A stretch of DNA of 64,000 bases. It comes from Verrucomicrobiia bacterium DG1235. Lineage in GTDB: Bacteria > Verrucomicrobiota > Verrucomicrobiia > Opitutales > Opitutaceae. Positions 1-64,000 of this stretch are shown here, piece by piece. The notes beneath the pieces were generated by a model that saw only the letters and a list, made by a program, of their open reading frames with translations, had not been told where the DNA came from and did no database searches. Where the stretch lies: assembly GCA_000155695.1 (NCBI GenBank), contig DS990592.1, forward strand, positions 2,713,973 through 2,777,972, written 5' to 3'. The translations under genes were made by a program, and so were the position numbers. How positions within the stretch are numbered: position 1 is the stretch's first letter; every line of letters starts with the position of its first letter.

Positions 1-364
<364 letters not shown>

Positions 365-380
365 TCAGTCGGTTGGTTGA

Positions 381-3300
381 TTACTTGTAGTCGAGTTCGC
401 TTTGGCGGCCGAGTTTCACGTCGAGACCAAGGGATTGGATTTCCTTGATCAAAACGTTGAACGATTCCGGCGTTCCGGCCTGCAGAGTGGAATCACCCTT
501 GACCAGAGACTCATAGATTTTCGTACGACCTTGAACGTCGTCGGACTTGACCGTGAGAAGCTCCTGCAGCGTGTAAGCCGCTCCGTATGCTTCCAGGGCC
601 CAAACTTCCATTTCCCCGAAACGCTGGCCACCATACTGTGCCTTACCACCGAGTGGCTGCTGCGTGACGAGCGAATAAGGTCCAACCGCACGAGCGTGGA
701 TCTTATGGGATACCAAGTGATTCAGCTTGAGCATGTACACCCAGCCAACAACCACCTCGTTGTCCAGCTGTTCGCCAGTTCGACCGTCGAAGAGCTTGCT
801 CTTTCCAGTGGTCGGAAGACCCGCATCGGCCAAGTGCTGACGCACAACCTTTTCCGGGATACCATCGAAGACTGGAGTCGAAACCTTCATGCCGAGCATC
901 TTACACGCCCAACCCATATGGGTTTCGAGGACCTGACCAACGTTCATTCGAGAAGGTACGCCAAGTGGGTTCAAACAGATCTGAATCGGAGTGCCATCTG
1001 GAAGATAAGGCATGTCCTCTTCGGGTACGATCTTGGCGACGACACCCTTATTACCGTGGCGTCCCGCCATCTTGTCACCGACCTTGAGCTTTTCCTTGGT
1101 GGCGACGTAGACCTTAACCTGCTTGATTACGCCAGTTCCTGCATCTTCACCGGATTCGATGTTAGCAGTCTTGCGCTCGCGGTCGGACTCGAGCTCGTCG
1201 AACTTGCTCTGGTAGGAGCCGATGATCTCCATGATCTTGATACGAACCGGAGAAGGATCGATTTCAACATGCTTTGAAACCGCTGCGAGCTTGCGAAGAA
1301 GCGTCTTGGTGATCTTGCGGTTCGCTGGAATGATGATCTCGCCATTCTGCCCATTGACCACGTCGAGAGGGATCTTCTCGCCAAGCAGGATATTGGAAAG
1401 CGCCTCAGTCAGACCTTCGCGCAGCTTATCCATCTGCGTCTTGTAGTCTTCGTTGATTTGCTTCACCTGACGGCGACGATCCGATGGGCTAAGGCGTTCG
1501 CGCTCGTAGTCGAGGCGGCTGGAAACCTTCACGTCCATTACGATGCCGTCGACACCGGATGGTACGATGAGAGAAGTGTCCTTAACGTCGGCAGCCTTTT
1601 CACCGAAGATCGCGCGAAGGAGCTTTTCTTCCGGAGCGAGCTCAGTTTCAGACTTAGGAGTGATTTTACCGACGAGAATGTCGCCTGGCTTCACTTCCGC
1701 GCCGATACGAATAACGCCGTCGTGGTTAAGGTGCTTGAGCGCTTCCTCACCCACGTTTGGAATATCGCGAGTGATTTCTTCCGGACCGAGCTTGGTGTCA
1801 CGAGCGGTGACTTCGAACTCGGAAATGTGGATAGACGTGTAGATGTCGTCCTTGAGAACCTTCTCGGAAATCAGGATCGCATCTTCGAAGTTGTAACCGT
1901 TCCACGGCATGAACGCTAAGAGGATGTTCTTACCGATCGCCAACTCGCCGTCCTGCGTACAAGGGCCATCGGCGATGATTTGGTCGGCCTTGATCGGCTG
2001 TCCCTTGGATACGATTGGCTTCTGGTTGAAGCAAGTACCCGCGTTGGAACGCATGAACTTGCGCAACTCGTAAACGTGAATGCCTGCCTTGACGTCCGTC
2101 TGTGGCTTGCGTTCAAAGTTCGCAGGGAGTTCGCCGTCCTTGGAAATTACGATACGACGAGCGTCAACCGAAGCGACAATGCCTTCGATATCGGAAACGC
2201 AAACCGTCTTGGAATCACGGGCAACACGCTCTTCGATGCCGGTGCCAACGAATGGCGAATCAGCTTGGAGAAGCGGTACGCCTTGGCGTTGCATGTTCGA
2301 GCCCATCAAGGCGCGATTCGCATCATCGTGCTCGAGGAACGGAATCAGTCCAGCCGCAACGGATACAACCTGCTTGGTCGAAACGTCCATGAAGTGAACC
2401 TGATCGGGATCGACTTCCAAGAACTCGCCAGACTGACGTACAGTGACCTTGCCGATAAAGTTGCCTTCCTCATCGATTTCGGAATTCGCCTGAGCGATGA
2501 TCTTGCCCTCTTCCATATCGGCGTTGAGGTACTTGATCTCTTCGGTTACACGTCCGTTATCAACGATACGGTACGGCGTTTCGATGAAGCCGAACTCGTT
2601 AACGCGAGAGTAAGTGGAGAGTGAATTGATCAAACCGATGTTTGGACCTTCAGGAGTCTCAATCGGGCAAATACGTCCGTAGTGAGAGGGGTGAACGTCA
2701 CGCACTTCGAAACCTGCGCGCTCACGATTCAAACCACCTGGTCCGAGAGCAGAGAGACGACGCTTGTGCGTGAGCTCCGCAAGCGGATTGATCTGGTCCA
2801 TGAACTGTGACAGCTGCGAACGAGCGAAGAAGTCGCGGATCACGGTCGTCAATGCCTTCGGATTGATCAGCTTCTGAGGAGTGATCGAATCGACGCTTTG
2901 ATCATAAAGTGTCATGCGCTCACGAACGAGACGCTCGGTACGAGCGAGGCCGAGACGACACTGGTTAGCGAGCAATTCGCCAACGGTACGCACGCGACGA
3001 GAACCGAGGTGATCGATATCGTCGAGGTAACCCTCGCCTGCCTTGAGCTTGATCAAGTACTTGGTGGCGAGAACGATGTCTTCGCCCTGAAGCGTACGCG
3101 TTTCCACGTCCACATCCATCTCGAGCTTTTGGTTGATCTTGTAGCGACCAACACGACCGAGGTCGTAACGCTTGGGATCAAAGAAGAGACGCTTGAGCAA
3201 AGCCTTGGCGTTTGCAGTCGTAGGCGGCTCGCCGGGACGGAGCCGCTTATAGATTTCTTTGAGGGCTTCTTCCTCGTTTTGGGAAGTGTCCTTCTTCATG

Positions 3301-4154
3301 GCGCGAACAATCGCGCCGTCGTCCACGGTGGTGTCGATAACCTTGAGTGTCGGGATGCCATGGCCTTCGAACTCGCGAACAATAGCTTTCGTGAGTGGCT
3401 CGAAGGCGCGGGCGATGACGACACCCTTTTCGGCGTCGATCGCGTCTTCAACCAGAACGTACTGGGAGACGTTGTCCTTGGCGAGGGCATCAGAAGTTGA
3501 AATGTCTTCAATCGTGTAGAAGAGCTTCAAGATATCGACGTCTGAGCTGTAGCCAACGGCGCGGAGCAGCGTCGTGATGAGGAACTTACGACGGCGACGG
3601 CGACGGTCGAGATAGACGTAGAGAAGATCGTTGTTATCGAACTGGACTTCTAGCCATGTACCGCGGTCAGGAATGATGCGGAAGGCATGCAGGGGCTTGC
3701 CGTTGGTGTGCGGCGTGACTTCGTAGGCGATGCCCGGAGAACGGTGCAACTGGCTTACGACCACGCGCTCGGCTCCGTTGATGATGAAAGAGCCGCGGCT
3801 GGAAACCATCGGGATTTCTCCCATGTAGATTTCTTCGTCCTTGATGTTGTCCTCTTCGCGAAGACGAAGCTTCACGTAGAGAGGAACGGAATAAGTAATA
3901 CCCTCGCGGATACACTCGATCTCGGAGGCCTTGGGGTCGCCGACTGTGTAGGAAACGAATTCGAGCACGAGGCGCCCATCATAGCTCTCGATTGGGAAAA
4001 CTTCCCGGAATACGGCTTCGATCCCGTCGTTTTTACGCTCGGAGATCGGTGTGTCCTTTTGAAGGAAGTCGAGATAAGAATTGATCTGAATCTCGATCAG
4101 GTTGGGCGGCGTGATGACGTCCTTTAGTTTTCCGAAATTGATACGGTCGGCCAT
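381..4154 (-). CDS. rpoB: RNA polymerase beta subunit
   Basis: Catalytic beta subunit of RNA polymerase, 1257 residues, which is somewhat shorter than the E. coli protein (1342) and suggests fewer lineage-specific insertions. The rifampicin-binding region lies near residues 445-475 ('SQLSQFMDQINPLAELTHKR', then 'RRLSALGPGGL'). The usual Asp, His and Ser positions are those of sensitive enzymes. Other signatures are 'GYNFEDAILIS' and 'GDKMAGRHGNKGV' with catalytic-centre lysines. A run of six arginines follows 'YVYLD' near residue 184. The gene follows rplL after 164 bases that contain a strong hairpin, and rpoC follows it. Confidence 0.98.
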   Translation of the reverse strand: MADRINFGKLKDVITPPNLIEIQINSYLDFLQKDTPISERKNDGIEAVFREVFPIESYDGRLVLEFVSYTVGDPKASEIECIREGITYSVPLYVKLRLREEDNIKDEEIYMGEIPMVSSRGSFIINGAERVVVSQLHRSPGIAYEVTPHTNGKPLHAFRIIPDRGTWLEVQFDNNDLLYVYLDRRRRRRKFLITTLLRAVGYSSDVDILKLFYTIEDISTSDALAKDNVSQYVLVEDAIDAEKGVVIARAFEPLTKAIVREFEGHGIPTLKVIDTTVDDGAIVRAMKKDTSQNEEEALKEIYKRLRPGEPPTTANAKALLKRLFFDPKRYDLGRVGRYKINQKLEMDVDVETRTLQGEDIVLATKYLIKLKAGEGYLDDIDHLGSRRVRTVGELLANQCRLGLARTERLVRERMTLYDQSVDSITPQKLINPKALTTVIRDFFARSQLSQFMDQINPLAELTHKRRLSALGPGGLNRERAGFEVRDVHPSHYGRICPIETPEGPNIGLINSLSTYSRVNEFGFIETPYRIVDNGRVTEEIKYLNADMEEGKIIAQANSEIDEEGNFIGKVTVRQSGEFLEVDPDQVHFMDVSTKQVVSVAAGLIPFLEHDDANRALMGSNMQRQGVPLLQADSPFVGTGIEERVARDSKTVCVSDIEGIVASVDARRIVISKDGELPANFERKPQTDVKAGIHVYELRKFMRSNAGTCFNQKPIVSKGQPIKADQIIADGPCTQDGELAIGKNILLAFMPWNGYNFEDAILISEKVLKDDIYTSIHISEFEVTARDTKLGPEEITRDIPNVGEEALKHLNHDGVIRIGAEVKPGDILVGKITPKSETELAPEEKLLRAIFGEKAADVKDTSLIVPSGVDGIVMDVKVSSRLDYERERLSPSDRRRQVKQINEDYKTQMDKLREGLTEALSNILLGEKIPLDVVNGQNGEIIIPANRKITKTLLRKLAAVSKHVEIDPSPVRIKIMEIIGSYQSKFDELESDRERKTANIESGEDAGTGVIKQVKVYVATKEKLKVGDKMAGRHGNKGVVAKIVPEEDMPYLPDGTPIQICLNPLGVPSRMNVGQVLETHMGWACKMLGMKVSTPVFDGIPEKVVRQHLADAGLPTTGKSKLFDGRTGEQLDNEVVVGWVYMLKLNHLVSHKIHARAVGPYSLVTQQPLGGKAQYGGQRFGEMEVWALEAYGAAYTLQELLTVKSDDVQGRTKIYESLVKGDSTLQAGTPESFNVLIKEIQSLGLDVKLGRQSELDYK

Positions 4155-4252
4155 GTGAATCTGTGCTAGATGTGGGGCGGAAATGTGGTGAGTCGGCTTG
4201 GTGAAAACGAGGTGAATAGTCTGGATTATTCCCCGGCTGGTAAACGCAGGAA

Positions 4253-4280
4253 AGACAGGCGCGTGAAATCGCGCCTGTCT
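4253..4280 (-). promoter_or_regulatory. rplL-rpoB intergenic hairpin (attenuator or processing site)
   Basis: A perfect 11-bp inverted repeat (AGACAGGCGCG / CGCGCCTGTCT) with a 6-base loop lies in the 164-base gap between rplL and rpoB. On the minus strand it is followed by only two Ts, so it is a weak terminator at best. In E. coli the same gap holds a partial terminator and an RNase III site that lower rpoBC output relative to ribosomal proteins. A similar role here is inferred from position. Confidence 0.7.
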
Positions 4281-4318
4281 CGATCTTAAAAGCTGTTAAA
4301 AGCAGCGTGCAACAATGT

Positions 4319-4705
4319 CTATTTAACTTCGACCTTGGCGCCAGCAGCTTCGAGCTTGGACTTGATTTCTTCGGCTTCCTCCTTGGTGACGCCTTCCTTA
4401 ACAGGCTTAGGCGCGCCTTCAACGAGGTCCTTAGCTTCCTTGAGTCCGAGACCTGTGATAGAACGTACTTCCTTGATCGCGTTGATCTTCTTGTCGCCAG
4501 CAGCGACGAGGATTACGTCAAACTCAGTCTTTTCTTCAGCAGGAGCAGCAGCGTCGCCACCAGCACCAGGTGCTGCAGCTACAGCTACAGGAGCAGCAGC
4601 GGATACGCCCCACTTCTCTTCGAGGTCCTTAACGAGACCTGCAATGTCGAGTACGGACTGGCCGCTGAGCCATTCGATTACGTCTTCTTTAGTGATATCT
4701 GCCAT
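4319..4705 (-). CDS. rplL: 50S ribosomal protein L7/L12
   Basis: Ribosomal stalk protein that recruits and stimulates translation GTPases; present as dimers bound to L10. The 128 residues match the family length. The N-terminal dimerisation domain ('[20 protein letters not shown]') is followed by an Ala/Gly/Pro-rich hinge near residues 38-55. The C-terminal factor-binding domain carries '[20 protein letters not shown]'. It lies 143 bases after rplJ and before the hairpin that separates it from rpoB. Confidence 0.97.
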
Positions 4706-4848
4706 CTTCGTGTTGATCGGCTAGTTTGGAGAAAGGCCTCCGCTTTTAAGACCGCATTGCAGCCCTAGCCTGTATCTTTGTGTTATGGTTTTTTGTGTAA
4801 GACGAAGGCATCCAAGCCCTCGAAAAATTTGTGAACTTAAAAGGGCGA

Positions 4849-5361
4849 CTACTCGCCCTGGTCGGCCTTGGCCTGGAGTACGTTGAGTAGCGCCTTGGGC
4901 ACGCCGGAGAGAACGATGACGAGGCTCTGAGCTGGCTGGCTGAGAAGGCCGAGGAGCTGAGCGCGCATGGCATCCAAATTTGGAAGCTTGGAAAGCGCGA
5001 CCACTTCGTCCTTTTCCAGACGCTGCGAGCTGAGAATGCCCACCTTGACATCCATCTTCTCCTTCTTGTCGAAGTACTTGGTGAGGATCTTCGCTACGCC
5101 TGAGGGATTCTTGCCACCGATTACGATAGCGTTTTGGCCATTCAAGTGCTCATCGATCTCAGGGTAGCCACGATCGCGCGCCGCTACCTTAAGGATGTTG
5201 TTCTTAACAACGTGGAACTCTGCCTCTTCCTTGACGAGCTCGCCGCGGAGTTCAGCAATGTCGATTACCGTCGCGCGCTCGTAATCAGCGAGGAACAGGT
5301 AGTCGGACTTGTCGAGGTGAGTGTTGATTTCCTCTACGAGAAATTTCTTTTCGGGTCTCAT
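4849..5361 (-). CDS. rplJ: 50S ribosomal protein L10
   Basis: Stalk base protein that anchors L7/L12 dimers to 23S rRNA; 170 residues, the usual length. The ATG ending at 5361 is preceded by a strong AGGAGG about ten bases upstream, one of the clearest ribosome-binding sites in the window. The gap to rplA is only 21 bases. The long L10-binding leader known from E. coli upstream of rplJ therefore cannot lie in the intergenic region; if it exists, it overlaps the end of rplA. Confidence 0.96.
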   Translation of the reverse strand: MRPEKKFLVEEINTHLDKSDYLFLADYERATVIDIAELRGELVKEEAEFHVVKNNILKVAARDRGYPEIDEHLNGQNAIVIGGKNPSGVAKILTKYFDKKEKMDVKVGILSSQRLEKDEVVALSKLPNLDAMRAQLLGLLSQPAQSLVIVLSGVPKALLNVLQAKADQGE

Positions 5362-5382
5362 GGTATGTAAACCTCCTGGTTC

Positions 5383-6075
5383 TTAGTACTTGGCGTACTC
5401 CGAGCTCGCTAGCTTGATGCTAGGCGTCTGGCTTGCGGATACGTAGACGCTCTTGATGTAGCGACCCTTGAAGGCGTCGGGACGAGCCTTGCCAATGGCT
5501 TCCATGATCGCGGTGAGGTTGCCCAATACTTGCTCATTGTCGAATGAACGTTTGCCAACGCCAACGCCGAGAGAAGCGTTCTTGTCGACCTTGTACTCCA
5601 CGCGACCCGCCATAACTTCCTGGATCGCCTTCGAAATGTCGTCGGAAACCGTACCGGCTTTCGGATTTGGCATCATGCCCTTGGGGCCGAGAACACGAGC
5701 GATCTTACGAACCTCTTTCATCGCGTCAGGCGTCGCAACGGCTACGTCGAAATCGAACCAGCCACCTTGGACCTTAGCGATCATATCCTCGAGACCCGCT
5801 TCCGTCGCCCCAGCAGCTTTCGCAGCTTCCGGATCAGTAGTGAAAGCGAGAACGCGAACAGTCTTACCGCTGCCGTGCGGAAGCATCACTGTACCACGAA
5901 CCATTTCGTCACCCTTGCGAGGATCAACTCCCAGCTTAAGAGACACTTCAATCGTCTCGTCGAATTTTGCCTTCGGCAACTTCGCGAGAACCTCGACCGC
6001 CTCAGCGATCGTATATTCCTTGCCAAGATCGGCAGCTTCAGAAGCGGCGCGAAACTTTTTGGTTATCTTTACCAT
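5383..6075 (-). CDS. rplA: 50S ribosomal protein L1
   Basis: Binds 23S rRNA at the mobile L1 stalk and helps release E-site tRNA; in many bacteria it also represses its own rplKA mRNA. The 230-residue length is standard. Signatures include 'KFDETIEVSLKLGVDPRKGD', 'VRGTVMLPHGSGKTVRV' and 'RVLGPKGMMPNPKAGTV'. It lies 54 bases after rplK and 21 bases before rplJ in one transcription unit. Confidence 0.97.
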   Translation of the reverse strand: MVKITKKFRAASEAADLGKEYTIAEAVEVLAKLPKAKFDETIEVSLKLGVDPRKGDEMVRGTVMLPHGSGKTVRVLAFTTDPEAAKAAGATEAGLEDMIAKVQGGWFDFDVAVATPDAMKEVRKIARVLGPKGMMPNPKAGTVSDDISKAIQEVMAGRVEYKVDKNASLGVGVGKRSFDNEQVLGNLTAIMEAIGKARPDAFKGRYIKSVYVSASQTPSIKLASSEYAKY

Positions 6076-6129
6076 TGATTACTCCTTGCGGTGCAAACGC
6101 CTTTCGGCTCCCACGTTGAGGTTGTTGTT

Positions 6130-6555
6130 TTAGTCTTCGACAACGATCCCCATTGAGCGAGCCGTACCAGCGATGATACGTGACGCCGCTTCAGGATCGG
6201 TCGCGTTGAGATCGTCCTTCTTCATTTCGACGATCTCGAGAATCTGAGCCTTAGTCACCTTGCCAACCTTGTCTCGGTTAGGCACGCCTGATCCCTTGGC
6301 CAATCCTGCCGCCTTCTTGAGGAGGACTGCAGCCGGTGGGGACTTGAGAATGAAGGTGAAGGACTTGTCTTGGTAGACAGTGATTACTACGGGAAGGATA
6401 GTGCCTGCCTTGTCCTGCGTCTTAGCGTTGTACTCCTTACAAAACGCCATGATGTTGACGCCAGCCGCACCAAGGGCTGGACCAACTGGAGGCGCTGGAT
6501 TCGCGCCGCCGGCGGGGAGTTGAAGACGTATTGTTCCTGTGACTTTCTTTGCCAT
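6130..6555 (-). CDS. rplK: 50S ribosomal protein L11
   Basis: Binds the GTPase-associated region of 23S rRNA and takes part in factor-dependent GTP hydrolysis and the stringent response. The 141 residues match the family. The N-terminal proline-rich motif '[14 protein letters not shown]' (the thiostrepton-contact region) and the C-terminal RNA-binding domain ending '[14 protein letters not shown]' are intact. It starts only four bases after the nusG stop, implying tight coupling. Confidence 0.97.
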
Positions 6556-6559
6556 TTGT

Positions 6560-7135
6560 TTAGCTTGTTAAGCGTTCGACTTGCCAATACTCCAGCTCGA
6601 CCGGAGTGAATCTTCCGAAGATAGATACCGACACCTTGAGCTTGCCCTTTTCGGGGTCGATCTCGTCGATGCGGCCGTTGAGGTTGAGGAAAGGGCCATC
6701 CGTAATTTTGACTTCCTCTCCGATCTCGAACTGAACCTTCGGGGTTTCTTTGCCCGTGGCGGCTTCCACTTGGCTGAGGATCGTGTCGATCTCAGACTTT
6801 TTGAGAGGCGTTGGACGGTCTCCGCCTACGAAATTGATGACGCCCGCAGTTTCGCGGACGAAGTACCAGGGCTTGTTGAGCAGCTTTCCGTTCTCGTCAT
6901 ACAGACGCATGTGAACGAAGGCGTAGCCTGGGTAAAACTTGCGCACCAACTGGGTCTTCTTCCCGTTCTTTACTTCGGTGACAGTTTCAGTGGGGACGAG
7001 TACTTCGAAAACGTACTCCTCCATCTCGTCTTCCTTGATGAACTTGTCCAGATAGCGTTTTACCTTACCCTCTTGATTCGAGAGAGTTTGAATAACGTAC
7101 CAAGCGGCGCCGGTCTTTGCGCTTGTTTCAGGCAT
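6560..7135 (-). CDS. nusG: Transcription termination/antitermination factor NusG
   Basis: Processivity factor that binds RNA polymerase and can contact Rho or ribosomal protein S10. In 191 residues an N-terminal NGN domain ('[20 protein letters not shown]', '[10 protein letters not shown]') is followed by a C-terminal KOW domain ('[20 protein letters not shown]'). The order secE-nusG-rplK is near-universal in bacteria. The ATG ends at 7135, 35 bases after the secE stop. Confidence 0.97.
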
Positions 7136-7170
7136 GGGATCTTAAGATTAAAGGACGAGGTTCTATTGAA

Positions 7171-7374
7171 CTAACGCATCCAGCTCGTGAAAAGATTCAC
7201 GACGTTTGCGATGGAGAAATCCGCTACCGCCACGAAGAGTCCCATGATTGCGATCGCAATGAGTACGACGAAGGTCGACTCGCGAAGCTCGGAAACAGAA
7301 GGCCAACTCGCCTTCTTGAGCTCCGTGATCGTTTCACTTGTGAAAATGCGAATGCTGCGGAACGGATTTTTCAT
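7171..7374 (-). CDS. secE: Preprotein translocase subunit SecE
   Basis: Small essential subunit of the SecYEG channel that clamps SecY in the inner membrane. The 67-residue single-span form is typical outside enterobacteria. A cytoplasmic amphipathic stretch with 'ELKKASWPSVSELRESTFVV' precedes one membrane helix near residues 35-58. It starts 13 bases after the tRNA-Trp gene, so the tRNA is probably cleaved out of a shared transcript. Confidence 0.95.
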   Translation of the reverse strand: MKNPFRSIRIFTSETITELKKASWPSVSELRESTFVVLIAIAIMGLFVAVADFSIANVVNLFTSWMR

Positions 7375-7387
7375 TTGATAAAAAAGA

Positions 7388-7463
7388 TGGCAGGGCAGGA
7401 GGGACTCGAACCCCCAACCCTCGGTTTTGGAGACCGATGCTCTACCAATTGAGCCACTACCCT
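7388..7463 (-). tRNA. tRNA-Trp (anticodon CCA)
   Basis: Read on the minus strand it folds as a full cloverleaf of 76 nt. The acceptor stem AGGGTAG pairs with CTGCCCT, there is a four-base D stem GCTC/GAGC, and the anticodon loop is CTCCAAA with anticodon CCA. The T arm contains GTTCGAGTC. The 3' CCA is encoded (7388-7390). It lies between tuf and secE. Confidence 0.96.
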
Positions 7464-7542
7464 ATGCCAATAAAAACCAAATACAATCGCCGGAACCCGC
7501 TAGGACGAGCTCCGGCAAAGGAATTAAACTAAATAAAAGAGA

Positions 7543-8733
7543 TTACTCAATGATCGCGGTAATACGACCCGCACCGATGGTACGACCACCTTCGCGGATT
7601 GCGAAACGCTGACCAGCTTCCATAGCGATCGGCTTTGTGAGATCAACCTCGATCGAAATATTGTCGCCTGGCATTACCATCTCAACACCTTCAGGAAGCT
7701 TACATACACCCGTTACGTCCGTAGTACGGAAGTAGAACTGCGGGCGGTAACCATCGAAGAATGGAGTATGGCGGCCGCCTTCGTCCTTGGAGAGAACGTA
7801 GATTTCAGCCTTACCCTTGGTGTGAGGAGTGATGGAACCTGGCTTCGCGAGAACTTGGCCACGCTCGATAGCTTCCTTATCGATACCACGAAGAAGGATA
7901 CCAACATTGTCGCCAGCCTGACCTTGATCGAGCATCTTGCGGAACATTTCCACGCCCGTAACTGTGGACTTCTGCGTGTCCTTGAGACCAACGATCTCAA
8001 CTTCTTCGCCAACCTTGACGACGCCACGCTCGATACGACCAGTAGCAACGGTGCCACGACCTGTGATCGAGAACACGTCCTCTACGGACATCAGGAACGG
8101 CTTGTCAATTTCGCGCTCCGGCTCAGGTATGTCAGTGTCGATAGCATCCATGAGAGCCTGGATGTGAGCCTTGCCTTCGTCAGTGCCTTCGAGGGCTTGA
8201 GCAGCGGAACCACGAATTACAGTGGTGTCGTCGCCTGGGAAATCATACTTGTCGAGAAGTTCGCGAACTTCCATCTCAACTAGCTCGAGTAGCTCTTCGT
8301 CGTCGATGAGGTCGCACTTGTTGAGGAAGACAACGATCTTTGGTACACCTACCTGACGAGCGAGAAGGATGTGCTCGCGAGTCTGCGGCATAGGGCCATC
8401 GGACGCGCTGACAACGAGGATCGCGCCATCCATCTGAGCGGCGCCAGTGATCATGTTCTTAACGAAGTCGGCGTGACCTGGGCAATCGACGTGAGCGTAG
8501 TGACGCTTGTCGGACTCGTACTCGACGTGAGCGACAGAGATCGTAACAACCTTAGTTTCGTCACGAACAGTACCACCCTTGGCGATGTCGGCGTAGCTCT
8601 TGATTTCAGCAAGACCTTTGGAAGCCTGTACTGCCAAAATAGAGGTTGTCAGCGTAGTTTTGCCGTGGTCGACGTGACCGATTGTTCCGACATTAACGTG
8701 TGGTTTCGTTCTTTCGAAGGTTCCTTTAGCCAT
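7543..8733 (-). CDS. tuf: Translation elongation factor Tu
   Basis: GTPase that delivers aminoacyl-tRNA to the ribosomal A site; 396 residues, full length. G motifs are 'GHVDHGKTT' near residue 19 (P loop), 'DCPGHADF' near 81 and 'NKCD' near 136, followed by the two beta-barrel domains. The gene lies between tRNA-Thr and tRNA-Trp, an arrangement like the E. coli tRNA-tufB operon. It probably shares the promoter upstream of tRNA-Thr. Confidence 0.98.
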
Positions 8734-8814
8734 TTTTGATTCTGAGTTAGGTGTGTATTAAAAATTGGTACTGAAATTAAACTGATCCATCGGCGGTACC
8801 GACCGATTTCGAAA

Positions 8815-8890
<76 letters not shown>

Positions 8891-8925
8891 CTTTCGAGAA
8901 GTGGATCTGGAAAAAAAGAAGTGAG

Positions 8926-8954
8926 AACATGCGCAGGCCATTTTTGCCCGTCAA
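8926..8954 (-). promoter_or_regulatory. Candidate sigma-70 promoter for the tRNA-Thr/tuf cluster
   Basis: On the minus strand a strong -35 box TTGACG (8949-8954) is followed after 17 bases by CATGTT (8926-8931), a weak -10 box. An AT-rich stretch precedes the -35 box, as an UP element would. It lies 36 bases before the tRNA-Thr 5' end. Assignment rests on consensus and position only. Confidence 0.5.
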
Positions 8955-8983
8955 CTACAATATCAATTAAATTTAGACCGGTT

Positions 8984-9739
8984 TCATGGCACGATTTCCA
9001 GCAGGTAAACCCCATCCCGCAACACCCCCAAATCCGAGAATTCCGCGTATGCGATCTCACTCAATTTCCGATCCGCCTCGTCAAAGCCCGAACTCGTGAG
9101 CACTGCCAAGCCTCCAACCTGAAAGCTGTCCTCCACCGTAGCCAGCAAGGTCGCCGGCCGCCAATCCGGCCAAGACGCCGTCAAATCCCGAACTGCATCA
9201 TTATATATAAGGGTCCGCGCCACCTCCGCGCCACTAGACGGATCCAGCACAGAAAGCGATAGACCGGGCTCCTGAACATACTCCAACGCTGTCTCAGACC
9301 TCCCCAACTGCCGGAACGGAGGAAATCCAAATTCCGTTTGAGCGGTGGAAAGCTGATCGTAGTTCGCTGGCACGTTGCCAAAGTCGTCCACGTAATTCCC
9401 ATCTTCCAACTCGAACATCGGCGTAAACGGTGGAAATATCTCCGCCTCCTCCTGCCAAAACTCGTTCAAGCTGGCGGCATTCGCCGCATTCCATTCCGTC
9501 GGCAAAAGCAGGGGCCGCGGGTCAAAAAGCGTCATTTGCTGCTTGATCAACTCCGAACGCTCTGCCGCGTCACCCCCAAAGTACTGAAGCTCCGTAAACT
9601 GCCGCTCCTGCCGCCGCAGCTTCTGTCCGCTATCGCGCGTCAACGCAACTCCCCAGTAAAGCCCCACATGCGCCAGCACCGCCGCGACCAGAGCCCACGT
9701 CCAACGCAAAGTACGGCCAAAGGTGCGCTTCTCCTTCAT
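8984..9739 (-). CDS. TonB-like periplasmic protein of a Ton/Tol module
   Basis: 251 residues. A basic N-terminus precedes one membrane helix (about residues 13-32, 'WALVAAVLAHVGLYWGVAL'), then a periplasmic part. The C-terminus contains 'GGLAVLTSSGFDEADRKLSE' and ends 'DGVYLLEIVP', which resembles the 'SSG...D' core of the TonB C-terminal domain. The Pro-rich spacer of classical TonB is missing. It follows an ExbD-type gene with an ATGA overlap (9736-9739), the usual place for the energy transducer. The TonB-like role is inferred from context and weak motif resemblance. Confidence 0.6.
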   Translation of the reverse strand: MKEKRTFGRTLRWTWALVAAVLAHVGLYWGVALTRDSGQKLRRQERQFTELQYFGGDAAERSELIKQQMTLFDPRPLLLPTEWNAANAASLNEFWQEEAEIFPPFTPMFELEDGNYVDDFGNVPANYDQLSTAQTEFGFPPFRQLGRSETALEYVQEPGLSLSVLDPSSGAEVARTLIYNDAVRDLTASWPDWRPATLLATVEDSFQVGGLAVLTSSGFDEADRKLSEIAYAEFSDLGVLRDGVYLLEIVP

Positions 9740-10182
9740 CGATCAAACTCAAACACGCCGCCGCCACTCCGGCGCTCCTCAGTCGCCAACTGCACGCGGG
9801 TATACCCAGCCTCAATCGCCAATTGACTGAGAGAGCTCAAGGTTTGCATCGACACCGCCATATCCGCCTTCACCAGCAAGGTCGCGCCCTCTTGCGCGCC
9901 ACCCCGCCTGACGAACAGCTTGCCCAACGATTCCAGGTCATACTTCCCGTCCTGGAAGAAAATCATCTCCTCCCCCTTCACCTCCGTCACCGTGACCACC
10001 TCGTAAACCGGCGAAATCGCCACCTGCGAGGACTCGACGACGGGCAAGGCGAGCGTCAGCCCGGGCGCCATCACGAACTTCGAGCTAAACAGCGCGAAAA
10101 ACAACCCGATCACGCAAAGATCGAGAAACGGCCAAAAGCTCAGCTTAGCTCGTTTCGGCAGCTCTGTCTCTAGATTCAACAT
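9736..10182 (-). CDS. ExbD/TolR family biopolymer transport protein
   Basis: One-span inner-membrane protein that works with ExbB/TolQ to couple proton flow to a periplasmic partner. The helix 'FWPFLDLCVIGLFFALFSSK' carries the conserved proton-path Asp. The periplasmic part has the family's 'LLVKADMAVSMQTLSSLSQL' pattern. The start at 10182 (MLNLETEL) gives 148 residues and has GGGAG a few bases upstream. An in-frame start at 10239 would add an Arg-rich extension and a longer overlap with exbB. It overlaps exbB by 38 bases and the next gene by 4. Confidence 0.85.
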   Translation of the reverse strand: MLNLETELPKRAKLSFWPFLDLCVIGLFFALFSSKFVMAPGLTLALPVVESSQVAISPVYEVVTVTEVKGEEMIFFQDGKYDLESLGKLFVRRGGAQEGATLLVKADMAVSMQTLSSLSQLAIEAGYTRVQLATEERRSGGGVFEFDR

Positions 10183-20563: not shown

Positions 20564-20640
20564 GATTGGAAAAGTGACCAGCCATAACAGCGATGAGAAG
20601 CAATGAGTCAACAAAGGAGCACGGCTTCTCTTGCCTCCCT

Positions 20641-21291
20641 CTACCTGCGATCAATCACGTCATCGACCGAGAAACGAACTTTGGCTGTCGTAGCGTACTT
20701 GTCGCCTTCCGCCCGATATCCCAGCGGACAGGCGACCACCGTCGAGTAACCAGTACCTTCAAGCCCGAGAATCTTGTCATACGCCGCCGGATCGATGCCC
20801 TCCATCGGACACGCGTCCACGCCAAGCAATGCGGCCGTATACAACAATTGCCCCAAAGCGATGTAGACCTGCTTGGTCGCCCAAGCGTCGATAAAGCCTT
20901 GCTCGTTCGCCTGATCGACGAATCCACCCGCAAACTCTTCATAGCCCGAGAGACTCTCCGCAGAGACTCCCCGCACCTCCGCCATGCGATCGATAAACTC
21001 TCCCACGTTTTCACGCGTGTATCCAGTTTTCACTGTCAACACCACCATGTGAGAACAGTCTTTTGTCTGCTGCTGATCCCAAGAAACCGCAGGAAACTGA
21101 TCCTTGATCGCCTGATCCTCCACGATCACAAACTTCCACGGTTGCAGGCCAAAGGATGAGGGGGTCAAAACAAGAGCTTTCTCCAGAGACTTCACCGTCT
21201 CCTCGGGAATCTTGCGACTCGGATCAAATTGCTTGGTGGCATAGCGCCAGCTGAGTTGCTCGAGAATGTCGTTTGCGTCGATTTTAGGCAT
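20641..21291 (-). CDS. NAD(P)H-dependent nitroreductase family oxidoreductase
   Basis: 216 residues of the FMN-binding nitroreductase fold. '[20 protein letters not shown]' at the N-terminus, '[15 protein letters not shown]' and '[16 protein letters not shown]' match the NfsB/YdgI-like group. Reduces nitroaromatics, quinones or flavins; the natural substrate is unknown. It stands between dapL and nadB with gaps of 77 and 104 bases. Confidence 0.9.
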
Positions 21292-21395
21292 AGCGAATAG
21301 ATTGTTACTTTCAGTAATCGAACTACTACGGCTCCAACTAACACCTGACTGCGGAAAACCTCCGATTCTCCTGCTTCCCCACTCAACCCGAAGGC

Positions 21396-23039
21396 CTACT
21401 TTTCGTCGTCAACAGGCTCAAGGGGAACATCGATCTCCTCGTCCTCTTTCGCGATGTAGTGGCAGCCTTTGCTCTCAGGATTCAAGCTGGCCGCATGCAC
21501 AACTATCAGAGCCGCCTTCACAGAATTGCGCAGCTCGATAAGCGATCGAGTCAGGCGAGCCCCCGCATAGAAACTGCTGATCTCTTCGTCCAACTGGTTC
21601 AAAATCCGGTGCGCTCTCTTCAGGCGGCGAGGAGAGCGAATTAAGCCGACATAATTCCACATCGTGCTCTTGATCAGGCGCATATCCTGGCGTATCAGCA
21701 CCTCGTCCGCCGTACGTTCCGGACTCACCCACTCCTTAACCTCCGGCAGGTGATAATCGTTCCGTCGGAAATCCTCAATATCCGCCTTCGCCGTCAGCTT
21801 CGCCGAAACGAGGCACTCGAGAAGCGACGTACTCGCGAGACGATTCGCCCCATGCAGGCCCGTACAAGCAGTCTCCCCGATTGCGTTTAGATTCCGCACC
21901 GACGAACGACCGTTGAGATCCGTATAGACGCCTCCACAAGTGTAGTGCGCAGCAGGCGCTACCGGGATTGGCTCGTGACTGATATCCACGCCGCTGGCGA
22001 GGGCCCGCTCGTAGATAGACGGAAAACGCTCGCGAATAAACTCCGGCTTCATGCTGGAAAGATCGATATAGACGCAGTTATCGCCACTGGAAATCAACTC
22101 CCGATGGATGGCTCGAGCCACGATATCACGCGGAGCAAGCGACTTCATCGGATGCTGCGTATCCATAAACGCCTTACCATGGCTATCGACGAGCACGCCT
22201 CCCTCACCTCGTACCGCCTCGGACACGAGAAAGAGCTGACAGTTCTTCTTCAGAAAAACAGTCGGGTGAAACTGAATGTACTCTAGATCAATAATACGCG
22301 CCCCAACTCTGCGGGCCATCGCCAATCCATGCCCGACCACTCCAGGCTGGTTCGTAGTGTTTGCGAAAATCTGCCCCAAGCCGCCAGTGGCAAGAATCGT
22401 CTTCTTCGCTATGATCGCCTTTACCTCTCCGCTCACTGCATCCAAGGCATACACCCCAATACACGTGATCGGTTTGTATTTATCAATTGGATGCACAGAA
22501 TTGTGCGAAAGCGTCAGCAAATCAATCGCCACATGATTCTCCAGAATAGTTAGATTCTGGATACCACGGACGTACTCGTGAAAATTGTTTAGAATCGCCC
22601 GCCCCGTAACATCCTTCGCATAAATGATACGCTTGTCGCTGTGCCCCCCTTCGCGAGTGTACTGAAGGTCGCCATTCTCGCTTCGATCGAAAGGAACGTG
22701 CAAACGATCGAGCAGCAAATCCTGCACAGCAGCCTGTCCCTCTTTAACTAGCGACCCTACCGCTTCCGGATTCGCCGTTTGGTCCGACGCCACCATGATA
22801 TCCCTCTCGAGCTGCTCGGGGTGATAGGACGTATCGTAGATGATCCCCCCTTGCGCCCATTTGCTGTTGGCTCCCGTAGACAATTGATCCGCGCAGATCA
22901 TAGTGACTGAGAGACCTTGGCTGCACGCGTTGTGAGCATAGGCGCTCCCCGCGAGCCCAGCCCCGATAACAAGGCAATCTGTGCGAATCGTTTCCACTAG
23001 GAAATAGAAAGTGTTTAAGAGACGTCTATCACCTAGCAA
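21396..23039 (-). CDS. nadB: L-aspartate oxidase
   Basis: FAD enzyme that oxidises L-aspartate to iminoaspartate, the first step of de novo NAD synthesis. 'DCLVIGAGLAGSAYA' is the FAD-binding Rossmann motif; 'GANSKWAQGGI', 'TREGGHSDKRIIYAKDVTGR', 'HYTCGGVYTDLNGRS' and 'GLHGANRLASTSLLE' are family signatures. The start is uncertain: a TTG at 23039 overlaps the end of nadA by seven bases, and a GTG at 22997 just before 'ETIRTD' gives a more typical N-terminus. Neither has a clear ribosome-binding site. Works with NadA, encoded immediately upstream. Confidence 0.93.
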   Translation of the reverse strand: MLGDRRLLNTFYFLVETIRTDCLVIGAGLAGSAYAHNACSQGLSVTMICADQLSTGANSKWAQGGIIYDTSYHPEQLERDIMVASDQTANPEAVGSLVKEGQAAVQDLLLDRLHVPFDRSENGDLQYTREGGHSDKRIIYAKDVTGRAILNNFHEYVRGIQNLTILENHVAIDLLTLSHNSVHPIDKYKPITCIGVYALDAVSGEVKAIIAKKTILATGGLGQIFANTTNQPGVVGHGLAMARRVGARIIDLEYIQFHPTVFLKKNCQLFLVSEAVRGEGGVLVDSHGKAFMDTQHPMKSLAPRDIVARAIHRELISSGDNCVYIDLSSMKPEFIRERFPSIYERALASGVDISHEPIPVAPAAHYTCGGVYTDLNGRSSVRNLNAIGETACTGLHGANRLASTSLLECLVSAKLTAKADIEDFRRNDYHLPEVKEWVSPERTADEVLIRQDMRLIKSTMWNYVGLIRSPRRLKRAHRILNQLDEEISSFYAGARLTRSLIELRNSVKAALIVVHAASLNPESKGCHYIAKEDEEIDVPLEPVDDEK

Positions 23040-24118
23040 CCTTTGCCAGGCTGATGCGGCACACCTTCTGCAATTTCGAACATACGCTCGATCGAATGAA
23101 GCGCCTTCAGCCGAAGCTCCTCGTCCAAATCAATCACTTGCTCCTGTCGTGGCGAAACCAATACATCGCGAATTTTCTCGAGCGAATTCATCTTCATGTA
23201 AGGACAAAGCTTACAGCCCGATATGAAGCGCTTCTCCGGAGCCTCCACCTCAAGCCGCTCCACCAGACCGCACTCGGTGAGCATCATGAAATACGGAGCT
23301 TCCGTCGCTTTCACGTACTGCATCATTCCGCCAGTGCTGCCGACATAGTCGCTACGCTCCGTGATATAGAGCGTGCACTCGGGATGTGAGACGACTTTCA
23401 AGCCCGGAAATTTCGTTCGCGCCTCCGCAATCGTTTCCGGATCGAAATGATCGTGTACGATACAGGTCCCGTCCGAGGATACGATCTCCTTGTCGATGCC
23501 GAGCTTCTTCATCTCGATGCGAATGTTATCCGCCATCAAGCGATCCGGCACGAAGAGGATCTGCTTCTGCGGAAGCGACGCTACGATTTTGTAAACGTTG
23601 CTCGAAGTCACGCAAACATCGCACTCCGCCTTCACTTCAGCAGTGCTGTTGATGTAGCAAACCACTGCCGCATCCGGATAGAGCTTCTTCAACTCGCGCA
23701 GCTGCTCTCCCGTAAGCGAGTCCGCAAGCGAACAGCCAGACGCGCGATCCGGCACGACCACCTCCGCTTTGGGAGATAAAATCTTCGCCGTCTCAGCCAT
23801 GAAAACGACGCCAGAGAAAACGATTTTCTCCGCGGCAGCTTCCTTGGCCTTGAGGCTCAACATGTACGAATCTCCCGCGAAGTCTGCCACCCCGTAAATG
23901 ATCTCAGGCTCCACATAAGAGTGAGCGAGAATCACCGCGCCCTTCTCCTTCTTCAAATCGTTGATCTCTAGCGTCAACGGAGCGATTTCGCGACAGGCTT
24001 CTATGTTCCAGGAGCGGCTCGCTTCACACTCGACGTGCATCAGCTTGGCGAGGAGACGTTCCGCCTCCGCCTCGATTTGAGTTTCCGAATAGTTTCTGTT
24101 GTCTGCGGCGCTTACCAT
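23033..24118 (-). CDS. nadA: Quinolinate synthase
   Basis: 4Fe-4S enzyme that condenses iminoaspartate with dihydroxyacetone phosphate to quinolinate. 361 residues. 'ILAHSYVEPEII', 'DFAGDSYMLSLKA', 'VCYINSTAEVKAECD', 'GTCIVHDHFDPETI' and 'SGCKLCPYMKMNSLEKI' cover the conserved substrate and cluster-binding segments. It is the first gene of the nadAB operon; nadC is not in the window. A 164-base gap with no recognisable NAD regulator site lies upstream. Confidence 0.95.
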   Translation of the reverse strand: MVSAADNRNYSETQIEAEAERLLAKLMHVECEASRSWNIEACREIAPLTLEINDLKKEKGAVILAHSYVEPEIIYGVADFAGDSYMLSLKAKEAAAEKIVFSGVVFMAETAKILSPKAEVVVPDRASGCSLADSLTGEQLRELKKLYPDAAVVCYINSTAEVKAECDVCVTSSNVYKIVASLPQKQILFVPDRLMADNIRIEMKKLGIDKEIVSSDGTCIVHDHFDPETIAEARTKFPGLKVVSHPECTLYITERSDYVGSTGGMMQYVKATEAPYFMMLTECGLVERLEVEAPEKRFISGCKLCPYMKMNSLEKIRDVLVSPRQEQVIDLDEELRLKALHSIERMFEIAEGVPHQPGKGC

Positions 24119-24282
24119 GTTCTGAGCACTTCCTTAGATTAAAAGCAGACAAGCATGAAGCCTTGCCCGACGAAAGAAAAGCATTTGCTGAACAGCTCTT
24201 TGCCAATTGCCGGCAAGGATAGGGATTGAATCTAAAAAAATCCCCTAAACGCAGGCCAGATTCGGCTTTTCCCACCACTCGC

Positions 24283-24810
24283 CGCCCGTCTCGCAAAATT
24301 CACTCCTCACTCCTCACCACTCCAAACTCAAAGTGGTACCCAGGGTGGGATTGATTCGCTACGCTCAGGGCTTCGCCCCAAACCTGCGGTTTGCCCATCT
24401 CCGCTTCGCTCCGTCGAACCCTAGTGAGTTCAAGTCCGGAACGCCCGTCTCGCAAAATTCACTCCTCACTCCTCACCACTCCAAACTCAAAGTGGTACCC
24501 AGGGTGGGATTGATTCGCTACGCTCAGGGCTTCGCCCCAAACCTGCGGTTTGCCCATCTCCGCTTCGCTCCGTCGAACCCTAGTGGGTTCAAGTCCGGAA
24601 AGCCCGTCTCGCAAAATTCACTCCTCACTCCTCACCACTCCAAACTCAAAGTGGTACCCAGGGAGGGATTGATTCGCTACGCTCAGGGCTTCGCCCCAAA
24701 CCTGCGGTTTGCCCATCTCCGCTTCGCTCCGTCGAACCCTAGTGGGTTCAAGTCCGGAAAGCCCGTCTCGCAAAATTCACTCCTCACTCCTCACCACTCC
24801 AAACTCAAAG
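24283..24810. repeat. Three tandem 159-bp repeats fused to copies of the tRNA-Leu 3' end
   Basis: Three full units begin at 24334, 24493 and 24652, and the tRNA-Leu 3' end at 24811 is in register with them. A partial unit precedes from about 24283. Each unit opens with the last ~18-20 bases of the tRNA on the opposite strand (TGGTACCCAGGG) and then carries small hairpins: GGGC/GCCC, AAACC/GGTTT and GAACCC/GGGTTC. Units are nearly identical, with a few substitutions. Length is a multiple of 3, so open frames read through by chance. The structure looks like repeated duplication at the tRNA end. Confidence 0.9.
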
Positions 24811-24895
24811 TGGTACCCAGGGAGGGACTCGAACCCTCACTTCCGAAGAAAGCGGATTTTGAATCCGCCGCGTCTACCAATTCCGCCACCTGGGC
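24811..24895 (-). tRNA. tRNA-Leu (anticodon CAA)
   Basis: 85-nt class II tRNA on the minus strand with a long variable arm. The 5' end is GCCCAGGTGGCGGAA; the anticodon stem GCGGA/TCCGC holds loop TTCAAAA with anticodon CAA; the T arm is GGGTTCGAGTCCC. The 3' CCA is encoded (24811-24813). It reads UUG codons. Its 3' end borders the 159-bp repeats. Confidence 0.95.
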
Positions 24896-25125
24896 ATCTT
24901 GCGAAAATCAAGCGAGCCACTGGGACCCGCAGACAAGATTCGGAGTTGTGCCACGAGCCTGAATCGATGCAAGCCAAATTGAAACAGGATCGAAACCCTG
25001 TCGATTCTGACCGCAATTCATCATGCGATCCAATATTCTCCAAAGCGGCGAACTAGACCTTAAATTCTTATCATCAAAGACTTAAGAAACGTACGGATTT
25101 TTTCCAAAAAAAACATCACGATTGT

Positions 25126-25243
25126 TTGAACGTGTTGATCCAGACATCGTCTATCTTTGCAGGACATATAGGGTTTGTTCATTTTTGTATCTAGTTTGTA
25201 GTTTGATAAGTCGAGAGAGGCGCCGCTTAGCGGCGCCTCTTTT
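25126..25243 (+). ncRNA. Small RNA-like unit 1 with terminator
   Basis: Unit of about 118 bases. It begins with TTGAAC, contains CTATCTTTGC and CATATAGG, then a 21-base block at 25191-25211 (core TTTGTAGTTTGATAAGT), and ends in a perfect 11-bp GC-rich hairpin (25216-25240) with a T run. The layout is repeated in unit 2. There is no ribosome-binding site or credible reading frame. Both ends and transcription are unproven. Confidence 0.5.
25216..25243 (+). terminator. Terminator of small RNA-like unit 1
   Basis: AGAGGCGCCGC and GCGGCGCCTCT form an 11-bp perfect stem with a three-base loop TTA, followed by TTTT. Confidence 0.85.
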
Positions 25244-25302
25244 CGTTTCCAAGCCCAACCATTCCACAAAAATCCAGTCTTCGAAATTTTCCTTCCAAAA
25301 AT

Positions 25303-25416
25303 TTGAACGAAAGCACCTCAAGCGCGCCTATCCCCGCATATAGGTAGTTTAATAATTTTAAGAATCTGGTTTGTAGTTTGATAAGTTAGGAAAGGCGTCG
25401 CGAAAGCGGCGTCTTT
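25303..25416 (+). ncRNA. Small RNA-like unit 2 with terminator
   Basis: Second, diverged copy of unit 1: TTGAAC at 25303, CTATCCCCGC and CATATAGG, then the block at 25366-25386 that matches 20 of 21 bases of unit 1. It ends in a hairpin (25391-25401 with 25406-25416) that has a GAAA loop and two wobble pairs and runs into TTTT. The spacing between TTGAAC and the shared block is 63 bases here and 65 in unit 1. rsmE begins 42 bases after the stem. Confidence 0.5.
25391..25416 (+). terminator. Terminator of small RNA-like unit 2
   Basis: AAAGGCGTCGC pairs with GCGGCGTCTTT through two G-T wobbles around a GAAA tetraloop, and the stem continues into a T run. Confidence 0.75.
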
Positions 25417-25458
25417 TCTGTTTGTAAGAACGATCACCCCTTTCATTAGCTATCTGAC

Positions 25459-26226
25459 ATGCCAGACTTTCGCTGCCACTGCGATACTTCCGCCTTTGCC
25501 CTAGACGGACAAATCGAGCTCAGCCCCGACGAATCAAACCACCTAATCGCAGCCAATCGAGCTCGAGTCGGCGATCCCGTGCGCGTCTTCGACGGCAAAG
25601 GCAACGAAGGGAACGCTCGAGTCTCCGTCGCCAACAAACGCCGAGCCGTCCTCAAAATTGAATCCATCTGCACTCTTCCGCCGCCTCCCTACCAAATCGC
25701 GCTCGCCCAAGCCCTCCCAAAAGGAAAACTCATCGAAACTATCATCCGCAAGGCGACGGAGATAGGCATTCAGCAAATTTTCCCCCTTATCACCCGCCGC
25801 GTGGAACTGAAGATAGAGCCGAAAAAGGAAGACTCCAAAAACGCGAAATGGACCGCCGCCACCCTCGAGGGCGCAAAACAAAGCGGCAATCCCCACCTTC
25901 TCAAGATCGAACCTATCTGCGACCTCAACTCCCTGCTCAATCAAAGCGAAGGCTTCGACCTCAAGCTCATCGCAAGTCTGACAACTGATACGACCTCCCT
26001 GAAAAAACAGCTCGAAAGGTATCAGTCCGAGCACAATGGAAGCTCGCCCAAATCGGTACTTTGGCTCGTTGGTCCTGAAGGAGACTTCACTCCGGAAGAG
26101 ACCCAAATCTCAATCAACGCCGGTTTCCTCCCCACCACACTCGGCCGCTATGTCATGCGAAGCGAAACCGCAGCCACTCATGCGCTGAGCATCACCCAAT
26201 ACGAGCTGGAAACGGCAACCAGCTGA
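25459..26226 (+). CDS. rsmE: 16S rRNA m3U1498 methyltransferase RsmE
   Basis: SPOUT-class enzyme that methylates N3 of U1498 in 16S rRNA. 255 residues. The N-terminal PUA-like domain includes 'ELSPDESNHL'. The C-terminal knotted SAM-binding part shows 'IIRKATEIGIQQIFPLITRR', 'VLWLVGPEGDFTPEE' and 'LGRYVMRSETAATHAL'. ATG at 25459, just after the small RNA-like units. Confidence 0.93.
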   Translation: MPDFRCHCDTSAFALDGQIELSPDESNHLIAANRARVGDPVRVFDGKGNEGNARVSVANKRRAVLKIESICTLPPPPYQIALAQALPKGKLIETIIRKATEIGIQQIFPLITRRVELKIEPKKEDSKNAKWTAATLEGAKQSGNPHLLKIEPICDLNSLLNQSEGFDLKLIASLTTDTTSLKKQLERYQSEHNGSSPKSVLWLVGPEGDFTPEETQISINAGFLPTTLGRYVMRSETAATHALSITQYELETATS

Positions 26227-26490
26227 TGGGCACCCGAAAGCGAGCCTAGTCTTTTCCTCCATAAGGAGACTCCAACAAGCCTGACATCTCGATAATGTAA
26301 GGTTTCTTTGCATGTGTAAGAGAATACGACATCCAGCAGTGCTAATCTAAATTTTCTCTACACTGTATCCCCCTCTTTACGAGCGAGTTAAGACTTCGCG
26401 AAAAACCTTGGCATGTCCTTAGCTAACCCTTAGACGACAGGCACCACATTGGAGCCCTATCATCTGCCATCACTTTCCACCGCACCAGCG

Positions 26491-26697
26491 ATGAAGCTCA
26501 CAACCAACTTTCTAAGCTCCTTCGACACTCTGCCCATAGCAGCGCAAATCGCGACCGCTGAGGAACCAGAGAACATCCGTACAGCGATAAGTGGGGAGCT
26601 GGGACTCATTCTCCTCGGTACCGCGCTTCTCAGCTACGGCGCTTATGTCTTCGTTTTGAGGCTGTGCAAATCTCTCGCTTCCAACGCAAACGAGTAA
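26491..26697 (+). CDS. Small hypothetical membrane protein
   Basis: 68 residues from the ATG at 26491. One membrane helix near residues 35-57 ('LGLILLGTALLSYGAYVFVL'). No ribosome-binding site or known family was recognised, and the gene stands alone between rsmE and the fusion gene. It could be spurious. Confidence 0.35.
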   Translation: MKLTTNFLSSFDTLPIAAQIATAEEPENIRTAISGELGLILLGTALLSYGAYVFVLRLCKSLASNANE

Positions 26698-27147
26698 GAC
26701 AGCGATCAGCTTACGTCTCAGTGCATATGCATTTAACTGAGATGTGCCGCGGAGACAGACATCGTAAACCATAAAACTGTCGGGAATTAGCACGCGCTAA
26801 CGATCAATCAAAAGCCCTACGGATCCTTATGAATACCAGAGCGCTTTGACACTAGTCTAGCCTCCCTCGCTTCGAGCCCAGTCATACCGGATCAAAGTCT
26901 CATCCCCACCAAACTTCTCCCCGCCCTGCATGGACTCAATGCCGGTGGATTAAAATTTTCGCACAATGGGAGAAGGCCAAGGCGCAAACACAATCGAGCC
27001 TCAGATAAACGGAGACGATTTGGACTGTAGCCTCCATAGCTCCATACCCGAGAATGGTTCCAGCCATACGCTCCTCGGCATCTGCTTTTCGGGGCCTCTC
27101 GCCTGCGGGACCTAGAATCCGCAGATCAAAGACCCACCACCGTCTCC
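26698..27147. other. 450-base intergenic stretch without recognisable features
   Basis: Between the small membrane protein and the terminator of the lipoyl/KAS III gene. No open frame with coding character, RNA gene or strong inverted repeat was seen. Confidence 0.5.
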
Positions 27148-27177
27148 AAAAAAAAGACCAGCGCTACACTGGTCTTA
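27148..27177 (-). terminator. Terminator of the lipoyl/KAS III fusion gene
   Basis: On the minus strand AAGACCAG and CTGGTCTT form a stem with loop TGTAGCG, followed by a run of at least seven Ts. It lies 43 bases after the stop. Confidence 0.9.
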
Positions 27178-27219
27178 ATTCATATTTAGAATTCCGATAC
27201 GGAACACTCGATAACGGGC

Positions 27220-28818
27220 CTACCAGGTCATCAAACCTCCGGCAAAAGTGAAGCCAGCTCCCACCGAGCAAAAGATGATCTTGTCTCCCTCTTCGAAAAT
27301 CTCCTCCTCCGCCGCCCAGCCAAGCGCCATCGAAACCGACGCGGCCGAAGTGTTTCCGTACTTTCCGATCGTCACCACAAACTTGTCGTAAGGAATGCCT
27401 ACCCGCTTGCTGACGGCTCGCAGGATACGAGCATTCGCCTGATGCGGCACCACCCAGGCCACATCCTCCGGCTTCAAGCCGTGACGCTCCAGAGCGCTCT
27501 CGATAATATTGGAAAAAGCGAGTACTGCCCGCTTGAATACAACTCCACCATCCATCTTCAGATAGAAGGAATCAAGGTCCTCGCCCGGTGCGGGCATCGG
27601 ATGCAGCGCTCCTCCACCGACGCGCGAAATCGCATCCGTAAAGCGGGCGTCGCCACTCAGCTCAAGCCGGTGCAAGCGATGCCCACCTTCCTGAGGCGTC
27701 AAAATCGCCGCCCCAGCGCCATCACCAAAAAGAAATGCCGTTTCGTGATCCCTCGGATTCGTGATGCGCGAGAGAATCTCAGCCGTAACAACCAAAATGT
27801 TTTTCGCCGTGCCGCCATAGATCAAGCTACGACCGACTTCGAGCGCATAGAGCCATCCGGAACAAGCAGCGTTCAGATCAAACGCTAACGCATGCTCAAT
27901 CCCCAACTCCTTGGCCAAAATACTCGCCGCTCCCGGTACAGGCTGATCAGGCAGAAGCGTGGCTACAACCACCGCATCTATGTCAGAAACATCTAATCCC
28001 GCCATCTCAAGCGCGTTCCGCGTTGCCGTGCTCGCAAGACTCGTGGCGGACTCCCCCTCGGAAATAATGTATCGCTGCTGGATACCTGTAACCTTGACGA
28101 TTTCCTCCTCCGTCTTCCCGGGAAACTGCTTCAGGATTTCCGCATTCGAAACCATGTTTTTCGGCACCGCGTAGCCGATTCCCGCCACACAGGCAGTCTG
28201 GTTCGATCCCGAGCCTGCCGGTTGAGAATCCGCAACCGCAGGCGTCGCCGGTGCGACAGTCGTTGAGTAAGCGTCTAAGTCATCGCCCGTTACGCGACCA
28301 CCAGGTCCCGTCCCCACAATGTCCGAAATCGCATCCGGATCCAAGCCACGCTCAAGCGCCAGCTTTTTGGCGCGAGGCGTCCAACGCGCTCCAGCGACCT
28401 TAGCGACAGGAGCTACCGCGGGCATTGCAGCAGGACTGGCAGTGACCTCCTGCATGACTGCGACAGGCGACTCCTCTACTTTCGTTTCAGCAGACGCAGA
28501 TTCTGGATCCGCGTCAGCATCCACCTTCAAATGGCCGACCGCAGCATCCACCTTCAAATGGCCGACCGCAGTATCCTCAGTCTCGATACGAAGAAAAGGC
28601 ATTCCTACTTCGATGATATCTCCAGCGCGGCAAAAGATCCGCTTGATGATTCCGTCGCACGGCGCCTCGAAATCGAAGACCGACTTGTCGCTCTCCAACT
28701 CCGCCAGCTTCTCACCCTTGGCGATGCTTTTCCCTGACTCCACAAAGAGGTCGATCAGGGTCATTTCATTGACAGTTGCTCCCATTGAGGGAATGGGCAC
28801 GTCGATTTGAAAACTCAT
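27220..28818 (-). CDS. Lipoyl domain / E3-binding domain / beta-ketoacyl synthase III fusion
   Basis: 532 residues in three parts. Residues 1-80 are a lipoyl domain like those of 2-oxo acid dehydrogenase E2 subunits, with the lipoylation site in 'ELESDKSVFDFEAP' (Lys45). Residues 145-184 are a peripheral-subunit (E3)-binding domain ('RWTPRAKKLALERGLD', 'GTGPGGRVTGDDL'). Residues 208-532 are a FabH-type condensing enzyme with the complete triad: Cys319 in 'DLNAACSGW', His459 in 'VVPHQANARI' and Asn489 in 'GKYGNTSAAS'. The E2 acyltransferase domain is missing; the synthase sits in its place. FabH condenses acyl-CoA with malonyl-ACP; here the acyl donor may be acyl-lipoyllysine (inference). No E1 or E3 gene is adjacent. 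Confidence 0.9.
   Translation of the reverse strand: MSFQIDVPIPSMGATVNEMTLIDLFVESGKSIAKGEKLAELESDKSVFDFEAPCDGIIKRIFCRAGDIIEVGMPFLRIETEDTAVGHLKVDAAVGHLKVDADADPESASAETKVEESPVAVMQEVTASPAAMPAVAPVAKVAGARWTPRAKKLALERGLDPDAISDIVGTGPGGRVTGDDLDAYSTTVAPATPAVADSQPAGSGSNQTACVAGIGYAVPKNMVSNAEILKQFPGKTEEEIVKVTGIQQRYIISEGESATSLASTATRNALEMAGLDVSDIDAVVVATLLPDQPVPGAASILAKELGIEHALAFDLNAACSGWLYALEVGRSLIYGGTAKNILVVTAEILSRITNPRDHETAFLFGDGAGAAILTPQEGGHRLHRLELSGDARFTDAISRVGGGALHPMPAPGEDLDSFYLKMDGGVVFKRAVLAFSNIIESALERHGLKPEDVAWVVPHQANARILRAVSKRVGIPYDKFVVTIGKYGNTSAASVSMALGWAAEEEIFEEGDKIIFCSVGAGFTFAGGLMTW
28516..28569. repeat. Perfect 27-bp tandem duplication inside the fusion gene linker
   Basis: Two identical 27-bp units (28516-28542 and 28543-28569) encode 'AVGHLKVDA' twice at residues 84-101, directly after the lipoyl domain. 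Identity at the DNA level suggests a recent duplication that lengthens the flexible linker by nine residues. Confidence 0.93.
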
Positions 28819-28863
28819 GGCCTTGGCGAGTGATTATCTAAAAGGATACTGACTTTACGTTGT

Positions 28864-30495
28864 TTAAAGGCTCTCGTCCCGCTTAATTGCTGCTTCCACA
28901 AACGCGCGGAATAGCGGGTGAGCCTTGTTGGGCTTGGAAAGAAATTCTGGATGGGATTGTACCGCGAGGAACCAAGGGTGTTCCTTTAGCTCCACCATTT
29001 CGACAAGGTTTCGCTTGGGATTCACTCCGCTCACGACCAGTCCCGCAGCCTCGAGCTGCTCCACATAATCGTTGTTAACCTCGTAACGATGACGATGACG
29101 TTCGCGCACGTTCTCCTCGCCATAAGCCTCATAGGCGTGCGTCCCTTTTTTCACCTTACACTCATACGAGCCGAGACGCATCGTCCCACCCTTGTCGACG
29201 ACTTGCTTCTGCTCCTCCATCAAGGCGATCACTGGATTCTCCGTCATTTCGTTGAACTCCAGACTGTTCGCATCCGCCAAGCCGAGCACATTGCGAGCGT
29301 ACTCGATCACAGCGATCTGCAAACCGAGACAAAGACCGAAATACGGAATGTTGTTTTCGCGAGCATAGCGGACCGCCGCGATTTTCCCTTCCGTCCCTCG
29401 ATCTCCAAATCCACCGGGAACCAATATTCCATGCAAACTCTTGAGCGCCTCAAGACCTTCCGCAGTCTCGAGCGACTCCGCGTCGATACGCTTGATCGTA
29501 ACCGCGCAATCATTGGCAATCCCCGCGTGCGTAATCGACTCGTAGACCGACTTGTACGCGTCCTGCAGCTCGATGTATTTTCCGACAACACCGATCGTGA
29601 CACGCTTGGAAGGAGACTTCAGACGACGGACAATATCAGTCCAAATGCTATTCTTAGCCGGAGGAGCGTCTAGCTTGAGCATGTCCACCACTAGATCATC
29701 AAGCTTCTCGCGACGAAGCATCACCGGCAGCTCGTAAATGGAGTCATCCACGTCGATCTCTTCAATGACCGCCTTCACAGGCACGTTGCAGAAAAGACTC
29801 ATCTTCTCGCGCAGCTCCATATCGATCGGGTGCTCCGTGCGACATACCAAGATGTTCGGCTGGATACCGATCTCGCGCATTTTCGCCACGCTCTGTTGAG
29901 TCGGCTTAGTCTTGAGCTCACCCGCCGCAGCGAGAAAAGGAACCAAAGTACAATGGATGAAAATCACGTTATCGCGCCCCGCTTCGAGAGCGAACTGACG
30001 CATCGCTTCGAGAAATGGCAAACCTTCGATATCACCCGTCGTACCGCCGATTTCCGTGATCAAAATGTCTACGTCCTCGCTCGCTGCCGCTATGCGCTGC
30101 TTGATCTCGTTGGTCACGTGAGGAATCACCTGCACCGTCTTGCCGAGGTACTCTCCACGACGCTCCTTCTGGATAACGGACTCGTAGATTTGCCCCGACG
30201 TCAAGTTGTTGAACTGGCTCAGCTTGCCGGACGTGAAACGCTCGTAGTGGCCGAGGTCGAGATCGGTCTCCGCCCCGTCGTCAAGAACGTACACCTCTCC
30301 GTGTTGAAACGGATTCATCGTGCCCGGATCAACATTGAGGTAAGGATCGAACTTCTGGATCCGCACCGTGCAGCCTCGCTCCTCGAGCAACGCGCCCAAA
30401 GATGCGGCGGTCAAACCCTTGCCTAAAGACGATACGACACCGCCCGTCACGAAAATATACTTCTTTGCCTTACTGTTTTCCACTTTGGCTGCCAT
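28864..30495 (-). CDS. pyrG: CTP synthase
   Basis: Converts UTP to CTP using ATP and glutamine-derived ammonia. 543 residues. The synthetase domain shows '[20 protein letters not shown]' and '[20 protein letters not shown]'. The glutamine amidotransferase domain has the nucleophile in 'FGLCLGLQ' and the His/Glu pair in 'QSHPEFLS'. The ATG ends at 30495. It lies 45 bases upstream of the fusion gene on the same strand, so co-transcription is possible. Confidence 0.97.
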
Positions 30496-30534
30496 GAGAA
30501 TTAGATATGAAAGAGGAGGTCAAACTACATCGCG

Positions 30535-30732
30535 TCAAGGGGCCAAAATCATCCAGCCAGCAAACACCACAATCGCCAAAAGCAGAACAGTCACCAGCAC
30601 GACCATGCCGAAACGAATCAGTTTCCAAGCGACCCAGCCGAGCCCAAGCCCAACCACGACGAGGCAAGCAGTCACGAGCCAGGACGGATAAATATCGTAG
30701 AGTCCCTTGATTTGGTCGATTAGCTGCGCCAT
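30535..30732 (-). CDS. Small two-helix membrane protein, hypothetical
   Basis: 65 residues from the ATG ending at 30732 (MAQLIDQIKG). Two membrane helices are visible: 'WLVTACLVVVGLGLGWVAW' and 'MVVLVTVLLLAIVVFAGWM'. No family was recognised. It precedes pyrG on the same strand by 39 bases and could share its transcript. Confidence 0.55.
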   Translation of the reverse strand: MAQLIDQIKGLYDIYPSWLVTACLVVVGLGLGWVAWKLIRFGMVVLVTVLLLAIVVFAGWMILAP

Positions 30733-30845
30733 GGGGGGCGACTCTAGGTGAGCCCTCTCACCCGCATCAACCCCCAATTCCCCTCCCCCGCAATTTTGCC
30801 GAGAACGACTCGTTTCTTATTCTGCAGAAAAAAAACCACCGCCGC

Positions 30846-30876
30846 TTGACCTTGCTCCATACTACAAGGCCTAAAC
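30846..30876 (+). promoter_or_regulatory. MerR-type promoter/operator
   Basis: A -35 box TTGACC (30846-30851) and a -10 box CTAAAC (30871-30876) are separated by 19 bases, the over-long spacing typical of MerR-controlled promoters. The spacer carries the dyad CCTTG-N10-CAAGG (30850-30869). It lies 29 bases before the MerR gene, so the regulator probably controls itself and the gene after it. Confidence 0.75.
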
Positions 30877-30905
30877 TAGGGCGATACCAACAATCCCGGA
30901 AAGAC

Positions 30906-31334
30906 ATGGAACAGCAAACTCTCACTCGCGGACAACTCGCCAAACAAAGCGGAAAGTCGTTCGAAACCATTCGCTTCTACGAAGACAAAGGTCTCATCAG
31001 CCCCGCCTACCGCGACAGTTCCAACTACCGACGCTACCGCCAAAGCGACTCCCAACGCCTCTCCTTCATCGACCAGGCCAAACAACTCGGATTCTCCCTG
31101 CGCGAAATCGCCGACATCCTAGAACTCCACGACCGCAACGAAGGCGCCTGCCGCAGCCTCGCCGAAAAGGCCAAGCTCAAGCTGGACGAAATCGACGCCC
31201 AAATCGTTGAACTCGAGAAACGCCGCGAACTCCTCCAACGACTCAATAGCTGCGACACCCTCGAACTCGTCGACTGCGACTGCGACATCATCGCCCAATC
31301 CGAACTTATCCAGCGCGGCTGCTCCTGCAGCTAG
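30906..31334 (+). CDS. MerR-family soft-metal-responsive regulator
   Basis: 142 residues from the ATG at 30906 (GGAAAG upstream). The N-terminal winged helix reads 'GQLAKQSGKSFETIRFYEDK', followed by 'YRRYRQSDSQRLSFIDQAKQ' and a long dimerisation helix. Cysteines fall at 82, 116, 124, 126, 139 and 141. Cys82 and Cys126 match the Hg(II) ligands of Tn501 MerR, and Cys116 is one residue from the third (Cys117). A sensor of Hg(II) or another thiophilic metal is therefore likely. No mercuric reductase or transporter gene is present nearby. Confidence 0.85.
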   Translation: MEQQTLTRGQLAKQSGKSFETIRFYEDKGLISPAYRDSSNYRRYRQSDSQRLSFIDQAKQLGFSLREIADILELHDRNEGACRSLAEKAKLKLDEIDAQIVELEKRRELLQRLNSCDTLELVDCDCDIIAQSELIQRGCSCS

Positions 31335-31443
31335 ACGCATCCCCTCCCAACCATGACCAGTAAAACCCGCTTTACCGAGCGGCCAGAGCTACTGCTTCGC
31401 CCAAAAACTCACCACAACACTGAAACCAAAAACACACCAAATC

Positions 31444-31719
31444 ATGAAAAACAAAACCAAGATCGAACTCTTCACGGCCACGGAATGCTGCTCCCAAAAT
31501 GCAACCGAAGCCTGCTCCCAAGAATCGAACCAATGCGACTGCGAAGTCGCCGTGTATTCAACCGACACAGACCCCGGCAAGGCCCGAGCCAAAGAGCTCG
31601 GCGTCGAAAGCTACCCAGCCATCGCTATCAACGACCAAGTCCTCACCTGCGAACCCATAGCCAATGCCATTAGCGCCGCCCTCGCATCCATGAAATCCTC
31701 GTCCTCCTGTTGCTGCTAA
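31444..31719 (+). CDS. Cys-rich thioredoxin-fold small protein
   Basis: 91 residues. 'KIELFTATECC' looks like the first strand and active-site end of a thioredoxin fold, and 'LGVESYPAIAINDQVL' contains the cis-Pro segment. A Cys-rich insertion ('CSQNATEACSQESNQCDC') replaces the usual CxxC helix start, and the protein ends in three cysteines. At least ten Cys in 91 residues. It lies 109 bases after the MerR gene, probably under the same promoter, suggesting a metal-binding or thiol-exchange role (inference). Confidence 0.65.
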   Translation: MKNKTKIELFTATECCSQNATEACSQESNQCDCEVAVYSTDTDPGKARAKELGVESYPAIAINDQVLTCEPIANAISAALASMKSSSSCCC

Positions 31720-31734
31720 GCGCTCATCACATCC

Positions 31735-31762
31735 GGCAACGCGATACACATATCGCGTTGCC
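31735..31762. promoter_or_regulatory. 12-bp perfect hairpin between the Cys-rich gene and the PfkB gene
   Basis: GGCAACGCGATA and TATCGCGTTGCC form a perfect stem around CACA, 15 bases after the stop at 31719. No T run follows on either strand, so it may be a Rho-related or processing structure rather than an intrinsic terminator. Confidence 0.7.
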
Positions 31763-31794
31763 AAGCCATCCCCGATTCCCCACAACCACTCACG

Positions 31795-32778
31795 ATGGCA
31801 AAAAAATACAATATCTACGGTATGGGCAACGCGCTCGTCGACATCGTCACCGAAGTCGATGACGCCTTCTTCGCAGCAAACGAAATCGAAAAAGGAGTCA
31901 TGACTCTCGTCGACGAAACCCGCCAGAGCGCTCTCGTCAACGCCATCGACCTCGACGCCGCCGACAAGCAATGCGGAGGATCCGCAGCCAATTCCATCAT
32001 CGGCGCCGCCCAGCTCGGAGCCTCCGTCTTCTACTCCTGCAAAGTCGCCGAAGACGATCTCGGCGAATTCTACGTCGCCGACCTCACCGCCAACGGAGCC
32101 GACACAAACCTCATTCCGGGCCAGCTCCCAGAAGGCATCACCGGCAAATGCCTCGTCATGACCACGCCCGACGCCGAGCGTACCATGAACACCTTCCTCG
32201 GCATCACCGCCACCTACTCGACCAACGAGATCGCCACCAGCGCCCTGCTCGACTCGGAATACCTCTACATAGAAGGCTACCTCGTCACCAGCGACAACGG
32301 CGTCGAGGCCATGAAAACCGCCAAAACCATCGCCGAGCAAAGCGGAGTAAAAACCGCCCTCACCTTCTCCGACCCCGCCATGGTCAAATACTTCGGCGAC
32401 GCCATGCGCGACGTCATCGGCGACGGCATCGACCTCCTCTTCTGCAACGAAGAGGAAGCTATGACCTACACCGGCACCGACTCCATACCCGCCGCCGTCG
32501 AAGCCCTCAAAAGCTCCGCCAAACAATTCGTAGTCACTCTCGGCCCCGACGGAGCCCTCGTCTGGGACGGAACCAGCGAAATCAAAATCGCCCCCGTGCC
32601 AACCAAGGCCGTCGACACCAACGGCGCGGGAGACCTCTTCGCCGGAGCCTTCCTCTACGGCATCACCAACGGCCTTTCCCACGCCGAAGCCGGAGCCCTC
32701 GCCAGCCGAGCCTCCTCCGCCGTCGTATCCAAATTCGGCCCACGCCTCAGCAAAGAGCAAGCCCAAGCGCTCCTCTAG
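31795..32778 (+). CDS. PfkB-family kinase, adenosine-kinase-like
   Basis: 327 residues of the ribokinase/PfkB fold. 'YGMGNALVDIVTEVDD' at the N-terminus, 'QCGGSAANSIIGAAQLGA' (substrate glycines) and the catalytic 'AVDTNGAGDLFAGAFLYG' near the C-terminus are clear. This bacterial group is usually annotated as adenosine or inosine-guanosine kinase; the substrate is inferred. Next gene follows after 49 bases. Confidence 0.88.
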   Translation: MAKKYNIYGMGNALVDIVTEVDDAFFAANEIEKGVMTLVDETRQSALVNAIDLDAADKQCGGSAANSIIGAAQLGASVFYSCKVAEDDLGEFYVADLTANGADTNLIPGQLPEGITGKCLVMTTPDAERTMNTFLGITATYSTNEIATSALLDSEYLYIEGYLVTSDNGVEAMKTAKTIAEQSGVKTALTFSDPAMVKYFGDAMRDVIGDGIDLLFCNEEEAMTYTGTDSIPAAVEALKSSAKQFVVTLGPDGALVWDGTSEIKIAPVPTKAVDTNGAGDLFAGAFLYGITNGLSHAEAGALASRASSAVVSKFGPRLSKEQAQALL

Positions 32779-32827
32779 TTTCCTAAGAGGGAAGCGACCT
32801 CGCTCCGCGATTTCATAAATCGAGCAT

Positions 32828-34072
32828 ATGAAAACAGTCGCCGTCATCGGCGGAGGCGCCGCCGGCTACTTCGCCGCCATCAACGCCGCCGAGGGCGACC
32901 CCGCCGCCAAGGTCCACCTCTACGAGGCCTCCCGCCGCACCCTCACAAAAGTATCCGTCTCCGGCGGAGGCCGCTGCAACGTCACCCACCATTGCTTCGA
33001 TCCCCGCGAGCTCGTCCGCTTCTACCCCCGCGGCGGCAAGGAGCTCCGGGGCGCCTTCCACCAGTGGCAACCACAAGACACCGTGGACTGGTTCCAATCC
33101 CGCGGCGTCCAGCTCAAGACCGAGGCCGACGGACGCATGTTTCCCACCACCGACGATTCCCAAACCATCGTCGACTGCCTCACCCAAGCCGCCAAAAACG
33201 CTGGCGTCACCCTCCACCTCAAAACAGGCGTCATCTCCATCACAAACCGCCCAGAACCCAACACCCATAACCCAACACCCAATTTCCACCTCACCCTCTC
33301 CACCGGAAAAACCGCCACCGCCACCCACGTCGTCATCGCCACCGGCGGAGGCCAGAAAAACGCCGGACACGCCCTCGCGTCCTCCCTCGGTCACAGCATC
33401 ACCGACCTAGCTCCCTCCCTCTTCACCTTCCACATCGATCACCCCCTCCTCAAAGACCTGCAAGGCCTCTCCCTCCCCCAAGTTCGCGTCTCCTACCCGA
33501 CGGCCAAACTCGCACAATCCGGACCCGTCGTATTCACACACTGGGGACTCAGCGGCCCAGGAGTATTAAAACTCTCAGCCTGGGGAGCCCGCGTCTTCAG
33601 CCAGCTCGACTACCAATGCGAGCTTCTGGTCAACTGGACCGGCGACTCCAAGCCCGACGCCATCCGCCAAGCCCTCGAACTGGCAAAAGCCACTCACGCC
33701 CGTAAAGCCCTCGTCAGCCTCAACCCCTTCGACTTCCCCCGTCGCTTCTGGGAGCGACTGCTGGAATACGTATCCATTTCCCCTGACACCCAATGGGCTC
33801 AGCTCCCGAAGAAAGCCATCAACCAGCTCGTCGAAACCATTTCCGCCACTCGACTCTCCACCAACGGAAAAAGCATGAACAAAGAGGAATTCGTCACCTG
33901 CGGCGGCGTCAGCCTCAAGGAAATCGACTTCAAAACCATGCAAAGCCGCCTCGTCCCTAACATTTACTTCGTCGGCGAGGTTCTCGATATCGACGGCGTC
34001 ACCGGCGGCTTCAACTTCCAAGCCGCCTGGACCACCGCCCACCTCGCAGCTGAGTCTATCGCAAGAGCCTAA
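32828..34072 (+). CDS. BaiN/HI0933-family FAD-dependent oxidoreductase
   Basis: 414 residues. 'VAVIGGGAAGYFAAINAA' binds FAD; 'KVSVSGGGRCNVTH' is the signature of the HI0933/YhiN/BaiN group; 'VVIATGGGQ' and 'YFVGEVLDIDGVTGGFNFQA' at the C-terminus complete it. A short Pro/Asn-rich insert sits near residue 145. Physiological substrate unknown for most members. Confidence 0.92.
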   Translation: MKTVAVIGGGAAGYFAAINAAEGDPAAKVHLYEASRRTLTKVSVSGGGRCNVTHHCFDPRELVRFYPRGGKELRGAFHQWQPQDTVDWFQSRGVQLKTEADGRMFPTTDDSQTIVDCLTQAAKNAGVTLHLKTGVISITNRPEPNTHNPTPNFHLTLSTGKTATATHVVIATGGGQKNAGHALASSLGHSITDLAPSLFTFHIDHPLLKDLQGLSLPQVRVSYPTAKLAQSGPVVFTHWGLSGPGVLKLSAWGARVFSQLDYQCELLVNWTGDSKPDAIRQALELAKATHARKALVSLNPFDFPRRFWERLLEYVSISPDTQWAQLPKKAINQLVETISATRLSTNGKSMNKEEFVTCGGVSLKEIDFKTMQSRLVPNIYFVGEVLDIDGVTGGFNFQAAWTTAHLAAESIARA

Positions 34073-34277
34073 GCCTTCCGCGACTCGAATTCCTCGTCAG
34101 AACCGCTCAACGCACCCTCAAGCTCTCTCTCCGAAACCCCTGTTATTATTTACCAATTCAGAGCGAACACTTCGGCTGAAACATAATCAGCGTGTTAAAC
34201 AGCCTTCGAGAGCTTTCCTCAAACGAAAGTGAGCTCAACTATTTTAGCTCGAGACATCGATTCCTAACTCGAGCTCA

Positions 34278-37200
34278 GTGAAATATTTCCAATACATATA
34301 CCAAACGTTCTTCCTCCTGCTTCTCTGCTGCGCCACCGAACCGCGTCTCGCCTTAGCCCAAACCCGAGGTCTATCGCCGATCCAATCAGACGCTATCGCG
34401 TTCCGAGGTGATTTTAGCGGCCAAGTGTTCTACGCCAACGAAACCGGAGCTCGCAGCGCCATTCGAGGCATCGCCTCACTACCCAACGGCGACCTCGCCA
34501 TCCTGTCCGAAGCTGAAGTCTTCACTTTCAACGGATCGAACTGGAATCGAATAACAGGAATCAACCGACCCACCGCGATTCAAATAGGAGCCAATGGCAC
34601 TACCATAATCGCTTCCACCCTGGGAGTCGACCAGCTCCTCGAAGACGGCAACGGCGGCCGCACTGCAAATAGGCTTACTCCCCCCGAGGAATACAACTTT
34701 AACATACCTACCCTCGAGCACGTTGCCATGACCCGGAACCATGTCTTTGGCATGACGGGTGCCAGCTTGATAGAAATCTCACCCGATGGGAAACTCACTC
34801 TCCATCGCCTACCCAACTGGTCAAACGGATGCTTCACCATCGACGGCGAACTCTATTTTCTCGGCGGGCTGGACGGCCCCCTCAGTCGCTGGGACTGGAC
34901 CGAAAAAACTCCTGTCGCCCACTTCGACTCCATCCCCGGCGGCGTCGGCGGAGCTTGGATCCTGCAAAGCAGACCCCGGGCGGAAGGAGGCGTCTGGCTC
35001 CTCAACGAATCGCAGCAAATCCTCGCCTTCGACGGAGACGCCACCCACGAATGGCCAGGCAACAGCGAAATCCGCAAACGCAGGATAAAAGTCCAAGACT
35101 TCGTCGAGCTTCCGTCCGGTCGAATCGCTATCGGTAGCGCCACCCGAGGCCTCTTCGTGTTCGACACTGCAGGCAACCTACAGTTCGAACACAACAAACA
35201 TAGCGGACTAGAAGACAATCGTATCGAAAAAATTGGTACAGACCTGCAAGGCGGACTTTGGATCGCGACCTATAACTGCCTCACCCGCCTGCAAGTCGAA
35301 AATGCAAGTGCCACGTTCGACCACAAACACGGGATCGTCGGCGATATCAAAAGCATCGCCTTCTTCAATCAACGCATCCTCCTCGGCGCTTCCATCGGAC
35401 TCTACGCCAGCCAGCCCAATCCAAAAAACGCGGCCCAAGCCTTCGAGCTCATCCTCGAACAAGAAGACATCTCCAACCTCTTCGAATACCAAGGAGACCT
35501 TCTCATCGCTGGCTCTCAGCTCAGTGTCATGACGCAAAACGGCGAAATCTACCAACTCCCCGCAGAGAAGGTGAACTCATTCCTCCAGCCAAGCGCCTTC
35601 CCGGGCCTCATCCTAGCAAGTACGGTCTCCGGCGTCGCAGCGCTCCGAAAAGAAAACGGAAAATGGGAAATCAAGTCATGGCTCGACGGAGCTCAAATCG
35701 ACTTCTACTCCCTCGCTGAAACAAAAGACCATACCGTCATAGGCTGCCTCGGTGACCACCAAATCGCCCGATTTGAACTCAACGACACAGGCGGAAGCTA
35801 CCAACTTGAAAACATCCCGAGCTACCAATCCGGAAACTGGACCTCCCTTGCATCCATCGAAGGCGAAATCTACCTCAGCGGCTCACCCTGCCTCAGATGG
35901 GACTCCGCCACCAAAGCATTCGTCGAAGCCCCTGAATTGATCCAATACATCGGCGCCCCACCCTACGGGTTCGAAACAGTCTTTGGCTTCTCTGAAGAAC
36001 ACTCCTTCGCCCCTCGAAACGCTCGCAGCAGCGAGATGCTACCCCGTCCGCCTAAAAAAATAATCGGAAAGATCGGCACCCTAGGAAACGACACCGACAA
36101 CCGAGCTACCTGCTTCGCATACGACGACGCCGGAAACATCTGGGCCGCCGGAGTCTTTGGACTCGCCCGCTATTCGCCAGTCCCTCCCGAAACAAAAAAT
36201 AGTCCCATAATTCCGCGTATCCAAAATATCACTTCAACCAAGGACAATTCCACCTTACCCCTCTCTAATGGCTCTGGACTCCCCATCGCTCTCGCCCCAA
36301 ATCAAAACTCACTCAAGATCACCAGCGCCTTTCCACAATTCTCCGCCGCAAAACACCACCAATACCAGATTTTCGTCGATGGACTCGACACTGTCAGACC
36401 AGATTTCTCTACGAGCAACTGGCGCGAGATCACCAATCTCGCCCCGGGCCACTACACCATCTACGCCAACGCGCAAGACGCATCCGGACAAATTTTTCAG
36501 GGCGAGGGTCTTGCCATCGCCATTGCCACCCCATGGAGCAAAACGCGCCTTGCCTACCTCCTCTATTTCATCGCAGCCACCCTCCTCGTTATAGGCATTG
36601 TACGCTACTATAATCGAGTGCAAATCAAGCGTAGCAAAAAGCTACAAGGCCTCGTCGACGAGCGAACCAAAGAAATCAAGCTTCAAAACCAGCGACTGGA
36701 AGCCCAAGCCGAAGACCTCGAAGAAAAAAACGAAGAGCTCACCGCCACTACCGAAACCCTCAGCAGCACCCTTAGACAGCTTCAGGAAATGCAAGACCAG
36801 CTCGTCGCCACCGCCAGAACAGCTGGCAAGGCAGAGGTCGCGATCAACGTCCTGCACAACGTCGGAAACGTTCTCAACAGCATAAACGTCAGCCTAACGC
36901 TCCTAAGCGAAAAAGCAAACCAGTCAAACGTATCCAAACTCTCGAGACTCGCCGACTTGATCGAATCTCAAAAAGACGACATCGACACCTTCCTCATCCA
37001 AGACCCAAGAGGAAAGATCATACCCGAATACCTGATACAACTCGCCCGAATCCTGAAAAACGAAATCGAGTCGAACCAATGCGAACTCGATAAAATGACA
37101 GAGGACGTCGATCATGTTAAAAACATCATCAACTCCCAGCAAACCCACGCAAAGAACAGAAACGCCTACGAAACCATAGAGCTTTCCCATTTCTGCCAAT

Positions 37201-37646
37201 ACGCCCTTTCCATTATCGGAATCGAAAACGCTGAACACCCCGTTGAAATCATCAACGAGATTCCCGAACACATCACCATCGAGAACGACAAGCACCAACT
37301 GCTCGATATTCTGCTAAACCTGTTCGCGAACGCCCTCGAAGCCATCCAACAGGAAAAACCCGGCATCGGAACCATCAAACTTTCAGTCAGTCTCCCGCCT
37401 GACCAACCCTCTCTCGTCCTGAAAATCCGCGACAACGGTTCCGGCATAGACCCACAAGCTAACGCCAAGCTATTCCAGCACGGGTTCACCACCAAACCTC
37501 ACGGCCACGGCTTCGGCCTCCACGGATCCGCAAATGCCGCCATCGACCTCGGCGGACAACTCCAGCTCGAGAGCGACGGCCCCGGTAAAGGCGCCACCGC
37601 GATCCTCACCCTTCTCCTGACCGCCCCACATCCTCACACTATTTAA
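34278..37646 (+). CDS. Propeller-type sensor histidine kinase (paralogue A)
   Basis: 1122 residues, GTG start. A signal peptide ('TFFLLLLCCATEPRLALA') precedes beta-propeller repeats, for example 'GLEDNRIEKIGTDLQGGLWI'. A Y_Y_Y-type domain (about 670-750, 'YQIFVDGLDTVRPDFSTSNW') leads to one membrane helix (about 756-777), a coiled coil, and a kinase core. The phospho-acceptor His860 is in 'EVAINVLHNVGNVLNS', an atypical H box. The ATPase motifs are 'NALEAI' near 1018, 'DNGSGID' near 1051 and 'GHGFGLH' near 1076. No receiver or DNA-binding domain is attached, and no response regulator is adjacent. Probably senses an extracytoplasmic ligand. Confidence 0.9.
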   Translation: MKYFQYIYQTFFLLLLCCATEPRLALAQTRGLSPIQSDAIAFRGDFSGQVFYANETGARSAIRGIASLPNGDLAILSEAEVFTFNGSNWNRITGINRPTAIQIGANGTTIIASTLGVDQLLEDGNGGRTANRLTPPEEYNFNIPTLEHVAMTRNHVFGMTGASLIEISPDGKLTLHRLPNWSNGCFTIDGELYFLGGLDGPLSRWDWTEKTPVAHFDSIPGGVGGAWILQSRPRAEGGVWLLNESQQILAFDGDATHEWPGNSEIRKRRIKVQDFVELPSGRIAIGSATRGLFVFDTAGNLQFEHNKHSGLEDNRIEKIGTDLQGGLWIATYNCLTRLQVENASATFDHKHGIVGDIKSIAFFNQRILLGASIGLYASQPNPKNAAQAFELILEQEDISNLFEYQGDLLIAGSQLSVMTQNGEIYQLPAEKVNSFLQPSAFPGLILASTVSGVAALRKENGKWEIKSWLDGAQIDFYSLAETKDHTVIGCLGDHQIARFELNDTGGSYQLENIPSYQSGNWTSLASIEGEIYLSGSPCLRWDSATKAFVEAPELIQYIGAPPYGFETVFGFSEEHSFAPRNARSSEMLPRPPKKIIGKIGTLGNDTDNRATCFAYDDAGNIWAAGVFGLARYSPVPPETKNSPIIPRIQNITSTKDNSTLPLSNGSGLPIALAPNQNSLKITSAFPQFSAAKHHQYQIFVDGLDTVRPDFSTSNWREITNLAPGHYTIYANAQDASGQIFQGEGLAIAIATPWSKTRLAYLLYFIAATLLVIGIVRYYNRVQIKRSKKLQGLVDERTKEIKLQNQRLEAQAEDLEEKNEELTATTETLSSTLRQLQEMQDQLVATARTAGKAEVAINVLHNVGNVLNSINVSLTLLSEKANQSNVSKLSRLADLIESQKDDIDTFLIQDPRGKIIPEYLIQLARILKNEIESNQCELDKMTEDVDHVKNIINSQQTHAKNRNAYETIELSHFCQYALSIIGIENAEHPVEIINEIPEHITIENDKHQLLDILLNLFANALEAIQQEKPGIGTIKLSVSLPPDQPSLVLKIRDNGSGIDPQANAKLFQHGFTTKPHGHGFGLHGSANAAIDLGGQLQLESDGPGKGATAILTLLLTAPHPHTI

Positions 37647-37684
37647 TTTGATAAAACCGGGGCTTCGAACATCTTGATTCCACT

Positions 37685-38335
37685 ATGACCAACACATCCA
37701 AAATTTTGTCTCTCGCCCTAATCAGTTCCCTCGTATTTTCAGGCTGCTCCAAAAAGGAGGAAGCTCCACAAGTCACCGAAGCAGATGTCCAGGCAGCCGC
37801 AGATGCAGCAGCCAAGGAAGCCACCGACGCGGCAGCAGCCTCGCAGGCGGAGTCCGAAAAGAAGATGGAGGACAAGCTCGCCTCCGGACTCGCGTCTATT
37901 CAAAAGGAATCGGACAGCAAGCTCGCCGACGCCAAAGCCGATATGGAAGCCAAGATGGCAGCGGAAAAAGAAAAGATGAAAGAGGAAATGGCCGCCAAGT
38001 TAGCCGAAGAAACCAAAGCCCTCAAAAACCAGTTCCTCGCCAGCAACGCCTCACTCAAAAGCCAGTTCGACTCCCTCAAGGAAAAGTACGAGTCCGTAAA
38101 AGACAAACTCCCCGACAACGTCGTCGAAACCGTTTCAGCCAAGCTCCCAGAGCTCGCCTCCAGTCTCGGCAACCTCGAAAGCATCACCTCGAAATTCAAC
38201 CCCAGCTCCCTCGAGCAGCTCAAAGAACTCCAGACCAAGTACCAGTCCGAGCTCGCTCTCGCCAAAAAAGTCGCGGACGAGGTTCTCAAGCTCCTCGGGA
38301 AAGGCAGCCTCGAAAGCATGCTGCCAAAGCTCTAA
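37685..38335 (+). CDS. Coiled-coil lipoprotein
   Basis: 216 residues. Lipobox 'LVFSGC' (Cys21) follows a short signal. The mature part is Ala/Glu/Lys-rich and heptad-like ('ESEKKMEDKLASGLASIQKE'), with a second helical region near 140-200. No catalytic motif. It starts 38 bases after kinase A, so it may be co-transcribed, and is followed by a strong terminator. Confidence 0.8.
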   Translation: MTNTSKILSLALISSLVFSGCSKKEEAPQVTEADVQAAADAAAKEATDAAAASQAESEKKMEDKLASGLASIQKESDSKLADAKADMEAKMAAEKEKMKEEMAAKLAEETKALKNQFLASNASLKSQFDSLKEKYESVKDKLPDNVVETVSAKLPELASSLGNLESITSKFNPSSLEQLKELQTKYQSELALAKKVADEVLKLLGKGSLESMLPKL

Positions 38336-38366
38336 GCTAAAAACCCTACAAACACTTTTCTCAACA

Positions 38367-38395
38367 AAGGCCGCCCTCCCAAGGCGGCCTTTTTA
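38367..38395 (+). terminator. Terminator after the coiled-coil lipoprotein gene
   Basis: AAGGCCGCC and GGCGGCCTT form a 9-bp stem with a short loop, followed by TTTTT. Confidence 0.9.
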
Positions 38396-38518
38396 CTCTA
38401 CGCCTTTCCCCTAGCCACGCTAAATAATCCGTTAAACCCTCCTTGCGCTGACACGTTTTCTCGTAAGTTCATACCACCCACCCCTAACTTAACTCCCTAA
38501 GCCTTCAGCCTTTAAGCA

Positions 38519-40000
38519 ATGAATCTCATCGATCAGCTCTCCGAGAAACAAAAGCACATCCACTCCCTCGAATCCATCGCCGGACTCCTCGGCTGGGACG
38601 AGCAAACCTTGCTCCCCGAAGACAGCGCGGACCAACGCCAAGACCAAAACGCCACCATGGCCAAGGTCATCCACCAGGCCGAAACCGACCCCGAAATCGG
38701 CCGCATACTCGAACAACTCGAAACCCAAGCAGCCAAACACGAAACAGCCCCCATCCTTCGCGACGCTCGACGCGACTACGACCGATCCACCAAACTGCCC
38801 GCCAGCTGGGTCGAAAAACGCGCCCGCCTCTGCTCCGAAGCCTACCACGCCTGGGCAGCCGCCCGCAAAAACAACGACTTCCCCTCCTACATCCCCTACC
38901 TACAGCGACACCTCGACCTCGCCAAAGAAGGAGCCGAACTCCTCGGCTGGGGCGACCGCCCCTATGACCTCCAAATTGACCTCCACGATCCAGGCGTCGA
39001 CGCGGCCACTATCGACCAACTCTTCTCCTCCCTGAAATCTGATCTCGTCCCAATCGTTCAGACCATCGTCAACTCACCCACAAAAGCTCGCGCCGACATT
39101 TTCAAAGGCTTCCCCGTCGCCGAGCAAAAAGCATTCCTCGAAGACGTCACCGCGTCCCTAGGATTCAACTACAAGCGCGGCCGCATCGACATTTCCCTAC
39201 ACCCCTTCTGCAGCGGAAACGGAGCCGACACGCGCATGACCACCCGCTTCGACGTCGATAATCCCCTCGACTCCCTCTTCTCCTCCATTCACGAGACCGG
39301 CCACGGCATCTACGAGCAAGGCCTCCCCCTCGATTCCCTCCACAACGCACTCGGCAAAGCCGCCGGCATGGGAGCCCACGAATCCCAAAGCCGCCTCTGG
39401 GAAAACCAAGTCTCCCGCTCACGATCCTTCTGGAAATACTACGAACCAAAATTCCGCGCAGCCTTCCCAAAACAACTAGAGGACATATCCTCCGACGAGC
39501 TCTACCTCGCCATAAATTCCGTATCCCAAAATCCAATACGAGTAGATTCCGACGAGGTCACCTACAATCTCCACATCATCATCCGCTTCGAAATCGAGAA
39601 AAAGCTATTCTCCGGAGAACTAGCCATAAACGAACTCCCCGAGTACTGGAACGCCCAGTACAAGGAACTCCTCGGCATCGAGCCCAAGAACGACGCCGAA
39701 GGCGTGCTGCAAGACGTGCACTGGTCCGGCGGAGCATTCGGCTACTTCCCAAGCTACTGCCTCGGCAACATGCTCGCCGCCCAGCTCTGGTACGCCGCCA
39801 CCGAACAACTCCCCGAACTCGAAGAAGACTTCACCCGCGGCGACTTCTCACGCCTGCTCGGATGGCTTCGAGAAAAGGTCCACAAAAACGGAGCTCGCTA
39901 CCACCTGCTCGAGCTCAGTCAACACGCCACTGGCCAAACCCTTTCGCCTCAGCCGCTCATTCGCTACCTCAAAGAACGCTACCTCCCGCTCTACAGCTGA
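38519..40000 (+). CDS. M32-family metallocarboxypeptidase
   Basis: 493 residues, typical of the Taq/Pfu carboxypeptidase family, which removes C-terminal residues using zinc. The HExxH motif is 'IHETGHGIYEQG' near residue 260, with the third-ligand helix 'GAHESQSRLWENQV' after it. 'DEVTYNLHIIIRFEIEKKL' and 'VHWSGGAFGYFPSYCLGNM' are further family blocks. No signal peptide, so cytoplasmic. It ends 23 bases before the start of kinase B. Confidence 0.95.
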   Translation: MNLIDQLSEKQKHIHSLESIAGLLGWDEQTLLPEDSADQRQDQNATMAKVIHQAETDPEIGRILEQLETQAAKHETAPILRDARRDYDRSTKLPASWVEKRARLCSEAYHAWAAARKNNDFPSYIPYLQRHLDLAKEGAELLGWGDRPYDLQIDLHDPGVDAATIDQLFSSLKSDLVPIVQTIVNSPTKARADIFKGFPVAEQKAFLEDVTASLGFNYKRGRIDISLHPFCSGNGADTRMTTRFDVDNPLDSLFSSIHETGHGIYEQGLPLDSLHNALGKAAGMGAHESQSRLWENQVSRSRSFWKYYEPKFRAAFPKQLEDISSDELYLAINSVSQNPIRVDSDEVTYNLHIIIRFEIEKKLFSGELAINELPEYWNAQYKELLGIEPKNDAEGVLQDVHWSGGAFGYFPSYCLGNMLAAQLWYAATEQLPELEEDFTRGDFSRLLGWLREKVHKNGARYHLLELSQHATGQTLSPQPLIRYLKERYLPLYS

Positions 40001-40023
40001 TCTGCGAATCCCCCCGAACCATA

Positions 40024-43000
40024 ATGCGTCCAAGAAATTTGTATTCAACATTCAACTATATACAATTTCTTGTCGCCATACTACTCGCCTGCCACGCAAT
40101 ACCTACCCCGACGGAAGCCAAGAACTCCCTTCGTGGCATCCCCTACTATCGCGTCTTCACTTCCCAAGACTTCGATAGCGGCGCGTCTTCCGAATTCGTA
40201 ACCACCGCCGCCGACGGCACCGTCTTCTACGGAGACCGCAATTGGATATTCCTGTACGACGGGGCCGTGTGGCACAAAATCTACCAAAACAGCGGGACGA
40301 CCGAAAAGATAACCGCACTGTTGTGGGACGAAGACGGACGTATCTACGCCGGCGGCTTCAACGCCTTCGGCGAGCTAATCGTCGATTCGGAAAACAAAGC
40401 GAGTTTTCGCCACCTAGTACCAAGGGATCAAATCAACAACGGCGAACACTTCCAAAAAATATTCAACTCCAGCGATTCCATCTACCTCACCGGCAGACGC
40501 AGCTTCGCCTGCTACAACAAAGCCGACGGCACCATAGACACCCATGTTTTCTCCACATGGCTAACCGCCTCCTTTTTGCTCGACGGAAAGTTCCATCTTC
40601 TCACCGATGAAAACGAAATCTACCATTACGAAAACGGCGAACTCATCCGTCCCGAAGAAATCGTCGCTGGAAACAACAGCAACGAAGTCACCATAGCGGA
40701 CATCGTCATTGGCGACCAAGGCGAAGTCATCATGGCGTCCGAACGCCGAGGACTCTTTCGATTCGACGGAAGATCATTTCAAAAAGCGTATCCAAAATAC
40801 GAGCACGACAGCAAAAATCTCGTTCGCGACATAGAGCTCACCAAAGACAATCGACTACTCGTAGCCTCACTCGGAGGCGGTATCACCGTGCTCGATCCAG
40901 AAGGAAACGCCCTCGAGCAGCTCGGGTCGGATATTGACCACCGCTTCAAAAGCGCCCGCAGCGTGACCGTCGACAAATCCGGCACCGTTTGGGCCATGTT
41001 CAATTCCACCCTGGCAAAAATACTCCTGGACTCACCTCTGACCGCCATCGACGAACACATACGGCCCAGCTTCTTCTACGCTTCCCAGCACCTTCATGGC
41101 GACGAATTGTACATAAGAAGCTTCTACATCCTCTATCGCGCCGTGTTCGACGAAAGCGGCCGCATCAAAAGCTTCGAAAACGCGCTCCCAGACGCTGACC
41201 TAGAAGTCTGGTCGGTCGCCGAATCAAACGAAGGCCTCTACATAAATACCGCAAACCAAGGCATCTTCCGACTCGCAAACAACAAGCTAGAATACCTCGT
41301 CGGATCCAAAGCCTACGATTGCCTCGTCCAATCAAAATCAAATCCAGCATACATCATAGGAGCAAACAGTGACACCATCGCCCTCTACAAAAAGAATGGC
41401 CAAGGCCTCGAGCTCGTCGATGCCATCAACAACAACGGCGGCGTTATCTATCGAGCCGAAGAAGACGGCCAAGGAGATTTCTGGCTCGAATACGGACTCG
41501 GCGCCGCCGGCCGAATCTCCATTCAAAACGACAAGATAACACACGACTACTATTCCTCATCGCACGGCCTATCGAAAAATGAATGGATGAGTATATGGAT
41601 ACACGAAGGCAAAGCGCTCTTTACCGGCATCAGCCAGATCCTAACGCTCGACGAAGGATCCCAAAAGTTCGTAGCTCACGAAATCCTTAAAAGCGACGGC
41701 ATAGAAGAAAGCCTCCGCATCGAGCGCGCCTTTACCGATCCCTCAGGAAACCTGTGGATCTCGGCCAACGACAAGAACATCATATACTGGAAGACAAGCG
41801 AAGGCGTCTACCAACGCGACGAAACCTCGCTTAGCGAAATGGGCGAACCCTACTTCGAATTCATCAAATTCCTCGAAAACGGCGAAGCCCTGATAATGAC
41901 CGCCTTCGAATTCTTCCATTTCCAACAAACAGACAATCCACTCGCCCAGCATGCAAGCATCCCCCCCACTCGAATCATAAGCATCGCCGATTCAAACGAG
42001 AACACCCTCCACTACACCTACCTCGCCAACTCGAGCCAACCCGAAGAGATCCGCTTCGACTATAGCGACAACAGCCTCGCCTTCACCGTTTCCAACGCCT
42101 TCACCTACAGCACGCTTCTTCCCCAGTTCCAGCACTTTCTAGAAGGCTTCTCAAACGACGAACCAGAAGCCGGCAACGCGCCATGGACCTCCAGCAGCAG
42201 TACCACCTTCACCAATCTACACCCGGGCTTCTACACCTACAAAGCCAGAGCCAGACTCGGCAACGGATACCTCACCCCGTGGACCGAATACTCATTCTCC
42301 ATCGCCCCTCCTATCTACCAGACCTCCTACGCCTACCTAGGGTATGCAGTCGTATCCGCATTCCTAATACTCGTAACTATCAAGGTCAACTCCAGTCGCC
42401 TCCGTAAACAGAACCTGAAACTCGAATCCATGGTCGCCGCCCGCACCAAAGAAATCGAAAGCAAAAACGACACCCTCGAAACGCAAGCGAACGAACTCGA
42501 ATCAAAGAACCGAGAGCTCGCCACCCAGTCCCACGAAATCAAACGCAACGCTCTCGAGCTCTCCGCCGCCCTCGTCCAACTCCAGGAAACTCAAGACCAG
42601 CTCCTGACCACCGCCCGAATCGCCGGCAGAGCCGAAGTCGCCACCAACGTCCTCCACAATGTCGGCAACGTGCTGAACAGCGTAAACGTAGGAATTAGCA
42701 GCCTCGATAAACAAGTCGGCAGATCACGCGTCGCAAACCTCAAGAAAATCTCGAACCTCATCTACCAAAACCGCCAATCCCTCGGCCACTACTTCTCCGA
42801 AGACGAACGCGGCAAACGAATCCCAGAGTACCTGGAGCAACTCTCCGACGCCCTCGTCGAAGAGCTCGATACCTACAAAACAGAAATCACCCAAATCGAA
42901 GGCAATGTAGATCACATCAAACGCATCATCTCCACCCAGCAAACTCATGCCAAAAAGATCGGAATCATCCAGAACATCAAAATAGCCGATCTCCTCGATT

Positions 43001-43440
43001 CCGCCCTAGCCCTCACGCTCGGCGAATCCTACGAAGCCGAATACAAAACAGACAGGCGATACGCAACCGATCTCCAGATCCGCAGCGACAAGCACATGCT
43101 GCTCGACGTCCTCATAAACCTCATCAAAAACGCCAAGGAATCCATCACCGAGCGACAGTCCCCAGACAAGAAGCTCACTATCGCCTGCAAACGCGTCGAC
43201 CCCGACAGCATCGAAATCTCAATTGCAGACAACGGAATCGGAATCGAAGCCCAGCATCAGGATATCCTCTTCACTCACGGATATACGACCAAGAAAGACG
43301 GTCACGGCTTCGGTCTCCACAGTTGCGCAAACGCCATCAAAACACTCGGCGGCAGCCTGAGCCTCACAAGCCCCGGACCCCGCAAAGGCGCCACCGCCAC
43401 CATCACGCTCCCGCGGCAGTTTCCAAACACAAGCCAATAG
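40024..43440 (+). CDS. Propeller-type sensor histidine kinase (paralogue B)
   Basis: 1138 residues from the ATG at 40024, where a signal sequence follows ('FLVAILLACHAIPTPTEA'); an earlier in-frame start at 39862 would overlap the peptidase gene and hide the signal. Propeller-type repeats, a C-terminal sensor domain, one membrane helix (about 769-790) and a long coiled coil precede the kinase core. The acceptor is His878 in 'EVATNVLHNVGNVLNSVNV', with the ATP lid in 'DNGIGIE' near 1069 and 'GHGFGLH'. Domain order and H box match paralogue A at 34278-37646. No partner regulator nearby. Confidence 0.9.
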   Translation: MRPRNLYSTFNYIQFLVAILLACHAIPTPTEAKNSLRGIPYYRVFTSQDFDSGASSEFVTTAADGTVFYGDRNWIFLYDGAVWHKIYQNSGTTEKITALLWDEDGRIYAGGFNAFGELIVDSENKASFRHLVPRDQINNGEHFQKIFNSSDSIYLTGRRSFACYNKADGTIDTHVFSTWLTASFLLDGKFHLLTDENEIYHYENGELIRPEEIVAGNNSNEVTIADIVIGDQGEVIMASERRGLFRFDGRSFQKAYPKYEHDSKNLVRDIELTKDNRLLVASLGGGITVLDPEGNALEQLGSDIDHRFKSARSVTVDKSGTVWAMFNSTLAKILLDSPLTAIDEHIRPSFFYASQHLHGDELYIRSFYILYRAVFDESGRIKSFENALPDADLEVWSVAESNEGLYINTANQGIFRLANNKLEYLVGSKAYDCLVQSKSNPAYIIGANSDTIALYKKNGQGLELVDAINNNGGVIYRAEEDGQGDFWLEYGLGAAGRISIQNDKITHDYYSSSHGLSKNEWMSIWIHEGKALFTGISQILTLDEGSQKFVAHEILKSDGIEESLRIERAFTDPSGNLWISANDKNIIYWKTSEGVYQRDETSLSEMGEPYFEFIKFLENGEALIMTAFEFFHFQQTDNPLAQHASIPPTRIISIADSNENTLHYTYLANSSQPEEIRFDYSDNSLAFTVSNAFTYSTLLPQFQHFLEGFSNDEPEAGNAPWTSSSSTTFTNLHPGFYTYKARARLGNGYLTPWTEYSFSIAPPIYQTSYAYLGYAVVSAFLILVTIKVNSSRLRKQNLKLESMVAARTKEIESKNDTLETQANELESKNRELATQSHEIKRNALELSAALVQLQETQDQLLTTARIAGRAEVATNVLHNVGNVLNSVNVGISSLDKQVGRSRVANLKKISNLIYQNRQSLGHYFSEDERGKRIPEYLEQLSDALVEELDTYKTEITQIEGNVDHIKRIISTQQTHAKKIGIIQNIKIADLLDSALALTLGESYEAEYKTDRRYATDLQIRSDKHMLLDVLINLIKNAKESITERQSPDKKLTIACKRVDPDSIEISIADNGIGIEAQHQDILFTHGYTTKKDGHGFGLHSCANAIKTLGGSLSLTSPGPRKGATATITLPRQFPNTSQ

Positions 43441-43484
43441 AGCGCTTCAATTCCCAGCGGCTTCTGCCGATACCAGACAGGTCC

Positions 43485-43964
43485 ATGTCCACCTGTTCAC
43501 CAACAAACGAAACCACTTCCCCAAGCCGACCAAGCCTCTTTCCCCTCCTTCGGCCCTGGCTACCCGTCGGGTTCGCATGCGCGATGATTACCGCCTACTC
43601 CACCAAGACAGGCTACATTGCCCCGCCGCTAGACTTCACCCTAAGAGACAAAGTCGATCATTTCGCCGTCTACGGACTGCTCGCCATTCTCGCCTACCAA
43701 GCCCTGCCCGCTCGTCTAGTCGGTCCCAGACGCTGGCTCACCGCCTTCCTGCTCATCAGCAGCTTCGGACTCTGCGACGAAGTCATCCAGCACTACAACC
43801 CCTACCGCACCGGCGACCCCCTCGACTGGTTCGCCGACAGCCTCGGCGCCCTCCTCGCCGTAGTTCTCTACTCATCCCTTCCCTGGCTCCGCGCCATCGC
43901 AAACTGGCGCCCCTTCGAGCGAAAGAACAGGTCAACCCAACTCTGCCTTGAAACCTTAGGCTAA
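43485..43964 (+). CDS. VanZ-like membrane protein
   Basis: 159 residues from the ATG at 43485. 'DKVDHFAVYGLLAILAYQAL' and 'CDEVIQHYNPYRTGDPLDWF' followed by 'ADSLGALLAVVLY' fit the VanZ-like family with three to four membrane helices. VanZ confers low-level teicoplanin resistance in enterococci, but most family members have no known function. It lies 44 bases after kinase B and 4 bases before the terminal repeat of the CRISPR array. Confidence 0.85.
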   Translation: MSTCSPTNETTSPSRPSLFPLLRPWLPVGFACAMITAYSTKTGYIAPPLDFTLRDKVDHFAVYGLLAILAYQALPARLVGPRRWLTAFLLISSFGLCDEVIQHYNPYRTGDPLDWFADSLGALLAVVLYSSLPWLRAIANWRPFERKNRSTQLCLETLG

Positions 43965-43968
43965 ACCC

Positions 43969-46286
43969 GTCTCGATCCCTGCCCCGTGAAGGGGCGACCT
44001 CAACGCCAAGCGAGAAAGCAGCAACTTAGCGATGTTTCAATCCGCGCCCCCGCGAAGGGGCGACATGGGCGGCGAGGGGAGATAAGTTTGAAGGTTGTTT
44101 CAATCCGCGCCCCCGCGAAGGGGCGACAACAATCAAAGGAGATAGATATTATGTGTAATGTTTCAATCCGCGCCCCCGTGAAGGGGCGACGCTGGCCTAC
44201 GGATGTGTATGATGGCCGGGTGGTTTCAATCCGCGCCCCCGTGAAGGGGCGGCGGGCGTCTTCGAAGATCTGCAGGCCGACCTTGAGTTTCAATCCGCGC
44301 CCCCGTGAAGGGGCGACGCGCAGCATCTCGCGCACTCTGCCTCTACCATGGTTTCAATCCGCGCCCCCGCGAAGGGGCGACATTTGAGCAGATGAGACGG
44401 AAGAGCGCCGCGTGTTTCAATCCGCGCCCCCGCGAAGGGGCGACGTCTTTTCGCCCGCTCCTCCGTGGTCCAGGCGGTTTCAATCCGCGCCCCCGCGAAG
44501 GGGCGACTTGCTAAACGCGTGAGACGTAGCGGAAAGCACAGTTTCAATCCGCGCCCCCGCGAAGGGGCGACAGTCAAAAGTGGATATGGGTGATGCAATC
44601 GGAGTTTCAATCCGCGCCCCCGCGAAGGGGCGACAGACAAGAATTATTCATGGGTTCCATACCAAGGGTTTCAATCCGCGCCCCCGCGAAGGGGCGACCA
44701 CACAAAATGGCTAACACATTTAGCAAAGAAGTTTCAATCCGCGCCCCCGCGAAGGGGCGACCTCGACTCCAACCAATCCTGAGTTGATGTACCAGTTTCA
44801 ATCCGCGCCCCCGCGAAGGGGCGACCAGCGTTTATATGGGGGCTAATGGAGCATCGGGTTTCAATCCGCGCCCCCGCGAAGGGGCGACCCAAGGAGCCAC
44901 TCCGCACTCAGTGCGCGGAAGTGTTTCAATCCGCGCCCCCGCGAAGGGGCGACTCGACGAGATGCGAGATTTGGAGGAAAGGGTAGTTTCAATCCGCGCC
45001 CCCGCGAAGGGGCGACCACACAAAATGGCTAACACATTTAGCAAAGAAGTTTCAATCCGCGCCCCCGCGAAGGGGCGACCTCGACTCCAACCAATCCTGA
45101 GTTGATGTACCAGTTTCAATCCGCGCCCCCGCGAAGGGGCGACCAGCGTTTATATGGGGGCTAATGGAGCATCGGGTTTCAATCCGCGCCCCCGCGAAGG
45201 GGCGACCCAAGGAGCCACTCCGCACTCAGTGCGCGGAAGTGTTTCAATCCGCGCCCCCGCGAAGGGGCGACCTATGACCCAACCAATCAACGAAACCAAA
45301 CAGTTTCAATCCGCGCCCCCGCGAAGGGGCGACACGGTCTGCCAACGTGCTAGCACTGGCGGATGTGTTTCAATCCGCGCCCCCGCGAAGGGGCGACGAG
45401 CCTCTTATGCAGCAAATTCACACCGCTAAGTTTCAATCCGCGCCCCCGCGAAGGGGCGACAGTCGTGCCAGCCCGAGAGAACATGTCGCTCGGTTTCAAT
45501 CCGCGCCCCCGCGAAGGGGCGACCGTTTGTTTAGGTCGCTCTCTACGAGCCGCTTGTTTCAATCCGCGCCCCCGCGAAGGGGCGACGCTGGCGTTGAGAT
45601 GATTGGCGGGCTTGAGGGGTTTCAATCCGCGCCCCCGCGAAGGGGCGACAGCGTAAACTATTCACCATGACCCTACTCATCGTTTCAATCCGCGCCCCCG
45701 CGAAGGGGCGACACTGCGGGGGAGTATGGGGGGAAGTGAGATGAGTTTCAATCCGCGCCCCCGCGAAGGGGCGACTCTATTCCAAGTCTCCTCCGTTTAT
45801 TGCGAACTGTTTCAATCCGCGCCCCCGCGAAGGGGCGACACGATCGGCACCGTCAAGTACCCGCTATCCGCAGTTTCAATCCGCGCCCCCGCGAAGGGGC
45901 GACAGCTAATAGCGTTTGCTAAGCTTCAACAGAGAGTTTCAATCCGCGCCCCCGCGAAGGGGCGACAGAGACGCCGGCGAAGTGGGATCGACCGCCGCGT
46001 TTCAATCCGCGCCCCCGCGAAGGGGCGACATCCTAAACTCTAATCACAAGGACGCTATCGCCGTTTCAATCCGCGCCCCCGCGAAGGGGCGACCCGCCCA
46101 TGTGTTGGTAGCATTGTTTTCTACGGCGTTTCAATCCGCGCCCCCGCGAAGGGGCGACATGATACGATTTTCGAAGAACAAGTCTGATCAGAGTTTCAAT
46201 CCGCGCCCCCGCGAAGGGGCGACAGGACATCGAGGCGAGCGTTTGCGGATTGGCGGTTTCAATCCGCGCCCCCGCGAAGGGGCGAC
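43969..46286 (-). CRISPR. Type I-C CRISPR array, 36 repeats plus one degenerate terminal repeat
   Basis: Repeat of 31 nt, on the plus strand beginning GTTTCAATCC and ending GAAGGGGCGAC. The minus strand, in crRNA orientation, ends GGATTGAAAC as in other I-C repeats. Repeat starts: 44034, 44097, 44160, 44223, 44287, 44351, 44414, 44477, 44541, 44604, 44668, 44731, 44795, 44858, 44923, 44986, 45049, 45113, 45176, 45241, 45303, 45367, 45430, 45493, 45556, 45619, 45682, 45745, 45809, 45873, 45936, 45999, 46063, 46128, 46193, 46256. A degenerate repeat at 43969-43998 closes the trailer end. Spacers are 31-35 nt, mostly 32-33. The repeats starting at 44160, 44223 and 44287 and the terminal one carry GTGAAG instead of GCGAAG; the repeat at 44223 ends GGC. 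The leader side faces cas2. Confidence 0.98.
44699..45271. repeat. Duplicated four-spacer block within the CRISPR array
   Basis: Spacers at 44699-44730, 44762-44794, 44826-44857 and 44889-44922 recur exactly at 45017-45048, 45080-45112, 45144-45175 and 45207-45240, a constant offset of 318 bases. One unique spacer (44954-44985) separates the two blocks. The pattern A-B-C-D-E-A-B-C-D indicates recombination between repeats rather than repeated acquisition. Confidence 0.95.
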
Positions 46287-46416
46287 GGCGGACAGCATAA
46301 ACGACTATCCGCCAAGAACTACACCGTTTAAAATCGCGAATCCGACGGCAACACTAATCAACTTCACAGAGTTTCAAATAATATAACTGTCAAAGAGCCT
46401 ACCTATAAGGGAGTTA
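46287..46416 (-). promoter_or_regulatory. CRISPR leader
   Basis: About 130 bases between the cas-operon terminator and the first repeat. AT-rich on the minus strand, with TATATTATTTGAAAC in its middle. Next to the first repeat lies the inverted repeat GGCGGA/TCCGCC (46287-46292 and 46308-46313). Expected to hold the array promoter and the integration signals; no single promoter was assigned. Confidence 0.7.
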
Positions 46417-46465
46417 ATAAAAACGCGAACCTCAGGAACCGACATTGCGCGCTTCAGGTTCGCGT
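46417..46465 (-). terminator. Terminator of the cas operon
   Basis: On the minus strand ACGCGAACCT and AGGTTCGCGT form a 10-bp stem with an unusually long loop of 23 bases, followed by TTTTATT. It lies immediately after the cas2 stop (46468) and separates cas transcription from the array leader. Confidence 0.8.
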
Positions 46466-46467
46466 GC

Positions 46468-46758
46468 CTACACCAGCAAGGTGCCTTCGATGTCAAACGG
46501 CTGCTTCGTCCCAAGATGCACGACACGCCGCTGCCAATTAGAACCCAAATTATAGATTCGAATGGAGTCCTCTGACTCTTTCATGATCCGAGTCAAACGC
46601 CCTCTCAACTCAACCAGTTGAGCAGGATCGACTTTACATTCAAAGACCGAATTTTGCACCCGCTGTCCATAGTCGAGACAGGCTTTCGCCACATGCCGCA
46701 GCCTTTTCTTCCCCGCAGCGGTCATAGTAGAAACATCGTAAGCGATCAAAACATACAT
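46468..46758 (-). CDS. cas2: CRISPR-associated endonuclease Cas2
   Basis: 96 residues, family length. Ferredoxin-like fold with the conserved Asp in 'MYVLIAYDVS' (residue 8) and 'DYGQRVQNSVFECKVDPAQL'. Dimer that bridges two Cas1 dimers in the spacer integration complex. Starts 74 bases after cas1, the longest gap inside the operon. Confidence 0.95.
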   Translation of the reverse strand: MYVLIAYDVSTMTAAGKKRLRHVAKACLDYGQRVQNSVFECKVDPAQLVELRGRLTRIMKESEDSIRIYNLGSNWQRRVVHLGTKQPFDIEGTLLV

Positions 46759-46832
46759 TCTTCAATTGGTTTCCATTCGATACTCTTTGAAATTCGAAAT
46801 CTCGGATTCGAGTTTCTCCCTCTACAAAAACG

Positions 46833-47873
46833 CTAGCGACACAAAAAGGCCGGATACGCATCCAGGTCGCCACGGATATGCCGCGCGAGCAAACGTGCCT
46901 GCAGATGCGGCAACAAGCCAATCGTGCACTTGTCTCCAGTAAATGGATGCAACACCTCCTCCTTCTTCCGCTCCTGCCAAGTGACCAAAAGCTTCTTTCG
47001 GGAATCCTCTTTCAACAAAACAGCCCCAGAGGGTTCGAAAACGAAATCGGATTCAGTCACTTGCCGACGATTCAACAAGTTAAGAACCACTCGATCCGCG
47101 AAATAGGACCTAAACTCCTCCATCAAATCGAGGGCCAAAGAAGGACGTCCCGGACGGTCTCGATGCAAGAAACCACACTGAGGATCCAAGCCGCAGCTCT
47201 CCAAGGCAGAGCGACAATCATGCATCAACAAGCTATAGCAAAACGACAAAAGCGCATTAACAGGATCCAACGGCGGACGCCGGTTACGCCCTTTCAATTT
47301 TAACCGCTCCCCGGGCACCAAGATCATATCCGAAAACACTCCAAAGTACTCCGCCGCCGCATCGCCTTCCACTCCCCTTAGCGACTCCATATTCGAAACA
47401 TCCATCGAATAGCGTAAGCTCGTCTTAATCTCATCCGCCGCCGCCTTCAAGCGCGCCGCACACTCCAAGTCTTTTTCGCCGTGATCCCTACGCGACCGCA
47501 GCAGAACCGCCCGACTGTTCGCCAACTTCGCAGACACCATATTCGATGCAATTGACAAACAATCCATCGCGTCATCAGCTTTTCGATACTGCTCTCGTCG
47601 CAAGTGTATATTGCCGGATGCGAATCCCCGTGTCGCCGCCAAGAACCGCCCATTCGGATTATGAAACGAGAGGGACACTTGAGCGTCCGAGCAAGCCGCC
47701 ATCACCGCAGCAGACGCCACCGTATTCCACCCAAAGCACACGATACCTTCCAAATTGTGCAGTGGTACCCGAAGTTTAGATACACCCTCGTGCCTTATGT
47801 CGATAGCCGCTCCGTCTTTATGCAAGTAAGCGCCCTCGAGGGTAACAAACAAGGTATTGAGGTGTGTCTTCAT
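46833..47873 (-). CDS. cas1: CRISPR-associated integrase Cas1 (type I-C)
   Basis: 346 residues. Metal-dependent integrase that inserts prespacers at the leader-repeat junction. The catalytic Glu is in 'GVEGDAAAEYFGVFSDM' and the His and C-terminal acidic residues are in 'GFLHRDRPGRPSLALDLMEE'. 'NTLFVTLEGAYLHKDG' is the typical I-C N-terminus. ATG 22 bases after the cas4 stop. Confidence 0.96.
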   Translation of the reverse strand: MKTHLNTLFVTLEGAYLHKDGAAIDIRHEGVSKLRVPLHNLEGIVCFGWNTVASAAVMAACSDAQVSLSFHNPNGRFLAATRGFASGNIHLRREQYRKADDAMDCLSIASNMVSAKLANSRAVLLRSRRDHGEKDLECAARLKAAADEIKTSLRYSMDVSNMESLRGVEGDAAAEYFGVFSDMILVPGERLKLKGRNRRPPLDPVNALLSFCYSLLMHDCRSALESCGLDPQCGFLHRDRPGRPSLALDLMEEFRSYFADRVVLNLLNRRQVTESDFVFEPSGAVLLKEDSRKKLLVTWQERKKEEVLHPFTGDKCTIGLLPHLQARLLARHIRGDLDAYPAFLCR

Positions 47874-47895
47874 AGAGCTTCGTAAATTTCCAAAT

Positions 47896-48543
47896 TCAGA
47901 TCTGAGATTCCAAATTATCCCTAAACCAACTGCTTGCGGAGCGCTGAATCAACTTCGGCTGACAGAGCTCGATGAGAGAGCATGCATCGCAACGCCGCGT
48001 CGCGTATTCAGCTTTTGGTGTTACTTTTCCCTCCAAGCACTCCCTTACCCGAGCAGACGTATCCGCAACCAAAGCTCTCAGCTCTTCGCCAAACGCCACA
48101 TCCGTTCGTCGTCGGTTTTTCCCATAAAACAGCTGGCCATTTGGGATACCGCCCTCTCCTAGCCTAAGCATCTCCTCCAAGCAGATTGCCTGCGCGCAAA
48201 GCTGTACCTCGTCCGCACGGTGGGCTTTCGGCTTCCCACGCTTGTATTCCACCGGCACGATCGTTCCATCCGGGAAAAATTCCACCACATCGCACTGCCC
48301 GACCAGGCCAAGACTCAGAGACCGCACATGCTGCCCGCGAGCGATCCGAACTCCCTTCCGCAACTCGTCCGGCCCGTCATGGGCCCGCTCATGCATCACC
48401 TTCCCCTCGGAGGTAAAACGATTCTCCGACCAAGCTCGCTCCAGATGGATCAAGGCGCACTGCCGCGGGCAATACAGCCAGTGCTGCAACGCCGAAATAG
48501 CGACGAGGCTGTCCTCGTCGCTGCGCTCCTTGGAATCTGACAT
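47896..48543 (-). CDS. cas4: CRISPR-associated exonuclease Cas4
   Basis: 215 residues from the ATG ending at 48543; an upstream TTG is in frame but lies closer to the cas7 stop. RecB-like nuclease with one iron-sulphur Cys in 'YCPRQCALIH' near the N-terminus and a C-terminal set in 'RRCDACSLIELCQPK'. 'VPVEYKRGKPK' is the nuclease core. Cas4 trims prespacers and checks PAM orientation in I-C systems. Confidence 0.95.
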   Translation of the reverse strand: MSDSKERSDEDSLVAISALQHWLYCPRQCALIHLERAWSENRFTSEGKVMHERAHDGPDELRKGVRIARGQHVRSLSLGLVGQCDVVEFFPDGTIVPVEYKRGKPKAHRADEVQLCAQAICLEEMLRLGEGGIPNGQLFYGKNRRRTDVAFGEELRALVADTSARVRECLEGKVTPKAEYATRRCDACSLIELCQPKLIQRSASSWFRDNLESQI

Positions 48544-48558
48544 TTCAGAATCCAAATC

Positions 48559-49401
48559 TCAAATACGCTTAATCAAAGTAACGCCTTCAGGAATCGCGGC
48601 CTCATCGATGGATACCTCGTAGTCGGAGAAAGAACGCGCAACCTCGACCTCATCCTTCTTCTTAACGGAAACTAGGTCGAAGAGCTTGTGGCTGGGAGCG
48701 TTTCCAAGCTGCGAGTCGTGTTTGAACACCAGAAGACCGCGCATCGCCATACTTCCTGCAGGTCGAGCAGCGGATTGATCGAATTGGAAAGCATTTTCAA
48801 GTGCCGTGAACAGCAGCTCAAGGTCTTCATCCGAAAAGCCCGTTTGATCTGCCAGAAAAGGATTCACGAATCCGTGAGCTCGATACAAGCCATAGGGAAT
48901 TGTGAATTTGCGACCAATCGTTCTTCCTTTCTCGATATCCTTCTGGTTTGTAACCGAGGTTCGAGTAATTGCGTGTTCGCTCGTCACAATAGGGTCGATG
49001 GAACGCGCAAAAGACAACTGCGTCGCACCGCGCACCTGACCGCAGTTGATCTCGGTAGACATTACCGCGCCAAAGGCCCTAACGTCGTAAAAGTTTTCGC
49101 ACATCCAAGCCCTAGCTTTGTCGCGCTCAGCCTGTTTCGACTTCTTCGGATCTCCCAAATCGAGAGCCTTATACGCCTCTTCGTTTTGGTCGTTGAGAAC
49201 GATATTCTCGCGAAAGTAAATTCTCTGGTCCGGCCGGGTCGTTTGCACGAAATTCCTTATTTTCCGTTTCAGGCAAACATCCGTCACTAGGCCTTGCCCC
49301 GTTTCTGCATCGACTCGAGGTAGGTTGCCCGCATCCGGGTCACCGTTTGGGTTTGCGTCTTGGGCATCGAAGAGAACGACAAAATCGTATCTGTTTTTCA
49401 T
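48559..49401 (-). CDS. cas7: Type I-C Cascade backbone Cas7 (Csd2)
   Basis: 280 residues. RRM-like backbone subunit that coats the crRNA. '[20 protein letters not shown]' and '[12 protein letters not shown]' are typical; '[20 protein letters not shown]' and '[15 protein letters not shown]' belong to the I-C group. Follows cas8c by 33 bases. Confidence 0.95.
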
Positions 49402-49434
49402 TATAATTATATTCTGAGGATTCGTTGTGGAGGG

Positions 49435-51240
49435 TTAAGCAGTCGCGACGGCTGAATCGGCTTCTACTTTGGAAAAGAGCGATCTTCGCTGGTGATAATA
49501 ACCGAGAATAAACAAACCTTGCTCCTCCAGGTTATGGGATTTCTTGATACCGACGCTCGGCTCTTGCGGCCATTTGACGTCGGCGATCATGCGATCAAAC
49601 TGGACTTTTCGCCCCGGGTTCAGGTGACGACGATGGTGCGTCGATAACTGCTCAATGCGCGGAAACACAGCTGCAGGGGTCGAGCAAGCGGTAGAGAAGT
49701 AGGTCTCTCGAATCGTTTTATCGAGACTGCGCCCTGTTTGTTCGCGATGGCCCTCCTCTTGGATTTTTTCGAGGATGGCGAATAGCCTGCCGAGCAGGTA
49801 GGAGGATTCCTTGTTTTCTTGATCGAGCATAATGTGGATGGATTTTTTATGATTCCTAACGAGCACGGACTTGATAGCCGCGGCCTTTATATAATTTACG
49901 GATCGTTCGATATGAACGCGACGAAGGATCGCTGTGAATAGAGATTCTGGATACGGAGTCGCCTCCAAGATAGACCGCAACATGGCACCGCCCAACAGCG
50001 GCGACGGGTCGTCGCCCTGCCGAACCGTTTCACGAAGAAACTCCCAATAAGCAGGAAAGTCCGAATCCGCCCGACGCTTTCCTACTGGACTCTCAAACTC
50101 GCGAATGATCTCCAAGTCGCGACGATGAGCTCGCAGGTTGCTCAGCAACTCAGAGAGTGATGACTGATAAAAGAAGCGCACCGACAAGCGAGCTGCATTA
50201 GGAGCGAGTCCCAACAGATAAAACCGCGTCGAATCTGGGCTAGAGTCCAATTCAAGATCCGATTCCCGCCCCTGTCGCAGCGCCTTGAGAAAAACCTCCA
50301 ACTTCTGACGCATCTGCGGATCTTGCACCTGCTCCACCGCATGCGAACCATCGCTCGCAAATTCAGCGAAAATGTCCTCAACGAGACTCTCTCGATCCGT
50401 CCAGAAAACACAGGTTGTATCCCCGATTCGCATACGATGCTTGTGCGACTTCGGTCCATTCAACATTGCGTTCAATGCTGTGCCGTAGCGAAAGGCAGCA
50501 TCTTCGCCAACTGGGCTGTTATAGCTCTGAGTTTTGCCATAAGAAGCAAAAGCTGGAGAGCCCTTATCAATTGAAACGAGGGGTCCGTCTTTCTGTTGCT
50601 TTCCTTTGGGGGGAGTAATTCCTTTGATAGTGGGATGCAAACGGGCAATTTTGGATTGCGTGCCAGTAATCAAACACTGCCCATCAGGTTGACCAGAACC
50701 ACCGTTTTCCGCATCCCACAAACTCAACAAAGCAGGATCTTCGTGAAGGTATTGCCAAGTTCCAGCCAACTGCAAAACCCCGTAGTGAGTTACGATTTCA
50801 CTGATAATCTTATTCTTTGGATCTTCAGCCATGCACGGATTCCAATCTCGAAGAAACTGACAGGCCTTTTGCAGAAACGGAGAATCTACCGATTCCAGTA
50901 TTGCGATATGCTTATCAAGAAACGCTTCCCTCCTCTCATCCGCCCAGTCTTGAGATCTCTCAGAGGGAGGGATTCCGAGTAAGTATAATGCATTGTCCCA
51001 AGTGAAGAATGGAACAGGCTTCGAACCGCTCCGCTTCCCATCACCCGGAACCTTGAAATAGGTCGGCCTTAGTTTTCCTTTCTCATCCGTTTTCCGAGCA
51101 TCCTGAATTTCGAACCTAGAGTCGGGAAACAACACGATTTTGAAGGATATCTTCTGAGGTGAGTAGCCAAACTCCGATATTTCGTAGGCCGGATCATCCG
51201 CAAGCCGACCATACAGTTCGTATAATGATTGAAGGATCAT
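49435..51240 (-). CDS. cas8c: Type I-C large subunit Cas8c (Csd1)
   Basis: 601 residues, usual for Csd1. Large Cascade subunit for PAM recognition and Cas3 recruitment; in I-C an internal start gives the Cas11 small subunit, which may also apply here. 'MILQSLYELYGRL', 'CLITGTQSKIARLHPTIKGI', 'ASYGKTQSYNSPVGEDAAFR' and 'GLFILGYYHQRR' at the C-terminus match the family. Starts 3 bases after cas5c. Confidence 0.95.
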   Translation of the reverse strand: MILQSLYELYGRLADDPAYEISEFGYSPQKISFKIVLFPDSRFEIQDARKTDEKGKLRPTYFKVPGDGKRSGSKPVPFFTWDNALYLLGIPPSERSQDWADERREAFLDKHIAILESVDSPFLQKACQFLRDWNPCMAEDPKNKIISEIVTHYGVLQLAGTWQYLHEDPALLSLWDAENGGSGQPDGQCLITGTQSKIARLHPTIKGITPPKGKQQKDGPLVSIDKGSPAFASYGKTQSYNSPVGEDAAFRYGTALNAMLNGPKSHKHRMRIGDTTCVFWTDRESLVEDIFAEFASDGSHAVEQVQDPQMRQKLEVFLKALRQGRESDLELDSSPDSTRFYLLGLAPNAARLSVRFFYQSSLSELLSNLRAHRRDLEIIREFESPVGKRRADSDFPAYWEFLRETVRQGDDPSPLLGGAMLRSILEATPYPESLFTAILRRVHIERSVNYIKAAAIKSVLVRNHKKSIHIMLDQENKESSYLLGRLFAILEKIQEEGHREQTGRSLDKTIRETYFSTACSTPAAVFPRIEQLSTHHRRHLNPGRKVQFDRMIADVKWPQEPSVGIKKSHNLEEQGLFILGYYHQRRSLFSKVEADSAVATA

Positions 51241-51243
51241 CGC

Positions 51244-54332
<3,089 letters not shown>

Positions 54333-54607
54333 TGAAGATGCGGAATCCTAACAAAGAGGGTGAGACATTTGCAGTACTAGGCTAGAGATCAAAGCAAGCG
54401 ATAGCGTGAATTACGCGTATCGTTTGAGGGCAGAAACACCTAAACCCTTCTAGCGCATGGATACAAGCATAACGTCAACATTCCTATCTGACTTCAGCTA
54501 CAGTTCGCCAAGCCCTACACCATATGCGCAGAACCCCAAAGCTGATTATTATTCTATCTGTGGAAATCCGTGTAATCTGTGGGCAAAACAACTCGTACCA
54601 TCCACAC

Positions 54608-54644
54608 AAAAAAAAAGGCCTGTAGGGAAAATTCCACTACAGGC
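54608..54644 (-). terminator. Terminator of the small lipoprotein gene
   Basis: On the minus strand GCCTGTAG and CTACAGGC form an 8-bp stem with a 12-base loop, followed by a long run of Ts. It lies 29 bases after the stop at 54673. Confidence 0.9.
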
Positions 54645-54672
54645 CCAATGGGGTATAAAAATCTAGAAAAGC

Positions 54673-54888
54673 CTACTTCTTTGGAAGCGCCTTTTCAGCT
54701 TCTTCCTTTAGCTTGGCAGCTTCTTTTTCAGCAGCTGCGGCCGCATCGGCGGCTCCATCTTCAGCCTTGGCTGCAACATCAGCCGCTGCCGCTTCCTCTT
54801 CGGTCTTCTCACTGCATCCAGAAAGAGTCAGTCCGAAAACGAGTACAAAAGTAGAGAGGAGGGAGAATAGTACTTTAGAGTTTTTCAT
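54673..54888 (-). CDS. Small Ala/Glu/Lys-rich lipoprotein
   Basis: 71 residues. Signal peptide with lipobox 'LTLSGC' (Cys25), then a charged helical stretch ('AAEKEAAKLKEEAEKALPKK'). Resembles the N-terminal region of the lipoprotein at 37685-38335 in composition. Own terminator; no assigned function. May be an abundant envelope peptide like Lpp, but that is speculation. Confidence 0.75.
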   Translation of the reverse strand: MKNSKVLFSLLSTFVLVFGLTLSGCSEKTEEEAAAADVAAKAEDGAADAAAAAEKEAAKLKEEAEKALPKK

Positions 54889-55061
54889 AAGAAAAGCTAT
54901 CTAGAGAATTCACCCCACACTAGCAAGCTCTTAAAATAGAGCAATTTTTCAAAGTCCTAAAGCGCGCCTAACCCCTCCAACACGACTCGCTCCCGAAAGA
55001 TACGTGACAAAACCTGCTCGAGCGCGCAGGGTCCTGCCTTTTGAAATCGTCTAATCTCCCT

Positions 55062-56345
55062 ATGAGCACAGAAGCCACAGATATCGCCACACTCGTTAAA
55101 AACATCGCTTTAGAAGCGCGAGCGGCCTCACTCACACTCGCCAACGTTCCTAGCGAGCAGAAAAACCGAGCCATCCTCCGACTCGCCGAACTGATCGAAG
55201 AAAACGTACCTTTCCTCCAAAGCGAAAATACCAAAGACTTGGCCGCAGGCGAGACCGCCGGCCTAACCGGCGCCATGCTCAATCGACTCCAGCTCAACGA
55301 AAAGCGCATCGCCGGCATGGTAGAAGGCGCCCGCCAAGTAGCAGCTCTGCCAGATCCAGTCGGCGAATCGCTCGACACCTACAAACACCCCCAAGACTTC
55401 ACCATCGAGAAAGTCCGCGTGCCCATCGGAGTCATCGGCATCATCTACGAGTCCCGTCCAAACGTGACCGTCGACTGCGCCATACTCTGCCTCAAAAGCG
55501 GCAACGCCAGCATCCTCCGTGGAGGCAAGGAAGCCTTTCACACCAACACCGCCCTCGCTGCCCTCGTCAGCCGAGCCCTCGAGGAAGCAGGCCTTCCCTC
55601 GAAGGCCGTGCAATTCATCCCCACCACAGACCGCGCCGCGCTGAACACGCTTCTCAAACTCAACGAGCAGATCCAGTGCATCATCCCGCGCGGCGGCGAG
55701 GGGCTCATCCGCTTCGTATCCGAGAATTCCACCATCCCCGTCATCAAGCACTACGACGGGATTTGCACCCTCTACGTCGACAAAGCTGCGGACGCCGCCA
55801 TGGCTGAAAGCATCGTAGTCAACGCCAAGACACAGTACCCCTCCGTCTGCAACGCCGCCGAAAACCTGCTCGTCCACCGAGAGGTACTGGCATTTCACCT
55901 ACCACAAATAGCCCGCGGACTCGTCGCCAAAGGCGTTACCCTAAAAGCCGACCCAGAAGCAGCCGCCACTCTCGAGGCAGCCGGCATCGACTGCGAGCCC
56001 GCTACCGAAGAAGACTGGTCGACCGAGTACCTCGACCTCACTATTTCCATCAAAGTAGTCGGCTCCAATGAGGAAGCCATGTCTTTCATAAACAAATACG
56101 GCAGCTCCCACAGTGACGCCATCATCACTGCTGATCCAGAAACAGCAGCCGAATTCCTCAACGGCGTCGACTCATCCACCGTGTACTGGAACGTTAGCAC
56201 ACGTTTCACCGATGGATTCGAGTTTGGACTTGGAGCGGAGATCGGCATATCCACAGACCGACTACACGCCCGTGGCCCAATGGGCCTACGCGAACTCTGC
56301 AGCTACAAGTACAAAGTCGTCGGCAACGGCCAAATCCGCAGCTAA
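55062..56345 (+). CDS. proA: Gamma-glutamyl phosphate reductase
   Basis: NADPH-dependent reduction of gamma-glutamyl phosphate to glutamate semialdehyde in proline synthesis. 427 residues from the ATG at 55062. 'IYESRPNVTVDCAILCLKSG', 'RGGKEAFHTN', 'IIPRGGEGLIRFV' and the catalytic Cys in 'TQYPSVCNAAENLLVHRE' are intact; the C-terminal 'GFGLGAEIGISTDRLHARGP' type block reads 'FEFGLGAEIGIST'. proB is not adjacent. Confidence 0.96.
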   Translation: MSTEATDIATLVKNIALEARAASLTLANVPSEQKNRAILRLAELIEENVPFLQSENTKDLAAGETAGLTGAMLNRLQLNEKRIAGMVEGARQVAALPDPVGESLDTYKHPQDFTIEKVRVPIGVIGIIYESRPNVTVDCAILCLKSGNASILRGGKEAFHTNTALAALVSRALEEAGLPSKAVQFIPTTDRAALNTLLKLNEQIQCIIPRGGEGLIRFVSENSTIPVIKHYDGICTLYVDKAADAAMAESIVVNAKTQYPSVCNAAENLLVHREVLAFHLPQIARGLVAKGVTLKADPEAAATLEAAGIDCEPATEEDWSTEYLDLTISIKVVGSNEEAMSFINKYGSSHSDAIITADPETAAEFLNGVDSSTVYWNVSTRFTDGFEFGLGAEIGISTDRLHARGPMGLRELCSYKYKVVGNGQIRS

Positions 56346-56391
56346 GTTTCTTCAAAAGGCGCCAGCCGCAACCCATCGCCAAGGCCGCAGC

Positions 56392-57297
56392 CTACTCGCC
56401 GGCCCCTTGCAGCTCTAGCATAGCCCTGCCAAACTGCTCGCCAAAATCGACGAAACCCGCGCTGTCATAGTGCCACTTGTCCGAGTACGCGTAGCCATCC
56501 GTCGATGTCACCAACGACGCATTCGCGTCCTCATCGCAATACGCAGCCTGCTGCTTGCGAACCACATTTCCGAACTCCCAAACCAATCCGCTCGGGTCGT
56601 TCTTGGAATCAGAGATTCGCCCAACCACCACTGGCAATTCGTCATCCCTTAAAGCCGCCCGAAAGAGCGTCATCAACTCCTGTAAATTCTCCCTGTACCG
56701 ATACGCCGGACCGATTTCATGCCCATCACTCTCACCCTGCATCCAAAGAATGCCGGCCGGAGTTAAGGTATCCGTTTCACCATCACCATCGATATCCCTC
56801 GACGCAAACGCATAGCGAATCGTCGCCAAACAATGGTCGTACTGGTTTATCCCTTCCCCATTCCCATAGTCCACAGCCCAATTTCCCCAGGGCCTACCCG
56901 CCTCAGCATCCAAGGAACTCCCGCCCTTCGCGTACTTAATCAAGGCGATCGGCGTATCCGGATTTTCACTCGTCAATACCTTCGCAAAGCCAAGCTCGGG
57001 ACCAAAACGATCCGACAAGACGTTGCTAACTCCATCCGAGCGAAACCCAGTACCATGCCCCGCAGACAACGGGGCCCAGATCCCGCGCCCATCCCTCTCG
57101 GCATCGTCGTCAGCCACGTTGCCATGGAAAATCATCACGTCTCCATCGAAGTCTGCATACTCCTCCGGAAGCTCCTCCACATAGCCATAGCCCTCCATAT
57201 TCGATTGCCCCGCAAGCAGGTAGACTCGGTACTCCTTCGCACCCAAGGCGGCTACAAACGATATAAAAATAAGCAAATACAAGGGGCATGTTTTCAT
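56392..57297 (-). CDS. SGNH-type carbohydrate esterase (sialate O-acetylesterase family)
   Basis: 301 residues from the ATG ending at 57297, with a signal peptide ('LYLLIFISFVAALGA'). 'YLLAGQSNMEGYGYVEE' is the SGNH block I with the nucleophile Ser. 'LWMQGESDGHEIG' is block III-like and 'DKWHYDSAGFVDFG' gives the catalytic Asp/His. Family members deacetylate sialic acid, xylan or other glycans; substrate unknown. Secreted or periplasmic. Follows the CHASE kinase gene by 32 bases. Confidence 0.88.
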   Translation of the reverse strand: MKTCPLYLLIFISFVAALGAKEYRVYLLAGQSNMEGYGYVEELPEEYADFDGDVMIFHGNVADDDAERDGRGIWAPLSAGHGTGFRSDGVSNVLSDRFGPELGFAKVLTSENPDTPIALIKYAKGGSSLDAEAGRPWGNWAVDYGNGEGINQYDHCLATIRYAFASRDIDGDGETDTLTPAGILWMQGESDGHEIGPAYRYRENLQELMTLFRAALRDDELPVVVGRISDSKNDPSGLVWEFGNVVRKQQAAYCDEDANASLVTSTDGYAYSDKWHYDSAGFVDFGEQFGRAMLELQGAGE

Positions 57298-57329
57298 AGC
57301 CCTCAACCTTGCTAAACCCGACGGGCAAA

Positions 57330-58979
57330 TCAATCGGGAAAAGCCTCTTTGCGAGCGCTCTTTAAATCTCCAACCGGGATTTCTACGGTAAACTCGCTTC
57401 CCTTCCCCTTTTCGCTACGCAAATGAATATAACCGCCAGCGCTCTCCACAAGGCGACTCACAATCGAAAGGCCTAGACCAGCTCCCCCAAACTCTCGCGT
57501 CGTACTATCGTCTTCCTGTACGAAATCATCAAAAACAGCCGACTGCCGATCCTTCTCAATTCCAATACCCGTATCCAAAACTTTGATTCGCAAACCCGTG
57601 CGACTTCCCGGATGCAAAACAATCGAATCAATCGTAAGCTCGACCGATCCATTCCTAGTGAACTTGACCGCATTGCTCAGCAAATTCCAAAGAACCTGTC
57701 GCAGAACGAGCGGATCCACTACAACCATCTTGCGATCCTTCGAGAGCTCACCCACCCGCAATTCAACCGAGTTCCTTTGGGCGTCTACCTTAAGGAGCTT
57801 TAAGATCGCAACGACGCACTCTTCGATATCCACCGGTTCCGGATTCAACGCAAACCTTCCACTCTCCAAACGACTCAAGTTTAGAATATCCGTCAGCAAG
57901 TCAGTCAAAGCCGACGCGGAACTAATAATCGTAGACGTCAGTTCCTTCTGCTCTTCATCCAGATCACTTCCCTCAAGCAATTGAGCTATACCGCTGATTC
58001 CATTGAGCGGTGTTCGAATCTCGTGACTCATGGTTGCGAGAAATCGAGATTTCGCCCGGCTCACGCTCGCTTCCAGTTCACGGCTTTTCAAAAGCTTCAG
58101 AACGTATCCATTAACCAATACAAGCACAAGAACGAGCAAACCACAGACAATCCAAACGACTCTTGAGATAGCCGCTGCGTTAGGAGCTACCAGTGCCCAG
58201 CCTTCTTTCGGTCGAACCCCTAATTCCCAGCTTCCCGTAAAAAGCTGCACCGGTACCTTAATACAATCACCGGAAAAAAGACCCGATTCGCCGTAAAACA
58301 GTTCGCCTTCAGCCCCCAACCCGTCCTTTCCGCGCAAGGCTATTTCGAGCGGCAAATCTTCATTAAGAAGCCCCGCATCCAATAACAGCTGACGCAAATA
58401 TATCGGAGTCGAAACGATTCCCCAAAAGCCAGTTTCCGAGAAGACTGGAAAGCGACCCACCAAAGCATACCCACCCTGAACCAGCTCGAGCGGACCCGCA
58501 ATTACCGGCTGCCCGCTTTCCTTCACTGCAAACGCTGCTTCCCGCTGACTTGGATGTGTACTATAGTCCAAATTCAACGCCGCTTCGTTTCCCTCCAATG
58601 GATAAATGAAACGTACAACCATGTCCGGAGCCGCCGCGATGTTTACCAAGCCTGGTTTCGCCTTAAACACCGCGCTGGCAAAGTGATTGAAATCCGCTGC
58701 GCTTAGATCCGGATTTGTTCCGATATAAGTAGCAAGTCCCGTAACGAGATAAAACGTAGAGAGGGTCTCAACCTCTAGCCGGTACCTGATCGCATTCGCC
58801 TCCAAGAAAACCGCATCACGCTGCGTCTGCATATGCTTGCGAAGATCCGAATCGAGCAATGACTCACGCCCCTTGATCGCTAAATAGACCAGCCCAACGC
58901 TTACAGCCGCGACCAAAGCCCACTGCAAAGCGGACCGAAGAGGCAGAGATACACGAGACCTCTGAAGATCAGAATTCAT
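57330..58979 (-). CDS. CHASE-domain sensor histidine kinase
   Basis: 549 residues from the ATG ending at 58979. A membrane helix (about 18-35) is followed by a periplasmic CHASE domain (about 65-225, including 'PVFSETGFWGIVSTPIYL'), a second helix (about 273-295) and the kinase core. HisKA acceptor His319 is in 'FLATMSHEIRTPLNGI', and the ATPase has 'NLLSNAVKF', 'DTGIGIE' and 'GGAGLGLSI'. No receiver domain and no adjacent response regulator. CHASE domains sense small ligands in the periplasm. Confidence 0.92.
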   Translation of the reverse strand: MNSDLQRSRVSLPLRSALQWALVAAVSVGLVYLAIKGRESLLDSDLRKHMQTQRDAVFLEANAIRYRLEVETLSTFYLVTGLATYIGTNPDLSAADFNHFASAVFKAKPGLVNIAAAPDMVVRFIYPLEGNEAALNLDYSTHPSQREAAFAVKESGQPVIAGPLELVQGGYALVGRFPVFSETGFWGIVSTPIYLRQLLLDAGLLNEDLPLEIALRGKDGLGAEGELFYGESGLFSGDCIKVPVQLFTGSWELGVRPKEGWALVAPNAAAISRVVWIVCGLLVLVLVLVNGYVLKLLKSRELEASVSRAKSRFLATMSHEIRTPLNGISGIAQLLEGSDLDEEQKELTSTIISSASALTDLLTDILNLSRLESGRFALNPEPVDIEECVVAILKLLKVDAQRNSVELRVGELSKDRKMVVVDPLVLRQVLWNLLSNAVKFTRNGSVELTIDSIVLHPGSRTGLRIKVLDTGIGIEKDRQSAVFDDFVQEDDSTTREFGGAGLGLSIVSRLVESAGGYIHLRSEKGKGSEFTVEIPVGDLKSARKEAFPD

Positions 58980-59090
58980 AGAAGGCAAAAGTTCGTACGA
59001 GCGCTAAAAACAAACAAATTCATAAGGCAAGAACACAGGAAAAGCAACTCCTACACCTCACACAAATCCGTATCTGGTTTTCAATTACAA

Positions 59091-59127
59091 AAAAGGCCGC
59101 GAACCCTTTCAGAAGGAAACGCGACCT
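59091..59127 (-). terminator. Terminator of efp
   Basis: On the minus strand GGTCGCG and CGCGGCC form a 7-bp stem with one wobble and a long loop, followed by six Ts. It lies 23 bases after the efp stop. Confidence 0.75.
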
Positions 59128-59149
59128 CGAAAAACCTGGCAACCAGAGC

Positions 59150-59710
59150 TTACGCTCGGCCTTGGTAGCTCTTGTCTTCGGGGCGTATCTTGATGATCTC
59201 GCCCTGCTTGATGAAGATGGGAGTCTTCACCTCGATACCGGTTTCAAGAACAACCGTCTTCTGCACGTTGCCCGACGTGTCTCCGCGGACCGCTTCAGGA
59301 GCCTCTGTTACCTTCATCTCGACCGAGGAAGGAAGTTCGATGCCAAGCGGATTTCCGTCCACGTAAAACACCTGGTACAGCTTGCCCTCTATCAGAAAAT
59401 CCTTCGCGTCGCCTACCACGTCAGCCTGGATTTCGAGCGTCTCGTATGTCTCCAAGTCCATGAACGCGTACACTCCCTGGTTCTCGTACGAATACTCGAG
59501 CTCCTTGATCTCCTTGTGCAAAACCTCGTACGAGTCGCCCACATTCGTGCGGTTGTGGATCGTCTTGCCGGTGATCAGATTCTTGAGCTGCATCTGGCAA
59601 AGCGCAGACATGTTGGGCGGAGCGACGATCTTACACTCGATTACCAAGCATGGCTGCTTCTCGTATTCGATGACGTTGCCGCGGGAGATTTTGTTAACCT
59701 TGGTAGCCAT
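59150..59710 (-). CDS. efp: Elongation factor P without the modifiable lysine
   Basis: EF-P relieves ribosome stalling at polyproline. 186 residues with the three-domain layout; the C-terminal part includes 'AVRGDTSGNVQKTVVLETG' and 'VKTPIFIKQGEIIKIRPEDK'. In the tip loop of domain I, E. coli has Lys34 in 'KPGKG'. The aligned loop here reads 'APPNMSALCQMQL', so Asn33 (or Met34) stands where lysine or arginine is normally modified by EpmAB, YmfI or EarP routes. No modification gene is adjacent. Single cistron with its own terminator. Confidence 0.93.
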   Translation of the reverse strand: MATKVNKISRGNVIEYEKQPCLVIECKIVAPPNMSALCQMQLKNLITGKTIHNRTNVGDSYEVLHKEIKELEYSYENQGVYAFMDLETYETLEIQADVVGDAKDFLIEGKLYQVFYVDGNPLGIELPSSVEMKVTEAPEAVRGDTSGNVQKTVVLETGIEVKTPIFIKQGEIIKIRPEDKSYQGRA

Positions 59711-59766
59711 AAGAGAAAAAACGAGTACCCATCGCCGCCCTTTTGTCCACCCAAAGATTCAACTCC

Positions 59767-61008
59767 CTACCAAACCACCGACCAAATCGCCTTAAGATAC
59801 CGACTCTCCGGACAATTCGACATCACCGGATGGTCAACCCCCGCTCCCGTACGATCGAGAATCTGAAGCCGACGCCCCGCTCGATGGGCCGACCGAATCA
59901 CCATGCTCTCAAATGCCTCCGCCGAAAGCTGTCCAGAGCAAGAGTAAGTCGCAAAAATTCCGCCTGGCTTCACCAAGGTGCTGGCGAGCTGGTTCAAATC
60001 CTCGTACTTCTTCATCCCTTCCGCCTCCTGGTCCTTGCTAAATATCAGCTTCGGTGGATCAAGATTCACCAGATCCCACCGCTTCCCGTTCCGCTGCATC
60101 TGTCGCATAAACGAAAACGCGTCGCAATGCGTCCAATTCACCCGAGCCTGACCGTTCAGATTCGCATTCCGCTTCGCCTGGGCGATTGCCTTCTCGTCCA
60201 AATCCACCGCCGTCACTTCACTCGCGCCCCCGCTGACCATCGCGCTCAGGGCAAAGCCGCCCGTGTAACAACAAACGTCCAGCACGTCCTTCCCTCTCGC
60301 AAGCTCCCCAAATCGCCTCCGATTATCCCGCTGGTCGCAGAAAAATCCAGTCTTATGGCCGTCCCGAAAATCCGCCTCGTAGCGAATGCCATGCTCCTCG
60401 AACTTCGCGAAGCGAATATCATCCGAAAGCGACGCATCGATGCGAATCCCCTCTAGATCGACGATCTTCTCGTCTACCTCGACCACCACTTCCTTCGCCT
60501 CAAGCCTCTCCTTCAAATAGGGAATCCACTCGCTCAAACGTTGATACACGCCAAAACTGTGTACCTGAATACTCAATACATCGCCAAGTCGATCCACAAT
60601 CAAACCGCTCAGACCATCCCCGTCAGAGTGAATCACCCGATACGCCTGCGTAGTCGCATCGAGCGAAAACGTTTCTCTCCGTAAAGCGATCGCCCGGTCA
60701 ATCAATGCATAGAAATCGCCCTCATCAAAAGCGTCCCCACCATGCTGATACATGCGAAGCGGTACACGAGCTTTCCCATTATACAAGCCCGCCCCAAACA
60801 CCTCACCCTTCCGGTCATACACCGTCACGATATCCCCTGCCACGGCATCCTCCGACACGCGACCGATCATCGACTTGTAGATAGTCGGGTGAAACGTAAA
60901 TGTCTTGATCTCCACCCAAGGAGAGCGACGCCCCTCGACCTTCGCCTTCACGCGCTTAGGCGCACCACGCCCCCAGACCGACTCCTTTTTTCCAAAATCC
61001 TTCTTCAT
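59767..61008 (-). CDS. Class I rRNA (cytosine-C5) methyltransferase, RlmI-like
   Basis: 413 residues. N-terminal PUA domain ('HPTIYKSMIGRVSEDAVAGD', 'FGAGLYNGKARVPLRM'), then a Rossmann SAM-binding domain: motif I 'DVLDVCCYTGGFALSAM', 'VTAVDLDEKAIAQAKRNANL', motif IV 'LVNLDPPKLIFSKDQ' and a Cys in 'FATYSCSGQLSAEAF'. This is the RlmI/YccW group that methylates C1962 of 23S rRNA. The exact target is inferred. Confidence 0.9.
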   Translation of the reverse strand: MKKDFGKKESVWGRGAPKRVKAKVEGRRSPWVEIKTFTFHPTIYKSMIGRVSEDAVAGDIVTVYDRKGEVFGAGLYNGKARVPLRMYQHGGDAFDEGDFYALIDRAIALRRETFSLDATTQAYRVIHSDGDGLSGLIVDRLGDVLSIQVHSFGVYQRLSEWIPYLKERLEAKEVVVEVDEKIVDLEGIRIDASLSDDIRFAKFEEHGIRYEADFRDGHKTGFFCDQRDNRRRFGELARGKDVLDVCCYTGGFALSAMVSGGASEVTAVDLDEKAIAQAKRNANLNGQARVNWTHCDAFSFMRQMQRNGKRWDLVNLDPPKLIFSKDQEAEGMKKYEDLNQLASTLVKPGGIFATYSCSGQLSAEAFESMVIRSAHRAGRRLQILDRTGAGVDHPVMSNCPESRYLKAIWSVVW

Positions 61009-61046
61009 CTCAAATCATCCAATTCATTATCCACCACACACTACTC

Positions 61047-62834
61047 CTAATCACCCTTCGTCTCCTGAAGGAACTGCTGGCGAGTAATGTCATGCAAGGT
61101 CACTACGCCGACGACGCGCCCTTCGTCCAATCGACTCACTACCGGCAAGGCGATCCACTCCGTATTCACGAACTGCTTCGCCACATCCTTTATCTTCGTG
61201 TCCGGATACACCTTCGGAAAGGAATCCGATATGAAAATATCCTGCACCTGCTTTTGAGGCGATTGCTTGCTGACAATCTTCACACCCTTGCGATGCACCA
61301 ACCCTATATAATGCATCTCCGCGTCGACGACCGGATAAACCTTAAACCCTTCGTCCTTGATTTTTCGATACGCATCACCCAGCGACATGTCAGCCTGCAA
61401 AGTATGAACCGTGTTTGTCATTATCGAGCTCACCGGCATGCTCTGCCAGCCCTGGCTCGGACGCAGGATCGGGAACTTGCGCAAATTGACTCCGTCTTGC
61501 AGTAACAAGGCCTCGTAGATCGGCACCTGACGCAGCTTACTCGCGATCGCGTAGGAAGTCAGGTTCGCCACCATGATCGGCAAAATAAGATTATAGTCCC
61601 GCGTCAGCTCGAAAATAATCAGAATCGAAGTAACCGGAGCCCGAATCACCCCCGCAAACAACGCCCCCATCCCCACCAGCGCGAGCACGTGCGGAAGCAA
61701 GCCCGCCTGACCGCTCACCATTTCAGTCAAAACTCCCAACGCTCCACCCAACATCGCCCCGATAAATAGCGTCGGCGCGAAGATCCCCCCCGATCCGCCG
61801 CTCGAGTAAGAGAAAATAGTCGAAGCGAACTTACCCACGAACAAAGCCACCAACACTCCCAAGCTCAGACTACCCGCCAAAGCCTCGGACAAATCCAAGT
61901 AGCCAATCCCAAAGACGCCCATATGTCCCAAGTTCTTGAACACGAGCGCGCCCACACAGCCGGTCAACAAACCACCGACACCGGGCATCATCCAACTATA
62001 CTTTCCGCGCACCAGCTTCACCCGCTCACGCGCCTTCAGCATGCACTCCACAAACGCATGCGAGACAAATCCCGCGATCACTCCCAGTACCAAACTCATC
62101 GCCAGACCCAAGCCCGACAAATGATCAGGATGAAACGGCACCTGAAACATCGCGTCCGTTCCCAGGAGCGAACGCTCGATCACCGCCGCGATCACGGCCA
62201 CCATCACAATCCCCGCAAACGCCTTATGCTTCAGATCGCCCATGATCTCCTCGATAGCGAAAACGATCGCGGCAAGCGGCGTATTAAACGCAGCCGCAAT
62301 CCCTCCCGCGCAGCCGAGCGGTATCAGAGCCATCACCTGACGCGGAGCCAGCCCGAACCAGCGACCGACCCACGAAGCGATCGCCGCCGAAAGGTGCACC
62401 GTCGGACCCTCGCGCCCCAGGCTCGCCCCCGTTCCGATCGAGGCGGTTCCCAGGATAAACTTCCCCAAGGCCGCCCGAAAGCGAATCCGCCCGAACTTCA
62501 GAAAATACGCCGCCTTGACCTGGGGAATGCCGCTGCCCGCCGCTTCAGGAGCCCAATACTTGATCAGGAATCCCACGACCAAACCGCCAAACGCCGGCAA
62601 AAAGATCAGCCCAAGCACCCCCAGCCATCCGGGGATCTGACTCACCCGATAAATCCAGTTATGCTCCGCCCAGTGGATAGACTTGTGAAAGGCCACCGCG
62701 CTCAAACCGCTCAGGATGCCAATCAATATCGCCAAAACATTGAAGCGGCCTTTTTGGCTTAACGCCAGCCGCCCCATCAATTCGGCGATCCACCTTCGGG
62801 AAACGCGATAAAACGATCGATCACTACGTGACAT
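61047..62834 (-). CDS. ClC-family chloride channel/antiporter with C-terminal CBS domains
   Basis: 595 residues from the ATG ending at 62834 (MSRSDRSFY). Upstream in-frame starts are TTG and lack support. Signatures: 'GSGIPQVKAA' near 102, 'GREGPTVHLSA' near 137 with the gating Glu, and 'GGIFAPTLFIGAMLGG' near 350. At least ten hydrophobic helices. Two CBS modules follow the membrane part ('VSSIMTNTVHTLQADMSLGD' and 'VQDIFISDSFPKVYPDTKIK'), giving probable nucleotide control. The gating Glu favours a Cl-/H+ antiporter, but this is not decisive. Confidence 0.93.
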   Translation of the reverse strand: MSRSDRSFYRVSRRWIAELMGRLALSQKGRFNVLAILIGILSGLSAVAFHKSIHWAEHNWIYRVSQIPGWLGVLGLIFLPAFGGLVVGFLIKYWAPEAAGSGIPQVKAAYFLKFGRIRFRAALGKFILGTASIGTGASLGREGPTVHLSAAIASWVGRWFGLAPRQVMALIPLGCAGGIAAAFNTPLAAIVFAIEEIMGDLKHKAFAGIVMVAVIAAVIERSLLGTDAMFQVPFHPDHLSGLGLAMSLVLGVIAGFVSHAFVECMLKARERVKLVRGKYSWMMPGVGGLLTGCVGALVFKNLGHMGVFGIGYLDLSEALAGSLSLGVLVALFVGKFASTIFSYSSGGSGGIFAPTLFIGAMLGGALGVLTEMVSGQAGLLPHVLALVGMGALFAGVIRAPVTSILIIFELTRDYNLILPIMVANLTSYAIASKLRQVPIYEALLLQDGVNLRKFPILRPSQGWQSMPVSSIMTNTVHTLQADMSLGDAYRKIKDEGFKVYPVVDAEMHYIGLVHRKGVKIVSKQSPQKQVQDIFISDSFPKVYPDTKIKDVAKQFVNTEWIALPVVSRLDEGRVVGVVTLHDITRQQFLQETKGD

Positions 62835-63038
62835 GCAGGCCGCTAAGAAATCAAACCCTCCCCTCAAAACAACCTTATAGTTCTCCAATTCCCCAAGAGC
62901 CCAAAACCCGCCTCCAAGAACCCCACCCAAAGATCTTCTGTTGCAAAAAACCGCCGCCCCCTCAAATAATCGCTTCCAATACTACGACCAGCGCTGCAAA
63001 AGGAACCTCCTACCCAAGCGCCAATCCTACATATAGTT

Positions 63039-63740
63039 ATGAAGCACATCAACCGGATCGCTCTTGCCTGCATAGGCTTCGCCCTCCTCGCGGCCTCCTC
63101 CGACGCCGCGCCCAAGCGCGAGAAGCTCGTAGACCGCATCGTCTCAGGCGAATACGTACTCGAGGAAATCATGGCGGATCCCGCCACCTCCATCCCTGCT
63201 GAAATCCTCCAGGACGCTCAGGGCATCATTTTCACCCTCAACTACCGCGGCGGCTTCATGGTCGGCGGCCACGCAGGCCAAGGCATCCTCATCGCCAAAA
63301 ACCCGATCACCAACGAGTGGGGCGTACCCGCCTTCGTCCGCACCGGCGGAGCCAATATCGGCATCCAGCTCGGCCTTAAGGAATTCGACGCCGTCTACGT
63401 GATCATGGATCTCGACACCGTGCGCAAAGCCTACACCGGACGCATCGACTTCGCCGCCGACGCCGCAGCCGTCGCCGGCCCGCTCGAAAGCTCCAGCGAA
63501 GCCCAGCAAAACATCGACTACAAGAACGCCAAGATTCTCGTCTACTCCAACAAGAAAGGCCTCTACGCCGGCGTCGCCGTCAAGGCAGGCTGGGTCTCGC
63601 CCAACAACAAGGCCACCAAGTTCTTCTACAACACCGACTACAACATGCCGGAAATCGTTCTCAGCGACTGGTTCGAGCTCCCCGCCGAAGCCAACGCCCT
63701 GCTCCAACGCCTCAACTACTACACCGAAGGCGGACGCTGA
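63039..63740 (+). CDS. SYLF-domain (Ysc84-type) exported lipid-binding protein
   Basis: 233 residues with a signal peptide ('IALACIGFALLAASSDA'). 'LQDAQGIIFTLNYRGGFMVG', 'HAGQGILIAKNP' and 'VRTGGANIGIQLGLKEFDAV' are the SYLF/DUF500 domain, which binds phosphoinositides in eukaryotes and is found in bacterial outer-envelope proteins. Bacterial role unknown. Followed by a strong terminator. Confidence 0.88.
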   Translation: MKHINRIALACIGFALLAASSDAAPKREKLVDRIVSGEYVLEEIMADPATSIPAEILQDAQGIIFTLNYRGGFMVGGHAGQGILIAKNPITNEWGVPAFVRTGGANIGIQLGLKEFDAVYVIMDLDTVRKAYTGRIDFAADAAAVAGPLESSSEAQQNIDYKNAKILVYSNKKGLYAGVAVKAGWVSPNNKATKFFYNTDYNMPEIVLSDWFELPAEANALLQRLNYYTEGGR

Positions 63741-63768
63741 ACCCACCCATCCCATAACCACTTTCCCA

Positions 63769-63797
63769 AGGCCCATCCTAACCCGATGGGCCTTTTT
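63769..63797 (+). terminator. Terminator of the SYLF gene
   Basis: AGGCCCATC and GATGGGCCT form a 9-bp perfect stem with a 7-base loop, followed by TTTTT. Confidence 0.92.
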
Positions 63798-63820
63798 CGT
63801 CTACCCACCCATCCGCAACC

Positions 63821-63860
63821 CACCGAATCAATCCCCATCCCACCGAATCAATCCCCATCC
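63821..63860. repeat. Two tandem 20-bp repeats
   Basis: CACCGAATCAATCCCCATCC occurs twice in direct succession and is followed by degenerate CACCG-beginning pieces to about 63884. Confidence 0.9.
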
Positions 63861-63918
63861 CACCGTACCCCACCGCACCCATCCATATTGCGCAAAGCTG
63901 TAGTTCGCCGCCAGATCG

Positions 63919-63956
63919 GCGCAATCCAATGTCTAAAGTTAGACATCGGATTGCGC
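63919..63956. repeat. 38-bp near-perfect palindrome
   Basis: Arms GCGCAATCCAATGTCTAA and TTAGACATCGGATTGCGC pair over 18 bases with one mismatch around a 2-base centre AG. ATTGCGCAAA occurs as a direct repeat at 63887-63896 and 63950-63959. The structure resembles the palindromic units near REP-type elements or IS ends; no transposase is visible before the window ends. Confidence 0.88.
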
Positions 63957-64000
63957 AAAATGATGTGCAATCTAGGAGGGAGCGCGCGTGAGAAATTTCC

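Follow-up and report, generated by a model that had tools for sequence, protein, structure and literature searches.

We have found that a gene in the window, the whole 64,000-nucleotide stretch of DNA analysed here, joins E2-type lipoyl and peripheral subunit-binding domains to a condensing enzyme of the KAS III type. The protein probably serves a 2-oxo acid dehydrogenase complex in the manner of an E2, with a condensing enzyme that initiates fatty acids in place of the CoA acyltransferase core. In the scheme that we propose, an orphan E1 encoded elsewhere in the same genome (E1fus) would decarboxylate a 2-oxo acid, most likely a branched-chain one, and would reductively acylate the lipoyl group on Lys45. 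The flexible lipoyl arm would bring this acyl group to Cys319 in KAS III, and the KAS III domain would then condense it with malonyl-ACP, using His459 and Asn489, to give the first beta-ketoacyl-ACP, while a shared E3 docked on the peripheral subunit-binding domain (PSBD) would reoxidise the dihydrolipoyl group. The architecture of the protein, its conservation, the co-occurrence with E1fus and the loss of FabH-type CoA contacts were all observed. The usual teaching is that fatty acid synthesis begins with acyl-CoA. If the scheme is true, the lipoyl arm on the starting enzyme, the orphan E1 that matches it and the loss of the CoA site would together amount to a second entry into fatty acid synthesis, and 2-oxo acid dehydrogenase complexes would gain a product other than acyl-CoA. 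Nothing on such a fusion or on direct lipoyl-to-KAS transfer was found in the literature that we searched, which consisted of open-licence PMC papers only.

Architecture and spread of the fusion

The gene lies 45 bases from pyrG on the same strand, and the features of this region are as follows.

28864..30495, minus strand: pyrG (CTP synthase), the recurrent upstream neighbour, used as a synteny marker and given no mechanistic role
27220..28818, minus strand: fusion gene for lipoyl, peripheral subunit-binding and KAS III domains, 532 aa
28585..28803, minus strand: lipoyl domain, residues 6-78 (Pfam PF00364, Biotin_lipoyl, E 5e-14)
28684..28686, minus strand: codon of Lys45, predicted lipoylation site in an SDKS motif, invariant in 15 aligned fusions
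28381..28584, minus strand: Ala/Pro-rich linker, residues 79-146
28276..28380, minus strand: peripheral subunit (E3/E1)-binding domain, residues 147-181 (Pfam PF02817, E3_binding, E 6.5e-9, above cut-off)
28198..28275, minus strand: second linker, residues 182-207 (from domain search and alignment)
27223..28197, minus strand: KAS III domain, residues 208-532 (Pfam and NCBIfam)
27862..27864, minus strand: codon of catalytic Cys319, equivalent to C112 of E. coli FabH (alignments)
27442..27444, minus strand: codon of catalytic His459, equivalent to E. coli H244 (alignments)
27352..27354, minus strand: codon of catalytic Asn489, equivalent to E. coli N274 (alignments)

The reading frame begins with ATG and is a single one with no internal stops. 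According to the original prediction, the protein has a lipoyl domain with Lys45, an E3-binding domain and a complete KAS III domain with Cys319, His459 and Asn489, and this architecture was confirmed by Pfam, NCBIfam and alignment. The N-terminal lipoyl domain, the Ala/Pro-rich linker and the PSBD follow each other in the same order as in the E2 proteins of PDH, BCKDH and OGDH. Unlike these, the fusion has no 2-oxoacid_dh catalytic domain (none among Pfam matches up to E 1) and carries KAS III instead, which agrees with the earlier view that the condensing enzyme stands where an E2 acyltransferase would be. Within the KAS III part, Pfam recognised ACP_syn_III at residues 313-388 (1.1e-25) and ACP_syn_III_C at residues 443-532 (5.2e-30), and the NCBIfam beta-ketoacyl-ACP synthase 3 profile covered residues 208-532 and exceeded its cut-off (7e-96). 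The fusion scored 321 with NF006829 (cut-off 249) and 286.5 bits with TIGR00747 fabH (cut-off 292.1 bits). The AlphaFold model of the whole protein, with a mean pLDDT of 64.7 from 15 similar rows, was too weak for use.

Lys45, Cys319, His459 and Asn489 are unvarying across the 15 aligned fusions, an alignment that omits L009, whose frame contains a stop. The lipoyl-lysine motif S(D/E)KS was present at all 83 loci compared (52 fused, 16 split and 15 without KAS III), and the gene for lipoyl synthase, lipA, in all eight genomes tested, including that of the window. We infer that Lys45 is lipoylated and that the partner proteins are bound. Biotin domains carry an MKM motif, and a biotinyl rather than a lipoyl domain was ruled out by the SDKS motif in an E2-type domain. 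The lipoate-binding proteins (LbpA) of sulfur oxidation are lipoyl carriers outside the classic E2s (PMC6067878), and the fusion resembles them in this use of its lipoyl carrier. Unlike the fusion, LbpA serves Hdr-like sulfur oxidation, and the available text on LbpA makes no mention of a PSBD or of KAS III (PMC6067878). The Ala/Pro-rich linker of the window protein also contains a 27-bp in-frame repeat (window 28515-28576), giving about nine additional residues compared with the aligned relatives; the repeat is missing from the other 14 aligned fusions.

The possibility that the gene is an assembly join, raised together with the original prediction, was refuted, and so was that of a chance fusion. 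A short-pattern scan of an 84,980-species collection, which detects close relatives only, gave 17 relatives, all titled Opitutia or Verrucomicrobia, for example Pelagicoccus, Ereboglobus and a Puniceicoccaceae bacterium. In the organism's own family of water and soil bacteria, KAS III was found at E <= 1e-100 in 85 of 120 genomes, and 49 of these carry a full-length, stop-free fusion in a single frame. The presence of the fusion in related genomes thus holds for 49 of the 120 but is not universal, since split gene pairs also occur. Twenty loci were read from the 36 KAS III-positive genomes without a counted full-length fusion, and at 16 of them we found two consecutive same-strand ORFs, the first encoding lipoyl domain and PSBD (the mini-E2) and the second KAS III. 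Three of the remaining four have both parts in one ORF, although in one of these, G435, KAS III is broken between two frames, and the last lies at a contig end and could not be judged. The mini-E2s end 44-46 residues past the PSBD start at the 16 split loci and in the 15 genomes without KAS III. A frameshift or read-through as the source of the split form is disfavoured, because the mini-E2 ends are nearly identical in all 16, and we read them as two genes; in five of the 16 (L127, L129, L130, L131 and L134) the two ORFs lie in the same frame, separated by one stop, and read-through could occur there.

The order pyrG, mini-E2/KAS III, rsmE recurs in the sufficiently long loci, and a kdsA-like gene lies between pyrG and the mini-E2 in several of the loci read (all gene names by eye). 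Among the matches listed for 387 genomes of the phylum, none from outside the family starts before query residue 124, and it is the condensing domain that is aligned; the match in G070 starts at that residue. G289 carries two copies of the fusion; the second (L203:6405-7982) has diverged, sharing 62% identity with the window protein, and lies next to a gene for a TetR-like regulator (by eye).

The condensing domain and the CoA site

By sequence, the condensing part of the fusion is a full-length KAS III like FabH (beta-ketoacyl-ACP synthase III; PDB 4ryb, 1hn9), with the Cys-His-Asn triad and the basic residues of the ACP side. Unlike FabH, it has a lipoyl arm and a PSBD in front of it and has lost T28, W32, R36 and R151. 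When CoA-bound E. coli FabH was superposed on the Yersinia enzyme, Arg36 and two Asn were described as bonding the pantetheine arm and Thr28 as bonding the adenine, with Trp32 and Arg151 stacked on either side of the latter (PMC4606726). Arg36 and Asn247 are named as substrate-positioning in a review (PMC10054515). Our alignment comprised 66 KAS III rows of the fused or split form, 65 of them usable after L009 was set aside as mostly gaps, and 40 FabHs, of which 31 came from the own family (30 genomes and the fusion-carrying L009) and nine from other families of the phylum. At each of the four sites the FabH residue occurs in none of the 65 KAS III rows and in all 40 FabHs. Position 32 is occupied by Glu in 61 rows, Asp in three and Ala in one, position 36 by Leu, Val, Ile or Thr, and position 151 by His in 56 of the 65. 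Arg36 may also touch the ACP arm. In the window protein, two of the replaced positions are the following.

28102..28104, minus strand: codon of Glu239, at the position of the CoA-adenine-stacking Trp32 of FabH (alignment; role of Trp32 from PMC4606726)
27745..27747, minus strand: codon of His358, at the position of Arg151 of FabH (alignment; role of Arg151 from PMC4606726)

The residues C112, H244, N274, N247 and R249 are retained in all 65 rows, and so is the basic character of the ACP side (Lys or Arg at 214, basic residues at 256 and 257). F87 is replaced by Val in 64 rows and by Ile in one, and N210 is uninformative, since 39 of the 40 FabHs have also lost it. The second FabH that was sought in this genome is present as an ordinary FabH, to which the window KAS III is 38% identical. 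In all ten comparisons between this and another genome, KAS III was more conserved than FabH (for example, 68% versus 59%), a sign of strong selection on KAS III.

A CoA-free transfer best accounts for the loss of the CoA contacts and the retention of the lipoyl lysine taken together. We lean towards the view that the lipoyl arm hands its acyl group straight to a KAS III whose CoA site is gone; carbon derived from amino acids would then enter fatty acid synthesis without ever being acyl-CoA. Proof of direct transfer would make this a 2-oxo acid dehydrogenase complex of a new kind, with the formation of a C-C bond as its terminal reaction. Could the KAS III instead still be CoA-dependent, with the lipoyl domain and PSBD docking it on 2-oxo acid dehydrogenase complexes where it would use the acyl-CoA released nearby? 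N247 and a FabH-like sequence are retained. Moreover, OleA enzymes take acyl-CoA, and the OleA of this genome also lacks T28, W32, R36 and R151 in our alignment, so the loss of these residues is not proof of CoA-independence. We nevertheless consider such docking quite unlikely. All four CoA contacts are gone together, and the SDKS lysine is kept at 52 of 52 fused loci, which argues that the arm is more than a tether. A PF02817 search, which would miss an E2 without a PSBD, found three PSBD proteins in the window's genome, namely the fusion and the E2s of PDH and OGDH, leaving no obvious source of branched acyl-CoA for KAS III; in the 14 fused genomes surveyed there are at most two PSBD proteins besides the fusion.

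The KAS III could also be a transacylase, which would move the acyl group from the lipoyl arm to ACP, another thiol or an alcohol, or it could start a special lipid and not bulk fatty acids. Another strong FabH-like match was found in 35 of 35 genomes tested, which suggests that bulk initiation is independent of this KAS III, and no fatty acid genes were seen around the second fused copy of G289 (L203 locus). However, all three condensation residues are present in 65 of 65 KAS III rows, and the gene recurs between pyrG and rsmE with no special-metabolite cluster at the loci read. We find a role of this kind improbable and prefer the direct start of fatty acids by condensation.

E1fus and its co-occurrence with the lipoyl protein

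The direct-delivery scheme calls for an E1, and a search for one elsewhere in the genome revealed E1fus, a 699-aa orphan E1 in which alpha and beta are fused (C6:1989771-1991867), with E1_dh, Transket_pyr and Transketolase_C in a single chain. E1fus is encoded away from the fusion gene, and no E2- or E3-like ORFs were present in the 19 kb read around E1fus. An E3 gene was likewise looked for, and an E3-like gene lies alongside the OGDH genes (by eye). The PF00676 matches of this genome belong to PDH, OGDH, a separate alpha/beta pair, E1fus and a fifth, weak match on C5. The best PDB relatives of E1fus are a 2-oxo acid dehydrogenase beta chain, which we take to be that of Thermus, and, for the alpha half, a BCKDH alpha chain; both BCKDH and PDH E1s are among its PDB relatives, and no NCBIfam equivalog passes. 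The E1 alpha/beta pair near C6:3402668 was set aside as a partner on account of its position within a surface-polysaccharide-like cluster; it is E1fus that co-varies with the mini-E2. This second orphan pair (C6:3402668-3404706; L030 8669-10707) is surrounded by genes for an aldo/keto reductase, a methyltransferase and a sugar transferase, the cluster being assigned by eye, and no E2 was seen there.

E1fus was found at E < 1e-100 (our own threshold) in 110 of the 120 family genomes. Among 44 genomes surveyed, all 38 with E1fus and none of the six without it have a PSBD protein that is either a fusion or a mini-E2; the 38 comprise 14 fused, nine split and 15 without KAS III. In a high-quality set of 96 family genomes (completeness of 90% or more, contamination of 5% or less), KAS III occurs in 70, each of which has E1fus, and the six genomes without E1fus are also without KAS III. 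The three KAS III genomes without E1fus (G406, G455 and G466) are 68-87% complete. Since the surveyed genomes are related, these counts represent non-independent events. In the phylum, E1fus-like matches (E <= 1e-120) were found in 38 of 387 genomes, 35 of them from the own family; the three from another family are weaker, with 37-39% identity and internal stops. By co-occurrence only, E1fus is the dedicated E1 of the fusion or mini-E2.

In 15 of the genomes tested, E1fus and a stand-alone mini-E2 are found without this KAS III, and the pair must have another acceptor there. All 15 mini-E2s retain the lipoyl lysine and the PSBD. Thirteen of them have just one strong FabH-like and one weaker OleA-like match, and G169 and G181 have three and four matches in the same search. 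The acceptor of the acyl group would be either the ordinary FabH or another E2 core. Is it possible that the mini-E2 is simply the lipoyl subunit of E1fus, handing the acyl group to the E2 core of PDH or OGDH to form acyl-CoA, and that KAS III was attached later and is inessential? The 15 genomes are what one would expect in that case. On the other hand, E1fus accompanies KAS III in every one of the 70 high-quality genomes that have the latter. In the tree of 40 E1fus proteins, rooted at the midpoint only, fused genomes stand on both sides of the root and genomes without KAS III in at least two places inside. Loss of KAS III after fission suits this tree better and is a simpler story than a late gain, with the midpoint root not fixed. 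We regard this route through the PDH or OGDH core, with KAS III as a late addition, as an unlikely explanation.

The original prediction that an E1 loads the lipoyl group and KAS III takes the acyl group directly has thus gained an orphan E1, a co-occurrence in 44 of 44 genomes and the loss of CoA contacts alongside kept catalytic and ACP-side residues. A strict coupling of E1 and lipoyl arm to KAS III is opposed by the 15 genomes, which keep E1fus and the mini-E2 without it, and by a relative described below that makes branched acids without the system. The split relatives and those without KAS III are natural variants which make the idea of direct transfer directly testable.

Branched-chain fatty acids and other 2-oxo acid routes

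In the Bkd and FabH route, E1 decarboxylates a 2-oxo acid and the acyl group primes fatty acid synthesis (PMC10026030). Our scheme is similar in the proposed decarboxylation by E1 and in the acyl group as a fatty acid primer. It differs in that Bkd makes an acyl-CoA intermediate, whereas here no such E2 was found in the PSBD search and the condensing enzyme itself carries the lipoyl arm. Iso or anteiso acids are among the major fatty acids in all eight strains with values in a table of ten strains, most of them Opitutales (PMC12193912). Branched fatty acids are also major in Coraliomargarita, which belongs to another family (PMC10288369), and they are therefore not a mark of the E1fus/fusion system. 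Lacunisphaera limnophila contains 48.6% iso-C15:0 (PMC5303756), and G274, which is taken as this species, lacks E1fus, mini-E2 and KAS III alike. The idea that branched fatty acids require the system was thus rejected for the family as a whole.

G274 and five other E1fus-negative genomes tested each have an E1 match in an open frame of 1048-1131 aa. At L269-L271 the long frame was read through as a single chain of E1 alpha, E1 beta, lipoyl domain and acyltransferase, with Pfam applied to L269 only, and such a protein offers an explanation at hand for the branched acids of L. limnophila. The protein, a 2-oxo acid dehydrogenase in one chain of about 1042-1076 aa, is encoded at L269:6740-9865 in G274 and also at L270 and L271; it has no PF02817 match in L269, and an enoyl-CoA hydratase-like gene (by eye) adjoins it in L270 and L271. 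E1 frames of more than 1000 aa are also present in the split genomes or those without KAS III G010, G283, G060, G075, G122 and G169, and in none of eight fused genomes tested. The fused genome G310 has an OGDH-sized E1 besides E1fus. Proteins with POR_N (the ferredoxin type) number four in the window's genome and none in G310, and at least one was found in 11 of 15 genomes tested; those of the window's genome might make branched acyl-CoA.

Branched starters are favoured by the BCKDH-type relatives of E1fus (found along with those of PDH), by the major iso and anteiso acids of the eight strains and by the absence of a long E1-E2 protein from the eight fused genomes tested. A branched-chain 2-oxo acid is the most likely substrate of E1fus; the acyl group would then be a branched one, and the complex probably starts branched-chain fatty acids. 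Perhaps a modular arm of this type could help to supply fatty acid or polyketide synthesis with starter units of choice.

Elsewhere in the window, positions 24284-24827 hold 3.4 copies of a 159-bp unit with 99% matches, and this repeat overlaps the end of a tRNA-Leu(caa) gene (24811-24895, minus strand).
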